Part shown: positions 1 to 64,000 of the stretch, one piece after another
Position numbering within the stretch: position 1 is the stretch's first letter
Layout of the letters: each line of letters begins with the position of its first letter
DNA from: Ferrithrix thermotolerans DSM 19514
GTDB taxonomy: Bacteria; Actinomycetota; Acidimicrobiia; Acidimicrobiales; CAIXPF01
Reading direction: 5' to 3'
Length of the DNA stretch: 64,000 bases
NCBI GenBank assembly: GCA_945906305.1
Contig: CAMDQT010000002.1
Coordinates: 1-64,000 of the forward strand
Made by a program: the position numbers and the translations under genes
Notes under the pieces: generated by a model
What the model was told of the DNA's origin: nothing
Databases searched by the model: none
Seen by the model: only the letters and a program-made list of their open reading frames with translations

Positions 1-2
1 GC

Positions 3-299
3 GATGCGGTGCGGGGCGATCTCGTCGCAGACCAGCAGGCCGAGAATCCGAGTGAGGCTGCTATTGCGAACCTCGTGCCGGCTGAACTCGATCGCCTGCT
101 TTCCAGCCTGGAAGATCGGGAGCGCTTCGTGTTGCGAAAGCGCTATGGCTTCGACGGCCCGCCGGCCACCCAGGCTGATATCGGCGCAGAGTTGGGCCTT
201 TCAGCGGATCGAATTCGCCAGATCGAACGTCAGGCGTTGGCGAAGTTGCGCGGTCCTGAGAACGCGGCATTCGCTCGGGCGTTGCTCGACGCAGCCTGA
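3..299 (+). CDS. RNA polymerase sigma-70 factor, C-terminal end (5' truncated by window)
   Basis: The first 98 codons of the window are open with no start, so the gene begins upstream. The visible part is sigma-70 region 4, which binds the -35 promoter element. After a short acidic linker it reads LDRLLSSLEDRERFVLRKRYGFDG, split here as LDRLLSSLEDRERF and VLRKRYGFDG. A helix-turn-helix follows (TQADIGAELGLSADRIRQIE) and then the usual ALAKLR tail. Region 3/4 spacing and the RIRQIE signature fit a group 1 or 2 sigma factor (RpoD/HrdB/SigB type) rather than an ECF sigma. Which paralogue it is cannot be told from this end alone. A strong hairpin follows the stop codon. Confidence 0.9.
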   Translation, partial: DAVRGDLVADQQAENPSEAAIANLVPAELDRLLSSLEDRERFVLRKRYGFDGPPATQADIGAELGLSADRIRQIERQALAKLRGPENAAFARALLDAA

Positions 300-340
300 T
301 CCACACGACGCGGCGCGAGCCGCACCTAGAACCGAAGGAG

Positions 341-369
341 GGACCGGCCTGGGGCCGGTCCTTCTTCCA
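341..369 (+). terminator. Hairpin terminator between convergent genes
   Basis: The 9-bp arms GGACCGGCC (341-349) and GGCCGGTCC (353-361) are perfectly complementary around a 3-nt loop and are followed by TTCTTCC. The flanking AAGGA/TTCTT extends the stem a little. It lies between the sigma factor stop and the convergent Bax inhibitor-like gene, so it may serve both. Confidence 0.75.
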
Positions 370-399
370 TTTGGAACGGTGAATCGAGGCGTGATGTCC

Positions 400-1104
400 T
401 TAGCGGCGGCCGCTGAGGATGCGGAGCACGTACCAGAACATGGTCATGAGCGAACCGAATAGCTGCACTGCGGCACCGACGTAGGCCCATTGTGGGTACC
501 GCTTCATGATGTTCTGGGTCTGGTAGAGGATGGCCGCTCCGGCCAGGCCCACCATGATGACGCTGAACCAGGTGCCCAGGTTGGCGCCGAAGATCGCGGC
601 GGCGATGATGGCCAACAGCGCCACAATGCTGCCCCACATGACCAACGGTCGCAGGATCGACAGGTCTTTGCTGGTGAAGATGCCAACCGCGGTCAGCGCC
701 GCAAAGCCGACGAGGGTGATGGCTGCGGCGCTCGCCACCGTTGCCACCCCGTCGGTGTTGAACACCATGTAGAGGAACGGGGCGAAGATAACGGCCTCGG
801 CGGCGGCGATTCCGAACAGGCCGAAGTACTGGGCCTGGGGGTTGGCCAGATTGTGCGCTGCTTGGGTGCCGATCCAGTTGACGACCATGAACCCGCCGAG
901 CAGAAGCAGCCAAACGGCGCCCCGTTGGGCGAGCATGTTGTACAGAGCCTTGGCTGCACCGCCCATGAACAGCGCCGTCTCCACGGCCAGGAACGCGCCT
1001 ACGGCGGCGGCTAGATGCACGTAAACCTTGACGAGGAATCTGGCTCGAACCGCGGCAGCTTCGCTTGCTACCGGGGCGTCGGATATGTAGGTGGGACCGG
1101 TCAT
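400..1104 (-). CDS. Bax inhibitor-1/YccA family membrane protein
   Basis: A 234-residue, highly hydrophobic protein with about seven membrane helices. Members of this family (BsYetJ, E. coli YccA, eukaryotic TMBIM) are integral membrane proteins linked to Ca2+ leak or to modulation of membrane proteases. A short polar N-terminus is followed by helices starting near residue 23, and the C-terminal part carries the family-typical NIMKRYPQ segment before the last helix. An upstream in-frame ATG at 1140 exists. The ATG at 1104 is chosen because GGAGG lies about 7 nt before it. The gene stands alone and is divergent from the ThDP enzyme. The physiological role here is unknown. Confidence 0.85.
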   Translation of the reverse strand: MTGPTYISDAPVASEAAAVRARFLVKVYVHLAAAVGAFLAVETALFMGGAAKALYNMLAQRGAVWLLLLGGFMVVNWIGTQAAHNLANPQAQYFGLFGIAAAEAVIFAPFLYMVFNTDGVATVASAAAITLVGFAALTAVGIFTSKDLSILRPLVMWGSIVALLAIIAAAIFGANLGTWFSVIMVGLAGAAILYQTQNIMKRYPQWAYVGAAVQLFGSLMTMFWYVLRILSGRR

Positions 1105-1174
1105 GGACGCCTCCGTTGTGAACTGATCCCAGTCTCGCATGTCGCGGGTCGATATCGGTTCCTAGCGAGCGAAG

Positions 1175-1180
1175 TAGTTT
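1175..1180 (+). promoter_or_regulatory. TANNNT -10 box, leaderless start
   Basis: TAGTTT ends 7 nt before the ATG at 1188 and there is no Shine-Dalgarno sequence, which suggests leaderless transcription of the ThDP enzyme gene. Confidence 0.5.
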
Positions 1181-1187
1181 TGGGCCC

Positions 1188-2828
1188 ATGACCCGCATGT
1201 CCGGTGGCGAGGCCGTCGCCGTCGCTCTCTCCGCTCTCGGTGTGACCCACGTGTTCGGCATCGTGAGCGTGCACAATCTGCCCATCTACGAGGCGCTGTC
1301 GCGCACCGAGGGCATCACCATGGTTTGCTGCCGTCACGAGCAGGCCGCGGCGCACGCGGCGGACGGTTTCGCGCGCAGCTCCGGACAACTCGGGGTGGTG
1401 TTGAGCTCCACCGGGCCCGGCGCCGTTAACGCCATGGCCGGCTTGTATGAGGCCCAGTTCAGCTCATCGCCGGTGCTGATGATCACCGGGCAGGTCGAGA
1501 CCCGCTTCTACGGGAAGGGCAAGGGCTTCCTGCACGAGGCCGAGCGGCAGCTTGAGATGCTGCGTACCGTGACACGGCGAGCGGAGTCGGTGCGCCGTAC
1601 CGAGGACATCGCCGCCACCATCGTGGCGGTAGCCACCGACCTGCGCAAGGGCCGGCCCCAGCCCGGCGCAGTGGAGATCCCCATCGACCTGCAATACGCC
1701 GAGGCCGAGGTGAGCCTGCCACCGCTTGCGGTTGGGAACCGGCCCGAACTCGATTCGGCGGTGCTCGACCAGGTGGCCGCAATGCTTGACGGGGCCGAAC
1801 GGCCGCTGATCTGGGCCGGTGGTGGGGTGGTCGCCGCTGATGGATCGGCCGCGCTGCGAGCACTGGCGGAGAAGCTCGGCGCCCCCGTTATTACCACCAT
1901 TGAGGGCCGCGGCTCGCTGGCTGAGGACCATCCGCTGTGCCTCGGACCCCGGGTGGAGCGAGGCGCGCTGTCGCCCATCATCAAAGAAGCCGATGTGGTG
2001 CTTGCCGTTGGCACCCGCTTCCAGAACTACGCGACGCGAATGTGGCAGCTGAAGATCCCCGGCCGACTGGTGCACATCGACGCCGATCCCGCGGTGCTCG
2101 GGCGCAACTACCCCGCGGAAGTGGCGCTAGTCGCCGACGCCGCCGATGCGCTGGCCGCGCTGGCCGAGCGGGTCAAAGGCGGGGGTATCGACGAGGGCTA
2201 CGTGGACCGGGCCCGCAAGTCGGTGCAGGCCGACCTCGAGAAGTCCGCGGAGGAAACTGGGCCGGACCACTGGCAGATTTGGCAGATCATCCGGCGACTG
2301 TTGCCCGACGGGGCCCCAATCGTACGTGACTCCACCGTGGCGGCCTATCTGTGGGGCAACAGGGTGCTGCCCGTGTTACACCCGAGGACCTCCATTCGCG
2401 CCTCGTCGTTGGCCATCGGCCCGGGGGTGCCTCTGGCCATCGGCGCGGCCCTCGGCAGCGGCTGCCGAACCTTGCTCATCCAGGGCGATGGTGGGCTGAT
2501 GTTGTCCCTCGGCGAGCTCGCCACGCTGGTCGAATATCAGCTGCCCGTGGTGGTGTGCGTGTTCAACGATGGCGGCTACGGCGTGTTGCGGGTCATCGAG
2601 GAGCGGGTCATGGACCGACGTTTCGGGGTGGATCTGCACACCCCCGATTTCGCCGTGGTCGCGCAGGGCATGGGCCTAGCGGCGGAGCGGGTGTCCGGGG
2701 TGGGCGCATTCGAGGCGGCATTCGGGCGGGCGGTCCAGCGCCCTGGGCCCACGCTGCTCGACATCGACCTGAACGCACTGGCCCCGATGAGTTTCCCCCT
2801 GCCGCCGCACCAGCGCCGACGGGCCTGA
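1188..2828 (+). CDS. Thiamine diphosphate-dependent enzyme, acetolactate synthase-like
   Basis: A 546-residue three-domain ThDP enzyme. The N-terminal pyrimidine-binding domain has the conserved Glu (E51 in CRHEQAAAHAADG) that activates the cofactor. A central FAD/nucleotide-type domain follows (about 185-320). The C-terminal pyrophosphate-binding domain shows the GDG motif at 433-435 and the ND of VCVFND that ligand Mg2+. Length and layout match the acetolactate synthase, benzoylformate decarboxylase and oxalyl-CoA decarboxylase superfamily. No small regulatory subunit lies next to it, so true acetohydroxyacid synthase activity is doubtful. It may be a catabolic 2-oxoacid decarboxylase or ligase. 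The substrate cannot be told from sequence. It is monocistronic and probably leaderless. Confidence 0.85.
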   Translation: MTRMSGGEAVAVALSALGVTHVFGIVSVHNLPIYEALSRTEGITMVCCRHEQAAAHAADGFARSSGQLGVVLSSTGPGAVNAMAGLYEAQFSSSPVLMITGQVETRFYGKGKGFLHEAERQLEMLRTVTRRAESVRRTEDIAATIVAVATDLRKGRPQPGAVEIPIDLQYAEAEVSLPPLAVGNRPELDSAVLDQVAAMLDGAERPLIWAGGGVVAADGSAALRALAEKLGAPVITTIEGRGSLAEDHPLCLGPRVERGALSPIIKEADVVLAVGTRFQNYATRMWQLKIPGRLVHIDADPAVLGRNYPAEVALVADAADALAALAERVKGGGIDEGYVDRARKSVQADLEKSAEETGPDHWQIWQIIRRLLPDGAPIVRDSTVAAYLWGNRVLPVLHPRTSIRASSLAIGPGVPLAIGAALGSGCRTLLIQGDGGLMLSLGELATLVEYQLPVVVCVFNDGGYGVLRVIEERVMDRRFGVDLHTPDFAVVAQGMGLAAERVSGVGAFEAAFGRAVQRPGPTLLDIDLNALAPMSFPLPPHQRRRA

Positions 2829-2844
2829 TGAAACGGACCCGACC

Positions 2845-2870
2845 GGCCGGGGACCGGCCCGACCTTTCTC
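2845..2870 (+). terminator. Possible terminator hairpin
   Basis: GGCCGG (2845-2850) and CCGGCC (2854-2859) can pair across a 3-nt loop and are followed by CGACCTTTCTC. It sits just after the ThDP enzyme stop. The stem is short, so the call is weak. Confidence 0.35.
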
Positions 2871-2900
2871 ACCGGTAGCGGACCTGCTAAAGAAGAGGGC

Positions 2901-3347
2901 GTGAAGGTGCTGGTGATCTACGAGTCGATGGGTGGCAACACGAAGCGTGCCGCCGAGCTGATTGGCGGGGGGTGCACGTTTCTGGGGGCCGAAAGCACGG
3001 TCTGCTCGGTGACGACGGTGGACCTGCACGCCCTCGCCGAGGCCGATCTGGTGTTCATCGGCTCGTGGACCGACGGGTTGTTCCTGTTCGGCCAACGTCC
3101 GGGCCGTGTCGGTCGGTTCAAGAAGCTGCCCTGGCTCGACGGCAAGCACGTCAGCGTGTTCTGCACCTATGCGGTCAACGCCGGCGGTACCGTGGACGCG
3201 CTGTCCAAGGTGCTGACCAGCAAGGGGGCTGTCGTGGTCGGCGGCGAGGCCATCAAACGTTCGCAGCTCGACGCGGAGCACATCGGAAAGTTTGTGGCCG
3301 AGCAGTTCGACGCGTTGGTCCCCAAGGTGCTTGCCGCGGCAGGGTGA
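2901..3347 (+). CDS. Flavodoxin-like FMN-binding protein
   Basis: A 148-residue single-domain flavodoxin fold. The N-terminal phosphate-binding loop reads IYESMGGNTKRAAELI, close to the canonical flavodoxin T/S-x-T-G-N-T pattern but with SMGGNT. An aromatic Trp (SWTDGLFLFGQ) sits where the FMN ring is usually stacked. It is likely a small electron carrier or flavodoxin-like oxidoreductase in the cytoplasm. The start is GTG at 2901, with AGAAGAGG a few bases upstream. The partner is unknown. The nearest redox enzyme in the window needing a low-potential acceptor is the indolepyruvate oxidoreductase at 14 kb, but no link is shown. Confidence 0.8.
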   Translation: MKVLVIYESMGGNTKRAAELIGGGCTFLGAESTVCSVTTVDLHALAEADLVFIGSWTDGLFLFGQRPGRVGRFKKLPWLDGKHVSVFCTYAVNAGGTVDALSKVLTSKGAVVVGGEAIKRSQLDAEHIGKFVAEQFDALVPKVLAAAG

Positions 3348-3413
3348 CAAGGCCAAAACCGAGGCCGACAGTTGGCCGACCCAAACCGGTGCAACGTGGC
3401 TCCGAATGGGGGG

Positions 3414-3650
3414 TCAGTGACAGGCGCAGCCGCCGCCACAGCCGCCGCCACCCCAGCCTCCACCACCGGCAGCTGGCGCCGGATTGCCGGCGGAGGCCGT
3501 GGCCCGTCCGGCAGTGGCGAACACCGAAAGCACCCGCCGGGCTTCCTCATGCCCGTCGGGGCAGGTGGCCGATTCCGACGAGCGACTCATCGGGCGCTGC
3601 TCGGTGAAGACGGTGTCGCAGGTGTGGCAGCGGTACTCGTAACGCGGCAT
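3414..3650 (-). CDS. FmdB family zinc-ribbon regulatory protein
   Basis: A 78-residue protein starting MPRYEYRCHTCDTVF, the standard opening of the FmdB/CxxC_CxxC_SSSS putative regulatory family. The zinc ribbon has CHTC near the N-terminus. The second half is atypical: one Cys in SATCPDGHEE instead of a clear CxxC, then a low-complexity Gly/Trp tail ending in CGGGCACH, which may supply extra metal ligands. The ATG at 3650 is preferred over an upstream GTG at 3659, because TAGGGT lies 7 nt before the ATG and the protein then begins as the family does. Function of the family is uncertain. It is convergent with the flavodoxin gene. Confidence 0.8.
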   Translation of the reverse strand: MPRYEYRCHTCDTVFTEQRPMSRSSESATCPDGHEEARRVLSVFATAGRATASAGNPAPAAGGGGWGGGGCGGGCACH

Positions 3651-3657
3651 GGGGTCC

Positions 3658-3663
3658 ACCCTA
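3658..3663 (-). promoter_or_regulatory. TANNNT -10 box, leaderless start
   Basis: On the minus strand TAGGGT lies 7 nt before the ATG at 3650 of the FmdB-like gene, with no Shine-Dalgarno sequence between them. Confidence 0.5.
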
Positions 3664-3677
3664 GCGGTTGAGGACGG

Positions 3678-3683
3678 TAGCGT
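3678..3683 (+). promoter_or_regulatory. TANNNT -10 box, leaderless start
   Basis: TAGCGT ends 8 nt before the GTG at 3692 (purine nucleoside phosphorylase). It lies back to back with the FmdB promoter at 3658-3663. Confidence 0.5.
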
Positions 3684-3691
3684 GATCGGTC

Positions 3692-4426
3692 GTGTCCACT
3701 CCTCACATCGCGGCCGAACGGGGAGACTTCGCCCCCGACGTGCTGTTGCCGGGTGATCCGCTGCGGGCCCGGTGGATCGCCGAGACCTTTTTGGAACAGG
3801 CCCACGAGGTCACCGCGGTGCGCAACATGTTGGGCTACACCGGCTGGTACGGCGGCCGAGCGGTGTCGGTGATGGGGACGGGGATGGGTATGGCCTCGAT
3901 GGCGCTGTACGCCACGGAGCTCATCACCGAGTTTGGGTGTCGTCGGCTCATCCGAGTGGGTAGCTGCGGTGCGCTGCAAGCCGAGGTGGAACTACGTTCG
4001 GTGGTTCTCGCGGTGGGAGCGTGCACCGACTCGAACATCAACCGTCAACGGTTCGCGGGATTTGATTTTGCGGCCACCGCCCATGCCAGCTTGCTCGCGG
4101 CGGGGCTGGCCGCGGCGGCCGCGGCGGCGACGACGGTGCATGCCGGCAACGTCTTTTCGACGGACCTTTTCTATCCGCCCGTTCTCGGCCAGAAGCCCTC
4201 GGAGCTGTATGGTCCCGCCATCGAGATGGGCGTCCTGGCGGTGGAGATGGAAGCGGCGGCCCTGTACGCGGTGGCGGCCCAGCATCGGGCGGAAGCACTG
4301 GCGTTGTGCGTGGTCAGCGATCACTTGGTACGGGGCGGGCATCTCTCCGCGGAGGAGCGGCAGGAAGGATTTGGCGACATGGTGGTCCTGGCGCTCGATG
4401 TTCTGCAGCGGGCGGGTGAGCGATGA
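3692..4426 (+). CDS. deoD: Purine-nucleoside phosphorylase, DeoD type
   Basis: A 244-residue enzyme that phosphorolyses purine (deoxy)nucleosides to base and (deoxy)ribose-1-phosphate. It aligns by eye with E. coli DeoD over its whole length. The N-terminus is TPHIAAERGDFAP, followed by LLPGDPLRARWIAETFL (phosphate loop), RVGSCGAL, ACTDSNINRQRF, the ribose-binding VEMEAAALY and the catalytic Asp in CVVSDH. This is the hexameric type; actinobacteria more often carry the trimeric PunA type, so it is worth noting. The GTG start has a TAGCGT box 8 nt upstream. The stop overlaps the next ATG by 4 nt, so translation is probably coupled to the methyltransferase. Confidence 0.93.
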   Translation: MSTPHIAAERGDFAPDVLLPGDPLRARWIAETFLEQAHEVTAVRNMLGYTGWYGGRAVSVMGTGMGMASMALYATELITEFGCRRLIRVGSCGALQAEVELRSVVLAVGACTDSNINRQRFAGFDFAATAHASLLAAGLAAAAAAATTVHAGNVFSTDLFYPPVLGQKPSELYGPAIEMGVLAVEMEAAALYAVAAQHRAEALALCVVSDHLVRGGHLSAEERQEGFGDMVVLALDVLQRAGER

Positions 4427-5661
4427 CCGGCCCGAATCGCCGTTCCGGCGACGGTTCGCCGTCACGTTCGGTCACCCACGAGCGGGCGGCGAAACGGCCC
4501 CTGCACTCGGCCTATGCGGTGTGCCCGCCCGGGTTGGAGGCCTTGTGCGCCTCAGAAGTCCGCGCCCAGGGCGTGCGTGCGGTTAAGGAGGAACGTGGTG
4601 GGGTGTCCTTCCGGGCCACGACTCGCCAGCTCTATGCCGTCAATCTGTGGTTGCGCACCGCGACGCGGGTGTTGGTACGGGTGGCCGAGTTCGAGGCGAC
4701 GTCGTTCCCCGCGCTGGAGCAGGCGGCACGCACGGTGTCCCTGGAACCGTGGTTGGGCGACCGCCAGCCCGTGTTGCGGGTGTCGGCCACCCGCTCCGCC
4801 CTCTACCACACCGATGCCATAGCCGAACGGCTGGTCGAACGTTGGGGCGGTACCGCGTCCTCGGCGGTGCCAGGGCGCGGGGAAGGTCCTGAGGATGCCG
4901 AGGATGGTGAGAATGACCAGCAGTTGCTGGTGATCCGCAACGTCGCCAATCAGTTCACCGTTTCGGTGGACTGCTCGGGGTTGCCGTTGTACAAGCGGGG
5001 TTGGCGGCAGGAAGTGGCGAAGGCTCCGCTGCGGGAGAACCTGGCCGCGGCGATGCTGCTGGCGGTGGGGTGGCAGGCGGGGGTGCCCCTGCTCGACCCC
5101 TTCTGTGGCTCGGGGACGATCCCTATCGAGGCGGCGCTGCTGGCCTTGGGCCGTCCGCCAGGGTTCCAGCGGGGTTTCGCGTTTTTCCACTGGCCGAGTT
5201 TCGAGACCGGCACTTGGGCCAGTGTGGTGGGCCAGGCGGTTGCTGATGAGGTCGTTCTGGCTGAGCCCTTGGCGATAGTCGGAGCGGATCGCGATGCGGG
5301 CGCTGTCGCCGCCGCCACCGCCAATGCCGACCGGGCCGAGGTTGGCGAGCATGTGCAGTTCGTGCATCGTGCGGTGTCCGACACCGAGGTGACGACGGAC
5401 AGGCCGGGGTGGGTGGTGACCAATCCGCCTTATGGCAACCGCATCGACCACGGTGGTGATCTCCGCAACCTCTATGCCAGATTCGGCGAGGTCGTGACCC
5501 GGAGCCTCCCTGGCTGGTCGGTCGCAATGCTGGTTGCCGATCGACGCCTGGCGGCGCACAGCGGTCTGTCCCTGCACGAGTCGTTGCGTTTCGCCAACGG
5601 GGGGATCGATGTGGGGCTGTTGGTCGGAAAAGGACGGCCGCACCGCGGCCGTCATCGCTGA
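4423..5661 (+). CDS. THUMP-domain class I SAM methyltransferase, RlmL/Trm14-like
   Basis: A 412-residue protein. The N-terminal half (about 30-165) looks like a ferredoxin-like plus THUMP RNA-binding region. The C-terminal half is a UPF0020-type Rossmann methyltransferase with PLLDPFCGSGTIPIEAAL (SAM motif I) and NPPY at 334-337, typical of N2-guanine or other exocyclic amine methylation of rRNA or tRNA. The first 30 residues are basic and probably disordered. It is shorter than E. coli RlmKL and lacks the second methyltransferase domain. Its ATG overlaps the deoD stop by 4 nt. The target nucleotide cannot be told from this sequence. Confidence 0.85.
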   Translation: MTGPNRRSGDGSPSRSVTHERAAKRPLHSAYAVCPPGLEALCASEVRAQGVRAVKEERGGVSFRATTRQLYAVNLWLRTATRVLVRVAEFEATSFPALEQAARTVSLEPWLGDRQPVLRVSATRSALYHTDAIAERLVERWGGTASSAVPGRGEGPEDAEDGENDQQLLVIRNVANQFTVSVDCSGLPLYKRGWRQEVAKAPLRENLAAAMLLAVGWQAGVPLLDPFCGSGTIPIEAALLALGRPPGFQRGFAFFHWPSFETGTWASVVGQAVADEVVLAEPLAIVGADRDAGAVAAATANADRAEVGEHVQFVHRAVSDTEVTTDRPGWVVTNPPYGNRIDHGGDLRNLYARFGEVVTRSLPGWSVAMLVADRRLAAHSGLSLHESLRFANGGIDVGLLVGKGRPHRGRHR

Positions 5662-5713
5662 GCACTGCGCGCCGGGCGGTCAACGGCCGGCTCATCGGGA
5701 CCAAAGCGGCGAG

Positions 5714-5719
5714 TAGATT
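5714..5719 (+). promoter_or_regulatory. TANNNT -10 box, leaderless start
   Basis: TAGATT ends 6 nt before the GTG at 5726 of the CinA-C gene, with no ribosome binding site. Confidence 0.5.
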
Positions 5720-5725
5720 ACGGCC

Positions 5726-6214
5726 GTGGATCGTGAACTGAACGAGTTGGCGGCCGTGGCCGCAACGTTGCTCAAGCAGCGGGGGGAGACCATCGCGGTG
5801 TGCGAGTCGGCCGCTGGCGGCCTCATCTCCTCGGCCCTGCTGTCGGTGCCGGGCGCCTCGGCCTATTACCTCGGTGGCGCCGTGGTGTACACCATCGCCG
5901 CGAGCAAGGCCTTGCTCGCCGGTGTGGTCGAAGCACCCAAGGGGTTGCGGGGGGCAACGCAAGAGTTCGCCCGCTACCAGGCTCAAGCCATCCGAGCCCG
6001 ATTGGGCACCACCTGGGGGACCGGTGAGACCGGTGCCACCGGACCGACACCGAACCGCTATGGCGACCCCAACGGCCATGCTTGGGTGGCGGTGGAGGGA
6101 CCGGTCTGTCGAACCCGTCGGGTGTTGACCGGCTCGGAGGACCGTCCGGCCAATATGACCGCCTTTGCCCGCGCCGGGCTCGAGGAGCTGATCGCCGCCT
6201 TACAGAGCGCCTGA
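5726..6214 (+). CDS. CinA C-terminal domain protein (nicotinamide-nucleotide amidase family)
   Basis: A 162-residue stand-alone CinA-C domain. It shows the family motifs CESAAGGLISSALL near the N-terminus (with the nucleophile-region Ser) and GETGATGPTPNRYGDPNGHAW in two adjoining parts (GETGATGPTPNR and YGDPNGHAW). Related PncC proteins hydrolyse nicotinamide mononucleotide to nicotinate mononucleotide and ammonia in pyridine nucleotide recycling. Fusion to the molybdopterin-binding half of full CinA is absent, as in E. coli PncC/YgaD. Only 5 nt separate its stop from the convergent methyltransferase stop, so no dedicated terminator fits between them. Confidence 0.85.
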   Translation: MDRELNELAAVAATLLKQRGETIAVCESAAGGLISSALLSVPGASAYYLGGAVVYTIAASKALLAGVVEAPKGLRGATQEFARYQAQAIRARLGTTWGTGETGATGPTPNRYGDPNGHAWVAVEGPVCRTRRVLTGSEDRPANMTAFARAGLEELIAALQSA

Positions 6215-6219
6215 GGCGG

Positions 6220-7026
6220 TCAGGGTTTGGTGGCTAGGACCTCGCCGTGCAGGAAGGCGAAGAAGGCCGTCGGTTTGGTCGACCACTCGCGCCATGCAGC
6301 AGCGAGGTCCGCTAACTCGTCCCCGGTAGCCGCGCCCGAGCCGATCGCCTGCTCGGCGAAGGCCCCCTCGCTGACCCGAGAGGACCACTGCGAGCCCCAG
6401 GTTCGGGTCGCGACTTGATCGGCATAAGACCAGCAGCTGGCGCTGGTCAACTGCTCGACAAAGCCCGCTTCGGCGACCCAGCTGCGCAGGTATCGACCCG
6501 CGTCGGGTTCGCCGCCATTGCTCCGGGCCACGGTGTGGTACAGCTCCAGCCAACGTTCGAGACGCTGATCGGCGGGGGCGTGGATCATGGTGCCGTAATC
6601 GGCATCGCGCACCGCGACCAGCCCGCCGGGCCGCAACACCCGGAACATCTCGCCGAGGACCTCGACGGGACGCGCCACGTGCTGCAAAACCTGATGGGCG
6701 TACACCACGTCGAAGCTGTCCGACTCAAAGGGCAAGGCGTAGGCGTCGCCGTGCTCGAAGCGTACGTTTTGTGCGCCGCGCTGCTCAGCCAGGGCGCGAG
6801 CGCCCTCGAGGACCCCCGCCACGTTGTCCACTCCAACGACCTCGCCTGGATCGACCAACGCCGCGAGGTCCACGGTGATCGTGCCCGGTCCACAGCCCAC
6901 ATCGAGCAGACGCTGACCGGACCGCAGTTGGTTCAAGACGAACTGGGCGGAGTTCTGTGCGCTACGGGCGGAGTGATTGGCGAGTACCGCCGCGTGATGG
7001 CCGTGGGTGTAGCGCTCCGCAGTCAT
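6220..7026 (-). CDS. SAM-dependent methyltransferase, UbiE/COQ5-like
   Basis: A 268-residue class I methyltransferase. Motif I is LLDVGCGPGTITVDLA at about residue 40, followed by the acidic VVGVDN loop, FEHGDAYALPFESDSFDVVYAHQVLQH (shown here as GDAYALPF and FDVVYAHQVLQH) and the post-motif RPGGLVAVRDADYG. This motif set is typical of UbiE/MenG-like and small-molecule methyltransferases. The substrate is unknown. It lies 3' of a phytoene-desaturase-like gene on the same strand, but TACCGT 6 nt before its ATG suggests its own leaderless promoter. Confidence 0.85.
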   Translation of the reverse strand: MTAERYTHGHHAAVLANHSARSAQNSAQFVLNQLRSGQRLLDVGCGPGTITVDLAALVDPGEVVGVDNVAGVLEGARALAEQRGAQNVRFEHGDAYALPFESDSFDVVYAHQVLQHVARPVEVLGEMFRVLRPGGLVAVRDADYGTMIHAPADQRLERWLELYHTVARSNGGEPDAGRYLRSWVAEAGFVEQLTSASCWSYADQVATRTWGSQWSSRVSEGAFAEQAIGSGAATGDELADLAAAWREWSTKPTAFFAFLHGEVLATKP

Positions 7027-7032
7027 GCCCAG

Positions 7033-7038
7033 ACGGTA
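7033..7038 (-). promoter_or_regulatory. TANNNT -10 box, leaderless start
   Basis: On the minus strand TACCGT lies 6 nt before the ATG at 7026 of the methyltransferase. Confidence 0.5.
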
Positions 7039-7095
7039 CTGTCAGCGGACAGGCGAAGCGACTGCGCCGCAGGGCCGGGTACGGTGCGCTGGCCT

Positions 7096-8532
7096 TCAGC
7101 CCGCGCCGTGCAACCATCGCAGCGCGTCCTGCGCCGCGTGGTAGCCGGCCATGCCGTGCACCCCTGCGCCCGGTGGGGCCGACGCCGAGCAGAGGAAGGC
7201 GCCCCGCCATGGCAGTCGGTACGGTCGGATCGACAGATGTGGACGCGCCAGTAGCGCCAAGCCGCGGTACGAGCCACCAGTGATATCTCCGCCCACATAG
7301 GCCTCGTTGTAGGCCTCGAGCTGCACCGTGTTGGTGGTGTGGCGCGCCAGGACGACGTCCCTGAAGCCAGGTGCGAACCGTTCGATCTGGGCCTCGATCG
7401 CCGCGGTCATGTCCACGGTCGAGCCGGCCGGAACATGACAGTAGGCCCACAATGCGGCCCGGCCGGGCGGCACCCGGCCCGGGTCGGCGAGATCCTGCTG
7501 GGCCACCACCACCAGCGGCCGTGCCGGGTGCCGCCCTGCGGCCACTTCGGCCTCTGCCGCGACCACCTCGGCTGCGGTTCCACCCACGTGCACCGTCGTG
7601 GCCTGCCGACAGGCGGCGTTGGTCCACGGCAGCGGTGCATCGAGGGCGTAATCGATCTTGAAGGAGCCCGGACCGTGGCGGAAACGCTGCATCCAACGTC
7701 GAGCGCGGTCGTTGAGGCGTTCGTCGGCGAGCTGACGGACCTGGCTGAGGGAGAGGTCGAACAGCACCATCCGCGCCGCAGGTAGTTCCCCCAGGTGGCG
7801 GACCGGCCGGTTGCATTCGAGCGTCACCCCGGCGTTGGTGGCCACCCGGAGGAGAGCCTCGACGATCTGCTGGGAGCCGCCGGCGGCGACTGGCCAGCCC
7901 GCGACATGGGCGGCGCCTTGGAGCATCACCGCGAAGGCGCTGGTGAATGGCGCCGACAAGGGCAGGATGGCGTGTGCCGCCGATCCGGACCACAACGCGG
8001 CGGCCTCCTCGGTGCGGAACCAGTGGCGCTGCACCCACGTCGCTGGCGGCAGCGCTCGGACCCCAAAGGTGGCCAGTGCGTGCGGGTGGCGGGGGATAGC
8101 GGTGAGCGGTCTCATGGTTGTCTCGGTGATGGCCGAGAATGCGTGCACCACCGGCGCCATCAGCCGCCGGTAGCGATCTGCGTCGATGCCCAGTGCGGCG
8201 GCGGTGCGCCCGAGGTCGGCCCACAGCACGGCGGCGCGGCCATCGTCGAGGGGGTGGGCGAGCGCGACGGGGCTGTGTAGCCAACGCAGGCCCTGGTCCG
8301 CTAGGCCCAGCTCGGCAAACGCAGGCGACAGTGCGGCGAGGGGATGCACGGCTGCGCAGCGGTCGTGCAGGAACCCCGGCAGGGTGATCTCACCCGACCG
8401 ACAGCCCCCGCCGGGGGTGGCCGATGCTTCGAGGACCGTCACGGCCAGCCCGGAGCGGGCCAGCACCGTGGCCGCGGTCAGACCGTTCGGCCCGGCGCCG
8501 ACGACGACGGCATCCACCGCCTTGGAACTCAC
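7096..8532 (-). CDS. FAD-dependent oxidoreductase, phytoene desaturase (CrtI)-like
   Basis: About 478 residues. The N-terminus is a Rossmann dinucleotide fold, DAVVVGAGPNGLTAATVLARSG, with an acidic residue closing the second strand (VTVLEAS) and the GGGCRSGE loop that binds FAD. The C-terminal FAD-contact region reads HGMAGYHAAQDAL. The body fits the large NAD(P)/FAD-dependent CrtI, amine oxidase and retinol saturase-like family, common in actinobacteria outside carotenoid loci. The substrate is unknown. The frame stays open upstream to 8880 inside the gnd gene. GTG at 8532 (AGGTG upstream) or GTG at 8541 is the realistic start. The gene is in line with gnd and pgi. Confidence 0.8.
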   Translation of the reverse strand: MSSKAVDAVVVGAGPNGLTAATVLARSGLAVTVLEASATPGGGCRSGEITLPGFLHDRCAAVHPLAALSPAFAELGLADQGLRWLHSPVALAHPLDDGRAAVLWADLGRTAAALGIDADRYRRLMAPVVHAFSAITETTMRPLTAIPRHPHALATFGVRALPPATWVQRHWFRTEEAAALWSGSAAHAILPLSAPFTSAFAVMLQGAAHVAGWPVAAGGSQQIVEALLRVATNAGVTLECNRPVRHLGELPAARMVLFDLSLSQVRQLADERLNDRARRWMQRFRHGPGSFKIDYALDAPLPWTNAACRQATTVHVGGTAAEVVAAEAEVAAGRHPARPLVVVAQQDLADPGRVPPGRAALWAYCHVPAGSTVDMTAAIEAQIERFAPGFRDVVLARHTTNTVQLEAYNEAYVGGDITGGSYRGLALLARPHLSIRPYRLPWRGAFLCSASAPPGAGVHGMAGYHAAQDALRWLHGAG

Positions 8533-8611
8533 CGAGAGCACCTGCTGGCGCTGCGGTCCACGCCGATGTGCCCCCCGGCGCACCGTGGGGCACATGGGGC
8601 TGGTGCGATGC

Positions 8612-9628
8612 TCATCGCCGGGGCTCGCGATGACCACCGAAACGGGCCCGCATGGCGGACAGGAGTCGGTTCGCGAGCTGACTACGGCCTTGGGAGGCGA
8701 AGCGGCTGAACAACGCCGCGGACAACACCGGCACGGGCACGCCCAAGGCGACAGCGGTCTGCACGGCCCAGCGGCCCTCGCCGGAATCGGACACGTGGCC
8801 GTCGAAGGTTTCGAGCATCGGGTCTTCGGCCAGCGCCGCCGCGGTGAGATCCAGCAGCCACGAGGACACGACCGAGCCACGACGCCACAGCTCGGCCACC
8901 GAGGCCAGGTCGAGGTCGTAGCCGTAGGGCTGATTCGGCGGTAGCGGGGGTTCGTCGCCGACGTTCGTTGCGGCCGCAGCGAGCAGGTTGAACCCCTCGG
9001 CGTAGGCGGCCATCAGGCCGTATTCGATGCCGTTGTGGACCATTTTCACGAAATGTCCGGCGCCGGGCGGACCACAATGCAGGTAGCCGTGTTCCGCCGT
9101 ACTACGCCGGGTGGGCCGGGTCCGGGGTCCACGGCGAGCGGTTGGGGTCCGAGGGGCGGCCGCTATGCCGGGTGCCAACGAGGTGAAAATGGGGTCGAGT
9201 CTGCGCACCGGCTCGACTTCGCCGCCGATCATGAGACAGAACCCGCGCTCCAGGCCGTGGATCCCTCCGCTGGTACCGACATCGAGGTGGTGGATGCGCC
9301 GCTGGCGTAGTTCCGCCGCCCGGGCCGCGCTGCGGCGAAAATCGGAGTTGCCTCCGTCGATGGCGATGTCCCCGGCTTCGAGCAGTTCCGCCAGCGCAGC
9401 CATGGTGGCATCGGTCTCCTCGTGGGGAACCATCACCCATACCGCTCTCGGCGCGTCGAGCCGCTGCACCAGGGCTGCGAGCGATGTGGTGCCGATCGCG
9501 CCGGATCGTTGCGCTCGCCGCAGGGTGGCCGGGTCGCGGTCGAACACGACGCACTGATGTCCGTCACCGATGAGCCGGCGTACCAGGTTGGCGCCCATTC
9601 GACCCGTGCCGACCATTCCTAGTTGCAT
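8612..9628 (-). CDS. gnd: 6-phosphogluconate dehydrogenase (decarboxylating), short type
   Basis: A 338-residue enzyme for oxidative decarboxylation of 6-phosphogluconate to ribulose-5-phosphate. The N-terminal Rossmann loop is GMVGTGRMGANLVRRL. DGGNSDFRRS and DVGTSGG form the substrate region, and GAGHFVKMVHNGIEY carries the catalytic Lys and Asn. The length of about 340 and the absence of the long C-terminal tail mark the short GndA/YqeC type, which is often NAD+-dependent. The cofactor-loop acidic residue (VVFDRDP) supports NAD+. Its start lies inside a 14-bp duplicated segment with AGGAG. It lies 69 bp downstream of pgi on the same strand, so the two sugar-phosphate genes are probably co-transcribed. 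Confidence 0.9.
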   Translation of the reverse strand: MQLGMVGTGRMGANLVRRLIGDGHQCVVFDRDPATLRRAQRSGAIGTTSLAALVQRLDAPRAVWVMVPHEETDATMAALAELLEAGDIAIDGGNSDFRRSAARAAELRQRRIHHLDVGTSGGIHGLERGFCLMIGGEVEPVRRLDPIFTSLAPGIAAAPRTPTARRGPRTRPTRRSTAEHGYLHCGPPGAGHFVKMVHNGIEYGLMAAYAEGFNLLAAAATNVGDEPPLPPNQPYGYDLDLASVAELWRRGSVVSSWLLDLTAAALAEDPMLETFDGHVSDSGEGRWAVQTAVALGVPVPVLSAALFSRFASQGRSQLANRLLSAMRARFGGHREPRR

Positions 9629-9647
9629 GTCGCTCCTAGTTGCATGT
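9617..9647. repeat. 14-bp direct repeat over the gnd start codon
   Basis: TCCTAGTTGCATGT occurs at 9617-9630 and again at 9634-9647, a 17-bp period. On the minus strand this duplicates the AGGAG, the ATG and the first codons of gnd. The upstream copy's ATG is out of frame with the gene. Confidence 0.8.
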
Positions 9648-9697
9648 GCCGCCCTGCTCTCTCCCTACGCCGATTGCGCCGCCGGTCAGTTCGCCAC

Positions 9698-11317
9698 CTA
9701 TCGGTGTCGGCGGTACCAGTTGATGAGTTCGTTGGTGGAGCTGTCATGGGAGCTCGGCGGCTCGGAATCGGTCTGCAATTCCGCCGCGATGCGTCCGGCG
9801 AGGACCTTGCCCAGCTCGACCCCCCATTGGTCGAAGCTGTTCAGCCCCCAGATCCAGCCCTGAGTGAAGACCTTGTGCTCGTACAGGGCGACCAGTTGAC
9901 CCAACACGAAAGGAGTGAGCTGCCCGGCTAGCAACGTGGAGCTTGGCCGGTTGCCTTCAAATAGCCGGAACGGCTCACCCTCGGGGCCATCGTGGCCAAA
10001 CGCCAAGGCCTCGGTCTGAGCGAAAAGGTTGGCCGTCAGCAGGTCGTGATGGTCACCAAGGGGGAAGTTGGAACGGGCGAATCCGATGAAATCCGCTGGG
10101 ATGAGCCGGGTTCCTTGGTGTAGTAGCTGAAAATAGGCGTGCTGACCGTTGGTCCCCGAGGTGCCCCACACGACCGGTCCGGTGGCATAGGTGACCGCAG
10201 AGCCGTCTGCGGTCACCGACTTGCCGTTGGATTCCATGTCGAGTTGTTGCAGATAGGCGGGGAAGCGGTGTAGTTCCTGGGCGTAGGGCAACACCGCGTG
10301 GGTTTGGGTGCCGAAGAAGTTCCCGTACCAGATCCCGATCAGGCCGAGCAGCACGGGCAGGTTTCGCTCGAAGGGTGCGGTACGGAAGTGCTCGTCCATG
10401 GCGTGAAAGCCGGCCAGCATGGCCTCGAAGTGGTCAGGCCCAATGGCGATCATGAGCGACAGACCGATGGCAGAGTCCAACGAGTAACGCCCTCCCACCC
10501 AATCCCACAAGTCGAACATGTTGGTGGGGTCGATTCCGAACTGGGCGACTTCCGCGCCATTGGTTGACAGCGCGACGAAGTGGCGTGGCACCGCCCGTTC
10601 GCTGCCGGCGCGTTCCACCAGCCAGGCCCGGGCAGTGCGGGCATTGGTCAGTGTCTCCAGGGTGGTGAAGGTCTTGGAGGCCACCACGAACAGCGTCGTC
10701 TCGGGGTCGACTCGGGGGAGTAGCCCGGCGATGTCGGCACCGTCGATGTTGGACACGAAGTGGCATTCCAGTCCGGCGTCTCGGTAGGCGGCCAACGCGT
10801 CGTAGGCCATGGCCGGGCCGAGGTCTGAACCACCTATACCAAGGTTCACCACCGTGCGCACCGGCCGATCGCTGTAACCGAGCCAATTGCCCCGCCGCAC
10901 GTCGTGGGCGAAGCGGTACGCCCGCTCCAGGACCCGATGGACCTCAGCGGCGACATCGGTGCCTTGCACGATCAGGCTGCGGTCTCGTGGCAGCCGCAAT
11001 GCGGTGTGCAACACCGGACGGTTCTCGGTGACGTTGATGGCCTCGCCCCGGAACATGGCGTCAATACGGCTGGACAGGCGGCGCTCGCGGGCCAGTGCGA
11101 TCAACAGCGTAAGTGTTTGCTCGGTGATGCGGTTCTTGCTGAAGTCGACGAGCAGCCCGTCGGCCTCCACAGTCAAGCGAGAGGCTCGTCCGCGGTCTTG
11201 GGCGAACAGCTCCCGCAGGTGCACGTCGCGCAAAGTGTCGTAGTGGGCGGCCAACGCTCGCCACGTGTCAGTGGTGGTCAGCTCCGAAGCGTCGGTCGGA
11301 TCGAGATCTCGGGCCAT
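9698..11317 (-). CDS. pgi: Glucose-6-phosphate isomerase
   Basis: A 539-residue cytoplasmic enzyme interconverting glucose-6-phosphate and fructose-6-phosphate. It matches the long (GPI/E. coli-like) form. [13 protein letters not shown] binds phosphate, [15 protein letters not shown] and the SIS-domain signature region follow, then the catalytic Glu in [11 protein letters not shown] and [18 protein letters not shown] with the catalytic His, and the C-terminal [13 protein letters not shown] signature with the catalytic Lys. An N-terminal pairing with gnd downstream puts upper glycolysis and the pentose phosphate branch together. A CATGAT sequence 7 nt before the ATG may be its -10 box. Confidence 0.95.
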
Positions 11318-11387
11318 TGGTCAGATCATGCCCGCCCGGTGCCATCAACGCGGTACCGGAACCCTGTGGCGTGATTCTTTCTCGACT

Positions 11388-12770
11388 TCAGCGGCGTTGG
11401 CTCGGTCCGCGTTGGGCGAGCTGACCGCGGCCCGGTCGCGCCGCATCGGTGAGTTGGCCCTGCTCGACGACGACTTCACCCCGGCTCAAAACCAGATCGG
11501 GCCAGCCGGTGACCGACCACCCGTCGTAGGGGGAGAAATCGGCGTTCGAGTAGCCACCGGACCCGTCGATGACCTTGGTCTCGTCGCTGTTCCAGATGAC
11601 CAAGTCGGCGTCCGAACCGACGGCGATGGTTCCCTTACGGGGATACAGGCCGAAAAGTTTGGCGGCGTTGGTTGAGGTGAGTTCCACGAATCGACTCATC
11701 GACAACTGGCCGCCGCGCACCCCGGCCCACCACAACATCGGCAACATGGTCTCCAACTCGGCCATACCGAGCCGTAGGTTTGTGGCATCGAGGGCCGGAT
11801 CAAGCTTCTGGCTGAGCGTCCAAGGTGCGTGGTCTGTGGCCACGGTGGCGATGCTGCCCTGAGTCATGGCCGCCCACAAGCCTTCAACATCTCGCTCGCT
11901 GCGCAACGGAGGCGCGCCGGCGTAACGGGCGCCGCCTGCTTCGGCGAAGCGCTCCTCGGTGAGGAACAGGTAGATCGGCCGGGTTTCAATTTCCACGTTG
12001 GTACCACGGGCCTGGGCGGCCCGGCAGGCATCGAGGGCGGCGAGGGAGGACAGGTGCACGATGTAAATCGGGCATCCGGTGATCTCACCCATGGCCACGG
12101 CTCGTTCTGTGGCGGCTCGCTCGGCGGCGAGGGGGCGGCCCGCAGGGAAATGCTGGGCACCGAGCCGGCCCTGCTCCCGCAACATGGTGCACGCACAGTC
12201 CATGATCGCGACGTCCTCGCAATGCACCAAGGCGATGCCACCGAGCGCGGCGATGCGACGAAAGGCGTCGAGGAAGCCAGAAACCGCCCGATCGAAGCGC
12301 CGAAAGGACAGGAAGATCTTCACGCTGGTGTGGCCCGCGGCGTGCAGCGCAGCCACCGCGTCGAGTTCGGATGCGGTGGGGTCCATCAGCACCGGGTGGA
12401 GAAAGAAGTCGCATCGGGCGTTGGCGAGACCGTCGGCCGCGTCGCGTTGTACCGCGGTGAGGATCGACTCGTCGCGTCCCGGGTGGGACATGTTCCCGAC
12501 CGTGGTCACGCCGCCCGCCAGCGCCGCCGCCGTCCCTGCCGCGAAGTCGTCGACCCAGCGGTAGGAATGCGGCTCGGACCCCGCCGCAGTGAGGTGGACG
12601 TGGGCGTCGATCCCGCCGGGCAGCACGTAGCGACCGGCGGCGTCGATCTCCCGGTCGGCCTGCATTGGGCCGCCGAGTTGCACGATGCGGCCTTCATGGA
12701 TGCCGATATCGATGTTGGGGCTGACCGACCCTGCTGTCACGACCGTCGCATTGCGGATGATGCAGTCCAT
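11388..12770 (-). CDS. Dihydropyrimidinase / D-hydantoinase family cyclic amidohydrolase
   Basis: A 460-residue zinc amidohydrolase that opens the ring of dihydrouracil, hydantoins or related cyclic imides. All metal ligands of the family are visible: HVH at 57-59, the carbamylated Lys 151 (TSVKIFLSF), His 183 (LVHCED), His 239 (IVHLSS) and Asp 313 (TDHAP). The GxxDLVIWN region near the C-terminus is also typical. An upstream start at 12872 is possible. ATG at 12770 is preferred, since TACGGT lies 6 nt before it and the domain begins there. The matching N-carbamoyl amidase lies 12 kb away at 24.9 kb. Allantoinase is an alternative activity. Confidence 0.9.
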   Translation of the reverse strand: MDCIIRNATVVTAGSVSPNIDIGIHEGRIVQLGGPMQADREIDAAGRYVLPGGIDAHVHLTAAGSEPHSYRWVDDFAAGTAAALAGGVTTVGNMSHPGRDESILTAVQRDAADGLANARCDFFLHPVLMDPTASELDAVAALHAAGHTSVKIFLSFRRFDRAVSGFLDAFRRIAALGGIALVHCEDVAIMDCACTMLREQGRLGAQHFPAGRPLAAERAATERAVAMGEITGCPIYIVHLSSLAALDACRAAQARGTNVEIETRPIYLFLTEERFAEAGGARYAGAPPLRSERDVEGLWAAMTQGSIATVATDHAPWTLSQKLDPALDATNLRLGMAELETMLPMLWWAGVRGGQLSMSRFVELTSTNAAKLFGLYPRKGTIAVGSDADLVIWNSDETKVIDGSGGYSNADFSPYDGWSVTGWPDLVLSRGEVVVEQGQLTDAARPGRGQLAQRGPSQRR

Positions 12771-12776
12771 GGCGGG

Positions 12777-12782
12777 ACCGTA
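12777..12782 (-). promoter_or_regulatory. TANNNT -10 box, leaderless start
   Basis: On the minus strand TACGGT lies 6 nt before the ATG at 12770. It gives the amidohydrolase its own promoter inside the 19-bp gap after the hydrolase gene. Confidence 0.5.
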
Positions 12783-12789
12783 GCTCCCT

Positions 12790-13647
12790 TCAGGCCCCGT
12801 GTGCGGTGAGGTGGGCGAGCAGCTCCCGGGTGACGACCTCGGGATGGTCGTCGGTGAGAAAGTGTCCGCCACCGGCCACTTCGACGAATCGGTACGCCGC
12901 GCTGACGTGGGCTTGGGTGCCTTCGGCGGCCGCTCGCCCGACGGACTGGTCGTTCTCGCCCCACAAGTACAGGGTTGGCACCTCGATGTCGGCGGCGTCG
13001 AGTTCGCTTATGGTGCCGGCGGCTCGATACCAGGCCAATGCCGCCTCTAGCGCTTCAGGGCTGCCCAATACCGATAGGTATGCATCGGTTGCATCGGCGG
13101 GCACACCGTTGTCGAGTAGGCCGCGGCGCAGTCTGGCGGCGTCATTTTCGAGCAGCAGCCCGGCGGTAGCGGGGTCGTGAAAGGCACGGTGATGGCGCGA
13201 TCGGTGACGTTGACCGTCGGCATCGGCGTGCATCGCCGCCCGAAAGGCGCGTGGGTGAGGCCGAGACAGCACCGTGAGAGAGCGAACGGCGCCGGGGTGG
13301 CGGTCCGCCACTAGCCAGGCCACCGCCCCGCCCCAGTCGTGGCCGACGAGGTGCAACGGTCGGGTCTCGCCGTATCCGAGTGCCCCAGCAACGGCGATGA
13401 CGTCGCCGACGAGGGCGTCGACGTGATAGTTGCTCAATTTCCTCGGATCGGGTCGCACGCCGGGTGAGTAGCCGCGCTGGTCGATGGCCACGGTCAGCGA
13501 GCCAGCGGCGGCAAGGGCCGGTTGTTGAGTGCGCCAGGTATGGCGGCTCTGCGGGTAGCCGTGGAGGAACAGCACGAGGGGGCCGTCATCGGGCCCGGCG
13601 ACCTCGGCGTTGAAGGTGCCGGCGTCGGTGGTCACGGTTCGCAACAT
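12790..13647 (-). CDS. Alpha/beta hydrolase, epoxide hydrolase/haloalkane dehalogenase-like
   Basis: A 285-residue alpha/beta hydrolase. The oxyanion motif is LFLHGYPQSRHTWR. The nucleophile elbow is VGHDWGGAVAW with Asp as nucleophile (G-H-D-W-G-G), which places it with epoxide hydrolases and dehalogenases rather than Ser esterases. The catalytic His is likely in EVAGGGHFLTDDHPE, and a later acid in LWGENDQSVG. It probably hydrolyses an epoxide or similar electrophile in the cytoplasm. The ATG at 13647 is supported by TACGGT 7 nt upstream; a GTG at 13656 is the alternative. Only 19 bp separate it from the amidohydrolase downstream. Confidence 0.85.
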   Translation of the reverse strand: MLRTVTTDAGTFNAEVAGPDDGPLVLFLHGYPQSRHTWRTQQPALAAAGSLTVAIDQRGYSPGVRPDPRKLSNYHVDALVGDVIAVAGALGYGETRPLHLVGHDWGGAVAWLVADRHPGAVRSLTVLSRPHPRAFRAAMHADADGQRHRSRHHRAFHDPATAGLLLENDAARLRRGLLDNGVPADATDAYLSVLGSPEALEAALAWYRAAGTISELDAADIEVPTLYLWGENDQSVGRAAAEGTQAHVSAAYRFVEVAGGGHFLTDDHPEVVTRELLAHLTAHGA

Positions 13648-13654
13648 GGGCGGC

Positions 13655-13660
13655 ACCGTA
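13655..13660 (-). promoter_or_regulatory. TANNNT -10 box, leaderless start
   Basis: On the minus strand TACGGT lies 7 nt before the ATG at 13647 of the alpha/beta hydrolase. Confidence 0.5.
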
Positions 13661-13701
13661 CTCGCACCGTGGGGCCGTGCCGTTCTGGCTTCGCGCGGCG
13701 G

Positions 13702-13866
13702 TCAGCCCCGCCGGCGGAGCTGCCGCTGGAGGATGACCGCCAGCCCGATGGCGACCAGACCGATACCGATCACGGCGAGTTGCCAGCGCGCGATGGATGG
13801 GACGATGACCACGATCGCGGCGGTCACCAGTAGGAGACGCAGTCGCGATGGGACCGGGGCGCGCAC
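13702..13866 (-). CDS. Small two-helix membrane protein, unknown
   Basis: A 54-codon frame starting GTG at 13866. After a basic N-terminus (MRAPVPSRLR) it encodes two hydrophobic stretches, LLLVTAAIVVIVPSIA and LAVIGIGLVAIGLAVIL, and then a basic tail QRQLRRRG. This is the pattern of a small integral membrane protein with positive ends. Codon composition in this frame looks coding. The frame stays open upstream of the GTG without an ATG, so the start is uncertain. It lies 54 bp upstream of the alpha/beta hydrolase on the same strand. No family is recognised. Confidence 0.5.
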   Translation of the reverse strand: MRAPVPSRLRLLLVTAAIVVIVPSIARWQLAVIGIGLVAIGLAVILQRQLRRRG

Positions 13867-14017
13867 TGGCCCATACTGGCATTTCTCGACCGCGGCGCCA
13901 GCCTCGCCCGGACACAGCTTCAGCGGCGGCCCGGGGCGGCGGCCATGGCCAGCTGGCTAAGGTGAGCGCCACTGCGGTCAGCGCCGCGCCGATCGGTACC
14001 CAAAGGGGAGCGTCTCC

Positions 14018-17000
14018 ATGACCGAAGTGATGGGTCGGCCCGCCTCCCGGCCGCAAGCGCAGGACCTCGAGGCAAAATATCGCGAGGCCGAGGGCCAGTT
14101 CTTCTTCACCGGCGTGCAGGCCCTGGTACGGGTGCCGCTTGACCAGATGCGGGCCGACAAGATCGCCGGTTTACGTACCGCGGCGTTCATCTCCGGTTAC
14201 CAGGGTTCGCCCCTCGGCGGTTACGACCGCGAGCTGATCGCGCACAAGCCGCTACTCGATCAATACCACGTGGTACACCGTTCCGGCCTCAATGAGGAAC
14301 TCGGCGCCACTGCCGTGTTCGGCAGCCAGCTCGCCAACACCTTCCCCGACCCGCTCTACGACGGTGTACTCGGCATCTGGTACGGCAAGGCGCCCGGCCT
14401 CGACCGGGCCAGCGACGCCTTGCGCCACGCCGCCTACGGCGGTGCCCAGCGTCACGGCGGCGTGCTCGCCCTGACCGGCGACGATCCGGCGTGCAAGTCC
14501 TCGACGTTGCCCTCGGCGTCGGAGTTCACGTTGGCCGACTTGCACATGCCGGTGCTGCATCCCGGCAACGTCCAGGAAATCCTCGACCTCGCTCGCCACG
14601 GGGTCTACCTCTCTCGGGCCAGCGGCTTGTGGAGCTCGGTCAAGATCGTGACCTCGGTGGCCGACGGCGTGGCCAATGCCGAGGTGGGTCCGCATCGAAT
14701 CCAACCGGTCATGCCGACGTTCCTCTATGAGGGCAAGCCGTTCCAGGCCACGGTGACCGGAAGTGTCGGCCCGCCCACCACAACCGGGATCGAACGCGAG
14801 CTCTACGAGGCCCGCCTCGAGGTGGCCCGGCTCTATGGCGTGGAGAACAAGCTCAACAAGGTCACCCACGACAGTCCTGACGCCTGGATTGCCATTCTGG
14901 CCTCCGGCCGGTTGTACCACGAGGTGCGTCAGGCGCTGCACTCGTTGGGGCTCAGCGAGGCCGATCTGTCCGCGTTGGGTATCCGGCTGATCCAGATCGG
15001 CCTGATGTATCCCCTCGATGCCGCGGTCATGCGTCAGCTCACCAAAGGCGTGGCCGAAGTGCTCGTGGTGGAGGAGAAGCGCAACTTCTTGGAGTTGCAT
15101 CTCAAGGAAGCGCTCTATGGCGTCACCGGCGCGCCGGTCATCACCGGAAAGACCGACCCCGACGGCCGGGCCTTGGTGCAGTCCTGGGGCGCGCTGGACG
15201 CTGATTACCTCATCGAGCCGTTGTTCCGCCGGCTGTCGAGACGAATCGACCCCCAACGATTGAAGGGTCCGACACCCGCTCCGACCGTCGGTCTCAAGAA
15301 GAAAATCGAGCTCCTACCAAGCCGCACGCCGTACTTTTGCTCCGGCTGCCCGCACAACACCGGCACCAAAGTGCCCGAGGGTTCCGCCGTGGGCGCGGGC
15401 ATCGGCTGTTCGGGCATGGTGACCCTGATGGACCCGGCCCGGGTCGGCAACATCATGGGCATCACGCAAATGGGCGGTGAGGGCAGCAACTGGATCGGTA
15501 TCGAACCCTTCGTGCGTACTGACCACTTCATCCAGAACATGGGTGACGGCACCTTCGCCCATTCCGGCTCGCTCTCGGTGCGCGCCGCGGTGGCGGCCGG
15601 GGCCCATCTCACGTTCAAGATCCTCTACAACGGTGCGGTGGCGATGACCGGCGGCCAGGACGCCACGGGCGCCATGTCGGTGCCACAGCTCAGCTACTGG
15701 TTGCGCAGCGAGGGCGTGGCCCGAACCATCATCACCACCGAGGACAAGAGCAGGTACCGAGGTATCGACCTCGCTCCCGGGGTCGAGGTGTGGGCCCGCG
15801 AGCGCATCATCGAGGCCCAGGAGGAGCTGCGCAAGCTCAATGGGGTGACCGTGCTGATCCATGATCAGCAGTGTGCGGCGGAAAAGCGGCGAGACCGCAA
15901 ACGAGGCAAGGTGGCCGACCCGGCGACCCGCATCGTGATCAACGAACGCGTCTGCGAAGGCTGTGGCGACTGCGCCATGACATCGAATTGTCTGTCCGTG
16001 CAGCCGGTCGAGACCGAGTTCGGCCGCAAAACCCGCATTCACCAGTCCTCCTGCAACAAGGATTATTCGTGCCTCGCCGGTGACTGCCCGTCCTTCCTCA
16101 GCGTGGTGCCCGCCAAAGGCGCCAAGGCTCGGGTGACAACAGGCCGGGCCGAGGGCGGCGCGCGTCGCACGCCACCGATCGAGCTGTCTCGCCTTGTCGA
16201 GCCGACCCTGCGGGTGTCTGGCACCGATGCCACGGTACGCATGCCCGGCATCGGTGGCACTGGCGTGGTGACCGTGTCCCAGGTGCTCGGCACGGCGGCT
16301 ACCCTCGACGGCAAGTTTGTGTCCGGACTGGACCAGACCGGCCTGTCCCAAAAAGCCGGGCCGGTGGTGTCCGACCTTCGCATCACCACCGAAGCGGTGT
16401 CAGGTTCGAACAAGACCTCGACCGGCGAGGTCGATCTGTACCTCGTCTTTGACCAGCTCGTGGCCCTGATGGCCAACAACCTTGGCGGCTGCGCGCCGGA
16501 GCGCACCGTGGCGGTGGTATCCACCGCCAAGTCCCCGACCGGGTCGATGTTGCGTGACCCCCGAGCCGCCTATCCCTCCGACGCCGACCTGCGAGCCGAC
16601 CTCGATGCGGTCACCCGGGCCGAGGAGAACCGCTATCTCGACGCCGGCGAGGTCGCTCTCGGGCTGTTCGGGGACTCGACCACGGCCAACATCTTGCAGC
16701 TCGGTGTGGCCTACCAGCTTGGCTGTCTGCCCGTTTCGGCCCAGTCGATCGAGCAGGCCATCGAGCTCAACGGGGCGGCCATCGAGGCCAACAAGGCGGC
16801 GTTTCGTTGGGGCCGGATGTGGGCTATCGACCCCGCCGCCGTGCAGGCCGCCTCCCAGCACTCGCTCGATCAACTATCCAAGCCCTCGGTCAAGCTCGAG
16901 GCGGACATCGTGCGCCGCGGCCTCGGCGAAGGCGAGCTTGGCCGCATTGTGCGGCTGCGCGCCGCGGACCTCGTCGAATACCAGAATGGGAACTACGCCG

Positions 17001-17536
17001 CGGACTACCTCGACACGGTGCAGAAGGTGTCTACGTCCAATGATGGGGCGTTCACCGAGGCCGTGGCCCGCAACCTCTACAAGCTGATGGCCTACAAAGA
17101 CGAGTACGAGGTGGCCCGCCTTCACCTCGAGCAGGCGGCGCGCCTGCACATCGAGAACGAGGTGGGTCCGGGTATGAAGGTCACCTACAACCTGCATCCG
17201 CCGATGCTGCGGGCGTGGGGACTGAAATCGAAGCTGGAACTCGGCCCCTGGTTCGGCCCGGTACTGGGTCAGTTGCGCAAGGGCAAGCGGGTGCGGGGCA
17301 CCTGGATGGATCCGTTCGGCCGGGCCAAAGTTCGCCGGGTCGAGCGCGGCTTGATCGTCGAGTACAAGGCCCTGGTAGAGCAGCTCGCGGCCAGGATCAA
17401 CGCCCTCAACGCGGCGGATGCGCTCACGCTGGCCCGCCTCCCCGACGTCATCCGGGGGTACGAGGACATCAAGCTCGAAAGCGTCGACGTGTATCACTCT
17501 GACCTCGCACGTCTGAAGTCCACTCTGGGGCTCTGA
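14018..17536 (+). CDS. Indolepyruvate ferredoxin oxidoreductase, fused alpha/gamma subunits
   Basis: A 1172-residue single-chain 2-oxoacid:ferredoxin oxidoreductase. It decarboxylates aryl or branched 2-oxoacids to acyl-CoA and passes electrons to ferredoxin. Domains in order: a pyruvate-oxidoreductase-like N-terminal region; CSGCPHNTGT with Cys 441/444; a ThDP domain around 450-600 (GDGTFAHSGSL); a 4Fe-4S motif CEGCGDCAMTSNC from Cys 646; and a gamma-type domain (GIGGTGVVTVSQVLG) near 745. Such IorA-IorB fusions without a full 2x4Fe-4S ferredoxin tail occur in proteobacteria and actinobacteria. GGGGAG precedes the ATG. It is monocistronic, followed by two GC-rich hairpins. Confidence 0.92.
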   Translation: MTEVMGRPASRPQAQDLEAKYREAEGQFFFTGVQALVRVPLDQMRADKIAGLRTAAFISGYQGSPLGGYDRELIAHKPLLDQYHVVHRSGLNEELGATAVFGSQLANTFPDPLYDGVLGIWYGKAPGLDRASDALRHAAYGGAQRHGGVLALTGDDPACKSSTLPSASEFTLADLHMPVLHPGNVQEILDLARHGVYLSRASGLWSSVKIVTSVADGVANAEVGPHRIQPVMPTFLYEGKPFQATVTGSVGPPTTTGIERELYEARLEVARLYGVENKLNKVTHDSPDAWIAILASGRLYHEVRQALHSLGLSEADLSALGIRLIQIGLMYPLDAAVMRQLTKGVAEVLVVEEKRNFLELHLKEALYGVTGAPVITGKTDPDGRALVQSWGALDADYLIEPLFRRLSRRIDPQRLKGPTPAPTVGLKKKIELLPSRTPYFCSGCPHNTGTKVPEGSAVGAGIGCSGMVTLMDPARVGNIMGITQMGGEGSNWIGIEPFVRTDHFIQNMGDGTFAHSGSLSVRAAVAAGAHLTFKILYNGAVAMTGGQDATGAMSVPQLSYWLRSEGVARTIITTEDKSRYRGIDLAPGVEVWARERIIEAQEELRKLNGVTVLIHDQQCAAEKRRDRKRGKVADPATRIVINERVCEGCGDCAMTSNCLSVQPVETEFGRKTRIHQSSCNKDYSCLAGDCPSFLSVVPAKGAKARVTTGRAEGGARRTPPIELSRLVEPTLRVSGTDATVRMPGIGGTGVVTVSQVLGTAATLDGKFVSGLDQTGLSQKAGPVVSDLRITTEAVSGSNKTSTGEVDLYLVFDQLVALMANNLGGCAPERTVAVVSTAKSPTGSMLRDPRAAYPSDADLRADLDAVTRAEENRYLDAGEVALGLFGDSTTANILQLGVAYQLGCLPVSAQSIEQAIELNGAAIEANKAAFRWGRMWAIDPAAVQAASQHSLDQLSKPSVKLEADIVRRGLGEGELGRIVRLRAADLVEYQNGNYAADYLDTVQKVSTSNDGAFTEAVARNLYKLMAYKDEYEVARLHLEQAARLHIENEVGPGMKVTYNLHPPMLRAWGLKSKLELGPWFGPVLGQLRKGKRVRGTWMDPFGRAKVRRVERGLIVEYKALVEQLAARINALNAADALTLARLPDVIRGYEDIKLESVDVYHSDLARLKSTLGL

Positions 17537-17543
17537 GGGCCAA

Positions 17544-17582
17544 CCGGTCGGCCCGACCGGCCCGGTCGGTTCGGGGACCGGG
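17544..17582 (+). terminator. Twin GC-rich hairpins after the IOR gene
   Basis: CCGGTCG (17544-17550) pairs with CGACCGG (17554-17560). Directly after it CCCGGTC (17561-17567) pairs with GACCGGG (17576-17582). There is no T-tract, so this may be a weak or Rho-assisted terminator. Confidence 0.45.
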
Positions 17583-17620
17583 CCGATTCGCCCCCGGCGC
17601 GGTGTGTCATGCTGCGCCCC

Positions 17621-18421
17621 ATGGATCTGCACCTGGACGGTAAACGAGCGTTGGTGACGGGCGGGACCCGGGGAATCGGCAAGGCCATTGCGCGTGCTCT
17701 CGCCACGGAGGGCTGCGACGTGATGATCGCCGGCCGCGATCGTGACGGCCTGGTGGCTTGTGCGGCGGAGTTGGGGCCGCAGACTGGCCGGCGGGTGCTG
17801 CCGGTGGTGGTCGACACCGGCGACGATGGGTCCGTCGAGGCCATGGTCGCGGCCTGTGTCGAACAGCTCGGAGGCATCGACATTCTCGTCAATAACGCCG
17901 CCAAGCCGATGGGTCAGGCGACGCCGCCCAAGCTTGCGGAAATCACCACCGAGTTGTTCTGGGACGACGTCAACGTGAAGGTGATGGGGTACCTGCGCTG
18001 CGCTCGGGCTGCGGCGCCACACATGATCGCCCAGGGCTGGGGTCGTATCATCAACATCTCCGGCCTCGGTGCTCGCAGCACCGGATCGGCCATCGGTTCG
18101 ATCCGCAATGTCGGTGTGGCGGCGTTGACCAAGAACCTCGGTGACGAACTAGGCCGTTCGGGCATCAACGTCACCGTGGTCCATCCCGGCCTCACCCGGA
18201 CCGAGCGAACGGCCTCGGTGCTCGCCGCTCGGGCCGGCGCGGCCGGTGTCGACGAGGCCGAGATGGAACGCCGCATGGGTGCTGGCAGCGCGCTGGGTCG
18301 CATCATCGAGTCCGAAGAGGTGGCCGACCTGGTGGTGTTCCTGGCCTCGCCACGTTCGGTCGCGGTGAACGGCGATGCCATCGCGTGTGGCGGCGGGCAA
18401 CTCGGCGTCATCCACTACTGA
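17621..18421 (+). CDS. SDR family protein lacking the catalytic Tyr and Lys
   Basis: A 266-residue classical-SDR fold. The cofactor loop is TGGTRGIG (13-20), with VDTGD and NNAA (91-94) as expected. Ser 147 (INISG) is present. The following segment, where the catalytic YxxxK should fall about 13 and 17 residues later, reads ARSTGSAIGSIRNVGVAALTK. It has no Tyr at all, and Asn or Val replaces Lys. The substrate loop continues PGLTRTER. It may therefore bind NAD(P) without ordinary SDR chemistry. ATG at 17621 is chosen over 17609. It heads a plus-strand run with LLM, crotonase and acyl-CoA carboxylase genes. Confidence 0.85.
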   Translation: MDLHLDGKRALVTGGTRGIGKAIARALATEGCDVMIAGRDRDGLVACAAELGPQTGRRVLPVVVDTGDDGSVEAMVAACVEQLGGIDILVNNAAKPMGQATPPKLAEITTELFWDDVNVKVMGYLRCARAAAPHMIAQGWGRIINISGLGARSTGSAIGSIRNVGVAALTKNLGDELGRSGINVTVVHPGLTRTERTASVLAARAGAAGVDEAEMERRMGAGSALGRIIESEEVADLVVFLASPRSVAVNGDAIACGGGQLGVIHY

Positions 18422-18538
18422 ACGGCGGGGCTAAGTCTGAGGCCGTCGTTGCGCTCTCTCGCGGCGCGCTGGGCACCATCAGGGGAGGGCGGGCTATCGT
18501 CGCTGCGCAGCGCCGTTCGAGTGATGGGGAACACAGCC

Positions 18539-19588
18539 ATGAAGATTGCAATGGGTATGGGGTTCTTCGACGGAAACCCGCAGAAGTTCGCCCGACGGGT
18601 CCAGGATCTTGAGGCATCGGGGGTCGACCTGGTGTGGGGCGGCGAGATCTACGGCTTCGACCTCGGTTCGTCGTTGGCCTATCTCGCCGGACAGACCTCG
18701 ACGATCGAGCTGATGACGGGCATCTTCCCCGTCTATAGCCGCACGCCGGCGCTGATCGCTCAGGTGGCTGCCACCATCGACGCGCTCTCGGGTGGCCGAT
18801 TCCATCTGGGCCTGGGCACGTCGGGTCCGCAGGTCATCGAGGGTTGGCACGGTTTGCCCTACGACAAGCCGCTACAGCGCACACGTGAGGTCATCGAGAT
18901 CTGCCGCAAGGTGTGGAACCGCGAGCCGCTGGTGCACGACGGCAAGGCGTATCACCTGCCCCTCGACGAGGCCCACGGCGGATCGGGCATGGGCAAGCCG
19001 CTCAAGTTCATGGGGCAATTACAGCGCTCGGATATTCCGATCTGGATTGCGGCCATCGGACCGAAGAATGTCCAGTTGGCGGCGGAGGTGGCCGAGGGTT
19101 GGCAGCCCATCTTCTTTGTGCCCGATAAGTTCCGTGAGGTATGGGGTGAGTCGATTCGCGCCGGTGAGGCCAAGCGTGACGCCGCCCGGGGACCGCTGCA
19201 GATCATGGGTGGCGGTCCGGTGGCCATCGGCCCCAAGGGTGATCCGTATGTGACCGAAGCTCGCGAGCGGGCCCGTGCCAACGCCGGGTTCTACGTGGGT
19301 GGCATGGGCGCGCGCGATAAAAACTTCTACAACGACTTGTTCTGCCGCTACGGCTGGGAGTCGGAAGCCAAGGAAATCCAGGACCTGTTCCTGGGCGGGC
19401 GACGCGAGGAAGCCTTCACCAAGATTCCCGACGCCTACCTCGACATGGCGACGATGTGCGGGGATGAGGGCTTCGTTCGCGAGCGGATTGCCGTGTTCAA
19501 AGAAGCCGGCGTCACCCACCTGATGATCGAACCGGTGGGCGAGAACCCCCGCGAGGTCATCGAAAAAGTCAAGGCCTGGGTCGACTGA
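18539..19588 (+). CDS. LLM class F420/flavin-dependent oxidoreductase
   Basis: A 349-residue luciferase-like monooxygenase fold (TIM barrel). Characteristic segments are MGFFDGNPQKF, GVDLVWGGEIYGFD, GIFPVYSRTPALIAQVAATIDALSGGRFHLGLGTSGPQV (seen as IDALSGGRFHLGLG then TSGPQV) and HGLPYDKPLQRTREVIEICR. These are the F420-binding and substrate-pocket regions of bacterial-luciferase and F420-reductase families. Actinobacterial members usually use coenzyme F420H2. It may oxidise or reduce an acyl-type intermediate in the same pathway as the neighbouring SDR, crotonase and carboxylase. ATG at 18539 follows GGGGAAC. An upstream start at 18449 is less likely. Confidence 0.85.
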   Translation: MKIAMGMGFFDGNPQKFARRVQDLEASGVDLVWGGEIYGFDLGSSLAYLAGQTSTIELMTGIFPVYSRTPALIAQVAATIDALSGGRFHLGLGTSGPQVIEGWHGLPYDKPLQRTREVIEICRKVWNREPLVHDGKAYHLPLDEAHGGSGMGKPLKFMGQLQRSDIPIWIAAIGPKNVQLAAEVAEGWQPIFFVPDKFREVWGESIRAGEAKRDAARGPLQIMGGGPVAIGPKGDPYVTEARERARANAGFYVGGMGARDKNFYNDLFCRYGWESEAKEIQDLFLGGRREEAFTKIPDAYLDMATMCGDEGFVRERIAVFKEAGVTHLMIEPVGENPREVIEKVKAWVD

Positions 19589-19638
19589 CCCCCAGCCCGA
19601 CGACCACGATCAAGACCACGTCACAGGAGTAGACCACG

Positions 19639-20403
19639 ATGGCAGATGAGATTCTTACCGAAGCGCGGGGCAAGGTCCTGCTGATCACGTTGAACCGGCC
19701 GGAGCAACGCAATTCAGTCAACCGGGCCCTAGCCGAGGCGTTGGCCGCGGCGCTGGACGAACTGGATGGCTCTCCCGAACTCACGGTGGGTGTGATCTCC
19801 GGTAACGGCAAGGGTTTCTCGGCGGGCATGGACCTCAAGGCCTTCGTCGAAGGCGGGATGCCCAACCTGGCGGGGCGCGGGTTCGCCGGCATTGCCGAGC
19901 GGGCGGCGCGTAAGCCGTTGATCGCCGCGGTTGAAGGCTTCGCCTTGGCCGGTGGGCTCGAGATTGCACTGTCCTGCGATCTGATCGTCGCATCGAAGGG
20001 AACCCGACTCGGTATCCCCGAGGTCGGTGTGGGCCTGTTCGCCGGTGCCGGCGCGCTGCTGCGCCTGCCTCGGGTGCTGCCCTACGGGCTGGCCATGGAG
20101 ATGGCTTTGACCGCAGATCCGATCACCGCCGAGCGGGCCTATGACCTGGGTCTGGTCAACCGTTTGGTCGAGCCGGGGGAGGCGCTCAACGTGGCGCTGG
20201 AACTTGCCGAGCGCATTGCCCGCAACGCCCCGTTGGGTCTGGCCGCCTCGAAGGAACTCATCCGCGAGCAACAGGGCCGCACCGAGGCCGAGTTCTGGGC
20301 CTATCAGGACACCGTGCTCACGTCGGTGTTCGCCTCCAAGGATGCGATCGAGGGTGCGACTGCCTTCGCCGAGAAGCGCTCGCCCAACTGGACCGGCCAG
20401 TAG
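19639..20403 (+). CDS. Enoyl-CoA hydratase/isomerase (crotonase) family
   Basis: A 254-residue crotonase fold that forms the oxyanion hole for CoA thioesters. The first oxyanion segment is VISGNGKGFSAGMDLKAF and the second is EGFALAGGLEIALSCDLIVAS, with the usual GIPEVGVGLF and RLPRVLP that follow. Gly-Gly-Leu in the oxyanion loop and the Glu of IPEVG, one of the two usual hydratase glutamates, are visible. The other (EGFALAGGLE) is also present, so hydratase activity is plausible. AGGAG lies 12 nt before the ATG. It is 50 bp after the LLM gene and 89 bp before the carboxylase, so it is probably in the same transcript. Confidence 0.88.
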   Translation: MADEILTEARGKVLLITLNRPEQRNSVNRALAEALAAALDELDGSPELTVGVISGNGKGFSAGMDLKAFVEGGMPNLAGRGFAGIAERAARKPLIAAVEGFALAGGLEIALSCDLIVASKGTRLGIPEVGVGLFAGAGALLRLPRVLPYGLAMEMALTADPITAERAYDLGLVNRLVEPGEALNVALELAERIARNAPLGLAASKELIREQQGRTEAEFWAYQDTVLTSVFASKDAIEGATAFAEKRSPNWTGQ

Positions 20404-20492
20404 ACCTCCAGCCGGATGGCGATCGCCCAACAGGCCGAACCTAAGATCGCCGGCAACGGGGCCGAGTGTGGCTATGGGGGAGAGCGCAACGA

Positions 20493-22049
20493 ATGAGTTG
20501 GCAGCCGGAGATTGATGAGCTGCGGGAACGGCAGCACTTGGCCGCGCAGATGGGTGGAGCGGAGCGTGTGGCGCGCCAGAAGGCGGCCGGGAAACTCACC
20601 ATCCGGGAGCGTTTCTCGGCCTTCGCCGACCCGGGTTCCTTCGAGGAGGTGGGGTCCACGGCGGGGGTGGGCACCTATGACGAGGACGGCAATCTCGTTT
20701 CGTTCATCCCGGCAAACTTCTTGTGCGGTACCGCCGAGGTCGATGGCCGTACGGTGATCGTGTCCGGTGACGATTTCACCGTACGCGGCGGATCCAACGA
20801 GTTCACCATCCCGGCCAAGCGTGACTTCGCCGAACGCATCGCCGTGGAGTTGCGCCTGCCCCACGTCCGCTTGGTCGATGGTATGGGCGGCGGCGGCTCG
20901 GTCAAGATGATTGAGATAAAGGGCCGTACGAGCATCCCGCAGATGTCGGGGTGGGAGACCGTCGTGGAACATCTCGGCGTGGCCCCCTCGGTGGCGCTCG
21001 CTCTGGGATCGGTGGCTGGTATCGGTGCCGCCCGGGTGGCGACGAGCCACTACTCCCTCATCGTGGCGGAGACGGCGCAAATGATGATCGCCGGCCCGGC
21101 GCTGGTCGATCAGGCATCGCTGGGCTCGGTGTCCAAAGAGGAACTCGGCCATGGCTTGATCCACACGTCCAACGGCGCAATCGACGACATGGTCGCCACG
21201 GAGGAAGAGGCCTTCGAGCGGGCCCGCCGCTTCCTGTCCTACCTGCCCCAAAACGTGTGGGAGCTGCCACCGCGGGGACCATTGACCGATGATCCGAACC
21301 GTGGGGATGAGAAGCTAATCAACATCGTGCCTCGACAACCGCGTCGAGTTTACAAGATGCGCGAAATCATCGAGAGCGTGGTGGATGTCGGCAGCTTCTT
21401 CGAGATGGGCAAGGGCTGGGGGAAGTCGATCATCACCGGCTTCGGTCGACTCGACGGCTGGCCGGTGGCCATCTTCGCCGAGGATCCTTATCAGTACGGT
21501 GGTGCTTGGACTGCGGCATCGAGCCGCAAGCTGACACGATTTCTCGACCTGGCGTCGATGTTCCACCTGCCGCTGATCCATCTCGAGGATTGCCCGGGAT
21601 TCCTCATCGGCAAGCAGTCGGAGGAGGAGGCCACGATCAGGTTTGGCTCGATGGCCCTCGCCGCCCTCGGCCAGTCCAGTAGCCCGTTCTGTTGCATCGT
21701 CATCCGTAAAGCGTTTGGCGTGGCCGGCGCGGCCAACCACAAGGGTGCCACCACTCACTTCCGCTACTCCTGGCCGTCGGGGGACTGGGGCTCGCTGCCG
21801 ATCGAAGGCGGTCTCGAGGTGGCCTACAAGGCGGAGTTGGCGCCGTTCGAGGGCGAGGAGTTCGACCGTGAGGTGGGCAAGATCCGCGATCGGCTCAACC
21901 GCTATCGCAGTCCATTCCGCTCTGCTGAGCCATTCGAGATCGAAGAGATCATCGACCCGCGCCATACCCGATCATTGTTGTGCCGTTGGGCCAACCTCGT
22001 CGCCCCGTCACGCCAACCCGGGCCGGTGAGCTGGACCTACCGTCCCTGA
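20493..22049 (+). CDS. Acyl-CoA carboxylase beta (carboxyltransferase) subunit
   Basis: A 518-residue carboxyltransferase of the propionyl/methylcrotonyl/geranyl-CoA carboxylase type. It transfers CO2 from carboxybiotin to an acyl-CoA. Both crotonase-like halves are visible: N-terminal (MGGAERVARQKAAGKLTIRER, seen as KAAGKLTIRERFSAF; VDGMGGGGSVKMIE; GSVAGIGAARVA) and C-terminal (IIESVVDVGSFFEMGKGWGKS, seen as SFFEMGKGW; LEDCPGFLIGKQSE; GAANHKGATTHFRYSWPSGDWG, seen as AANHKGATTHFRY). No biotin carboxylase alpha subunit lies nearby, so it needs a partner encoded elsewhere. ATG at 20493 follows GGGGGAGAG. The ATG at 20466 is less likely. The exact acyl-CoA is unknown. Confidence 0.87.
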   Translation: MSWQPEIDELRERQHLAAQMGGAERVARQKAAGKLTIRERFSAFADPGSFEEVGSTAGVGTYDEDGNLVSFIPANFLCGTAEVDGRTVIVSGDDFTVRGGSNEFTIPAKRDFAERIAVELRLPHVRLVDGMGGGGSVKMIEIKGRTSIPQMSGWETVVEHLGVAPSVALALGSVAGIGAARVATSHYSLIVAETAQMMIAGPALVDQASLGSVSKEELGHGLIHTSNGAIDDMVATEEEAFERARRFLSYLPQNVWELPPRGPLTDDPNRGDEKLINIVPRQPRRVYKMREIIESVVDVGSFFEMGKGWGKSIITGFGRLDGWPVAIFAEDPYQYGGAWTAASSRKLTRFLDLASMFHLPLIHLEDCPGFLIGKQSEEEATIRFGSMALAALGQSSSPFCCIVIRKAFGVAGAANHKGATTHFRYSWPSGDWGSLPIEGGLEVAYKAELAPFEGEEFDREVGKIRDRLNRYRSPFRSAEPFEIEEIIDPRHTRSLLCRWANLVAPSRQPGPVSWTYRP

Positions 22050-22050
22050 A

Positions 22051-22081
22051 GTGTGGTCACCCTCAGCGAGGGTGACCACAC
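22051..22081. terminator. Perfect 14-bp stem-loop between convergent genes
   Basis: GTGTGGTCACCCTC (22051-22064) and GAGGGTGACCACAC (22068-22081) are perfectly complementary with a 3-nt AGC loop. They sit in the 55-bp gap between the carboxylase and the NYN gene. No T-run follows on either strand. Confidence 0.6.
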
Positions 22082-22104
22082 CATGGTAAGGGTGACCGCG
22101 GCGC

Positions 22105-23871
22105 TCAGCTTGCGGGCGGTGCCGTGGGGGTTGCAGCCTCATCGGCCTTCGTCGAGCGACGACGGCGCGCGGCCGGCTTGCGGGGCGCAGCGTCACTCTG
22201 CGGCGTCGTGTCCGCGCCGAGGTCCGCCGCGGCAACGACGGGGTCGGTGGCAGGGAGAGGGACAGGGTCACTGTGATCCGCTGCAGTTGCCGCCTTGCGG
22301 GTGGGGGCCCGGCGTTTGCGCGGGGTCGCCTCGGCGGCTGGGCTGGCTTGCTCCGGCGGCTCGGACGGAGTTAGCTCGGCTGGGGGCGTTCGGACAATCT
22401 GCGCCTGCCTGGCGGTGGTCCGCTGGGTCGGCTCGGCCGCGCTGGTTTCCGGCGCCACGCCCTGGTGGATGGGCGCGAGGTCCTCGTTGCTGGTGAGCGG
22501 CGCGCTGTCCAACCCGGCTGGATCGAGGCTGGTGGAGGCGTCGTCGCTCTCGCCCAGTTCGGCCCGGCCGCCGCGCCCGCGCCCGCGGCCGCCGCGGCCG
22601 CGGCGGGGACGCGCCGCAAGCCCGGCGTCGAGCGCAGCCTCGGTGTCGCTGGACTGAGGGCCAGCCGCCGTGGTGACCGTATTGGCGGTGGCCGCAGGCT
22701 CGGGGTCCGACGCGACGGGCCGCGGGGCCACCTTCGGCCGCCCGGCAACGACGGTCAGGAGGTAGTCATCGGCATCGTCGTTCCACTCCATGGCGATGAG
22801 GCCGCGGGCTACGGCGGCCTTCGCAAACTGCAGGAAGCCTCCGAAGCCGAAGCGCTTCTCGCTGAACTCGGTTTCGACCCGGCGTAGTTGCGTCTTCAGG
22901 CCGGACAACGGCGTACCGCTGCTGCCCGCCGGAGCGAGCCGTTCGACGGTGTCTGCGAGCAGTTCGAAGGCGTGGCCGACTTCGCCGAGGCTGTTGTCGC
23001 TGGGGAACAGTACGTCGGGGTCACCGGCGCTGGAACTCTCGGCGAGTTCGATGACGCCCCGTTCGGAGAGGCTGCGCAGCAGTTCGGTGAAGCCTCGAAA
23101 GCCGTGATCTGCTTCGTTGAAGGTGGACTCCTTGCGCAGAATCGCCCGCTTCAACGAGGAGGCGCGCACCGCGCCGCTCGTGCGTTCGAGCCCGGAAAGG
23201 GTTTGGGTGATCAGGCGTTCGACCTGCTCGATGGTGGTAGGACCTTCTGCACCCGCCTCGGCCCCGGTGTCGCTGGCGTCGCTGGCGTCGCTGGTGTCGC
23301 TGAGTTCTCCCAGTTCTCCAACATCGCCGACCTGGGGTCGTCGTCGCCGTCCGCCGGAGCCGCGCGGCACGATGATGCGTCGTTTGGGGACTTCCACGCC
23401 TTCGAGCCGTTCATAGAACAGAAACTCGTCGCACGCCGGTGGCAGTAGGGCGGAGGTGGACATTTGCACACCCAGTCCGATTACCTGTTTGTTGTGTTCG
23501 CGCAGCTTGTGGACCAGCGGCGTGAAGTCGCTGTCGCCGGTGCCGAGCACGAAGGTGGTGATGTAATCGCGCTCGAGGCAGAGCTCTACCGCATCCACCG
23601 CCATCTTGATGTCGGCGGCGTTTTTGCGCACGGAGCCCATGCGCTGGGGGATCTCGATGAGTTCTACGTGGAAGCGGGTGAGCATCCGGCCGTCTTCGCC
23701 GAACTTCAGCCAATCGGCATACGCTCGGCGGACGACCACACGGCCCCGGTCGGCGAGGGCGTCGGCCACGGGCTTGAAGTCGAAGGCCATGCCTCCGAGG
23801 TTCTCGCGGGCGCCGATGGCCAGGTTCTCGTAGTCGAGGAAGAGGGCGATCCGTTCTTCGTCAGCACTCAT
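22105..23871 (-). CDS. NYN nuclease-like protein with two OST-HTH domains and an RGG-rich tail
   Basis: A 588-residue protein. The N-terminal NYN (PIN-like, LabA/DUF88) domain (about 4-155) keeps the acidic metal-binding residues: Asp in LFLDYEN (13), NAADIKMAVDAV, and GTGDSDF (113/115). A short repetitive Ser-Asp linker (about 190-205) follows. Two OST-HTH/LOTUS-type RNA-binding domains lie near 212-289 (KRAILRKESTFNEADHGFRG, GVIEL) and 298-374 (LKTQLRRVETEFSEKRFGFG, GLIAM). The last 200 residues are low complexity, with an RPRRGRGGRGRGRGGR box at about 421-436 and basic patches. By family knowledge such proteins are predicted RNA-processing nucleases. ATG at 23871 gives the standard MSADEERIALFLDYEN opening. 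Confidence 0.9.
   Translation of the reverse strand: MSADEERIALFLDYENLAIGARENLGGMAFDFKPVADALADRGRVVVRRAYADWLKFGEDGRMLTRFHVELIEIPQRMGSVRKNAADIKMAVDAVELCLERDYITTFVLGTGDSDFTPLVHKLREHNKQVIGLGVQMSTSALLPPACDEFLFYERLEGVEVPKRRIIVPRGSGGRRRRPQVGDVGELGELSDTSDASDASDTGAEAGAEGPTTIEQVERLITQTLSGLERTSGAVRASSLKRAILRKESTFNEADHGFRGFTELLRSLSERGVIELAESSSAGDPDVLFPSDNSLGEVGHAFELLADTVERLAPAGSSGTPLSGLKTQLRRVETEFSEKRFGFGGFLQFAKAAVARGLIAMEWNDDADDYLLTVVAGRPKVAPRPVASDPEPAATANTVTTAAGPQSSDTEAALDAGLAARPRRGRGGRGRGRGGRAELGESDDASTSLDPAGLDSAPLTSNEDLAPIHQGVAPETSAAEPTQRTTARQAQIVRTPPAELTPSEPPEQASPAAEATPRKRRAPTRKAATAADHSDPVPLPATDPVVAAADLGADTTPQSDAAPRKPAARRRRSTKADEAATPTAPPAS
23267..23302. repeat. Four 9-bp tandem repeats in the NYN linker
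   Basis: (GTG/GCG)TCGCTG units occur four times in a row with only a C/T change. On the minus strand they encode the Ser-Asp-Thr/Ala repeats joining the NYN and first OST-HTH domains. Confidence 0.75.
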
Positions 23872-24053
23872 GAGCCACCAGCGACGGCGCACATGCGCTT
23901 GGCCTGTGCCTCTGTCGGTGTCATTGTCATGACCGCAGCGTAGGCGCCGTGGCGACCATTACCGACGATCGGCCCCGCTTGCTGTGGTCCTGGAATCAGT
24001 GTGCCGTGTGCGCCCTTGGCGTTGCATGCCCCGTCGGCAGCCTGCCAAAGCGG

Positions 24054-24827
24054 TCAGCGCAACCAGAAGTTGACGGCGACGACAACCCCGATCGTCACCA
24101 CCACGGAGCGTAGAAGCCGAGGCCTCATGTGGCGCACGAGGCGTCCGCCGACAAATCCGCCGATCAGGCTGGCTGGGGCCATGACCAGCACCAGGGACCA
24201 CACCAGCTTGCCGGAAGACAGGAAATACGTGGCTGCCACGAGGTTGGCGATGAAGGCCACCAGTTGCTTGAGGACATTGATGCGGACCATCGAATCGTCC
24301 AGGCACAGGCTGAGCACGGCCAACGCCATGATGCCCATACCGGCCCCGAAATAGCCCGCGTAGATGCCGATGGCGAACACGGCGACGATGACCGAGGGTG
24401 GTGAGACCAGGGCTGTTTCGCCTTCCGACCACGGTGGTCGGGGAGGCAACGCCGCCCTGATGCGGTCGCCCATCGCCAGCAGGGCACAGGCACCGAGGAG
24501 TAAAAACGGTACCAGCGAGCGGAAGAGCTCCTCCGGCGAAAGCACCAACAGGATCGAACCGATGAGCCCGCCGACGGCTGCGGCCGCAACGATCGGGGGA
24601 AGCCTGCGACGCTGGCGCGTCAGATCGTCACGTTGGGCGAACGTGCCCCCGAAGTAGCCCGGACACAGCGCCACCGTGTTGGTGATGTTCGAAGTGACCG
24701 CCGGTAGACCCAACGCCATGAGGGTGGGGAACGTGATCAACGTGCCACCGCCAGCGACCGCATTGACCGCGCCGGCGGCGAGCGCAGCGAGCGCGGCCAG
24801 GCCGTGGTCAACGACGGAGAGTTCCAT
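24054..24827 (-). CDS. Sulfite exporter TauE/SafE family permease
   Basis: A 257-residue membrane protein with about eight hydrophobic helices. Both family half-repeats are visible: AGAVNAVAGGGTLITFPTLMALGLP near residue 20, and the internal YAGYFGAGMGIMALAVL near 155. TauE/SafE proteins export sulfite, sulfoacetate and other organosulfur or small anions. The substrate cannot be told here. TACAGT lies 7 nt before its ATG. It is divergent from the N-carbamoyl amidase. About 180 bp without features lie between its stop and the NYN start. Confidence 0.87.
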   Translation of the reverse strand: MELSVVDHGLAALAALAAGAVNAVAGGGTLITFPTLMALGLPAVTSNITNTVALCPGYFGGTFAQRDDLTRQRRRLPPIVAAAAVGGLIGSILLVLSPEELFRSLVPFLLLGACALLAMGDRIRAALPPRPPWSEGETALVSPPSVIVAVFAIGIYAGYFGAGMGIMALAVLSLCLDDSMVRINVLKQLVAFIANLVAATYFLSSGKLVWSLVLVMAPASLIGGFVGGRLVRHMRPRLLRSVVVTIGVVVAVNFWLR

Positions 24828-24834
24828 GGCGTTG

Positions 24835-24840
24835 ACTGTA
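24835..24840 (-). promoter_or_regulatory. TANNNT -10 box, leaderless start
   Basis: On the minus strand TACAGT lies 7 nt before the ATG at 24827 of the TauE gene. Confidence 0.5.
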
Positions 24841-24943
24841 GGTGGCCCGGTGCGACGGCGCGGGGCACCGAGCTGGGCCTGAAAGGGCCAACCGGCGACC
24901 CCAGCATGGAGGCCGCAGCATCGCGTCGAATCAGGCCTGCTCC

Positions 24944-24949
24944 TACGAT
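24944..24949 (+). promoter_or_regulatory. TANNNT -10 box, leaderless start
   Basis: TACGAT ends 6 nt before the GTG at 24956. This box decides that start over the longer frame from 24842. Confidence 0.5.
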
Positions 24950-24955
24950 GGAGCG

Positions 24956-26206
24956 GTGCGCACCACCTCCGGCGGTTCCGGGATTGATGTCAACCGACTG
25001 CTGGAGCGTTTGGCCGCGCTGGCCGAGTTGGCCCCAGTCGGCGAGAACGGCTCCTGCCGTTTGGCCTTGACCGACGCCGACAAGGGCGCCCGCGATCTGT
25101 TGTGCGGCTGGATGGCGGATCTCGGCATGGAAATTCGCATCGACGTGGTGGGCAACATCGTCGGCGTCTGGTCCGCCGGTGCCAGCGATCCCGAACTCGA
25201 TCCAGTGATGACAGGGTCCCATCTCGACACGGTGGCCACCGGTGGCCGCTACGACGGCGCGTACGGGGTGGTGGCGGGCCTTGAGGTCATCGAGGCGTTT
25301 GCGGCACGCTCGGTGCGTACTCGTCGTTCGCTGGCGGTGGCGGCGTTCACCAACGAGGAGGGCGCTCGTTTCACCCCCGACATGATGGGATCGCTGGTCC
25401 ACGTGGAAGCGCTGGCCAGCGAGACGGCCCTTGCCGCGGTCTCCAGCGACGGTGTCACGGTGGCCGAGGAACTGGCCCGCATTGGATACCTTGGGGTATG
25501 GCCCGCTCCGGCCCGTCCTCCGTTCGCCTTTGTGGAACTTCACATTGAGCAGGGCCCCATCCTCGATCACGAGGGGACCGTGATTGGTGCGGTGAGCGGC
25601 GTGCAGGGCATTTCGTGGCAGGAGCTGACCTTTGTCGGGCAGTCCAACCATGCCGGAACCACGCCGATGCACCTGCGCCGTGATCCGGCGTATGCCGCCG
25701 CCAGGGTGGTCACCTTCGTGCGAGAGCTCGCGGCCGAACTCGGGGGGCGTCAGGTCGGCACCGTTGGGCGCCTCACGCTGCACCCCAACCTGATCAACGT
25801 GGTGCCGGCGTGGGCGACCCTTGCGGTCGATCTCCGCAATACCGATGCTGATGTTCTGATCGAGGCCGAGCGGCGCCTGGCGGCGTTCGCGGCCGAAGTC
25901 GCCGAGGCGGAGCAATTGGAGGTGTCCTCACGGTCCCTGGTCCGCTTCGATCCGGTGAATTTCACTCCGGCAATGGTCGATCTCGTCGAAGCGGTCGCTC
26001 TGGCTCGTGGGCTGAGCACTAGACGACTGGCCTCCGGAGCCGGTCACGACGCCCAGATGCTGGCCCAGGTGTGTCCCACCGCCATGATCTTCGTGCCGTC
26101 GGATCGAGGGATCAGTCATAACCCCGCGGAGCACACCGACCCGGAGCACCTCCGTGCCGGCACCGAGGTCCTGGCCGAGGTGCTGCGTGAACTGGCGGAC
26201 CAGTGA
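24956..26206 (+). CDS. N-carbamoyl-L-amino acid / beta-ureidopropionate hydrolase (M20 family)
   Basis: A 416-residue binuclear-metal amidase of the hydantoinase/carbamoylase family. Metal ligands are visible: His 89 (GSHLDTVATGGRYDGAYG, also Asp 100), the Glu pair in AFTNEEGARF (134/135), His 196 (ELHIEQGP) and the C-terminal SGAGHDAQML His. The lid-domain NHAGTTPMHLRRD dimer contact is also present. It removes the carbamoyl group from N-carbamoyl amino acids or beta-ureidopropionate, the step after dihydropyrimidinase. Allantoate amidohydrolase is an alternative. The GTG start at 24956 follows a TACGAT box; the longer frame from 24842 encodes an unlikely N-terminus. Confidence 0.9.
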   Translation: MRTTSGGSGIDVNRLLERLAALAELAPVGENGSCRLALTDADKGARDLLCGWMADLGMEIRIDVVGNIVGVWSAGASDPELDPVMTGSHLDTVATGGRYDGAYGVVAGLEVIEAFAARSVRTRRSLAVAAFTNEEGARFTPDMMGSLVHVEALASETALAAVSSDGVTVAEELARIGYLGVWPAPARPPFAFVELHIEQGPILDHEGTVIGAVSGVQGISWQELTFVGQSNHAGTTPMHLRRDPAYAAARVVTFVRELAAELGGRQVGTVGRLTLHPNLINVVPAWATLAVDLRNTDADVLIEAERRLAAFAAEVAEAEQLEVSSRSLVRFDPVNFTPAMVDLVEAVALARGLSTRRLASGAGHDAQMLAQVCPTAMIFVPSDRGISHNPAEHTDPEHLRAGTEVLAEVLRELADQ

Positions 26207-26263
26207 GCCAGCGGCAGCGGACCGATCGGCCCATCTGCACGATCCACGCCGGAGTGCCGCGAG

Positions 26264-28180
26264 TTGTCCGTGAGTAGCGAGGTTGAGTCCGCACTCGCCA
26301 CGGTGGTGTCCGCGCTGCCTGGTGGTGGAGAAACGCGCCTCGGACAGCGGGAGATGGCCGTGGCGGTGGCGTCATCGATCGCCAATGGCCGTCATCTCGT
26401 GGTCCGCGCCGGTACCGGTACTGGTAAGTCCCTCGCCTACCTGCTGCCCGCGGTGCTCAGTGGACGCAAGGTGGTGGTCGCCACCGCATCCAAGGCGCTG
26501 CAAGACCAACTCGCTTCCCAGGACCTGCCCTTTCTCCGCCAGCACCTCGATCACCCCTTCAGCTGGGCGGTGGTGAAGGGCCGGGCGAACTACTTGTGCC
26601 TGCAACGCATGGACGAGGTCCAGGCCGGCCTGGGACAGGCCGAGCTGGCACTGGGCGGCGAGTCGGTGCAGGCTGAACTCGAATCGTTGTTGGCCTGGGC
26701 CGCTCGGACCGTGAGTGGCGATCGGGCCGAGTTGGAAGTGGAGCCCTCGGTGCGGGCCTGGTCGGCGCTCAGCGTCAGCGGTGACGAGTGCCCTGGCGCC
26801 GCCCGCTGCCCTCGAGGCGGGCAATGTTTCGCCGAGTTGGCCCGGGCCCGAGCGGCGGACGCCGACATCGTGGTGGCCAACCTCGCTCTCTATGGCGTCA
26901 ACATCGGCTCCGGCGACCGGGTGCTGCCTGAACACGACATCGTGGTCGTCGATGAATGCCACCAACTCGAAGACGTGTTGTCGTCGACGCTGGGTTTCGA
27001 GATGGGCGGCCCCCGATTTGCCGCCTTTGCCGGCCGGGTCCGGGCAGTGATGGCCGATCCGCGACTCGCTGCGGCGGTGATCGACGCTGGTGCGGTCCTG
27101 GCATCCGCTCTGCGCTCGCACAGCGGGCGTCGGTTGCCCCGTCCGTTGCCCCAGGAGGTGAGAGATTCCCTGGTGCTGTTGCGCAGTCGGGTCGAGGTGA
27201 TCGCCAATGCTCTACGGAACATCCAGACCTCGGTTGCCGACGCTGACCAGCGGCGAGCCCGCGCTCAACGGCTGGCAACGTCGCTCACCGACGAGCTTGA
27301 CATGGTGCTCGATCTGCCCGAGAACTACGTGGCTTGGGTCCCCGACGGTGGCGATCCTCGTCTGGCTGTGGCCCCTATCGAGGTCGGCCCGGTCCTTGGC
27401 GCGATGGTCTGGGGGGCCCGGACAGCGGTACTGACCAGCGCCACCATACCATCAAGTATGGCACGGCGGGTGGGGTTGGCTGCGGACCAGTTCGATGAGC
27501 TCGATGTTGGTAGCCCCTTCGATTATGAACACCACGCGCTGCTCTATTGCGCGTTGCATCTACCCGATCCACGTCAAGACGGCTACCGCGACGCGCTGCA
27601 TCGCGACCTCGAGTCACTCATCATCGCCGCCGGTGGTCGGACCTTGGCGCTGTTCACCAGCTGGCGGGCGCTTGACGCCGCGGTGGCCGCGTTACGGCCG
27701 GTCTTACCCTTTCCCGTGCTGGCGCAGGGAGACTTGCCGATCCCGCGTCTGATCGAGGCCTTCCGATCCGATCCCGCATCGTGCCTGTTCGCCACGACGG
27801 GCCTGTTTCAGGGCATCGACGTACCGGGCGAGACCCTGTCGCTGGTCACGATCGACCGTCTTCCCTTTCCCCGTCCCGATGATCCGTTGCTCGAAGCCCG
27901 GCGCGACCGCGCCGGGAGCGCCGCGTTCGCGGTCATCGATGTCCCCAAGGCGGCAACGCTGTTGGCCCAGGCCGCCGGGCGGCTGATCCGCCGCGGCACC
28001 GACCAGGGCGTGGTGGCGGTGTTCGATCGTCGGCTCGGCACCGCCCGCTATCGCTGGCAGATAATCGGGGCCTTGCCACCCTTCGCCCGGACGCGCCACC
28101 GTGCCGAGGCCGAAGCCTTCCTAGCCAAGATCACCAACGCTGCGGTGGTGCCGCCCGCGCCCGCGCCGACCCCGCTCTGA
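26264..28180 (+). CDS. DinG/XPD-family ATP-dependent helicase with Fe-S domain
   Basis: A 638-residue superfamily 2 DNA helicase. Walker A AGTGTGKS is at 49-56, motif Ia is VVATASKALQDQL, and motif II is DECH at 230-233. Motifs V/VI lie in FATTGLFQGIDVPGE and AQAAGRLIRRGTDQG. Four cysteines (112, 176, 182, 188) are spaced as in the 4Fe-4S domain of DinG/XPD enzymes. It probably unwinds forked DNA, D-loops or RNA-DNA hybrids during repair or replication. Start: TTG at 26264 has GGAG 9 nt upstream; GTG at 26270 is an equal option. No exonuclease domain is fused. An imperfect hairpin follows. Confidence 0.9.
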   Translation: MSVSSEVESALATVVSALPGGGETRLGQREMAVAVASSIANGRHLVVRAGTGTGKSLAYLLPAVLSGRKVVVATASKALQDQLASQDLPFLRQHLDHPFSWAVVKGRANYLCLQRMDEVQAGLGQAELALGGESVQAELESLLAWAARTVSGDRAELEVEPSVRAWSALSVSGDECPGAARCPRGGQCFAELARARAADADIVVANLALYGVNIGSGDRVLPEHDIVVVDECHQLEDVLSSTLGFEMGGPRFAAFAGRVRAVMADPRLAAAVIDAGAVLASALRSHSGRRLPRPLPQEVRDSLVLLRSRVEVIANALRNIQTSVADADQRRARAQRLATSLTDELDMVLDLPENYVAWVPDGGDPRLAVAPIEVGPVLGAMVWGARTAVLTSATIPSSMARRVGLAADQFDELDVGSPFDYEHHALLYCALHLPDPRQDGYRDALHRDLESLIIAAGGRTLALFTSWRALDAAVAALRPVLPFPVLAQGDLPIPRLIEAFRSDPASCLFATTGLFQGIDVPGETLSLVTIDRLPFPRPDDPLLEARRDRAGSAAFAVIDVPKAATLLAQAAGRLIRRGTDQGVVAVFDRRLGTARYRWQIIGALPPFARTRHRAEAEAFLAKITNAAVVPPAPAPTPL

Positions 28181-28187
28181 ACGGCTT

Positions 28188-28212
28188 CCGGGGCACCCAA
28201 CGGGCGCCCCGG
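28188..28212. terminator. Hairpin between convergent helicase and oxidoreductase genes
   Basis: CCGGGGCACCC (28188-28198) and GGGCGCCCCGG (28202-28212) pair with one A-C mismatch and a 3-nt loop. TT and AGAA flank it. It fits a bidirectional terminator. Confidence 0.6.
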
Positions 28213-28251
28213 AGAAACCATGAACCTCGCCAGCGTCGGGCCCGATGGCCG

Positions 28252-30549
28252 TCAGCGGGTGGACTGAATGGCCGCCCACACTCGTTCGGAGGTGCAAGGC
28301 ATGTCGATGTGACGCACGCCGAGATGGGCCAGAGCATCTACCACAGCATTGTGGATCGCCGGGGTGGAGCCGATGGTGCCGGACTCACCGATGCCCTTGG
28401 CCCCCAAGGGGTTACGGGGAGAGTCGGTCTGGGTGTTCGACGTTTCGAAGCTGGGCAGCTCCGCCGCGGAAGGTATGGCGTAGTCCATCAGGTTGCTCGT
28501 GATGGGGCTGCCGTCCTCGTCGTATTGGACCCATTCGAACAGCGCTTGGGCGGCACCCTGGGCGATGCCACCGTGCTGCTGGCCCCTGACCAGCATCGGG
28601 TTGAGAATCCGGCCACAGTCGTCCACGGCAACATGGCGGACCCAGCTGACCTTGCCGGTCTCGCTGTCGACCTCGACCACCGAGATGTGGGCGCCGAAGG
28701 GGAAGGTGGAATCGCCCCCATCGAAGTCCAGCTCGTGGGCGAGGCCGGGCTCCATCCAATCGGGGCGTCGGCTTTCGTCTTCGGCGGCCGTTGCTAGCTC
28801 GCCCCAGCTGAGCGCCTTGGCGGGTACGCCCGCTACCTGTAGGCCTCCATCGCCTTTGACGATGTCCTCGACGTTGGCCTCGAGAAGGTGCGCGGCGAGT
28901 TGCTTGGCCTTGGAGAGCACCTCGGTGGAAGCAACGTGCACCGCCGAGCCTGCCGTCTGTAGCGACCGCGAACCGAGTGTGCCCGCACCTCGAGGCACGA
29001 CGGCGGTGTCGGAGTTGACCAGGTTGATCTTGTCCATGGCAATGCCGAGCACGTCGGAGACGAGCATCGAGAACGCCGTCTCGTGACCCTGGCCATGGAC
29101 GGACGTGCCGACATACATCGTCGCCGATCCATCGGCGTGGACCTCGACCTTGCCGTACTCGACGTGCAGCCCGACCGGAGCGGTGATCTCGACATAGGAC
29201 GAGACACCGATACCCATCAACTTGGGGTCACCGGCCGCTCGACGACGCTGCTGTTCGGCTCGCAGCTGCGCATAGCCAGATGCCGCAACAGCCTCCCTCA
29301 GGGGCAGGGCGTAGTCGGCCGAATCGTAATTGGCCCCCGTGATGGTGGTGATGGGGTTGGAGAAGGGGGCGAAGAAGTTCTTCACGCGGATCTCCACGGG
29401 ATCCATCCCGATCTCTGCGGCCGCCATGTCGATGACCCGCTCGAGCATCTGGGTCGCTTCGGGGCGGCCTGCGCCGCGGTAGGCGCCGATGCTGGTGTTG
29501 TTGGTCATCAAGGTCTGGCCCTTGAAGTTGATCTTGGGGATGTTGTACACACCGCTCGACATCAACTGGGTGAGAATCGGCAGGATCGCCCCGATGACCG
29601 GATAGGCCCCCGCGGCCGCGGTGACCTCGGCCTTCAGGCCGACGATGGTGCCGTCGGTCTTGACGCCGAGGGAGACATCGATGACGAAGTCACGCCCGTG
29701 CACGAGCGAGACCATGTCCTCGGTGCGGGTTTCGGTCCACTTCACCGCGGTCTGAAGGTCGAGCGCCGCCTTGGCGGTGATGAGGTATTCGACGTACACC
29801 GCAGCCTTGGGACCGAAGCCGCCACCGACCCAGGGACACACAACCCGGAGCTGTTCGAGTTCGAGCCCAAGTTCGGGGGCCATTGAGGCCTGGGCGCCGT
29901 GCGGCGCTTGGTGACTGATCCAAGCGGTCAGGCCGCCAGCGACGGGCTCGTTGGGGACCGCGACCAAGCCGTTGGGCTCCATGGGTACTCCGGCGAGACG
30001 CTGGCTCACCATTCGCACCGATGCGACCTTGTCGGCCCCTTCAAGCGCATCGACGTCGTCGCCGAGCTGCGTTTCGAAACAGACGTTGGTGCCATGATCG
30101 GGAAAGAGCAGTGGAGCACCGGCGGCCGCGGCGGCGATCGGGGAAATCACCACCGGAAGCAGGTCGTAATCAACGACGACGGCTTCGCCGGCGTCAACGG
30201 CCTGGGCGTTGGTCTCCGCCACGATGGCGGCCACGATGTCGCCGACAAAGCGCACCCGGTCACGGGCAATCGGCGGGCGACTGAGCGACTCCGGCAACAT
30301 CGGAAAGGCCACGAAGTCTTTCAGGCCGAGATTGGCGGCGGTGTACACCTTGCGCACCCCTGGCATGGCCTCGGCCGCGCTGGTGTCGATCTTGGTGATG
30401 ATCGCGTGGGCGACGCTCGAGCGCACGAAGTGCACGTGCAACAGGGCATCGAATTGAAGATCGTCGAAGTACTTGCCAGCGCCGGTGATCAGGGTCGGGT
30501 CTTCCCGACGCAGAACCGAGTTGCCGAGAATCGATCCCGAGGTGGCCAT
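28252..30549 (-). CDS. Molybdenum hydroxylase large subunit (xanthine/CO dehydrogenase family, form II CoxL-like)
   Basis: A 765-residue molybdopterin-cytosine-dinucleotide-binding subunit. The N-terminal part has the aldehyde oxidase a/b-hammerhead opening (GAGKYFDDLQFDALLHVHFVRSSVAHA, seen as GAGKYFDDLQ and HVHFVRSS). GGGFGPKAAVYVEY binds the cofactor. The active-site loop is AYRGAGR at 356-362, the form II/putative type and not the AYXCSFR of form I CO dehydrogenase. The catalytic Glu is E722 in KGIGESGT. The medium FAD and small 2Fe-2S subunits are not encoded nearby, which is unusual because coxM/coxS normally adjoin. The substrate is probably an aldehyde or heterocycle. GGGGAGAA precedes the ATG. 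Confidence 0.88.
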   Translation of the reverse strand: MATSGSILGNSVLRREDPTLITGAGKYFDDLQFDALLHVHFVRSSVAHAIITKIDTSAAEAMPGVRKVYTAANLGLKDFVAFPMLPESLSRPPIARDRVRFVGDIVAAIVAETNAQAVDAGEAVVVDYDLLPVVISPIAAAAAGAPLLFPDHGTNVCFETQLGDDVDALEGADKVASVRMVSQRLAGVPMEPNGLVAVPNEPVAGGLTAWISHQAPHGAQASMAPELGLELEQLRVVCPWVGGGFGPKAAVYVEYLITAKAALDLQTAVKWTETRTEDMVSLVHGRDFVIDVSLGVKTDGTIVGLKAEVTAAAGAYPVIGAILPILTQLMSSGVYNIPKINFKGQTLMTNNTSIGAYRGAGRPEATQMLERVIDMAAAEIGMDPVEIRVKNFFAPFSNPITTITGANYDSADYALPLREAVAASGYAQLRAEQQRRRAAGDPKLMGIGVSSYVEITAPVGLHVEYGKVEVHADGSATMYVGTSVHGQGHETAFSMLVSDVLGIAMDKINLVNSDTAVVPRGAGTLGSRSLQTAGSAVHVASTEVLSKAKQLAAHLLEANVEDIVKGDGGLQVAGVPAKALSWGELATAAEDESRRPDWMEPGLAHELDFDGGDSTFPFGAHISVVEVDSETGKVSWVRHVAVDDCGRILNPMLVRGQQHGGIAQGAAQALFEWVQYDEDGSPITSNLMDYAIPSAAELPSFETSNTQTDSPRNPLGAKGIGESGTIGSTPAIHNAVVDALAHLGVRHIDMPCTSERVWAAIQSTR

Positions 30550-30700
30550 GCCATTCTCCCCTGTTCGCCAGCGTTCGGCCAGCGATCGTGTCGGTGTGGA
30601 CTGCTTGAACCTAGTTGAGATTTGTGACCGGGGCCACGTCCGTGGTTGAGAGAGGACGTTTCCGAACCAGGAGCGCCAAATAGCGACCGACCCGAAGGTG

Positions 30701-31147
30701 TCAGGTCGCGCTGCCGGGGGAGCGAATGGTCTGAGGGGCGATCGCCTCGCCGCAGTGGCTGCAGGTCAAAACCGGTGTGACCTCATGGCCGCAGGTGGCA
30801 TGGATGAGGGTCACCGGCGGACCCTCATCCTCCGCCAGCCAGGTATCGCCCCACTGCTTGAGCGCTAGCAGCACCTGGTAGAAGTCGCGGCCCATGTCCG
30901 TCAGGCGGTACTCGAAGCGGGCGGGATGGTCACGGTACTGGCGCTTTTCGAGCACCCCCGCGTCGACCAGGGTGCACAGCCGGTCCGACAGGACGCTGCG
31001 GCCGATGGCCAGGCTCGTTTGCAACTCCTCGAAACGACGCATGCCCCGGAAGATGTCGCGCAGGATCAACGGAGTCCACCACTCGCCGACAATGTCGAGC
31101 GAACGGGCGATGGAGCAGTGCATGTGACCCACCGTCGATCGCTTCAT
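30701..31147 (-). CDS. HxlR family winged-helix transcriptional regulator
   Basis: A 148-residue regulator. The HxlR domain spans about residues 8-100, with CSIARSLDIVGEWWTPLILRDIF and the RFEELQTSLAIGRSVLSDRL recognition region (each shown in part), plus the wing RFEYRLTDMGR. The C-terminal part adds CGHEVTPVLTCSHCGEAI, two Cys pairs that look like a small zinc ribbon. TAGGCT lies 6 nt before the ATG. It lies upstream of, and on the same strand as, the molybdenum hydroxylase gene, with about 150 bp between, so it may regulate that gene or itself. The ligand is unknown. Confidence 0.87.
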   Translation of the reverse strand: MKRSTVGHMHCSIARSLDIVGEWWTPLILRDIFRGMRRFEELQTSLAIGRSVLSDRLCTLVDAGVLEKRQYRDHPARFEYRLTDMGRDFYQVLLALKQWGDTWLAEDEGPPVTLIHATCGHEVTPVLTCSHCGEAIAPQTIRSPGSAT

Positions 31148-31153
31148 GGGCGC

Positions 31154-31159
31154 AGCCTA
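31154..31159 (-). promoter_or_regulatory. TANNNT -10 box, leaderless start
   Basis: On the minus strand TAGGCT lies 6 nt before the ATG at 31147 of the HxlR gene. Confidence 0.5.
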
Positions 31160-31284
31160 TCGAACAGCACTGCCGCGATGACGTCGTGGTGTGGGCATTC
31201 AGGTCGGCCTGGCCACCGAATCGCCCGTGGCGGCTGTCCCGAGCTTGCATCGCTCGATCATCGGGGCCAGGGTGGCCCGCTCGG

Positions 31285-33333
31285 TCACTGCCACCCGCCG
31301 GCATCGAGCTCGGCGAGGATCTCGGCGCGGTGCTCGTCGAGCAGGGGTCCGCGGATCGGTGGCCCTCCTGCGCCCTTGACCAGTTGGCCGAACGCGGTGA
31401 CGGTGCCAAAGGTCGGATGGTGATGGGTGACCACCAACTCGTTCGCGGTGGCCAGGGGGCTGTTGACCAATCCGCTGGTGTTCACCGCCACGCGGTTGGC
31501 TCCGTCGACCGCGGTCCACCCGTGGTCGTCCTCGGCCAGTTCGAGGTGCGGCCCAGGCCCTTTGAAATCGAACCCGCCCCGCAGAGGTTCGGGAGCACCC
31601 TCGTAACGGGTCACCTCGGCCATCTGGCAGGCCAACGCGGCATGGGCCAGTGAGGTGAGCACCCGCTGACCGCCGTGGCCCCGCTGGCGATGGGTCAGTG
31701 CCGCCACGACACCGAAGGCGCCGAGCATTGGCGCCATCACGTCATGCAACGGTGGGGTGAGGAAGACCGGTTCATCCTCGCCGCCCTGGGCATCCATCAC
31801 GCCGGACAAGGCCTGCAGCAGGGGATCGAAGGCGGCGGCGGATGCCAACTCGGGGTCGACACCGTACCCGGGGGAGGACAGGTAGATCAGCTCGGGATTG
31901 ACGGCGCGGAGCGTGTCGTAGTCACAGCCGAGCTTGGCCGCCACCCCGGGGCGGAAGTTCTCCGTCACGACATCGGCGGTGGCCACCAACCGGTGCAGGA
32001 TCGCCTGGTCGGTCGGGGTGGTCAGGTCCAGGGCAATAGAACGTTTGCCGTGGTTCCAGGCCGCGAAGGGTTCCCCGAAAGCCCGGAACGGATCGCCGCT
32101 GGGGGCCTCGACCTTGATCACGTCAGCACCGAGCATGGCGAGGTGCCGACTCACCACCGGGCCAGCGATGAAGGAGGCAAGGTCCAACACCCGCACGCCC
32201 TCGAGCGGGGGCCCACCCTGGCCGGGCCACGCGGCGTGCTCGGGATCGGGTATCGGCCGGCTCTGCTCGGAGCGGATCTCGTCATCGTGTTCGCCCCACA
32301 ACGGGGCCCGGCAGCGGATCGCCCCGTCACCCGAGGCAAACCGTACCGGCCTGCCGCCGATACGCATGGGGCCGAGTTCGGGATGGTCGAGTTGTACCGT
32401 CAGCTCGTTGCTCACCGCCAAGGAGGAGGCCAAGAACTCCTCCCGGCTCTGCACCGGCTGCACGGGGATGTCCGCCTCACGCAACAGCGAAACCCACTGG
32501 TCGCGCGGCTTGGTCTCGAACGCCGCCTCAAGCAGCGGAGCGATGAACGCCACCGCCTCGAGGGACATCAGTCCCCAGGGCGGGGCGGGCAGACGGGGGT
32601 CGTGGCGCAACTCGGGCCGGCCGATCAGCTCCAGCAGTCGCTCGTAGAAGCGGACGGTGCCACAGGCCATGAACAGCCAGCGGTCATCGCCGCAGCGGAA
32701 CAGCCGGTACACCGGGACGCGGCCCTTGGAGCCCATCGGTGCAGACCCCGGCCGCGGTTCGACCCGGTCGCCGTTGCGGAACTGCTCCAGCTGGAACGCC
32801 GCGGCACCGGCGACCTCGGACACCTCATAGGTAGGAGCGGCGCCGGTGCGGTCGCGCAGCAGCAACCCGGCGGCGGCGGCGAGCGCCGCGAGTGGCGCAG
32901 TGGCATAGGCCACCAGGGGCTGGACGAGGTGCACCGGGCCTTCGGTGTAGGACTGCTGGTTCCACGCCATGCCGCACGCCGCCGCCAGGAGCGATGGCGA
33001 TGCCGGGTCCGACACGGCAGGGCCGCGTTCGCCCCACGGTGCCACCGAAACGATGACCGCGGTAGGGGCGAAGTGGCGCAGCCGCCACGCGGTGCCGGGT
33101 TGGTCCGTCACGATGACGTCCGCGGCGGCGAGCAGAGGCGCCATCTCCAACTCTCGTACGGACCGCTTGTTGCGGTTGAGGCTCTGGAAGCCAGGCTCGC
33201 AGCGGTATGGATCGGCGAATGGTTCGACCTTGATCACGTCCGCACCGAGGTCGGCGAGCAACATCGTGGCGTACGGGCCGGCGATGCCGTGGGCCACTTC
33301 GACCACGCGGCGTCCCTCGAAGATCGTCGTCAT
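31285..33333 (-). CDS. Tandem-domain family III (CaiB/BaiF) CoA-transferase
   Basis: A 682-residue chain made of two CaiB/BaiF domains, about 1-345 and 376-682. Each opens with the family motif (VVEVAHGIAGPYATMLLADLGADVIKVE and VLDLASFIAGPVVSRHLAMLGADVIKVE, each seen in part). The catalytic Asp that forms the acyl-aspartyl intermediate is D531 in PPLHDVMAPMLG. The matching place in the first domain is Tyr 143. The second domain is therefore likely the active one. Ordinary members have one such domain and form interlocked dimers. A two-domain layout is also known in DddD. The acyl acceptor and donor are unknown. TAAGGT lies 8 nt before the ATG, and it is divergent from aconitase. Confidence 0.85.
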   Translation of the reverse strand: MTTIFEGRRVVEVAHGIAGPYATMLLADLGADVIKVEPFADPYRCEPGFQSLNRNKRSVRELEMAPLLAAADVIVTDQPGTAWRLRHFAPTAVIVSVAPWGERGPAVSDPASPSLLAAACGMAWNQQSYTEGPVHLVQPLVAYATAPLAALAAAAGLLLRDRTGAAPTYEVSEVAGAAAFQLEQFRNGDRVEPRPGSAPMGSKGRVPVYRLFRCGDDRWLFMACGTVRFYERLLELIGRPELRHDPRLPAPPWGLMSLEAVAFIAPLLEAAFETKPRDQWVSLLREADIPVQPVQSREEFLASSLAVSNELTVQLDHPELGPMRIGGRPVRFASGDGAIRCRAPLWGEHDDEIRSEQSRPIPDPEHAAWPGQGGPPLEGVRVLDLASFIAGPVVSRHLAMLGADVIKVEAPSGDPFRAFGEPFAAWNHGKRSIALDLTTPTDQAILHRLVATADVVTENFRPGVAAKLGCDYDTLRAVNPELIYLSSPGYGVDPELASAAAFDPLLQALSGVMDAQGGEDEPVFLTPPLHDVMAPMLGAFGVVAALTHRQRGHGGQRVLTSLAHAALACQMAEVTRYEGAPEPLRGGFDFKGPGPHLELAEDDHGWTAVDGANRVAVNTSGLVNSPLATANELVVTHHHPTFGTVTAFGQLVKGAGGPPIRGPLLDEHRAEILAELDAGGWQ

Positions 33334-33341
33334 GAAGGCGC

Positions 33342-33347
33342 ACCTTA
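33342..33347 (-). promoter_or_regulatory. TANNNT -10 box, leaderless start
   Basis: On the minus strand TAAGGT lies 8 nt before the ATG at 33333 of the CoA-transferase. Confidence 0.5.
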
Positions 33348-33414
33348 CGCGGCTGGGCGCGGTTGTGGCGGCGCATCGGTCCGTGTCGTTGCCCGCCGCA
33401 GGTCACCAGGCCAC

Positions 33415-33420
33415 TAGCGT
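33415..33420 (+). promoter_or_regulatory. TANNNT -10 box, leaderless start
   Basis: TAGCGT ends 8 nt before the ATG at 33429. It supports that start for aconitase rather than the GTG at 33363. Confidence 0.55.
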
Positions 33421-33428
33421 TCGGGCTC

Positions 33429-36077
33429 ATGTCTGCGGTCAACAGCTTCGGTGCCCGTCGTTCCCTCACGGTGGCCGGCACCTCGTACGATTTCTACGCC
33501 CTCGATGCCCTCGCCCAGTTCGATGTGGCCCGCCTGCCGTACTCGATGAAGGTGTTGCTCGAGAACCTGTTGCGATTTGAGGATGGCGTGGCGGTCACCG
33601 CCGCTGACGTGCAGAACGTGGCCATGTGGGATCCCACGCTCGAACCCGATCAGGAGATCGTCTTCACCCCGGCGCGGGTGCTGATGCAGGACTTCACCGG
33701 GGTGCCCGCGGTCGTGGACCTCGCCGCCATGCGCGACGCCATGGCCGAACTCGGTGGCGATCCGCAGAAGATAAACCCGTTGATCCCGGTCGATCTGGTT
33801 ATCGACCATTCCATCCAGGTCGATCACTTCGCGGTCAACAACGCGTTCGATCTCAATGCCACGTTGGAGTTTCAGCGCAACCGGGAGCGCTATGAGTTCC
33901 TGAAGTGGGGCCAGCAGGCATTTCGCAACTTTTCGGTGGTCCCGCCGAATACCGGCATCTGCCACCAGGTCAACCTCGAGTACCTCTCCCAAGTCGTGAT
34001 CGCCCGCGACGGGGTGGCCTTCCCCGATACCGTGGTCGGTACCGACAGCCACACCCCGACGGTCAACGGCATCGGCGTCGTCGGCTGGGGTGTGGGTGGA
34101 ATCGAGGCCGAAGCGGCCATGCTCGGCCAGCCGATCCCGATGTTGATCCCCAGGGTCGTCGGCCTCAAGTTGAGCGGGTCCCTCCCCGAGGGCGCCACCG
34201 CCACCGACCTGCTGCTCAGTGTCACCGAACTGTTGCGCCGCCAGGGTGTGGTGGGCATGTTCGTGGAATGCTTCGGCCCCGGTGTGGCGTCGGTGCCGGC
34301 GGAGAACCGGGCGGCGATCGGCAACATGTCGCCCGAGTACGGCTCCACCATCACCGTGTTCCCCATCGACGACGAGACGCTTCGCTACTTGCGTCTTTCG
34401 GGCCGTCCGGCGGAGCAGGTCGCCCTGGTGGAGGCCTACGCCAAACAGCAGGGCCTGTGGCACGACCCGAGCCGGGAGCCGGTGTTCTCCGAGATTGTCG
34501 AACTCGACTTGGGCTCCGTGGTGCCAGCACTGTCGGGTCCGTCCCGGCCCCAGGACCGCATCCGCCTCGACGAGGCCAAGACCGCGCTGGCTGCGACACT
34601 GGCCGCGGCGGGCGCGCCGTCCAACCCGACGTCGGTGACCCTCACCTCGGGCGAGACGGTCACCCTCGATCACGGCGCGGTGACCATCGCCGCCATCACG
34701 AGTTGCACCAACACCTCCAACCCTTCCGTGATGCTCGCCGCGGGGCTGGTGGCCCGCAACGCGGTGGCGAAGGGCCTGGCGCGCAAGGCTTGGGTGAAGA
34801 CCTCTCTGGCACCCGGCTCGAAGGTGGTCATGGACTACTACGAGCAGGCTGGGGTGCTCGATGCGCTCAACCAGCTCGGTTTCAACCTGGTCGGCTTCGG
34901 TTGTACCACCTGCATCGGCAACTCCGGGCCGTTGCCCACCGAGGTGTCCGCAGCGGTCAACGAGGCCGGTCTGTCGGTGTCCGCGGTGCTCTCGGGCAAC
35001 CGGAATTTCGAAGGTCGTGTCAATCCCGACGTACGGCTGAACTATCTGGCCTCGCCGCCGTTGGTGGTGGCCTACGCCCTTGCCGGGACGATGGACTGGG
35101 ATCCTTACAACGAGCCCATCGGTGAGGGGACCGACGGCCCGGTGTATCTGCGCGATATCTGGCCGAGCACGGCTGAGGTTGCGGCCACTGTGGCGCACAG
35201 CGTGACCACCGAGCAGTTCGAGCGCGAATATGGCGCCGTTTTTGAGGGCGACGATCGCTGGAAGGCCATCGCCGCCCCGGGCGGGGATCGTTTCGCCTGG
35301 AGCGAGGACTCCACCTACATCGCCCGCGCCCCGTACTTCGACGCGATGCCAGCCGAGCCGGCGACTCTTACCGACATCGTCAACGCCCGGGTCATGGCGG
35401 TGCTCGGTGACTCGGTGACGACTGATCACATCTCTCCTGCCGGCAACATCGGGGCGTCCTCCCCGGCGGGGCTGTACCTCCAGAGCCGGGGCGTGGCGCC
35501 GGTTGATTTCAATCAGTACGGGGCTCGCCGCGGACACCACGAGGTGATGATTCGCGGCACATTCGCCAACACCCGGATCAAGAACAAACTGGTGCCCGGC
35601 GTCGAGGGTGGCGTAACCCGACACTTGCCCGGTCCCGACGTGGCGCCCATTTACGACGCGGCCATGCAGTACGGGGCCCAAGGCACACCGTTGGTGGTGC
35701 TCGCGGGCAAGGAATACGGCTCGGGCTCCTCGCGGGACTGGGCTGCCAAGGGCACAGCGCTGCTCGGGGTGCGCGCCGTGATCGCCGAGAGTTTCGAGCG
35801 CATCCATCGTTCCAACCTGATCGGTATGGGGGTGCTGCCCTTGCAGTTCCTCGATGGGGAGTCGGTGGCCTCGCTGGGCCTAACCGGTGAGGAAGTCATC
35901 ACCATCAAAGGGCTGTCCGAGGTTAGTGATCCGTCCTCGGCGTTCCCCACCCGGCTCGAAGTTCAAGCTGGCGAGCGCAGCTTCACCGCACGGGTCCGCG
36001 TCGATACTCCGACCGAGGCGGCGTATTACCGCCACGGTGGCGTGTTGCGTTACGTGTTGCGTCAGTTGTCTCGCTGA
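33429..36077 (+). CDS. acnA: Aconitate hydratase A
   Basis: An 882-residue monomeric aconitase that isomerises citrate to isocitrate through a 4Fe-4S cluster. Cluster cysteines are C426 ([10 protein letters not shown]), C492 and C495 ([13 protein letters not shown]). Other family landmarks are [41 protein letters not shown] (seen as [11 protein letters not shown]), [16 protein letters not shown] and the C-terminal swivel domain [12 protein letters not shown] and [15 protein letters not shown]. The length matches AcnA/IRP1 rather than AcnB. The start at 33429 is supported by its promoter box. The 3' end overlaps the convergent peptidase gene by 16 nt. Confidence 0.96.
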
Positions 36078-37843
36078 GCGACGCACCTGGTGGTTGCCTG
36101 GGTGAGGATGGCCTGCAGTTCGTTGGACATTTCCCCCTGGTACAGGCCAATCAGATCGGCGAGCACCGTTTTCGCCGCAACGTCTCGCGCGATGCAGTCC
36201 GCGACAGGGCGGCTAAAGCCGCTTTTACTGATGAAGGCGTCGCGAAGTTCGGGGGCAATGCCGGCAAAGGCACCGTCTTCGGCTGCCGCCTCGGCGGCGC
36301 AGCGGGTGCCCACCGCGGGAGGTTTGAGCGTCACGAGGAACAAATCCACCGCGTTGGTGACGCACGGTGATTTCAGGTAGGCCGTGTGACCCTCGCCATC
36401 CCATGTGAGTAGGCGGGCGGTGGGGCCCAACGCCGCGGTCAACTGTTGGGCCCAGACAAACGGGGTGGCCGGGTCGTGGAGTGTCCCTACGACCACAATC
36501 GCTCGGTCCGGGGGCGTGCCGGGGCTGGGTTCAGCTATCGGCGCGAGGCGTTCATCGGGCAGCGTTGGCCAGCCGTGGCAGGACAGCATCGACCAACCGA
36601 GTTGGGCGCCGAAGGTGGGCGCCGTCCGGGCTAAATCGACCGCGAGCCGAGCCGCGTTGTCGACGTCGTAGCGTTCGTCGGAGTCGGCGCAGGTGATGGC
36701 GAGGTTGGCGTCGGCATGGTTGGGGTAGCTGCCGTCGGCGCGGCGTTGGTGGTAAAGATCGGCCAGCGCCAACAGCGTGGCGCCGTCGCCCGCGGCGGCT
36801 TCAACGAGACCCTGGGCCAGGTAGGCCCACAGGGTCTGGTCGTACAGCGCGCTCACCACTCCCATCTGGAAGTCGCCGATGGCGAGGTCGCGATCTTCGC
36901 CGGCGCGAGACACCGCGATGGGGGCCTGCTCGACCATGGCGCGGACGTGATGGTGCAGAGCCCGGACATCGGCCCCCGCTACGCAGCGAGGGTCGGTTCG
37001 ACAGCGCTCCACGAAGTTGCTGAAGGCGCGTTCGAACCCTTCGGCTTGGGCGCGGGCGAGATCTACCTGGCGGAGATCGGGGGCCACCGCACCGTCGAGC
37101 ACGAGGGCGCGAATCCGTTCCGGATACCGCCGGGCATAGGCCGAACCGATTTCGGTGCCGTAAGAGAAGCCGAGATAGGTGAGCGTCTCGTCGCCCAGGG
37201 CCAGCCGGATGAGGTCGAGGTCCATCGTTGTCGCCGCAGTGGAAAGGTGGGCTAACAAACTGGGGTAGCGGGTGAGGCAGGCCGCTCCGATGGCCCGCTG
37301 TGCCGCGGCGATGCGTTCGATTTCCGCCGGGTTGTCGGGGTCACCATCGAGGGCGTTGACCGCGGCCTTGTCTTCGATGCACGCCACCGGAGCGGACCGG
37401 CCAACCCCACGGGGGTCGAAGCCCACGAGGTCGAAACGATCGAGCACCCGCTGGTCCATGGCGGAGCCAAGTTGTTCAACCAGTTCGACACCTGATGCTC
37501 CGGGACCACCTGGGTTGATCACCAGCGAGCCGATACGTTCTGCGGCCTTGCCGCTTGCGGGCCTTCGCGCCAGAGCCAATTCGATGGTTTCGCCTCCGGG
37601 GGCACCATGATCCAGCGGTACCGTGAGGGTCGCGCACTGCAACCCACCCAGGGATGACTCGCCGCGGCAGCGGGCCCAGGTCAAGGTGGCATCGGCATCA
37701 CGGGTGGAAGCGGATCGCCCCCCGCTGGCATCGCCAGCAAACGGTACGCAACCGCACAGGAGAAGCGCCGCGAGTGCCGCCGCGGCCCGTCGGGCGGTGC
37801 CACCGCGCCCACCGGTGCCACGGACTGGGCCAAGGAGGGGCAC
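36062..37843 (-). CDS. Secreted alpha/beta-hydrolase peptidase, SlpD/E- or TAP-like
   Basis: A 593-residue exported serine peptidase-like protein. A basic N-terminus leads to a hydrophobic helix (about 20-31) and LLLCGC, where Cys 32 could be the lipidated residue. [10 protein letters not shown] (about 109-118) is the oxyanion segment and GFSYGTEIG carries nucleophile Ser 227. A C-terminal TAP-like domain follows, with [12 protein letters not shown] and the catalytic His in [14 protein letters not shown]. Relatives remove N-terminal tripeptides or prolines from peptides. GTG at 37843 lies 9 nt after the hrpB stop, so the pair is likely one operon. The 3' end overlaps acnA by 16 nt. Confidence 0.85.
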
Positions 37844-37852
37844 GTCGGTACC

Positions 37853-40537
37853 TTACCGAGCAGTCGGCCGTTGTCCGCTGGCGCGGGTCCGCCCCTTGGT
37901 GGCTGCGGTCGGCACCGCCGTCAGCGGGTCCTGTGGCCACGGATGTTTGGGATAGCGCCCCCGAAGCTCGGCCCGTACTTGATGGTATCCACCGCTCCAG
38001 AAGCGCTCGAGGTCGTCAGTGGTCGCGATAGGTCGGCCCGCGGGGGACAGCAGCTGCACGACGATTCGTTCCCGTCCCTCGGCCAAGGCAGGCAGGGCGC
38101 GTAGGCCAAACAATTCCTGGAGCTTCACCGCTAGCGTCGGTCGTTCGGTCCCGTAATCGACGGCCACGGTGCGCCCGGTGGGCACGGCGAGCCGCGCGGG
38201 AGCCAATCGGTCCAGCGACCGTCGGGCACTCGGGTCGAGCAGGCCCATCCATACCTCGCGTAGGTCAATCGCTCCGAGGTCCCGCCGTTTGCGGGCCGTG
38301 ACGAGCCAGGGGGCGAGCCAGCTCTCGAGGGCGGCGAATAGCACGGTGTCACTGAGGTCGGGCCATTGCTGTTCGTGCATCACCCGGCGGCAAAAGGCGA
38401 TTCGCTGCCGCAGGGACTGTGCTTCTGCAGCGTGGCCGAGCAGGCCAACGCCGACGGACCTCACCCCGTCGAGCAAGGCCGCAAGCGCCTCGGAGGCGTG
38501 TAGGTCGTCGAGCGCGAGCGGACCCGAACTGAGGACCAGGGCATCGAGACGCTCCTCGAGGCGGGCCGAAACGTCTCCACCGTCACCGATGGTGGGATTC
38601 CAGCGAACAGTCACGGTGCGCTCACCTGCGGGCAGCAGCGATGTCGGTATGGCGAAGGCCAGTCGGGCCCGCAGGTCCGTCGTCGTCACACTCGGCCCTG
38701 ATTGTCGGCCCGATCCCACCGCTGTTCGGGGACCACCTCGGGCCGGACCGCCGGCATCGGCCACCACGATGAACGCAGCACGGGCCAGTGGATCGGTCGG
38801 TTCGAGCAGGACTGCACCACCGTGGCGCATCACGAAACGGCCACCACCGTCGGCTCGACGTTGGGCCAGCCGATCGGCCAGTCCGGCCATGAGCACGGTG
38901 GCGATCAGGTCATCGCCACCGCGGGCCTCGAGGCGGCCGCCGTGCTGTCCGTGCGGGGCCGGTCTGCTCGCTCCTCCGGTCCGATCAAGGCGGCGGGCTC
39001 GTTCAGCGATTCGTGCGGCGCGAACCCTGATCCGTTCCCGGCGTCCGTCATGGACTTGGACCCCCGGGGGCATCGGGCTGTCCGCCCGAGCCCGGGCCAT
39101 GATGGCATCGAGGCGAACACCGAGGTCGGCAGAGAGCTGTCCATCCTGGCCGAAGAAGAGGTCGCCTTCTTCAAGCAACGCCGCGAGCGCGCAGGCCACG
39201 GCGGTGCCCTCCCCGCCGATGCGATGACCGGCCAGCACCATGGCGCCTGCCCGCGGGTCCAACCCGAGGTGAAGCACCGTCCGCCCGTCCGCCGTCGGTC
39301 GGCCGTGCCCATCGAGCAGACCCAGAGCCAGCAGGGTTCGTCGTCCCTCGTCGATTGCGTCGGCGGGCGGGGGATCGAGCCAGGCGAGTTCGGCCGGGTC
39401 GGACACGCCCCAGCCGGCGAGCTCCAAGGTGAGCCCGGTTAGGTCCGATTCGAGGATTTCCGGCCTTGGCGCAGGGCGCAGCCCGGCATGGTCGCGTTCC
39501 GCCCACAGGCGATAGCAGCGGCCGGGGCCCTGCCGCCCTGCACGTCCCCGACGTTGGTCGGCTTCGGCCTGGCTGACCCGTTCGGTGACCAGGTGGCCGA
39601 ACCGGCCTGTCCCCTCGCCGGCTGCGGCGCTACGGACCCGTCGGACCAGGCCGCTGTCCACCACGGCGCGAACTCCCGGCACGGTGAGGCTGGTCTCCGC
39701 CACGTTCGTGGCCAGCACGACCTTGCGCCGGCCCGCCGGCGGCGGGGCAAGGGCCCGGTCTTGGGCGGCGGGGGAGAGTTGGCCGTGCAGCGGCCAGACG
39801 TCCAGCCGGTCGAGGTGGGCCGGCGCGATCATGCTCGCCAGGCGCTGTTCGACCTGGCGAATCTCGTTGGCGCCGGCCAAAAACACCAGCACATCGCCCG
39901 GTCCGTCGGCGAGGGCGTCGCGCACCGCGGCGGCGACCGCGTCCTCGACGCGGGTGGTGGCCGGGACGGGACGGTAGAAGGTTTCAATGGGGTGCACCGC
40001 TCCGGGAGCGCGCACCACCACCGCCGCGCCGAGTAGGGCGGCGGTACGGTGGACATCGAGGGTGGCGGACATCACGACCACTGCCAGGTCGGGTCGAAGG
40101 GTGCTGGCGGCGTCGAGAACGAGCGCGAGCGCAGTGTCGGCGGCCAGCGAGCGTTCGTGGAACTCGTCGAAGACCACGACGTCGGTTCCACGGAGCTCTG
40201 GATCGCGTTGCAGCCGCCGGGTCAGGACCCCGTCGGTGATGAACTCGACGCGGGTGTAGTCACTGCTGCGACGCTCGTCGCGGGTGCTCAGGCCAATGAA
40301 CCTTCCGACCGGCTCGCCGCGCTGCTGGGCCAGAAAACGGGCCATGGCCCGAGCCGCCACCCGCCTCGGCTCCAGCACCAGCACTCGACCGCTCACCGTC
40401 TCGACGAGCGCGATCGGAACCCGCGTCGTCTTGCCCGAACCTGGCTCGGCGGCCACCACCACCCGGCGGTGGCCCGCGACGGCGAGACTGATGTCGCCGA
40501 GGACGGCTTCGATGGGCAAAGGGGCCGACAGATCCAC
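37853..40537 (-). CDS. hrpB: ATP-dependent helicase HrpB
   Basis: An 894-residue DEAH/RHA superfamily 2 helicase. Walker A is AEPGSGKTTRVP near residue 29. The DEAH-type box reads VVFDEFHERS (D-E-F-H), motif III is MSATLD, and motifs V/VI are ATNVAETSLTVPGV and QRRGRAGRQGPGRCYRL. HA2 and HrpB-C domains fill the C-terminal half. Bacterial HrpB is a putative RNA helicase; its role is poorly known, though loss of related genes affects envelope or stress phenotypes in some species. AGGAG precedes the GTG start. It lies directly upstream of the exported peptidase. Confidence 0.93.
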   Translation of the reverse strand: MDLSAPLPIEAVLGDISLAVAGHRRVVVAAEPGSGKTTRVPIALVETVSGRVLVLEPRRVAARAMARFLAQQRGEPVGRFIGLSTRDERRSSDYTRVEFITDGVLTRRLQRDPELRGTDVVVFDEFHERSLAADTALALVLDAASTLRPDLAVVVMSATLDVHRTAALLGAAVVVRAPGAVHPIETFYRPVPATTRVEDAVAAAVRDALADGPGDVLVFLAGANEIRQVEQRLASMIAPAHLDRLDVWPLHGQLSPAAQDRALAPPPAGRRKVVLATNVAETSLTVPGVRAVVDSGLVRRVRSAAAGEGTGRFGHLVTERVSQAEADQRRGRAGRQGPGRCYRLWAERDHAGLRPAPRPEILESDLTGLTLELAGWGVSDPAELAWLDPPPADAIDEGRRTLLALGLLDGHGRPTADGRTVLHLGLDPRAGAMVLAGHRIGGEGTAVACALAALLEEGDLFFGQDGQLSADLGVRLDAIMARARADSPMPPGVQVHDGRRERIRVRAARIAERARRLDRTGGASRPAPHGQHGGRLEARGGDDLIATVLMAGLADRLAQRRADGGGRFVMRHGGAVLLEPTDPLARAAFIVVADAGGPARGGPRTAVGSGRQSGPSVTTTDLRARLAFAIPTSLLPAGERTVTVRWNPTIGDGGDVSARLEERLDALVLSSGPLALDDLHASEALAALLDGVRSVGVGLLGHAAEAQSLRQRIAFCRRVMHEQQWPDLSDTVLFAALESWLAPWLVTARKRRDLGAIDLREVWMGLLDPSARRSLDRLAPARLAVPTGRTVAVDYGTERPTLAVKLQELFGLRALPALAEGRERIVVQLLSPAGRPIATTDDLERFWSGGYHQVRAELRGRYPKHPWPQDPLTAVPTAATKGRTRASGQRPTAR

Positions 40538-40575
40538 CTGTTGCTCCTAGCGACAGCGGAGCTGGGCTGAACCCA

Positions 40576-40980
40576 TCAGACGGATCGAGTTTCGAGATCG
40601 GGGGGCTGGAGCACTCCGAGTTGCTTCAGCTCGTCGTGAGCGGTCCGAAAGGCGTCGACCGCGGCTGGTACCCCGCAGTAGATGGCGGTGTGCAGCAGCA
40701 CCTCGCGGATCTCTTCCGCGGTGACGCCGTTGGTGATGGCGCCACGTACGTGCAGGCGTAGTTCGTGCGGCTTACCCAAGGCGGTGAGCATGGCCAGGTT
40801 CAGCATGCTGCGGGTGCGACGGTCCAGCCCGTTGCGTCCCCACACCGCACCCCAAGCGTAGGTCGTCACCAGTTCTTGCAGCGGCCGGGTGAAGTCATCG
40901 GCATTGTCCACGGCCGCGTCGACATACTCGGCGCCGAGCACGGCGCGACGGATCTCCAGACCCTCTTCGTAGGTTGCCAT
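40576..40980 (-). CDS. Carboxymuconolactone decarboxylase family protein (PcaC-like)
   Basis: A 134-residue AhpD-like fold. It resembles 4-carboxymuconolactone decarboxylase: YAWGAVWGRNGLDRRTRSMLNLAMLTALGKPHELRLHVRGA can be followed in order (seen as GAVWGRNGLDRRTRSML and ALGKPHELRLHVRGA), then GVTAEEIREVLLHTAIYCGVPAAVDAF. It has no AhpD-type CxxC, so peroxidase support is unlikely, and a decarboxylase or lactone-handling role is more plausible. No other beta-ketoadipate pathway gene is nearby. TAGCGT lies 8 nt before the ATG, so it has its own leaderless promoter. Confidence 0.87.
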   Translation of the reverse strand: MATYEEGLEIRRAVLGAEYVDAAVDNADDFTRPLQELVTTYAWGAVWGRNGLDRRTRSMLNLAMLTALGKPHELRLHVRGAITNGVTAEEIREVLLHTAIYCGVPAAVDAFRTAHDELKQLGVLQPPDLETRSV

Positions 40981-40988
40981 GGTGAGCG

Positions 40989-40994
40989 ACGCTA
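40989..40994 (-). promoter_or_regulatory. TANNNT -10 box, leaderless start
   Basis: On the minus strand TAGCGT lies 8 nt before the ATG at 40980 of the PcaC-like gene. Confidence 0.5.
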
Positions 40995-41007
40995 TCGTGC
41001 GCAGCGT

Positions 41008-42231
41008 TCAGCGGAAGTTGCCGGTGTGGCCCATGCTGAAGCGGCCCGGTTGCGGGAAGTACGTCAACCCGTGGGCACCGGCGCCGGTCTTGATCCGCCG
41101 GGTCAGCGTTCCGCTGGACGTGTCGAACACGTACACCTCGCCGTGGTAGCGGCCGCTCACCCAGAATTGGCTCCCGTCCGCCGAAACCGATCCCATGTCC
41201 GGTGATCCGCCGTTGGGGATCGTCCACGTGGCTACTACCTGCTGGGTGGCGAAATCGATCACCGAAACCGAGCTGCCGAGCCGGTTGGTGGCGTAGAGCT
41301 TGGCACCGTCTCGGGACGGGTACAGGCCGTGAGTGCCCCTGGCGGTGGGGATGAAGCCGATCTCGTGCAAATCGCCCGGATCGAGCACGATCACCCCGGC
41401 CCTGGCCTGGTCCGCCACAAAAAGGCGGGTGCCGTCGGGGGAGAACTTCACGTCGATGGGCTCGACGCCGACCTTCGCTTCGACCACCAGTCGCAGTTCA
41501 ACGAGGTCGACTTTGACCACCCAACCGGAGAACTCGCAACTGGCGTAGAAGTACCGTCCGTCGGGGGAGAAATCACCGTGGTTCACACCAGGATGAGGCA
41601 CCGCGATGCTGTGTAGCAACTTCCAACTTGACGGGTCGCGGATGTCTATGCGCTGGTAGCGCTCGGCGATCACCAGGGCGTAGCGGCCATCGGGCGAGAA
41701 ATACAGGTTGTAGGGGTCTTCGACGGGGATCCCGGCACCAATGGTGGTGGTTCCCGGGGTGATGGGGTAGATGGCATTGCCTGCGGTGTCAAGGACGTAG
41801 AGCGTCGAGAGGTCCCAACTCGGGGTCACGTGGTGGGGAACTAACCCGACCGGGGCGGTGAGCACCACGTCGCCGGTCGCCGGGTTGATGATCGTGATCG
41901 AACGGGCGTCGCTGTTGGGCACATAGACCATGGGGGTCACCGCGGCCACCTTCGGTGCGAGCATGCCCGCCCGGGTGAACGCGTACAGGTCGAGTCGCGG
42001 CACGGTGGTCGCCACCACGGTGGACGCCACGGCAGTTGTCGCCAGGACCGTTGTCTCCGCGGCCATGGTTATCGCCGGGTGGGGGACGGGAGGGGACGCG
42101 GCCGCGTCGTTAACCACATCGGGCTGCCCTTGAACGGCCACTTGACCCGGCGCGGGCGAACACGCCGCGAGCGTGAGGCTGCCGGCTCCGAGAATGAGGG
42201 TGACCAGCCGGAGTCCTCGCCGCGCACGCAC
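41008..42231 (-). CDS. YncE-like beta-propeller lipoprotein
   Basis: A 407-residue exported protein. The signal peptide ends in a clear lipobox LAAC (Cys 24). A Thr/Val-rich spacer (ETTVLATTAVASTVVATT) follows, then a seven-bladed propeller of YVTN/YncE type with repeated PDGRYxxV and xxVIDxATxxVxxTxxxG blades (YVPNSDARSITIINPATGDV, SPDGRYFYA, SVIDFATQQVVATW, SADGSQFWVSG). Such proteins sit outside the membrane and may bind ligands or serve as scaffolds; no catalytic residues can be assigned. GTG at 42231 is chosen because TACCCT lies 6 nt before it; the longer frame to 42558 runs through non-coding sequence. A paralogue is encoded at 51.6 kb. Confidence 0.87.
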   Translation of the reverse strand: MRARRGLRLVTLILGAGSLTLAACSPAPGQVAVQGQPDVVNDAAASPPVPHPAITMAAETTVLATTAVASTVVATTVPRLDLYAFTRAGMLAPKVAAVTPMVYVPNSDARSITIINPATGDVVLTAPVGLVPHHVTPSWDLSTLYVLDTAGNAIYPITPGTTTIGAGIPVEDPYNLYFSPDGRYALVIAERYQRIDIRDPSSWKLLHSIAVPHPGVNHGDFSPDGRYFYASCEFSGWVVKVDLVELRLVVEAKVGVEPIDVKFSPDGTRLFVADQARAGVIVLDPGDLHEIGFIPTARGTHGLYPSRDGAKLYATNRLGSSVSVIDFATQQVVATWTIPNGGSPDMGSVSADGSQFWVSGRYHGEVYVFDTSSGTLTRRIKTGAGAHGLTYFPQPGRFSMGHTGNFR

Positions 42232-42237
42232 TCGCTT

Positions 42238-42243
42238 AGGGTA
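42238..42243 (-). promoter_or_regulatory. TANNNT -10 box, leaderless start
   Basis: On the minus strand TACCCT lies 6 nt before the GTG at 42231 of the beta-propeller gene. Confidence 0.5.
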
Positions 42244-42457
42244 GTCCGCCCATTGCTGCGGACCGACATGAGGGGCTGCTAGAGCGCGCAGAGCGCGCCG
42301 ACGGCAGGTCGGTAAGCCCACAGCCGACCCGATAGGCGATACACCGAGGCCGAGCAGAGGTCGATAACCGGACGGAGTGCCCAGGAGGCCCGGTGTCGAA
42401 TTCGGACCACGCATCAACTGAGGTGCCGGCGAGCGAGCGTGCGGGTGCCTCCCCAAC

Positions 42458-42715
42458 GTGGCGCGCGTCCGGTCCGCCCGACAGGCCCATGCCGCCGTCA
42501 TGGGGCTTCGGACCGAGCGGCCGAGCCTCGGTGATGACAGCGAGGTGCGCCGCATCATCGACGAGTGTCACGCCACGGCGCACGGTGTGTTGCGCGATCA
42601 CCGTGAGCGGCTTGAGGTCCTTGCCCATCGGCTCTTGGAGCGCGAGACCCGCGACGAGTCCGAGATCTACGCCGCGGTCGGGTTCGATCGGCCGCTGTCC
42701 ACGAATCGCGACTAA
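42458..42715 (+). CDS. Small stand-alone protein resembling the C-terminal tail of FtsH
   Basis: 85 codons from GTG 42458, or 71 from ATG 42500. From the ATG the product reads like the helical end of the FtsH M41 peptidase domain: SEVRRIIDECHATAHGVL, RDHRERLEVLAHRLLERET, then DESEIYAAVGF, matching FtsH tails of the form EVRRIIDEA...LLxxETLD..EI. An in-frame stop at 42419 excludes an upstream ATPase or HExxH zinc site, so this is a small protein or a remnant. No convincing ribosome site or -10 box is seen at either start. DedA follows on the same strand. The role is unknown; it could cap or modulate FtsH. Confidence 0.6.
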   Translation: MARVRSARQAHAAVMGLRTERPSLGDDSEVRRIIDECHATAHGVLRDHRERLEVLAHRLLERETRDESEIYAAVGFDRPLSTNRD

Positions 42716-42770
42716 GCGCGCCGAGCCATGGCTTCGGTTACTACCCTGGCCTCGTGGAGTGCCTCCAATC

Positions 42771-43412
42771 GTGACCGCTGCCATCCTGGGCGCCCTTTTC
42801 GGCGCCTTCTTCGATCGGCTCTCCGAGTTGTCGGGTTCGCCGCTGTTCCTGCTGGTCATCCTCCTGATCGCCTTCGCCGATTCGGTCGTTCCGGTCGTAC
42901 CGAGCGAGACGTTGGTGATCGTCGGTGGGGTCGCCGCCGGACAGGGCGAACAGTCTCTGACCATGGTGATGTTGTGCGGTGCCCTGGGGGCGTTTCTGGG
43001 CGACAACGCCGCCTATCAGCTCGGGGCCTCGGCCGAGGGCCTGCTGCGAAGCACGATGTTCCGAGGCGACAAGGGCGATCGGCGCCTGGCCTGGGCGGCG
43101 CGGCAGCTGGCGAGGCGAGGTGGTCAGTTACTGGTCACCGCAAGGTTCATTCCCGGTGGCCGCACCGCGGTGACGGTGTCGTCCGGCGTGACCGGTCAGC
43201 CACGTCGCCGGTTCGTGCTGTGGGACCTGCTGGCCTGTGCGATCTGGGCGTCCTACGCCGCGCTGCTCGGCTTTGTCGGGGGCAAGACCTTCGAGGACAA
43301 CCACACCTTGGCTCTACTGGTGGCCCTTGCCGCCGCGGTCGGGGTGACCGTGCTGGTCGAGGTGGTGCGCCACGTGCACGCCAAGCGCAACCCGCCCGAC
43401 TCCCAGCCCTGA
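42771..43412 (+). CDS. DedA family membrane protein
   Basis: A 213-residue membrane protein of the DedA/SNARE-associated (VTT) family. It has a re-entrant VPSETLVIVGGVAAGQG segment, GAFLGDNAAYQLG, the conserved Arg/Gly motif ARFIPGGRTAVTVSSGVTGQ and two C-terminal helices. DedA proteins are proton-coupled lipid or undecaprenyl-phosphate flippases needed for membrane homeostasis. Start: GTG at 42771 has GGAG 11 nt upstream. GTG at 42759, close after TACCCT (42742-42747), is an alternative. A longer frame from 42393 overlaps the FtsH-tail-like ORF and is not credible. Confidence 0.87.
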   Translation: MTAAILGALFGAFFDRLSELSGSPLFLLVILLIAFADSVVPVVPSETLVIVGGVAAGQGEQSLTMVMLCGALGAFLGDNAAYQLGASAEGLLRSTMFRGDKGDRRLAWAARQLARRGGQLLVTARFIPGGRTAVTVSSGVTGQPRRRFVLWDLLACAIWASYAALLGFVGGKTFEDNHTLALLVALAAAVGVTVLVEVVRHVHAKRNPPDSQP

Positions 43413-43438
43413 CCGCACCCGACCGGCCCTCTGGCCAA

Positions 43439-43454
43439 ACGAACATGTGTTCGA
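43439..43454 (+). promoter_or_regulatory. LexA/SOS box
   Basis: ACGAACATGTGTTCGA contains CGAACATGTGTTCG (43440-43453), a perfect match to the Gram-positive SOS consensus CGAAC-RNRY-GTTCG. It abuts the TAACCT -10 box (43455-43460). A repressor bound here would block the promoter of the small gene at 43468. Confidence 0.75.
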
Positions 43455-43460
43455 TAACCT
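43455..43460 (+). promoter_or_regulatory. TANNNT -10 box, leaderless start
   Basis: TAACCT ends 7 nt before the ATG at 43468 and directly follows the SOS box. Confidence 0.6.
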
Positions 43461-43467
43461 GAGCACT

Positions 43468-43812
43468 ATGAATGATCACGACGAACGCCCTGGCGGACCC
43501 CTCGACCCCCCGGCGGGGTCGGCTCCCTCGGAGCGGGTCGATCCAAGGGGCCGATGTCTGGCTGTGGCCAAGTTGTGGCTGGACGGGCGGCTTACCCCGG
43601 CCCAGGGCGCCACCCTGGCCGTCGCCGCCGACGGAGGCGGGTGGCGCGTCGCGGCCCGCCTGGCCGAGCACGACCCTTTCGTGCGCACCTACGGCTTGTC
43701 GCTGCAGCTTGAGGATGGACGGGCCCTGCACGGCCGGGCACAGCTCGCCGCGGCGGGCGACGGACAGGTGGTATTCGAGGGTCGTGAGCCGCCCGAAGGA
43801 GGTTGGGTGTGA
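43468..43812 (+). CDS. Hypothetical 114-aa protein, predicted SOS-regulated
   Basis: Not recognised as any named family. The first 30 residues are acidic and Pro-rich (MNDHDERPGGPLDPPAG), probably disordered. The rest is a compact region, GRCLAVAKLWLDGRLTPAQGATLAVAADGGGWRVAARLAE seen in parts, then LQLEDGRALHGRAQLAAAGDGQVVFEG, with predicted helix then strands. There are no Cys pairs or membrane segments. ATG 43468 is preferred over GTG 43447, since a -10 box lies 7 nt before it and the GTG falls inside the SOS box. It ends 31 nt before the dimethylformamidase-like gene, so both may share the SOS-controlled transcript. Confidence 0.7.
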   Translation: MNDHDERPGGPLDPPAGSAPSERVDPRGRCLAVAKLWLDGRLTPAQGATLAVAADGGGWRVAARLAEHDPFVRTYGLSLQLEDGRALHGRAQLAAAGDGQVVFEGREPPEGGWV

Positions 43813-43843
43813 ATCATCCCGGCGCGGTGGCTAAACAGGCGCC

Positions 43844-46024
43844 ATGTCCAACGCTGCGCGGACCAAGACCTTGGTGGGTTACTGCGATCCGTTCGCAGTC
43901 AGGCCTGGGGAGCAGATCGACCTGATGATGAGTGCGGACCCGGACCGAGGCGCCGGTCCGGGACCCTGCCGGGTGGAGTTGGTGCGAACCATCTGCGGTG
44001 ATCCGTCCTCGAAGGGCCCAGGCTGGCGGGAGGAGGTCCTCGGGCCCCACCAGCTCGCAGGGGTGTCGTGGCCTGAGGTGATCAATGTCTCTCACCAGCC
44101 ATTGCGGCCAGGTTCCTCGGTCCAGATCCCCGCTGATGGGTGGCTGGATGCGCTGGGGAGCTTCACGTTCGAGGTTCTGGTCTACCCGACCCGCCTTGGC
44201 GGCGGAGCTCAGATGCTGGCTCGCCTGGCCGGATTCGAGTTGTTCATCGACGATTACGGCGCTTTGGGTCTGGGCATTGGTGGACCGACCGGGTTCGTGC
44301 TGCGGGCCACCCGTGCGGTGGTGGCGCGTCGTTGGTGGAGGGTGACCGCGGGGTTTGATCAGGCCCGCGGCCAGCTTGTTCTGCGCCATGAGCCGTTGTC
44401 TACCCGCTCGCCGAGCGACCGGCTGCTGCTGCACGCCGGGTCGGTCGAGGTTGTGGCGGATGGCCTCGTCGGAGTTCGTGCCGGGGGAGGCCCACTGGTG
44501 CTCGGGGGCAGCTTCGACGGGCGGCTCGAGGCCCCGATCCTGCGGGGCAGTGCGCCCGCGGCCGAACTCGACGAGCAGCAGTGGGCGGCATGGGATTTTT
44601 CCCTTGGGATGGAGTCGGTCACGGTGACAGACACCGGGCCTCGTGGTCTGCACGGCCGTACCTACCAAAGTCCGACCCGGGCGGTGACCGGCGCCCACTG
44701 GGACGGCTCGGTGCAGCGTTGGACCGATGATCCAGCTCAGTACGCCGCCATCCATTTCCATCGTGACGATCTCAGCGATGCCGGGTGGGACAGCGACGTC
44801 CGCCTGACCATACCGAATGGTCTGGCTTCGGGAGTGTATGCGGTGCGGATCACCGCCGCGGACGGAGAGATCGACCGGGTGCCTTTCGTGGTGCGGCCCG
44901 CGACGGGAGCGGCCACTGCGCCGGTGGCGTTGCTGTTGCCGACGGCCACCTACTGGGCCTATGCCAACCACCGTATGAGCATCACCGGCGCCGAGTTCTT
45001 TGCCGCGAACCCCAACCTGCGTCCGGAGTTCCGTTACATCAAGGACCATCCCGCCGTGGGCTACAGCATGTACGAGTACCACGATGACGGTAGCGGGGTG
45101 ATGTACTCGTCGCGGCGCCGCCCGGTGCTGAACCTGCGTCCGGGGGCAGATGGGTGGGCATTCACCGCCGACACCAATCTCATCGCCTATCTCACGCAGC
45201 TCGATGTGGCCTTTGACGTGATCACCGATGACGACCTGCACCGTGAGGGGAGCTCGTTGCTCGAGCCGTACCGCGTCGTCATGACCGGCAGCCACCCCGA
45301 GTACTGGTCGACGGCCATGCTTGACGGGCTGACAAGTTGGCTCGACGGAGGGGGCCGGCTGATGTATCTCGGCGGCAACGGCTTCTACTGGCGGGTGGCC
45401 TGGAGCGTTGACGAGCCGTGGGTGATGGAAGTCCGCCGGGCGGAGGACGGGACCCGGGGCTGGATTGCGGAGCCCGGCGAGTACTACCACGCCTTCGGTG
45501 GCGAGTATGGCGGCTTGTGGCGCCGTCTGGGCCGAGCCCCAAACCAACTGGTCGGGGTGGGCTTCGCGGCCCAAGGATTCGACCGGGCATCGCCCTACCG
45601 CCGTCATCAAGCGAGCATTCAAGGCCGGGCGGCTTGGATTTTCGACGGGGTTGAGGCCGAGGTGTTCGGGGGGTTCGGCATCGGCGGTGGCGCCGCAGGC
45701 CAGGAGATCGACCGGTTCGACACCACGCTGGGCTCACCGGCCCACGCAGTGGTGCTCGCCACCTCCTTCGACCACAGCGCGCAGATGTTGCGCACCAAGG
45801 AGGAGTTCCTCGCCACCGCATTGTTGGACCACGATGGAAAGATCCGCTCCGATGTGGTGTTCTTCGAGGGCCCGGCCGGTGGCGCAGTGTTCTCGGTCGG
45901 TTCGATCTCGTGGTATGGCGCTCTGGCCCACAATGGCTACGACAACGACGTCGCCACCATCACCAGCAACGTGCTGCGCCGCTTCGTTGATCCGGCGCCT
46001 TTCGCGCCTCCCGACGCCCACTGA
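43844..46024 (+). CDS. N,N-dimethylformamidase large-subunit-like protein
   Basis: A 726-residue protein of the DMFase beta/large-subunit family. The N-terminal third looks like a concanavalin-type beta-sandwich (SFTFEVLVYPTRLGG, RRWWRVTAGFDQARGQL). The middle has LLLPTATYWAYANH and YIKDHPAVGYSMYEYHDDGSG, and the C-terminal part is a glutamine-amidotransferase-like core (VVMTGSHPEYWSTAMLDGL, YLGGNGFYWRVAW, AEPGEYYHAFGGEYGGLWR). In Paracoccus DMFase a mononuclear iron is held by two Tyr and a Glu. Several Tyr and Glu residues lie in the corresponding regions, but I cannot assign them. The small DmfA1 subunit is not nearby. It probably hydrolyses an amide, not necessarily DMF. Confidence 0.82.
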   Translation: MSNAARTKTLVGYCDPFAVRPGEQIDLMMSADPDRGAGPGPCRVELVRTICGDPSSKGPGWREEVLGPHQLAGVSWPEVINVSHQPLRPGSSVQIPADGWLDALGSFTFEVLVYPTRLGGGAQMLARLAGFELFIDDYGALGLGIGGPTGFVLRATRAVVARRWWRVTAGFDQARGQLVLRHEPLSTRSPSDRLLLHAGSVEVVADGLVGVRAGGGPLVLGGSFDGRLEAPILRGSAPAAELDEQQWAAWDFSLGMESVTVTDTGPRGLHGRTYQSPTRAVTGAHWDGSVQRWTDDPAQYAAIHFHRDDLSDAGWDSDVRLTIPNGLASGVYAVRITAADGEIDRVPFVVRPATGAATAPVALLLPTATYWAYANHRMSITGAEFFAANPNLRPEFRYIKDHPAVGYSMYEYHDDGSGVMYSSRRRPVLNLRPGADGWAFTADTNLIAYLTQLDVAFDVITDDDLHREGSSLLEPYRVVMTGSHPEYWSTAMLDGLTSWLDGGGRLMYLGGNGFYWRVAWSVDEPWVMEVRRAEDGTRGWIAEPGEYYHAFGGEYGGLWRRLGRAPNQLVGVGFAAQGFDRASPYRRHQASIQGRAAWIFDGVEAEVFGGFGIGGGAAGQEIDRFDTTLGSPAHAVVLATSFDHSAQMLRTKEEFLATALLDHDGKIRSDVVFFEGPAGGAVFSVGSISWYGALAHNGYDNDVATITSNVLRRFVDPAPFAPPDAH

Positions 46025-46042
46025 GCGGGCCACCGCGCTGGG

Positions 46043-47227
46043 TCACGGGGTGTGGGCGGCGTCTGCGGCCTCGACGTCGTCACGGCGGATGCCCAACACA
46101 AACAGCGCGGCATCGAGAAAGGGCACGTTGAGCGCGGTGTCAGCGGCATCGGCCACTACCGGCTTGGCGTTGAAGGCGATACCGAGCCCGGCCCGGGCCA
46201 ACATCTCGAGATCGTTGGCCCCATCGCCGATGGCCACGGTCTGGTGTAGTTCAATGCCCTCGGCCACGGCGACTTCGGTGAGGATTTCGGCTTTGCGGCG
46301 GCGATCCACGATTGCACCGACGAGTTCTCCGGTCAGCTTTCCTTCCACGATCTCGAGCTGGTTGGCGAATGCGTGGTCGAGGCCGAGTTCCTCCTTGAGG
46401 GCGTCGGTGAAGTGGGTGAATCCTCCCGAGACGATCATCGTGCGGAAACCCAGACGCTTGAGGGTGCGCACAAAGGTGCGGGCGCCCGGTGTGAACCGCA
46501 GTCGTTGGCGGGCCCGTTCAAGGACCGCGACGTCGAGACCGGCGAGCAGCGCCACCCGGGCCCGCAGCGCCTCCTCGAAATCGAGTTCGCCGGCCATCGC
46601 GGCTGCGGTGATGCGGGCCACCTCCTCGCGGCAGCCTGCCTCGTCGGCCAGCAACTCGATGACCTCGTCCTGGATGAGGGTGGAGTCCACGTCAAGTGCG
46701 ACCAGGCGCATCGCTCGTCGCCGCAACCCATCGGGTTGCACCGCCACATCGAAATGGAGGGTGCGGGAGGCGGCCACCAACTGTTCACGGATGGGTCCGA
46801 TGTCGTCGGTGGAGATCACCAGTTCGTACGCCGTTACCGGGAAGCGGGCCAGACAGGTGATGCGCTCGATGTTGGCGCCGTGGTCTGCGATGGCCGCAGT
46901 GACCGCAGCCATCGCGTCCGAGGCGATGGGATTGCCCAGAACCGTCACGGCGTAGCAGGGGGCTTTGCGGGTGGCGTGGGAGGCGGGATCGACCGGCTCG
47001 AACTCAATGTGCATGCCTCGTTCCCACGCCATCAGCAACAGTTGGCTGATGAGCGGACGCTGGTCGGCCACCTCGATCAGCACGCTGAGATGTAACCGCC
47101 CTCTTACGGTGATGAGTTCGACGTCAACGACCTCGGCCCCGGCCTCGGCGAGGTGGCCCATGAGCGCGGCGGTGACCCCAGGCTGATCGTGCCCGGAGAC
47201 ATGCACCAGAAGATGCCCGCCCACCAT
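46043..47227 (-). CDS. serB: Phosphoserine phosphatase with N-terminal ACT domains
   Basis: A 394-residue enzyme for the last step of serine synthesis. The N-terminal 180 residues form tandem ACT-type domains ([25 protein letters not shown], seen in part, then [30 protein letters not shown]). The HAD domain follows, with nucleophile motif [12 protein letters not shown], motif [10 protein letters not shown], the motif III Lys region and motif [22 protein letters not shown]. Two-ACT SerB proteins are typical of actinobacteria, and serine may feed back on them. ATG at 47227 is preferred. The longer frame to 47353 overlaps the DUF3039 gene upstream. Confidence 0.93.
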
Positions 47228-47253
47228 CAGATCGTGGTTGCTCTGGGCGGGGC

Positions 47254-47493
47254 TCAGCGGCCCGCAGCCTTCAGCGCGTCGTAAATCTCTTTGCATGTGG
47301 GACAGACCGAATAGCGGTCTGGATTGCGGTTGGGAATCCACTTTTTGCCGCACAGCGCCACGGCCGGCACTCCCTCGATGTTCGCTCGCATGATGTCGGA
47401 CTTGCGCACGTAGTGCGAAAAACGGTCGTGGTCTGCGTCATCGGTATCGGCCAGAGTGGGTTCCACGACGGGGGTGGTGACCGTTGCGCTCAT
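47254..47493 (-). CDS. DUF3039 family small zinc-ribbon-like protein
   Basis: A 79-residue protein matching the actinobacterial DUF3039 pattern. An acidic N-terminus is followed by [32 protein letters not shown], shown in part, and then [11 protein letters not shown]. The Cys in ALCGK together with CPTC could bind a zinc ion. The function is unknown; members are usually found in actinobacterial genomes near housekeeping genes. Start at 47493: TACGCT lies 8 nt before this ATG. It is divergent from rpmE2 and ends 26 nt before serB, so it may lead that gene's transcript. Confidence 0.85.
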
Positions 47494-47501
47494 CGCCAAC
47501 C

Positions 47502-47507
47502 AGCGTA
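47502..47507 (-). promoter_or_regulatory. TANNNT -10 box, leaderless start
   Basis: On the minus strand TACGCT lies 8 nt before the ATG at 47493 of the DUF3039 gene. Confidence 0.5.
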
Positions 47508-47551
47508 TCCCGTGACCCAGGGTGAGTCCGACGTGGCATGGCGGCGCTGCA

Positions 47552-47572
47552 GCGGCCATACTGGATGGCCGC
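47552..47572 (+). promoter_or_regulatory. Palindrome over the putative rpmE2 -10 box
   Basis: GCGGCCAT (47552-47559) and ATGGCCGC (47565-47572) are perfect inverted repeats around ACTGG. A CATACT -10-like hexamer (47557-47562) lies within it, 30 nt before the rpmE2 start. It could be an operator for a dimeric repressor. Confidence 0.45.
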
Positions 47573-47592
47573 CCGAACGCTGGAGACGAAAC

Positions 47593-47844
47593 GTGCAGAA
47601 GGACATCCACCCCAACTATCGCCCGGTCGTGTTTCAGGACCGCGCCGTGGACTACGCCTTCCTGACCAAGTCCACGATCCAGACCACCGAGACCATTGTC
47701 TGGGAGGACGGCAACACCTATCCGTTGGCGAAGGTGGACATCTCCCATCGGAGCCATCCGTTCTTCACCGGGACGATGACCATCGTGGACACCGCCGGTC
47801 GGGTGGAGCGCTTCGAGCGCCGCTACGGCCGCCGGAACAAGTAA
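47593..47844 (+). CDS. rpmE2: 50S ribosomal protein L31 type B (zinc-free)
   Basis: An 83-residue ribosomal protein of the central protuberance. It opens with [15 protein letters not shown] and ends [25 protein letters not shown], both typical of type B L31. It has no cysteines, so it is the zinc-independent (C-minus) paralogue that often replaces zinc-containing L31 under zinc limitation. The start is GTG at 47593 with GGAGA upstream. The longer frame from 47413 reads through the divergent promoter. A very strong terminator follows. Confidence 0.93.
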
Positions 47845-47857
47845 GCGGTCCAGCCCG

Positions 47858-47907
47858 AAAAACACCGAGGGGGTGGGAGCAGCGCTCCCACCCCCTCGGG
47901 TGTTTTT
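47858..47907. terminator. Strong bidirectional terminator
   Basis: GAGGGGGTGGGAGC (47867-47880) and GCTCCCACCCCCTC (47884-47897) pair perfectly around AGC. The stem extends through AAAACACC/GGTGTTTT with one bulged G, giving A-rich and T-rich flanks on the two sides. It ends both rpmE2 and the convergent crotonase gene. Confidence 0.92.
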
Positions 47908-47920
47908 GCGGGGCCGCGGC

Positions 47921-48694
47921 CTAGTTGCCCTGGAAGTTGGGCAGGCGCCGTTCCGCGGTGGCCCGGATGCCTTCCTTGAAGTCTTCGGTACGGCGCAAGC
48001 GATCCTGCTCCACGAGTTCGTGGTCGGTCGCCTTCTTGACCTTCTCGGCCAAATCGCCCCGCAAAGTTTGACGGATCGAGGTCACCGCAAGCGGGGCCGA
48101 CCGGGCGATCTCCAACGCGAAGGCGTGGGCTTCTTCGCGCAGGGACTCCGCGGGCACCAGGCGATCGGCCATGCCGATGGCCAAGGCCTCCTCGCCGTTG
48201 ACCCGTCGGCCCGTGTAGAGCAGCTCCATGGCCTTTTGCTGGCCGACCAGTGCCGGCAGGGTCACGCTGAGCCCGAAGCCCTGGTGGAATCCGAGTCGGG
48301 CGAAGTTGGCGGCGAAGCGCGCTTCGGGGCTCGCCACCCGGAAGTCCGCCATCAGCGCCACGCCGAGGCCGCCGCCGATGGCGGCACCTTGGACCGCGGC
48401 GACGACCGGTGTCCTCGTCGAGAACAACCGGACCGCTTCAAGGTAGAGCTGGCCGGGCTTTTCTTCGGTGCGCGGGCCGCCGAAGTTGGCGCCGGCACAG
48501 AAGGACTTTCCGTCGGCGCACAACACAATGGCCCTGGTGGCGTCGTGGTCGTCAAGCGCGGTGAAGGCATCGGCGAGGGCCGCGATCAGCGCGTGGTCGA
48601 AGTAGTTGTGCGGCGGGCGCTGGATTTCGACCGTGGTGACAAAGTCGTCGCTGGTCGTGATACCAAGGTCCGGAAACGAGCCGATGCTGCTCAT
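47921..48694 (-). CDS. Enoyl-CoA hydratase/isomerase (crotonase) family
   Basis: A 257-residue crotonase. Oxyanion segments are VLCADGKSFCAGANFGG and VQGAAIGGGLGVALMADFRVAS, then FARLGFHQGFGLSVTLPALVGQQKAMELL in the expected order. The usual second hydratase Glu is replaced in the LGFHQGFG stretch, so isomerase or other CoA chemistry is possible. The ATG at 48694 is chosen; GGGGGA lies 10 nt upstream. An in-frame open stretch reaches 48856 and would add a His-Arg-Pro repeat encoded by the tandem repeat at 48715-48759, which I judge to be leader. It is monocistronic. Confidence 0.85.
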   Translation of the reverse strand: MSSIGSFPDLGITTSDDFVTTVEIQRPPHNYFDHALIAALADAFTALDDHDATRAIVLCADGKSFCAGANFGGPRTEEKPGQLYLEAVRLFSTRTPVVAAVQGAAIGGGLGVALMADFRVASPEARFAANFARLGFHQGFGLSVTLPALVGQQKAMELLYTGRRVNGEEALAIGMADRLVPAESLREEAHAFALEIARSAPLAVTSIRQTLRGDLAEKVKKATDHELVEQDRLRRTEDFKEGIRATAERRLPNFQGN

Positions 48695-48714
48695 CAGGTG
48701 TGATCCCCCGTGTC

Positions 48715-48759
48715 GAAAGTGTGGCCGATGAAAGTGTGGCCGATGAAAGTGTGGCCGAT
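48715..48759. repeat. Three perfect 15-bp tandem repeats in a leader
   Basis: GAAAGTGTGGCCGAT occurs three times head to tail at 48715-48729, 48730-48744 and 48745-48759. It lies just upstream of the crotonase start. Read in that frame on the minus strand the repeats would encode HRPHF units. Confidence 0.9.
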
Positions 48760-48883
48760 GGTGGTGCGTTCGACCGCGGTGGGTCCGCATGACGCGCGCA
48801 TCGAGGCTGGCGCAGGTTAGCGGACGCGGTCCAGGCGCGGCTCGGTGACCCGCCACCGCGGGCTCACGGCGCGGACGCGGTGC

Positions 48884-51454
48884 TCAGGCCGGGTCGGGGG
48901 CGAGGGTGACCACGGTGCCCAACTCGTCGCCGATGGCACTGTCCAACGAGCTGATATTGCCCGACTCCATCACGTCAGTCCGGGCCAGCGCCAAGCGCGC
49001 CAGGTCCGCTGACGGTGCGCTCACCACCATTGATTCGATTGCGGCGCGCAAGGACTTGCGGGCTTCGGTCTTGGCCCGCCGGGCCGCCCCGAGAACGTCG
49101 GTGGCTACCCGGTAGACCTCTCGATCGGCGCCGTGACGCAAGGCCGCCTCGTCGGGCCAGCGTGAGGTATGGACCGAGCCGTCACGCCACCATGACCAGA
49201 CCTCTTCGGTGGCGAAAGGCAGGAAGGGCGCGAACAGCTTGAGCAGGGTCTCGAGGGACTGTTCCAGCGCGGCGCGCGCCGACGCCGCCGGGCCATCGCC
49301 CTGCGAGCCGTAGGCTCGGCCTTTCACCAGCTCCAGGTAGTTGTCGCAGAAGTCCCAGAAGAATGCTTCGGTCCGTTCCAACGCCCGGGCATAGTCGTAG
49401 GCATCGAAGGCTGCGGTCGCTTCGCCCACAAGGTCGGCGAGCCGCTCAACCATGGCCTGGTCTACGGGTTCGCTCAACACTGCGTCCCCGCCGGCAGGGC
49501 CTAGCGACAGGGTGAACTTCGAGGCGTTGAGCAGCTTGATGGCAAGGCGCCGACCGATCTTCATCTGGCCCTCGTCGAAGGCCGTGTCGACGCCCGGTCG
49601 GGCCGAGGTCGACCAGTAGCGCACCGCGTCGGAGCCGTACTGCTCGAGCAGGGCAAGGGGCGTGACCACGTTGCCCTTTGATTTCGACATTTTCTTGCGG
49701 TCGGGATCGAGGATCCAGCCGGACAGAGCGGTATCGGTCCACGGCAACGAGTCATCGTCGAAATGGGCTCTCACCACCGTCGAGAACAGCCAGGTGCGGA
49801 TGATGTCGTGGGCTTGGGGACGCAGGTCGTAGGGGAACACTCGCTCGTAGAGGCCGGCCACGGCCTCGTCCGATTCCTGCCAGTAGCCACCGATTTGCGG
49901 GGTCAACGAGGACGTGGCCCACGTATCCATGATGTCGGGGTCCCCCATGAAGCCCCCCGGAACCCCGCGCTGGGCGGCGTCGAAGCCATCGGGGACATCG
50001 GTGGAGGGATCGATGGGAAGCCGTGATTGGTCCGGTACCAACGGTTCGTCGTAGATGGCAACGCCCTCGTCATCGAGCCGGTACCAGATGGGTATGGGCA
50101 CGCCGAAGAAGCGCTGGCGGCTGATCAGCCAGTCGCCGTTGAGCCCGGCCACCCAGCTCTCGTAACGATGACGCATGTACTCCGGATGCCAGCGAAGCTC
50201 CCGACCGCGAGCCAGCAGCGCCTCGCGCAGCACCGGGTCCCTGCCGCCGTTGCGGATGTACCACTGGCGGGTGGCCACGATCTCGAGGGGCCGGTCGCCT
50301 TTTTCGAAGAACTTCACCGGGTGGGTGATGGCGCGAATCTCGCCGCGCAGCTCTCCGCTCTCCTGCAAGAGTTCAACGACGGCGGCCTGGGCCTGTTTGA
50401 CGGTCTTGCCGGCGATCCGAGCGAAGGCCTCAAGACCGCTCTCCGAGGTGATCGCCTCGGGCGGACTGGCCAGGATCCGACCGTCCCAGCCGATGATCGA
50501 GCGGGCTGGCAGGTTTAGCTCGCGCCACCAGGTGACGTCGGTGAGGTCACCGAAGGTGCAGACCATGGCGATCCCGGTGCCTTTGTCGGGGTCGGCGAGT
50601 TCGTGGGCCCGGATCGGTACCTCGACCCCGAAGACCGGGGTGGTGACCGTGGTACCGAACAACGGCTGGAAACGGGTGTCCTGGGGGTGTGCCACCAGCG
50701 CCACGCACGCCGCCAGCAACTCGGGGCGGGTGGTGTCAATCTCGATGTCGCCTGCGCCTGCCGGGCGGTGAAACACCAGCTTGTGGTAGGCGCCGGGTTG
50801 CTCACGGTCCTCAAGTTCGGCCTGGGCCACCGCGGTGCGAAAATCGACATCCCACAGGGTGGGGGCCTCTTGTTGGTAGGCCTCCCCGCGGGCGAGGTTG
50901 CGTAGGAACGCTCGTTGAGACACGCGGCGGCTGCGCTCGTCGATGGTGGCGTACACCAGGGACCAGTCCACCGACAGACCAAGGCGGCGGAACAGGTCCT
51001 CAAAGGCCTTCTCGTCGGTGGAGGTCAGCCGCTCGCACAGTTCGATGAAGTTGGGTCTGCTGATCGAGATCTGCTGTTTGGGTGGCTCCGGGGGTGGTTC
51101 AAACCCGGGCTCGTAGGGCAGCGACGGGTCGCAGCGCACTCCGAAATAGTTCTGCACCCGGCGTTCGGTGGGCAGGCCGTTGTCGTCCCAGCCCATCGGG
51201 TAGTACACGGCCTTGCCCCGCATTCGCTGATAGCGGGCCACGGCATCGGTGTGGGTGTAGGAGAACACATGGCCCACGTGCAGCGAACCCGACACCGTCG
51301 GCGGTGGCGTATCAATGGAGTAGACCTCGGGCCGGGTCTTGGTCCGGTCGAAGGTGTAGGTGCCCTCGTCAGTCCAGACGCGGTCCCAACGCGCTTCGAC
51401 ACCGTCGAGTGACGGCTTGTCAGGGACCTGCCTTTGGCGGGGTGCTGCGCTCAT
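48884..51454 (-). CDS. valS: Valyl-tRNA synthetase, archaeal-like (type 2) form
   Basis: An 856-residue class I synthetase. The HIGH motif reads SLHVGHVFS and the KMSKS motif is KKMSKSKGN. The stretch YPMGWDDNGLPTERRVQNYFGVRC resembles the type 2 ValS found in archaea and some bacteria; the common bacterial enzyme has a GTDHAGIATQ-like block there. The editing domain follows (GTGIAMVCTFGDLTDVTWWRE, seen in part), then the anticodon-binding helical domain and a short C-terminus without a long coiled coil. The ATG at 51454 has GGGAGAG upstream and a TAGCTT box a little further. Charging of tRNA-Val is the expected role. Confidence 0.92.
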   Translation of the reverse strand: MSAAPRQRQVPDKPSLDGVEARWDRVWTDEGTYTFDRTKTRPEVYSIDTPPPTVSGSLHVGHVFSYTHTDAVARYQRMRGKAVYYPMGWDDNGLPTERRVQNYFGVRCDPSLPYEPGFEPPPEPPKQQISISRPNFIELCERLTSTDEKAFEDLFRRLGLSVDWSLVYATIDERSRRVSQRAFLRNLARGEAYQQEAPTLWDVDFRTAVAQAELEDREQPGAYHKLVFHRPAGAGDIEIDTTRPELLAACVALVAHPQDTRFQPLFGTTVTTPVFGVEVPIRAHELADPDKGTGIAMVCTFGDLTDVTWWRELNLPARSIIGWDGRILASPPEAITSESGLEAFARIAGKTVKQAQAAVVELLQESGELRGEIRAITHPVKFFEKGDRPLEIVATRQWYIRNGGRDPVLREALLARGRELRWHPEYMRHRYESWVAGLNGDWLISRQRFFGVPIPIWYRLDDEGVAIYDEPLVPDQSRLPIDPSTDVPDGFDAAQRGVPGGFMGDPDIMDTWATSSLTPQIGGYWQESDEAVAGLYERVFPYDLRPQAHDIIRTWLFSTVVRAHFDDDSLPWTDTALSGWILDPDRKKMSKSKGNVVTPLALLEQYGSDAVRYWSTSARPGVDTAFDEGQMKIGRRLAIKLLNASKFTLSLGPAGGDAVLSEPVDQAMVERLADLVGEATAAFDAYDYARALERTEAFFWDFCDNYLELVKGRAYGSQGDGPAASARAALEQSLETLLKLFAPFLPFATEEVWSWWRDGSVHTSRWPDEAALRHGADREVYRVATDVLGAARRAKTEARKSLRAAIESMVVSAPSADLARLALARTDVMESGNISSLDSAIGDELGTVVTLAPDPA

Positions 51455-51552
51455 GTCTCTCCCGAAGCTACTGGCCGCACAACGTACCGTTTCGCGCCGC
51501 GGCAGCCAGATTCCACGCCGCCTCGCAACAGCGGCCTAGTGGCCTCAGCCGA

Positions 51553-53088
51553 TCAGCGATCGGGTGCGGTGTCGGTGAGCACGACCAGTGCCCCGCCGTA
51601 GAGGGCCACCCACACGTTGCGGGTGGCCGGGTCGTAGGCGATGCCGATGGGCTGGTCACCGATGACGATTCTCTGGGTGACCGTGAACGTATCGGTCGCC
51701 ACTTTGGCCACCGTGTTCGAGTCGTAGTTCACCACGTAAAGGGCGCTGCCGTCATCGGAGATGGTCATGCTGCGCGCCTGGCTGCCGGTGGGTGCGCGTG
51801 CCACCACCTCGCCGTTCACGGGGTCGATCTTCGCCACCTCGCCCGCGGAGTTGATGGTGGCGTACAGCCAACGTCCCGCAGGGTCCATGACGAGATGGCG
51901 GGGCCCTGAACCAACCCCGGAGATCCACGACACGGCCAAGGTGTCGAGATCGATCACGGCGATGTCGTAGGAGCCCATCACCGCGACATAGGCCACGTTG
52001 CGGCCCGGGTCCACGGCAATGCCCCTCGGGTAGGCACCGAGGGGGATTCGATGGGTCTCCCGAGCGGTGGCGGCGTCCACCACGCTGAGGTCGTAGCCGC
52101 ACCAATTGGACACCAGGATGCGGTCGTCGCGGGCCGTGAGGGCCACAAACTTTGGCACCGGACCCACCTCGATGGCCTGATCGATGGCCATCGTCGCCAC
52201 GTTTACGCGGTACAGGTAGCTGTTGTCATGCTCGGACGCCGGGCGGCACACATCGTCGCCGGGGTTGGAGAAGCCAGGCCCGAACATCTGGTAGTTCGAC
52301 ACGTAGACGTAGCGGCCGTCGCTGGTCGGGGCGGCTTCGACCGGAGCGCCTTGGAAGGACCCTGGCCGGTTCGGGTGGCCGAGTTCCTCGAGGCGGACCT
52401 CGTCTTCGATGGTCGCCACCGGCTCGAAACTGCGGTTGTACACGGTGATGGTGTGGCTGTACATCATGTTCTGGGCGAAGAACAGCCCGCCCGGTATGTA
52501 CACGACGGACTTCGGTGTGAGGCCTGGCCCGGTGATGACCTCGGTCTGGATCATGGTGCGCTGTGCCGCCGTCAGGCCGTCAGCAGGGACCAGCATCGTG
52601 AAGACGGGCGGGCCGGGGACGCTCGATGACGTGGTGGACGTGCTGCCGGCTGTGGTGGCGTCGCTGGCCGGGGTGGACATCGTGGCGGCGCTGCTGGCCG
52701 TGGGGTCAGAGGGGCCCGCCTCGCCGTTGCGCAGCCGGACGTGGTTGACCATGTCATCCACGGAAAAGTTCACGGAGGCGGCGAGAAAGACAACGGCAAG
52801 GGTCAAGGCCACCACTACGTCGAGGACGCGAAGGCGTGGCCTGCTTGTCCAGCGGTGCGTTGGGCGGCGACGTCCGGGCCCCGCTGGGCTCTCCCCGGCT
52901 CGATCGGCGTCGACGGGTGCTTGATCGGGATCGCTCGGCCGCGGCGGCTCCGCTCCGACCGACGCCAAAAAAATTGTCGCAACCATGTTGGTCGACCAGC
53001 CCAATTGTGGCGGCGGTGCGGCCATGCTCACCGTTCGGAGCATACGGAGGGCCAACCGACTTCGGGTGGATATGACGTCCGGAGCCAT
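51553..53088 (-). CDS. Membrane-anchored YncE-like beta-propeller protein
   Basis: About 511 residues if ATG 53088 is used; 53043, 53025 and 52986 are other possible starts. A Pro/Arg-rich cytoplasmic N-terminus precedes a transmembrane helix (LDVVVALTLAVVFLAASVNF), so the bulk is outside. A Ser/Thr-rich spacer (ATTAGSTSTTSSSV) leads to a seven-bladed propeller with blades such as YVYVSNYQMFGPG, ILVSNWCGYDLSVVDAATARETHRIPLGAYPRG (in part), AYVAVMGSYDIAVIDLDTL and YVVNYDSNTVAKVATDTF. It resembles the lipoprotein at 41.0 kb in design. The function is unknown. It lies 29 bp after the acyl-CoA ligase gene on the same strand. Confidence 0.82.
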   Translation of the reverse strand: MAPDVISTRSRLALRMLRTVSMAAPPPQLGWSTNMVATIFLASVGAEPPRPSDPDQAPVDADRAGESPAGPGRRRPTHRWTSRPRLRVLDVVVALTLAVVFLAASVNFSVDDMVNHVRLRNGEAGPSDPTASSAATMSTPASDATTAGSTSTTSSSVPGPPVFTMLVPADGLTAAQRTMIQTEVITGPGLTPKSVVYIPGGLFFAQNMMYSHTITVYNRSFEPVATIEDEVRLEELGHPNRPGSFQGAPVEAAPTSDGRYVYVSNYQMFGPGFSNPGDDVCRPASEHDNSYLYRVNVATMAIDQAIEVGPVPKFVALTARDDRILVSNWCGYDLSVVDAATARETHRIPLGAYPRGIAVDPGRNVAYVAVMGSYDIAVIDLDTLAVSWISGVGSGPRHLVMDPAGRWLYATINSAGEVAKIDPVNGEVVARAPTGSQARSMTISDDGSALYVVNYDSNTVAKVATDTFTVTQRIVIGDQPIGIAYDPATRNVWVALYGGALVVLTDTAPDR

Positions 53089-53117
53089 GGCCGATCGAGG
53101 GTGACTGCGGCCGCGGT

Positions 53118-54710
53118 TCAGCCGTGGCCGAGCAGCACTTTGGCGCGTTCGCGCAGTTCGATCTTGAGCACCTTGTTGGAAGCGTTGAGCGGCAGTGCCT
53201 CGACCATCCACACCTGGCGCGGGACCTTGTAGTTGGCCATGCGCTCGCGGCACCAGGCGATCACCTCGTCGGGCGCGATGCGGCTACCAGGGGCCACCAC
53301 CACGAATGCCGCGCCGACTTCGCCGAGGCGCTCATCGGCGATTCCGATCACCGAGACCTGGCCGATGTCAGGGTGTTCGATCATCATCCGTTCGATTTCC
53401 GCCGGGTAGGCGTTGAACCCGCCGACGATGAACATGTCCTTCTTACGATCGGTGATGTCGATGTAGCCGCGCTCGTTCATCACGCCGATGTCGCCGGTAT
53501 GGAGCCAGCCATCGGCGTCGATGGTTTCCGCTGTCTGTTCGGGGTCCCCGAGGTAGCCGAGCATGTTGGTATAGCCCCGCACCACGATCTCACCCGCTTC
53601 GCCCGAGGGCAGCTCGTGGCCCTCGTCGTCGACGATGCGCACCTCAACCCCAGGGATGGCCCGGCCTGAGGTCGTGGCGATGGTCTCGGCGTCGTCCTCG
53701 GCCCGGCAGGCGGTGGCGATCCCGGTGGTCTCGGTCATGCCGAAAGCGGTGATGACCACTTCGAACCCGAGACGTTGACGCATCTGGATGACCATCTCCA
53801 CGGGGATGGTGGCGGCCCCGGTGACACAGCGGCGCAGTGAGGAGAGGTCGTAGTCCTCGAGGCGGGCATGGTTCAGCAGGCTCTGAAAGATCGCCGGCGG
53901 CCCGGGCATGATGTTGATCTTTTCCTGCGCGATGCTTTGGAGTACCTGGTCTAGGTCGAAAACGGCGCAGGGCACGATGGTGGTGCCGTACAGCAGGCAC
54001 GGCACGATGCCCCCGTTGAACCCGAACGCATGGAAGAACGGGCTGATGATGAGGAATCGCTCCTCTCGCTGCATGCCCATGCACTCGCCGTAGAAGGCGA
54101 ACGCGCGCAGTAGCGGTTCGGCCGCAACCATCACCCCTTTGGGTAAGCCGGTGGTTCCCGAGGTGAACATCACTAGGGCCACCTCGTCGCCGCTGCGGCA
54201 GGTGGAGCGCTCCATCCTTTCGGCGCGGGCGACGTCGTCGGTCTTGGCCTTGAACTCGGCCAAGCTCACCGTGGCTTCGGCGATGTCGCCGCGCAGGATG
54301 ACGGTGTGACGCAGCGCCGGTAGGTCGGCCTTGGCCTCGCGCAGCAGTGCCGGATAGTCGGTGCCGAGAAAGCCGTTGACGGTGAACAGCATCGTCGCCT
54401 TCGACTTCTGTAGGACATAGGCCGCCTCCTGGCCCCGAAAACGGGTGTTCACCGGAACGACAATGCCGCCGGCACGGAACGTGGCGAACGCCGCGACCAC
54501 CCATTCCCAGATGTTGGGCGCCCATACCGCCACCGCATCGCCTGGTTGTAGGCCATGGGCCACCATCGCCGCCGCGGTTTCGTCGATCACGTCGGCAAGT
54601 TCGGCGAAACTCAGGCGGACATCGCCGTCCACCACGCCGGGCAGATCGCCATGCTCGTTACGAGCATGGTCGACAAGTCCGCTCAAGGTTTTCGGCAATG
54701 ACCAGGTCAT
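53118..54710 (-). CDS. Acyl-CoA ligase (FadD3-like AMP-dependent synthetase)
   Basis: A 530-residue adenylate-forming enzyme that activates a carboxylic acid with ATP and CoA. The P-loop motif is MFTSGTTGLPKGVM (near 183), the A5 motif is TAFGMTETTG, A7 is GWLHTGDIGVMNERGYIDITDRKKDMF (seen as WLHTGDIG and ITDRKKDM), and the C-terminal catalytic Lys is in NASNKVLKIELRE. The pattern is close to FadD3 of steroid-ring degradation (HIP-CoA ligase) and to medium-chain ligases, but the substrate is not proven. GGAAGGAAA precedes the ATG. It heads a two-gene unit with the beta-propeller gene. Confidence 0.9.
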   Translation of the reverse strand: MTWSLPKTLSGLVDHARNEHGDLPGVVDGDVRLSFAELADVIDETAAAMVAHGLQPGDAVAVWAPNIWEWVVAAFATFRAGGIVVPVNTRFRGQEAAYVLQKSKATMLFTVNGFLGTDYPALLREAKADLPALRHTVILRGDIAEATVSLAEFKAKTDDVARAERMERSTCRSGDEVALVMFTSGTTGLPKGVMVAAEPLLRAFAFYGECMGMQREERFLIISPFFHAFGFNGGIVPCLLYGTTIVPCAVFDLDQVLQSIAQEKINIMPGPPAIFQSLLNHARLEDYDLSSLRRCVTGAATIPVEMVIQMRQRLGFEVVITAFGMTETTGIATACRAEDDAETIATTSGRAIPGVEVRIVDDEGHELPSGEAGEIVVRGYTNMLGYLGDPEQTAETIDADGWLHTGDIGVMNERGYIDITDRKKDMFIVGGFNAYPAEIERMMIEHPDIGQVSVIGIADERLGEVGAAFVVVAPGSRIAPDEVIAWCRERMANYKVPRQVWMVEALPLNASNKVLKIELRERAKVLLGHG

Positions 54711-54870
54711 GGGCTTTCCTTCCCGGGGGTACCGCCCGCGGCAGTATGTGCCGGACCCTACCGAGCGGCCGGGCGCGGAAGCGAGGGGGCAGCGATCTTT
54801 GCCCTGGGTCCTCAGGCGGGAACGGCCCTAGATCCCGGCGAGGCCCACGTCGGCCACTCTCGCCGTGGCG

Positions 54871-56079
54871 TCAGCTGTCACCGCCGGGCCGGCTTGGGCT
54901 GATGACCGCGGCGTCCACTGCATCGAGTAACTCGTCGAGGTCGTGGCGACCGTGAGATTGGACCGTGCCGGTGGCCAAGCGCAGCGGTGCGAGCTGGAGC
55001 TGGTTCAGCTGCAGGGTCAGTTCCTCGCGGATGCGTTCGAGCACCCGTCTGGCATCGCCGATCGACGCGCCGGGTAGGACCGCCACCAGTTCGTGAGGCC
55101 CGACGCGGCCTACGGTGTCATCGGGCCGCAGGTAGCGCACGGTGACACGCTCGAAGCAGCGCAAGGCCTGTGCCATGGCTTGTTCACCGTGGCGGTCGCG
55201 GTAGTGGGCGATGTCCTCGACGTCACAACGGGCGAGCGCGAAGGGAGTGAGCGAGCGCAGCAACCCGCTGATCCGCCCGTCTAATGCGGCGCGGCCGAAT
55301 ACCCCATTGGCATCCGCGAGGTCCACCTCGTTGGGGACGAGCTGCGCCATGGAAAGCCGGGCCTCGATGCGTGCCGCGAGGCTTTCGAGGGCGGCGACGT
55401 CAAAATCTTGGGCGGGATGAGTTGTCGGCGCGGTGCGGTGCAGCACGCCCGCAGGTGATCCGACAATGCGGATCGGGACACAGACCGCCGAACACGCCTG
55501 CCCCTCCCGATGGGCCAGCAACGGGCAGGCATCGATGTCCTCGGAGGAACTCCACCGCAAGGTGCGGTCGCGGCGAATGGCCTCGCACTGTGCGGCGGTG
55601 CTCACCGCACAACCGGGACCCTCGCCATCGGGGCCGGTCTCGGCCACCTGGGCTAGGGGCGCCGAGCGCCCGTGACGATCGGGACCTGACACCATCAGCA
55701 CCTCGGCGCGAGCCTCGGGCCACATTGCGCCGAGGGCACGGCTCGCCAACTCGAACAGGTCGCGCTCGTTGTGGGCCCGTTCGAGCGCTCGGTCCAACTG
55801 GCGGTCGAAATCGAGTCGGCGGGCGAGGCGCTCGGCTTCTGGCAGCGGTGGATCTTCCGGGGGGATTGGTTGCTCAGTGGCGGCGAGCCGCGGGAGCACG
55901 AACCATGCCGCCACCGTGGCCAAGCACGCCGCCAGCAGGGCGGTCGACGCGCTCCGGCCGAGGTCGTCGCGGCCGCCAACAAGCTGCGTTGCTACTACGG
56001 CGATCCCGTAACACCCCAAGACACTGACCGTCACACCGAGGCACAGCCGGACTCGGGGCGTCCCCATTTGCGCGGACAT
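54871..56079 (-). CDS. Membrane GAF protein with a degenerate GGDEF domain
   Basis: A 402-residue protein. Two transmembrane helices (about 12-33 and 44-64) are followed by a short coiled stretch. The GAF domain (about 100-245) has five cysteines (157, 165, 185, 196, 200) in a GCAVS...QC...DACPLL...ACSAVC arrangement. The last 150 residues have a diguanylate-cyclase fold, but the catalytic GGDEF is GPHEL at 327-331, so c-di-GMP synthesis is unlikely. It may sense a small molecule or redox state and act through protein contact. Start at 56079 or ATG 56067. It is divergent from cysS. Confidence 0.85.
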   Translation of the reverse strand: MSAQMGTPRVRLCLGVTVSVLGCYGIAVVATQLVGGRDDLGRSASTALLAACLATVAAWFVLPRLAATEQPIPPEDPPLPEAERLARRLDFDRQLDRALERAHNERDLFELASRALGAMWPEARAEVLMVSGPDRHGRSAPLAQVAETGPDGEGPGCAVSTAAQCEAIRRDRTLRWSSSEDIDACPLLAHREGQACSAVCVPIRIVGSPAGVLHRTAPTTHPAQDFDVAALESLAARIEARLSMAQLVPNEVDLADANGVFGRAALDGRISGLLRSLTPFALARCDVEDIAHYRDRHGEQAMAQALRCFERVTVRYLRPDDTVGRVGPHELVAVLPGASIGDARRVLERIREELTLQLNQLQLAPLRLATGTVQSHGRHDLDELLDAVDAAVISPSRPGGDS

Positions 56080-56193
56080 GGCGTGGCTATCGGACGGTTC
56101 ATGCCCTAGCTGTAGCGGTTCGTGTCGCTGTCCTCGCGGCGGTGGCGTGGTGCTGGTTGTTTTCTGGCCCGTTCAGCGGGGCCGGAGGCCCGC

Positions 56194-56199
56194 TAGCCT
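56194..56199 (+). promoter_or_regulatory. TANNNT -10 box, leaderless start
   Basis: TAGCCT ends 8 nt before the GTG at 56208 and fixes the cysS start. Confidence 0.55.
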
Positions 56200-56207
56200 T
56201 GCTCGCT

Positions 56208-57572
56208 GTGCTGCACCTCTTCGACACCGCCCGGGGACGGGTCGTCCCCTTCGAAACTAACGAGCCGAACAAGGTCTCCATGTACGTGTGCGGCCCCACC
56301 GTGTACGGGCCACCCCATTTGGGTCACGGACGGTTTTCCCTCGTCTTTGACGTGCTGCGTCGGTACCTCGAGTGGTCCGGTTTCGAGGTTCGCTACGTGT
56401 CCAATATCACCGACATCGACGACAAGATCATTGATCGGGCACAACGCGAGGGCCGTCCTTGGCAGGACATCACTGCGAAATGCGAGTCGATCTGGTTCAA
56501 GGCGATGGATGGCTTAGGGGTGAAACGGCCGACGGTGACCCCCCATGCCACTGAGTACGTCGAGCCGATGGTGGCGCTGATTGCCGAGTTGCTGGGTTCG
56601 GGCAAAGCCTACGAAACCTCCGACGGGGTCTACCTCGATTGCTCCACGGTGCCCGGCTACGGCCTGCTTGCCCGTCAGAGCCTCGACTCCCTGCTGGCCG
56701 GAGCGCGGGTGCAGGGCAGCGATGAGAAGCACAACCCCACTGACTTCGCGCTGTGGAAAAAGGCTAAGCCGGGCGAACCGAGTTGGCCTGCACCCTGGGG
56801 TGAGGGTCGGCCTGGCTGGCACACCGAGTGCGTCGTGATGTCCCTTGACCTGCTCGGTGAGGGGTTCGACCTGCATGGTGGCGGCCAGGACCTCGCCTTC
56901 CCCCACCACGAGAACGAACGGGCTCAGGCCCTCGCGGTCGGCAAGACCTTCGCCAAGCACTGGACCCACAACGGCTTCGTCGAGGTCGACGGCGAAAAGA
57001 TGTCCAAGTCGTTGGGCAATTACACCAACCTGCTCGACCTGCTCGACCGCCATGATGGGCGCGCCTATCGGATGCTGGTCCTGCGCTCGCATTACCGTTC
57101 ACCGGTCGAGGTCACCGAGGTCACCATCGCCGATGCCGAGCGATCGTTGGACCGCCTCGATGCTTTCGCCCGCCGCACGGTGGGCTTGGCGGACGGCAGC
57201 ACCGTGGCCGATTCCGCCACCATGGAGCAGTTTCGTCGGGCCATGGACGAGGACCTGAATACCGCTGGCGCGCTCGACTATTTGTTCCGGGCGGTGCGTT
57301 CGGCCAACACAGCGCTTGACGCTGAGGACGATGCCACCGCGGCGTCGCTGGCGGCGGCGGTCCGCGAGATCTGCCGTGCGGTTGGTTTGGCCTTGCGCGA
57401 GGAGGACAGCGGTGGGCCGCCCATCGAGGTGCTGATCCTCGCCGAAGCGCGGGCATCGGCGCGGGCGGCCAAGGATTTTGCCGCCGCGGACCGTATCCGG
57501 GGCGAGCTGAGCAGCCACGGCTGGCTGGTCGAGGATTCGGCCCAGGGTCCACAGCTTCGCCGCAAGAGCTGA
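56208..57572 (+). CDS. cysS: Cysteinyl-tRNA synthetase
   Basis: A 454-residue class I synthetase. The zinc and HIGH region reads YVCGPTVYGPPHLGHGR. The other zinc ligands are in CVVMSLDLLGEGFDLHGGGQDLAFPHHENE (seen as CVVMS, HGGGQD and HHENE), and KMSKS is EKMSKSLGN. The C-terminal DALR-like helical domain is present, so this is CysS rather than the mycothiol ligase MshC, which is shorter and has CGITPYD. GTG at 56208 is supported by its -10 box; a GTG/ATG at 56142 would add a hydrophobic N-terminus and is rejected. It is monocistronic. Confidence 0.94.
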   Translation: MLHLFDTARGRVVPFETNEPNKVSMYVCGPTVYGPPHLGHGRFSLVFDVLRRYLEWSGFEVRYVSNITDIDDKIIDRAQREGRPWQDITAKCESIWFKAMDGLGVKRPTVTPHATEYVEPMVALIAELLGSGKAYETSDGVYLDCSTVPGYGLLARQSLDSLLAGARVQGSDEKHNPTDFALWKKAKPGEPSWPAPWGEGRPGWHTECVVMSLDLLGEGFDLHGGGQDLAFPHHENERAQALAVGKTFAKHWTHNGFVEVDGEKMSKSLGNYTNLLDLLDRHDGRAYRMLVLRSHYRSPVEVTEVTIADAERSLDRLDAFARRTVGLADGSTVADSATMEQFRRAMDEDLNTAGALDYLFRAVRSANTALDAEDDATAASLAAAVREICRAVGLALREEDSGGPPIEVLILAEARASARAAKDFAAADRIRGELSSHGWLVEDSAQGPQLRRKS

Positions 57573-57660
57573 CTCAGCTTTGGGGTCGCGCCCGGCCTGG
57601 AGAGAGAGATGCTCGGTCCGAGCGCAGCCACATCATGCTGCACCCGGACCGCGCGTCGGC

Positions 57661-58269
57661 TCAGCTCGCGGGAGCAGGAGCGGGGCGTCCACCACCGGGG
57701 TGACCGGGGTGGCCGCGGTGACCGCGGTGACCGCCGGGGAAGGCCGGCTTCTCACCGTTCATCATGGCGGTGGCGCGTTCGGTGGCCTTGCTGAGCATCT
57801 GGTCGGCCTCCGCCTGCGTGTGCCTACCCGAGGTGACCTCCTCGGCGAGGTGGGCCTTCAGTTCGGCGAGCATGGCGTCGAGCACCGTCTGGGTGGAGAC
57901 ACCCTTGCCGGCGGCAATTGCCGCCAGCGACTGACCCGACTGGAGGGCCGTGCGGACCTCTTCGGGGGTCATACCGAGTGCCGCCGCGATCGCCGCGCTG
58001 TTGGGCTTGGCAGCCTGGCCGCGGGGTCCGCCCTTGCCCTCGGGGCGAGCGGCGTCGAGGGCTTTCTGCACGCTGTCGGCCTGGGTCTGGCTGAGGGTCC
58101 CGTCCGAGACGAGCCCGCTCAACACGGTGCTGATGCGGCTGACGGTGCCCGTCGCTGCGGCCTCGGCCGCGCCGGCGACGGTGGGGCCGGCGATGGCGAC
58201 CGTCGCGCCTGTGGCGGCGAGGGTGGCGGCGAGAGCGAGGGCAGCCATGGCACGTTTCGCTTGGTTCAT
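57661..58269 (-). CDS. Secreted hypothetical protein with His/Gly-rich tail
   Basis: A 202-residue exported protein. The signal peptide ([27 protein letters not shown]) ends near residue 27. The mature part is helical, with the actinobacterial module LGMTPEEVRTALQSGQSLAAIAAGKGVSTQTVLDAML and LAEEVTSGRHTQAEADQML (each seen in part), repeated loosely in the preceding SDGTLSQTQADSVQKAL. The C-terminus is GGHRGHRGHPGHPGGGRPAPAP, a possible metal-binding tail. No catalytic residues are seen. AAGGAAGGA lies 6-7 nt before the ATG at 58269. The function is unknown. About 200 bp without features separate it from the NTF2-like gene. Confidence 0.8.
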   Translation of the reverse strand: MNQAKRAMAALALAATLAATGATVAIAGPTVAGAAEAAATGTVSRISTVLSGLVSDGTLSQTQADSVQKALDAARPEGKGGPRGQAAKPNSAAIAAALGMTPEEVRTALQSGQSLAAIAAGKGVSTQTVLDAMLAELKAHLAEEVTSGRHTQAEADQMLSKATERATAMMNGEKPAFPGGHRGHRGHPGHPGGGRPAPAPAS

Positions 58270-58467
58270 GGACGTTCCTTCCTTTTCGTTTCCGGTCGAA
58301 CCGGGGCTGTCATCAGTGTCGGCCTTGGCCCTTGGAGGGACCTGGGCACATCCTGGGAGTTTCCGCACAACCGCCGTTCGTTCCTAGGAGGCCGCCGGGA
58401 AAGCCGCAAGGCCGATCGGTCTAGGAGCGCCGACGTCGTCTCGCCCGCGCCGTGGTTGGTGCCATGG

Positions 58468-58965
58468 TCAGGGTTCACGGCCGGGTAGGAAACGCTGGTC
58501 GACCCAGCCCTGGTGGTAAGGGGTGAAAAAGGCGACGTCGATACCGGTTCGGGAGATCAGCCAACTCCCCGAGACCCGGGAGTAGGTGTCGGCGTAGGTG
58601 GCGGCGAGCCAGGTTGCCTGCTCGCCGTTGCGGTCCGCACTGGTACAGGGCTGGAACAGCAGCCAATGGCCCGTGGCGCTGTCCCCATCGGGGCCGATGT
58701 CGATAATCGGGTTCATCACCTGGTGACGGGCGATGGTCAGACGTCTGGAGGCGCCCTGGAAATGGCGGCGGATGGCCTCGCGGCCGTTGGCCACCCCAAA
58801 GGTTCGTCCCCCGTCCCACACGGCGTCCTCGGTGAACAGCTCGGCGAGGCGGTCCGCGTCGTAACCGTCATCGCAGGCCGCGCAGTACCGTGCTTTGAGC
58901 TGCTTGAGGGCCTCGATGTCCTCTAGGCGGCGCAGGCGAGCCTCGAGGTCGGTCAGATCGGCCAT
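58468..58965 (-). CDS. SnoaL/NTF2-like domain protein
   Basis: A 165-residue NTF2-like cone fold. The N-terminal helix LEARLRRLEDIEALKQLKARYCAACDDG is typical of the SnoaL_4 subset (ring-hydroxylating dioxygenase beta-like or limonene epoxide hydrolase-like). DADRLAELFTEDAVWDGG and NGREAIRRHFQG follow, then HQVMNPIIDIGPDGDSATGHWLL, shown in part. A His in that strand and nearby Asp may form an active pocket. The substrate is unknown. GGAGAGGA precedes the ATG. It lies next to a cupin and LLM genes. Confidence 0.85.
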   Translation of the reverse strand: MADLTDLEARLRRLEDIEALKQLKARYCAACDDGYDADRLAELFTEDAVWDGGRTFGVANGREAIRRHFQGASRRLTIARHQVMNPIIDIGPDGDSATGHWLLFQPCTSADRNGEQATWLAATYADTYSRVSGSWLISRTGIDVAFFTPYHQGWVDQRFLPGREP

Positions 58966-59006
58966 TGGTACATCCTCTCCGGCGGCAGCACGTCGAACAA
59001 CCCGGT

Positions 59007-59405
59007 TCAGGCCGGGGCGATCCAGGCATCGAGGTCGATCTCAAGGGGCATGGGAATGAACAGGACCTCCGCCGCGCCCTGCACGGTGCGGGTCAAGTGC
59101 CCCCGGCTAGCCACGTCGTCGGCCAGGAATGCATGGCCAGGACCGAACCGGCGGCTGGCGCCGTCGCCGGTGGTGACTTCCACGGTGCCGGCGAGCACGA
59201 CCACGATCTGGCGCTGCGGGGCGGGATGCCAGCTCTGGTCGAGCCCCGCTGGCAGCGCAACGAACTGCACCGACGGCGAGCTGAAGCGACGGGAGCCCTC
59301 GATGAGGTGTCCCTCGCCGTCGCGACGTTCGAAGGGCAGAGCGACGTCGACCTCCGCGAAAACCGACCCGCCGTCCTCGGCGGGGTGGAACCGGGTGATG
59401 CGCAT
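59007..59405 (-). CDS. Cupin-like single-domain protein
   Basis: A 132-residue cupin-like beta-barrel. FVALPAGLDQSWHPAPQRQIVVVLAGTVEVTTG is the first cupin motif (seen as SWHPAPQRQIVVVLAGTVEV), with one His and a Gln in place of the usual second His. GPGHAFLADDVASRGHLT is the second motif, with His. Metal binding may thus be altered. Starting at ATG 59405 gives MRITRFHPAEDGG, and TACGAT lies 5 nt upstream of it. A much longer frame to 59837 is antisense to the LLM gene and is rejected. Such proteins often handle small organic acids; the ligand is unknown. Confidence 0.8.
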   Translation of the reverse strand: MRITRFHPAEDGGSVFAEVDVALPFERRDGEGHLIEGSRRFSSPSVQFVALPAGLDQSWHPAPQRQIVVVLAGTVEVTTGDGASRRFGPGHAFLADDVASRGHLTRTVQGAAEVLFIPMPLEIDLDAWIAPA

Positions 59406-59410
59406 GGGCC

Positions 59411-59416
59411 ATCGTA
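59411..59416 (-). promoter_or_regulatory. TANNNT -10 box, leaderless start
   Basis: On the minus strand TACGAT lies 5 nt before the ATG at 59405 of the cupin gene. Confidence 0.45.
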
Positions 59417-59454
59417 CCGCCTGGCGGTCGACCAGAAGCTGCTCAGACGGTTGG

Positions 59455-59460
59455 TAACGT
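59455..59460 (+). promoter_or_regulatory. TANNNT -10 box, leaderless start
   Basis: TAACGT ends 6 nt before the ATG at 59467 of the LLM gene, divergent from the cupin promoter. Confidence 0.5.
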
Positions 59461-59466
59461 GCGGCG

Positions 59467-60387
59467 ATGCAGATCGGGGCGCAGTACCAAGGTGACCATC
59501 GGGGACCGAAGATCTTCGCCCGCCGGGCCGAGGCCGCCGGGTTCGACTCGGTCTGGGCGGGCGACCACGTCGGCCACCTCGGCGATGGCATCGCCACGCT
59601 GGGCTGTTTCGCCGGGGTCACCGAAGAGATCACCATCGGGCTCAACCTGTTGGTGCTGCCATGGCGTCCGGCGGCGGTGGTGGCCAAGGCCATGGCGACC
59701 ATCTCGCTGATGGCTCCTGGCCGGGTGGTGGCGGGCTTCGGAGTCGGCGGTGAGTTCCCGGCCGAGTTCAGCGCCACTGGCACCGACCTGCATCGCCGCG
59801 GGGCGTACACCGACGACGCCTTGGAGCTCATAGACAAGCTGTGGACCGGCGAGCCGGTCAGCCATCACAGCCCGTGGGCACAGCTCGATGGGTTCCGACT
59901 CGAGCCGGTGCCGGTCCGGCCCGAGGTGTGGATCGGCGGCCGGTCCGAGGCGGCGTTGCGCCGGGCGGTGCGCTTCGGCGACGGTTACGTGCCCTACCTG
60001 GTTAGCCCGGGGCAGTTTGCCAAGCGTCGTCGTCGACTGTTTGAGCTCGCGGCGCAAGCCGACCGGTCGATGGCGGGGTTTCGGTTCGGTTGTCTCGTCA
60101 GCATGATCCCCGCCGATAACGTCGAGCAGGCGACCGAAATCGGGCTGAGTGGCCTGCGGCTGTCGGGGCTGACCCCCGAGGCGGTTCGGGGCATGTATCT
60201 GCTCGGTGACGACGACTCGATCTTGGCGCGGATCAAGGAGTATGCCGACGCCGGCGTGCAGCACCTGATCGTGGGCTGCATGCCCGGTGAGGACCACCAG
60301 ATTGACGCTTTTTATGCCGCATGCGGCCGGTTGCTCGGCCCGGCCCGGGCGCTGCAAGGTGTCAGCTCGGAGACCTCAGCGGCGTAG
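59467..60387 (+). CDS. LLM class F420/flavin-dependent oxidoreductase
   Basis: A 306-residue luciferase-like TIM-barrel protein. FDSVWAGDHVGHLGDGIA, GVTEEITIGLNLLVLPWRP, VAKAMATISLMAPGRVVAGFGVGGE and EVWIGGRSEAALRRAVRFGDGYVP (each partly shown) are the family's substrate, F420-binding and phosphate-binding regions. It is shorter than monooxygenases such as alkanal luciferases and closer to F420-dependent reductases. The substrate is unknown. It has its own leaderless promoter. A 10-bp hairpin spans its stop codon. Confidence 0.85.
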   Translation: MQIGAQYQGDHRGPKIFARRAEAAGFDSVWAGDHVGHLGDGIATLGCFAGVTEEITIGLNLLVLPWRPAAVVAKAMATISLMAPGRVVAGFGVGGEFPAEFSATGTDLHRRGAYTDDALELIDKLWTGEPVSHHSPWAQLDGFRLEPVPVRPEVWIGGRSEAALRRAVRFGDGYVPYLVSPGQFAKRRRRLFELAAQADRSMAGFRFGCLVSMIPADNVEQATEIGLSGLRLSGLTPEAVRGMYLLGDDDSILARIKEYADAGVQHLIVGCMPGEDHQIDAFYAACGRLLGPARALQGVSSETSAA

Positions 60388-60399
60388 GACGCTGAGGTC
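60372..60399. terminator. Hairpin over the LLM stop codon
   Basis: GACCTCAGCG (60372-60381) and CGCTGAGGTC (60390-60399) are perfect inverted repeats with an 8-nt loop that contains the TAG stop. It lies in the convergent gap before the dienelactone hydrolase. No T-run follows. Confidence 0.5.
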
Positions 60400-60435
60400 A
60401 TACACCGCCACCAGGCTGCGGTGCGCGGCCATCGG

Positions 60436-61176
60436 TCAGCCGAGCACCCGCCGATACAACGCGATGAGGCGTTCCCAGTGGCGCTCCGCGGCCGTCTTAT
60501 CGAAACACCACCGCTGCGGGAAGGCGAAGCCGTGGTGGACCTCAGGTTGGATCTCGAGTTCGCCCCGAACGCCGGATCGCTCGAAATGGCCCCGCAATTC
60601 CGCCACCATCTCCGGCGGGGCGAGGTTGTCGTGCTCGGCACAGCTGATGTAGATCTCGCCGCTGATACGGCCGAGGTTGAGATGGGGGCTCTCCTCGGCG
60701 TCGCTCACCAGCCAGGTGCCGTAGAAGGAGGCGGCGGCTCGCACCCGGTCGGGAAAGCGGGCGGCGGCGGCGAGGGCGTAAGGGCCGCTCATGCAGTAAC
60801 CATGGGCGCCGATGGGCCCGGGACGCACCTCGGGGCGACCGTCGAGGTAGGTCATGATGTCGGCGATATCTTCCATGACGGGAGGTATGGTCATCTTCGT
60901 GCGGATGGCCCGCATCCGCCGGTAGTCGTCGCTGCCTTCGCTGAGCACGTCGGCTCCGAACAGGCTGTCACGCCCCGCCCGGTAGTACAGGTTTGGCAGC
61001 ACCACTACGTAGCCGACGCTGGCCAGACGCCGAGCCATGTCGCGTAGCTCTTCCCGGACCCCGGGCGCGTCCATGAGCAGCAGCACGGCCGGATGCGGCC
61101 CACCACGTTCAGGGTGGCACAGAAAGCTGGCCATGGCCCCGGCCCGGGTGAGAATGTCCACGTCTTGTTCGATCAT
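60436..61176 (-). CDS. Dienelactone hydrolase family protein
   Basis: A 246-residue alpha/beta hydrolase of the DLH family, where Cys replaces Ser as nucleophile: GAHGYCMSGPYAL (Cys 128). The oxyanion region is LLLMDAPGVREELRDMARRLASVGYVVVLPNLYY (shown in part), with the catalytic Asp/His in the C-terminal ISCAEHDNLAPPE and HHGFAFPQ. It probably opens a lactone or thiol ester in aromatic or acyl catabolism. AGGAGT precedes the ATG. It is downstream of citrate synthase on the same strand, with direct repeats in the gap. Confidence 0.87.
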   Translation of the reverse strand: MIEQDVDILTRAGAMASFLCHPERGGPHPAVLLLMDAPGVREELRDMARRLASVGYVVVLPNLYYRAGRDSLFGADVLSEGSDDYRRMRAIRTKMTIPPVMEDIADIMTYLDGRPEVRPGPIGAHGYCMSGPYALAAAARFPDRVRAAASFYGTWLVSDAEESPHLNLGRISGEIYISCAEHDNLAPPEMVAELRGHFERSGVRGELEIQPEVHHGFAFPQRWCFDKTAAERHWERLIALYRRVLG

Positions 61177-61204
61177 GGGTCACTCCTGCTCGCGGTGATC
61201 TGCT

Positions 61205-61238
61205 GTGAAGTCATTCCGTAGGTGAAGTCATTCCGTGG
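61205..61238. repeat. 17-bp direct repeat between citrate synthase and dienelactone hydrolase
   Basis: GTGAAGTCATTCCGTAG (61205-61221) is followed at once by GTGAAGTCATTCCGTGG (61222-61238), 16 of 17 identical. It lies 10 bp after the citrate synthase stop on the minus strand. Confidence 0.85.
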
Positions 61239-61247
61239 GCCGATTCG

Positions 61248-62300
61248 TCAGTAGGGCGATTCGCCGGCGTAGGGCTCGCCGACGTAATAGGCCGCCGGCC
61301 TGATGATCTTGCGTTCGGTGGCCTGTTCGAGGATGTGGGCGCACCAGCCCACGATCCGGGCGGTGGCGAATGTGGCGGTGAACGAGGAGCGTGGGATGGA
61401 GCACCCTTCCAGCACGATCGGTGCATATAAGTCCACGTTGGCCCCGAGGCGTCTCCCGGCGAGGACCTCAGCAGCAGCCGCCTCCACGGCGACCGCTAGG
61501 CGATAGCGCTCCGGCGAGAGCGTGGCGCACACCTCTCGCAGTACTGGCGCCCGGGGGTCGGTGCGGCGGTAGACGGCATGGCCGAAGCCGACGATGCGTT
61601 CACGTGATGCCAGCGCGTTGCGCATCCACGGAGCGGCCTGTTCCGGCTCGCCGATGGCATCGAGCATGTCCAGGACCCGGCTTTGCACCGCCCCATGGCG
61701 GGGACCGCTCAACGCGGCGTACGCCGCGGTGACACAGGCCCCGAGGTCCGCACCGGTGGAAGCCACCACTCGCGCCGTGAAGGCCCCCGCATTGAAACCG
61801 TGTTCGATGGTGAGACAGGCGTACGTTTCCAATGCCCGCACCGCCTCGGGAGAGACCGGCCCGCCGGTAAGCATGTGGAGGTAGCCGGCGATGTAGCCCA
61901 CGCCGGGTTCGGGTTGCACTAGTTCGCGGCGGGCCACAGAGGCCGCGATTGCGGGGAAGGCGGAGATCAAGCGAACCGCGTCGGCACGTCGTTGGTTGGT
62001 GTCGATGTCAACGAGCGGACGTAGGCCCAAGATGGCGGCGTAGGCGGACACCGCGGTGCGCAGGTCGCCGAGGCGAAGGACCGGCTCAAGTTCGGCGGGC
62101 AGGGTGACTGCTTCGATGGCGCGTTCGCCCCGGTCGTCGAGGACCAGCGATGCCACGGCCTCGAAGCTCGACGTTCGGGCCAGGTCGATCGCTGACCGGC
62201 CACGGTAGTGGTAGGCCCCCTGCTCGCCGAGTACGTCACCGATACGGGTCGCGGTGACCGCGACCCCGGCCAGACCTTCTGGTACGTCGATCAGCTCCAC
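61248..62300 (-). CDS. Citrate synthase / 2-methylcitrate synthase family
   Basis: A 350-residue citrate synthase-type enzyme that condenses acetyl-CoA (or propionyl-CoA) with oxaloacetate. The catalytic triad is visible: His 202 (GPRHGAV), His 241 (GFGHAVYRRTDPRAP) and Asp 290 (GANVDLYAP). EHGFNAGAFTARVVAST is the family helix before it. PRHGAV differs from the usual PLHGGA, and the chain is about 25 residues shorter than most CitA/PrpC, so substrate preference is uncertain. GTG at 62300 follows a TAACCT box by 6 nt. It is divergent from an LLM gene. Confidence 0.9.
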   Translation of the reverse strand: MELIDVPEGLAGVAVTATRIGDVLGEQGAYHYRGRSAIDLARTSSFEAVASLVLDDRGERAIEAVTLPAELEPVLRLGDLRTAVSAYAAILGLRPLVDIDTNQRRADAVRLISAFPAIAASVARRELVQPEPGVGYIAGYLHMLTGGPVSPEAVRALETYACLTIEHGFNAGAFTARVVASTGADLGACVTAAYAALSGPRHGAVQSRVLDMLDAIGEPEQAAPWMRNALASRERIVGFGHAVYRRTDPRAPVLREVCATLSPERYRLAVAVEAAAAEVLAGRRLGANVDLYAPIVLEGCSIPRSSFTATFATARIVGWCAHILEQATERKIIRPAAYYVGEPYAGESPY

Positions 62301-62306
62301 TGACGT

Positions 62307-62312
62307 AGGTTA
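62307..62312 (-). promoter_or_regulatory. TANNNT -10 box, leaderless start
   Basis: On the minus strand TAACCT lies 6 nt before the GTG at 62300 of citrate synthase. Confidence 0.5.
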
Positions 62313-62455
62313 GCGAGAGTGGACGCTCCGGTTGGGTGGTGTCCTTGCCCGGCGCGTTGAATGCTCGACGCGAGCCCCGGCAAGTCGCCTCTGGCGCACG
62401 GCGCGTGCCAGGCTTCAGGCCTCGGCGGAAGGCCGGGCAGGGGAGGAGCGCGATC

Positions 62456-63346
62456 GTGGCACGGGGTTTGGAGTTCGGGTGGTTGTCACCGGTGATTGGC
62501 AACCAATGGAGCGACCATCAGCCGATCGTGTTGCACCAGCAGCGCCACATCCTGCCGACCGCGCTGGCGCATTTCGATTCGCTGTGGGTGGCCGATCACT
62601 TCTACGGCTTCGACACCAAAACCGATCCGTTCATGGAAGGTTGGACCACGCTCACCTGGCTGGCGGCGAAGTTCCCTAACGTGGCGCTTTGCCATCACGT
62701 TCTGGGCCACGGCTACCGTCCGCCGGCGCTGACGGCCAAAATGGCCGCCACCCTGCAGGTGCTGTCGGAGGGCCGGTTCATCCTCGGCATCGGCGCCGGT
62801 TGGCGCGCGAAGGAGTACCTGGCTTATGGCTACGACTTCCCCCGTCCGCCGGTGCGTTTCGCCCAGTTGGAAGAGGTGGTGAAGATCTGCCGACTGATGT
62901 GGACGGAGGACGAGCCCTCCTTCGAGGGAAGGTACTACCGCATTGATGGTGCCGCCGCGCCACCCAAGCCCGACCCCATTCCGCCTATCTGCATCGGTGC
63001 CTCAGGTGAAAAGGTGGGCCTGCCCCTAGCTGGTCGACTGGCGGACATCTGGAACGGCACGACCCGAGGCACCGAGGATGATTGGCGGCGCCGCGTGGAC
63101 ATCGTGATGAGCGCCGCGGTGGCCGCAGGCCGGGACCCCGCGGCTATCCAGGTGAGCACGACCTTGGAGCGGGCGCTGCCCGCCAGCGACGCCGAGTCCG
63201 CCGAGTTCCTGGAGCTGTTGCAGCGTTGGTACGACCTCGGGATTCGGCATTTCGTGCTCGACTTCGGACATCCTTCCGATGCTGAGCCGGTGCTGCGCTT
63301 CGTGGAGCAGGTGCTCAACCCGATGCGCGCAGCTCGGGGCGCGTGA
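62456..63346 (+). CDS. LLM class F420/flavin-dependent oxidoreductase
   Basis: A 296-residue luciferase-like protein. LEFGWLSPVIGNQWSDHQPIVLH starts it (partly shown), with SLWVADHFYGFD, LCHHVLGHGYRPPALTAKMAATLQVLSEGRFILGIGAGW (in part), RFAQLEEVVKICRLMW and PPICIGASGEKVGLPLAGRLADIWN as the family landmarks. It probably uses F420 or FMN. The substrate is unknown. GTG at 62456 follows GGGGAGGAG at a good distance; the frame open from 62336 is not needed. It ends 14 nt before the class C hydrolase, so the two may be co-transcribed. Confidence 0.85.
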   Translation: MARGLEFGWLSPVIGNQWSDHQPIVLHQQRHILPTALAHFDSLWVADHFYGFDTKTDPFMEGWTTLTWLAAKFPNVALCHHVLGHGYRPPALTAKMAATLQVLSEGRFILGIGAGWRAKEYLAYGYDFPRPPVRFAQLEEVVKICRLMWTEDEPSFEGRYYRIDGAAAPPKPDPIPPICIGASGEKVGLPLAGRLADIWNGTTRGTEDDWRRRVDIVMSAAVAAGRDPAAIQVSTTLERALPASDAESAEFLELLQRWYDLGIRHFVLDFGHPSDAEPVLRFVEQVLNPMRAARGA

Positions 63347-63360
63347 GAGGATTTGCGGCC

Positions 63361-64000
63361 ATGAACGTGATGGATCGTCCCGAGTTGGTTGGGCTGAGCG
63401 CGTCGCGCCTGGCCCGTATCGAAACCTTCTTCCAGCGCAACTACATCGATACCGGCAAGCTGGCGGGGGTGGTGAGCCTGGTGGCCCGGCGGGGCGAGGT
63501 CGCGCATCTTTCAGCACTCGGCCGTCGCGATATCGCAACGGGCGCGCCGATGACTGCCGGAACCATCTTTCGGATCTACTCCATGACCAAGCCCATCGTT
63601 TCGGTGGCGTTGCTTTCCCTTTACGAGGAGGGCCTGTTCCAACTCGACGATCCGGTGTCCCGGTTCATCCCGTCGTGGGCCGGGCTAAAGGTCTTCTTCG
63701 ACGGTACGCCCGACAGCTACAGCGTGAGCTTCCCCGAACGCGAGATGCAGATCCGGGACCTACTCACCCACACCTCGGGGCTCACGTACGGGTTCATGAA
63801 TCGCCACCCCCTCGATGCGCTGTACCGCCGGCGGGGTGTGGAGCGAGAGGGCTCGGCGACGCTGCAGGAGATGATCGACAAGCTCGCCGATTTGCCGCTG
63901 CGCTTCTCGCCGGGGACGCAGTGGTCCTACTCCGTTGCCACTGACGTGTGCGGCTATCTGTGCGAGGTCATCTCCGGTCGTCCGCTCGACGAGTTCCTCG
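63361..64000 (+). CDS. Class C beta-lactamase-family serine hydrolase, 3' truncated by window
   Basis: 213 codons are visible, with no stop before the window ends. The protein starts MNVMDRPELVGLSASRLARI, the usual opening of esterase-like members. SMTK at 74-77 is the SxxK catalytic pair and YSV at 190-192 stands where Y-x-N is expected, as in EstB-type esterases and many actinobacterial serine hydrolases. LLTHTSGLTYGF is the typical substrate-loop segment. There is no signal peptide, so it is probably a cytoplasmic esterase or lipid hydrolase rather than a true beta-lactamase. GAGAGGA precedes the ATG. Confidence 0.88.
   Translation, partial: MNVMDRPELVGLSASRLARIETFFQRNYIDTGKLAGVVSLVARRGEVAHLSALGRRDIATGAPMTAGTIFRIYSMTKPIVSVALLSLYEEGLFQLDDPVSRFIPSWAGLKVFFDGTPDSYSVSFPEREMQIRDLLTHTSGLTYGFMNRHPLDALYRRRGVEREGSATLQEMIDKLADLPLRFSPGTQWSYSVATDVCGYLCEVISGRPLDEFL

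Follow-up and report, generated by a model that had tools for sequence, protein, structure and literature searches.

A conserved SOS box before a small, putatively leaderless gene of an undescribed protein family

Introduction

Does a palindrome that matches the LexA operator place the small unannotated gene behind it, and perhaps also the enzyme gene that follows, in the SOS response? This question is raised by a contiguous stretch of 64,000 nt (hereafter the window), for which the original prediction had proposed that a 114-aa protein is under LexA control. We analysed the promoter of this gene, its conservation in related genomes, the other LexA boxes of the genome, the neighbouring genes and the origin of the protein itself.

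Results

An operator within a compact promoter

The window contains a single perfect CGAAC-N4-GTTCG palindrome, CGAACATGTGTTCG, located immediately upstream of the small gene (Table 1). The -10 hexamer that follows the palindrome ends 7 nt before the ATG, and no fitting Shine-Dalgarno sequence was found between the two. The original prediction had described the box, the hexamer TAACCT and a start 7 nt further on, and its coordinates were exact. Judging from the position of the -10 hexamer only, transcription would start at or next to the ATG. The possible -35 hexamer sits 17 nt upstream of the -10 hexamer, and the box would therefore fill the spacer of this promoter. A GTG codon at position 43447 was rejected as an alternative start: it lies inside the operator, precedes the -10 hexamer, and is out of frame in a relative (G005) where the spacing between box and ATG is 13 instead of 14 nt. 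First-order Markov simulations (300 runs) gave an expectation of 0.14 perfect boxes per window, and a box with the -10 hexamer and the start codon attached was found in none of the runs.

Table 1. Coordinates of the features of the locus (positions in the window).
Feature	Position	Strand	Remarks
Possible -35 hexamer TGGCCA	43432..43437	+	4/6 to TTGACA; 17 nt from -10; weak, not conserved in relatives
Putative LexA operator (SOS box) CGAACATGTGTTCG	43440..43453	.	Perfect palindrome; kept in 4/4 orthologous promoters
-10 hexamer TAACCT (TANNNT)	43455..43460	+	1 nt 3' of box
114-aa protein gene (P0001)	43468..43812	+	Putative leaderless ATG start; residues ~30-111 are the core of an undescribed family
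TGGCTAAACAG element, candidate own -10 of the dimethylformamidase-like gene	43828..43838	+	5 nt before start; TGGCTAGACAG in two relatives
Dimethylformamidase beta-subunit-like gene	43844..46024	+	PF20254 DMFA2_C, E 3.6e-97; starts 31 nt after the stop of the small gene

Elsewhere in the window, the translations of two minus-strand open reading frames (41008-42558 and 51553-53253) resemble, by eye, secreted or surface proteins with beta-propeller repeats.

Conservation of the box and of the small gene

We compared the genome of the window (G000, 3.1 Mb in 52 contigs) with five other genomes of its taxonomic family (G001 to G005). Orthologues of the small gene were identified in three of them (G002, G003 and G005), with identities to the 114-aa protein of about 74%, 71-74% and 46-49%. 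This gives four orthologues when the window's own is included, three of which come from one genus. All four genomes with the small gene have a perfect box, a TANNNT hexamer one nucleotide further on (TAACCT, TAAGAT, TACACT and TATCGT), and an ATG 13-14 nt after the box. The four sequences agree at all ten half-site positions, compared with only five of the 40 columns preceding the box.

The reading frame itself is under purifying selection. The values of dN/dS range from 0.12 to 0.15 (three pairs), and substitutions accumulate at third codon positions (11/9/35 and 12/10/38 for the first, second and third positions). Since synonymous changes far outnumber the others, the small protein is real and has been maintained. 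Its N-terminal part is variable: the orthologue of G002 (L029:5125-5538) has a tail with the repeat DDGHDDGHDD that is absent in the others. The gene is missing from G004 and from G001, an incomplete genome, and would therefore be dispensable for the SOS response there.

LexA and its regulon

The genome encodes one LexA, with the domains LexA_DNA_bind and Peptidase_S24, and the lexA gene starts 25 nt after a perfect box. This gene is on G000:C35, with the DNA-binding domain encoded at around 21223-21414. Perfect boxes also precede recA, imuA-imuB, dnaE2, and a second gene of the gyrase-A/topoisomerase-IV-A type (imuA has no Pfam match and was named from its place before imuB, which encodes an IMS domain). 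The perfect motif occurs at 13 sites in the whole genome, versus three for the reversed control pattern, so about ten of these sites are in excess of chance.

The palindrome upstream of the small gene might in principle have arisen by chance or bind a regulator other than LexA, and several of the 13 perfect sites, which lie inside reading frames and lack conservation, are probably fortuitous. However, the expectation for a box with a promoter attached is close to zero, the box is conserved in four genomes, one of which encodes an orthologue with only 49% protein identity, and lexA itself carries the same site. We consider this explanation extremely improbable. LexA control of the small gene, the central claim of the original prediction, is strongly supported by the box before lexA, by the conservation among all orthologues and by the presence of the same layout at repair genes.

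Several of the other boxes have features of their own. Directly upstream of dnaE2 there are two perfect boxes in tandem with a period of 14 nt (L009:3652-3679; G000:C28:25651-25678); the ATG abuts the second of them, as it does in G003, and tandem boxes were also found in G002. The second gyrase-A/topoisomerase-IV-A-type gene (G000:C3:5866-7188) has its box on the minus strand (L004:3003-3016), with the hexamer TATGAT and an ATG 17 nt beyond the box. All six genomes of the family have a perfect box here, although the start could not be placed in G005. Related genes encoding AlkB-like proteins (2OG-Fe(II) oxygenases) have perfect boxes in two genera of the family (G004:C11 and G005:C387; L050 and L063), and in G005 such boxes also precede a helicase gene of the DEAD/Lhr type, assigned by Pfam, and a gene that resembles dinB by eye. 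Our literature search found no publication that deals with the LexA regulon in this group.

A compact SOS promoter in the order

We then considered the layout of the promoter, i.e., a box, one nucleotide, TANNNT, 4 to 9 nt and an RTG start codon, across 298 genomes sampled from the order. It was present in 183 of them, and the reversed control matched only twice (once in each of two genomes). The genes behind 30 fetched sites, which were named by eye with Pfam checks for some kinds only, include imuA, dnaE2, dinB, and AlkB-like, radical-SAM-type and 13E12/HNH-like genes. This arrangement, which the small gene of the window shares, appears to be the standard form of SOS promoter in this group. 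It also occurs upstream of genes of unknown kind, e.g., a 68-aa reading frame in L110.

The neighbouring genes

The original prediction had extended SOS control, as a possibility, to the dimethylformamidase-like gene downstream. Gene order in the relatives argues against this extension. In G002 and G003 an alpha/beta-hydrolase gene diverges from the box, which is followed on the other side by the small gene and the dimethylformamidase-like gene. G005 has the hydrolase gene, the box and the small gene side by side, with a partial dimethylformamidase-like gene about 2 kb further on, at the end of the contig. In G004 the hydrolase and dimethylformamidase-like genes are direct divergent neighbours, with neither the small gene nor the box. 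Finally, the hydrolase is gone from the genome of the window, where the best match reaches 32%, and the box has been kept. The box thus accompanies the small gene, as G004 lacks both and the window keeps both without the hydrolase.

These arrangements bear on two other explanations for the box. According to the first, it drives an operon of two genes: the dimethylformamidase-like enzyme would likewise be made in the SOS response, with the small protein as its partner. The gap of 31 nt between the genes is indeed kept in the three genomes of the genus, and inspection by eye revealed no obvious terminator within it. Yet, the enzyme gene of G004 stands beside the divergent hydrolase without small gene or box, and in G005 the small gene and the partial enzyme gene are separated by about 2 kb that holds two genes of opposite orientation, one of them CoA-transferase-like. 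Furthermore, none of eight relatives of the enzyme gene fetched from other taxa had a perfect box in the fetched locus. A conserved -10-like element, TGGCTANACAG, also lies 5-6 nt ahead of the start of the enzyme gene and resembles a separate promoter of the leaderless type. A shared SOS operon seems unlikely to us on these grounds, even if some read-through from the small gene is possible.

According to the second explanation, the box mainly serves the hydrolase, which starts about 45 nt from the other side of the box in G002, G003 and G005, and its place before the small gene is secondary. But the box was kept in the window's genome in spite of the loss of the hydrolase, the hydrolase of G004 comes without a box, and both the -10 hexamer and the putative leaderless start are on the side of the small gene. 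We regard this role for the box as very improbable. Control of the small gene by LexA, with the dimethylformamidase-like gene as a mere neighbour, is the reading that we retain below.

A diverged member of an undescribed family

The 114-aa protein matched no entry of Pfam or NCBIfam, and nothing significant in the PDB by sequence. The search of PHROGs gave one sub-threshold match (E 0.048), no relatives were found in viral contigs, and plasmids gave insignificant matches only. Convincing matches of the protein's profile were confined to the taxonomic family of the window. Weak profile matches (E ~1e-3) in other genomes were inspected one by one, and most of them look like chance (e.g., L100 and L102). 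One weak match, L101, led to a wider family of proteins of about 98 residues; the weak match in G288 is a protein of 98 residues with relatives in 47 of the 298 genomes of the order. The genome of the window, too, encodes a member of this wider family, as a second copy (G000:C38:5701-5982).

The comparison of the two families with hhalign covered 82 columns, i.e., the whole core, with a probability of 96%, a P value of 1.9e-9 and a score of 56. Removing the bait sequences gave the same result (score 55.9), and the best of 100 column shuffles scored 23.1. Both families share the motif D-G-R-x-L-x-G. The wider family carries the motifs LDWE and LVRSDG-HVFRG, the latter of which is absent from the SOS branch and replaced by LAAAGDGQVVFEG; hence, the 114-aa protein is a diverged branch and not a typical member. 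The variable N-terminal tail and the SOS box are specific to the branch of the window, and no perfect box was present in the loci of the 20 wider-family members that we fetched (L144-L163). The wider family also lacks matches in Pfam, NCBIfam and the PDB. Its members have varied neighbours (by eye ileS, and genes resembling those of SEC-C/methionine aminopeptidases, acyl-CoA dehydrogenases and deacetylases), which suggests no particular function. The original prediction that the protein belongs to no recognisable family thus holds for Pfam, NCBIfam and PHROGs, but not for the wider family. The protein is no singleton, and looks like a diverged relative of an unannotated family that was recruited to the SOS response.

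The protein has a mass of 12 kDa and a pI of 5.3, and its composition is that of a soluble protein. It has no membrane segment (the largest mean hydropathy over 19 residues is 0.7). A model built from the single sequence is poor (pLDDT 50) and consists of strands throughout. We rejected the assignment of a PilZ domain (c-di-GMP binding), as the RxxxR and D/NxSxxG motifs are absent by eye. Foldseek matched the model of pLDDT 50 to PilZ-type chains (MapZ, PA4608) only with E values of 0.16-0.33 and TM scores of 0.36-0.39, and we set the fold matches of this model aside.

Discussion

Taken as a whole, comparative sequence data indicate that the small gene almost certainly takes part in the DNA-damage response of this bacterium. 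Very probably it is a member of the LexA regulon with a leaderless mRNA, its product, a diverged relative of an undescribed small family, was recruited to the SOS response, and the dimethylformamidase-like gene is a neighbour.

The mechanism that we propose is simple. In undamaged cells a LexA dimer on the box would fill the spacer of the compact promoter and thereby block RNA polymerase. Upon DNA damage, RecA filaments would trigger the self-cleavage of LexA, the promoter would open, and translation of a leaderless mRNA, with its 5' end at or beside the ATG, would yield the soluble 12-kDa protein. Some read-through at most would reach the dimethylformamidase-like gene, and this would not be the reason why the box is kept. 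The protein most likely binds a partner rather than catalysing a reaction: it is short, it is predicted to consist of beta strands only, and the conserved positions seem for the most part to have a structural role.

This regulation resembles the LexA/SOS regulon of other Actinomycetota (Mycobacterium, Streptomyces venezuelae) in its operator, CGAAC-N4-GTTCG, and in having recA and error-prone polymerases among the targets. It differs from it by a target that is outside Pfam and NCBIfam and was found solely in the family of the window, and by a compact leaderless layout that is common in the order. There is experimental evidence for a leaderless mRNA of the SOS-regulated gene lexA in M. tuberculosis (PMC2897130), and the topoisomerase IV gene parE is a LexA target in S. 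venezuelae (PMC9380542). The regulation of the small gene would thus be of an ordinary kind, for which comparison makes a convincing case. What is new is the undescribed family of about 98 residues, which is, together with the compact leaderless SOS promoter found across the order, the more surprising part of these results.

Small lineage-restricted proteins that inhibit cell division are encoded behind LexA boxes in several bacteria, e.g., ChiZ (Rv2719c), DivS, YneA and SulA, of which the first three are attached to the membrane. The 114-aa protein is likewise small, lineage-restricted and encoded behind such a box, but it differs from ChiZ, DivS and YneA by the lack of a membrane segment, and our library searches revealed no match to any of the four. 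We speculate, with some reserve since we think it rather doubtful, that a family of small, predicted beta-strand proteins widespread in the order gave rise to a damage-inducible branch acting as a lineage-specific SOS effector or inhibitor. Its target might be, for example, division, replication or a polymerase of the imuA-imuB-dnaE2 set. If so, this role would be filled here by a protein unrelated to those that fill it in other bacteria.

The compact promoter, in which the box, the -10 hexamer and the start codon lie within about 30 nt, also offers an easy means of listing SOS genes, unknown ones among them, across hundreds of uncultured genomes. Small lineage-specific genes are common in SOS regulons and their roles emerge only one by one. 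The small gene of the window lends itself to such work: its operator and start are clear, it has orthologues that can be tested, and a family has newly been recognised behind it.
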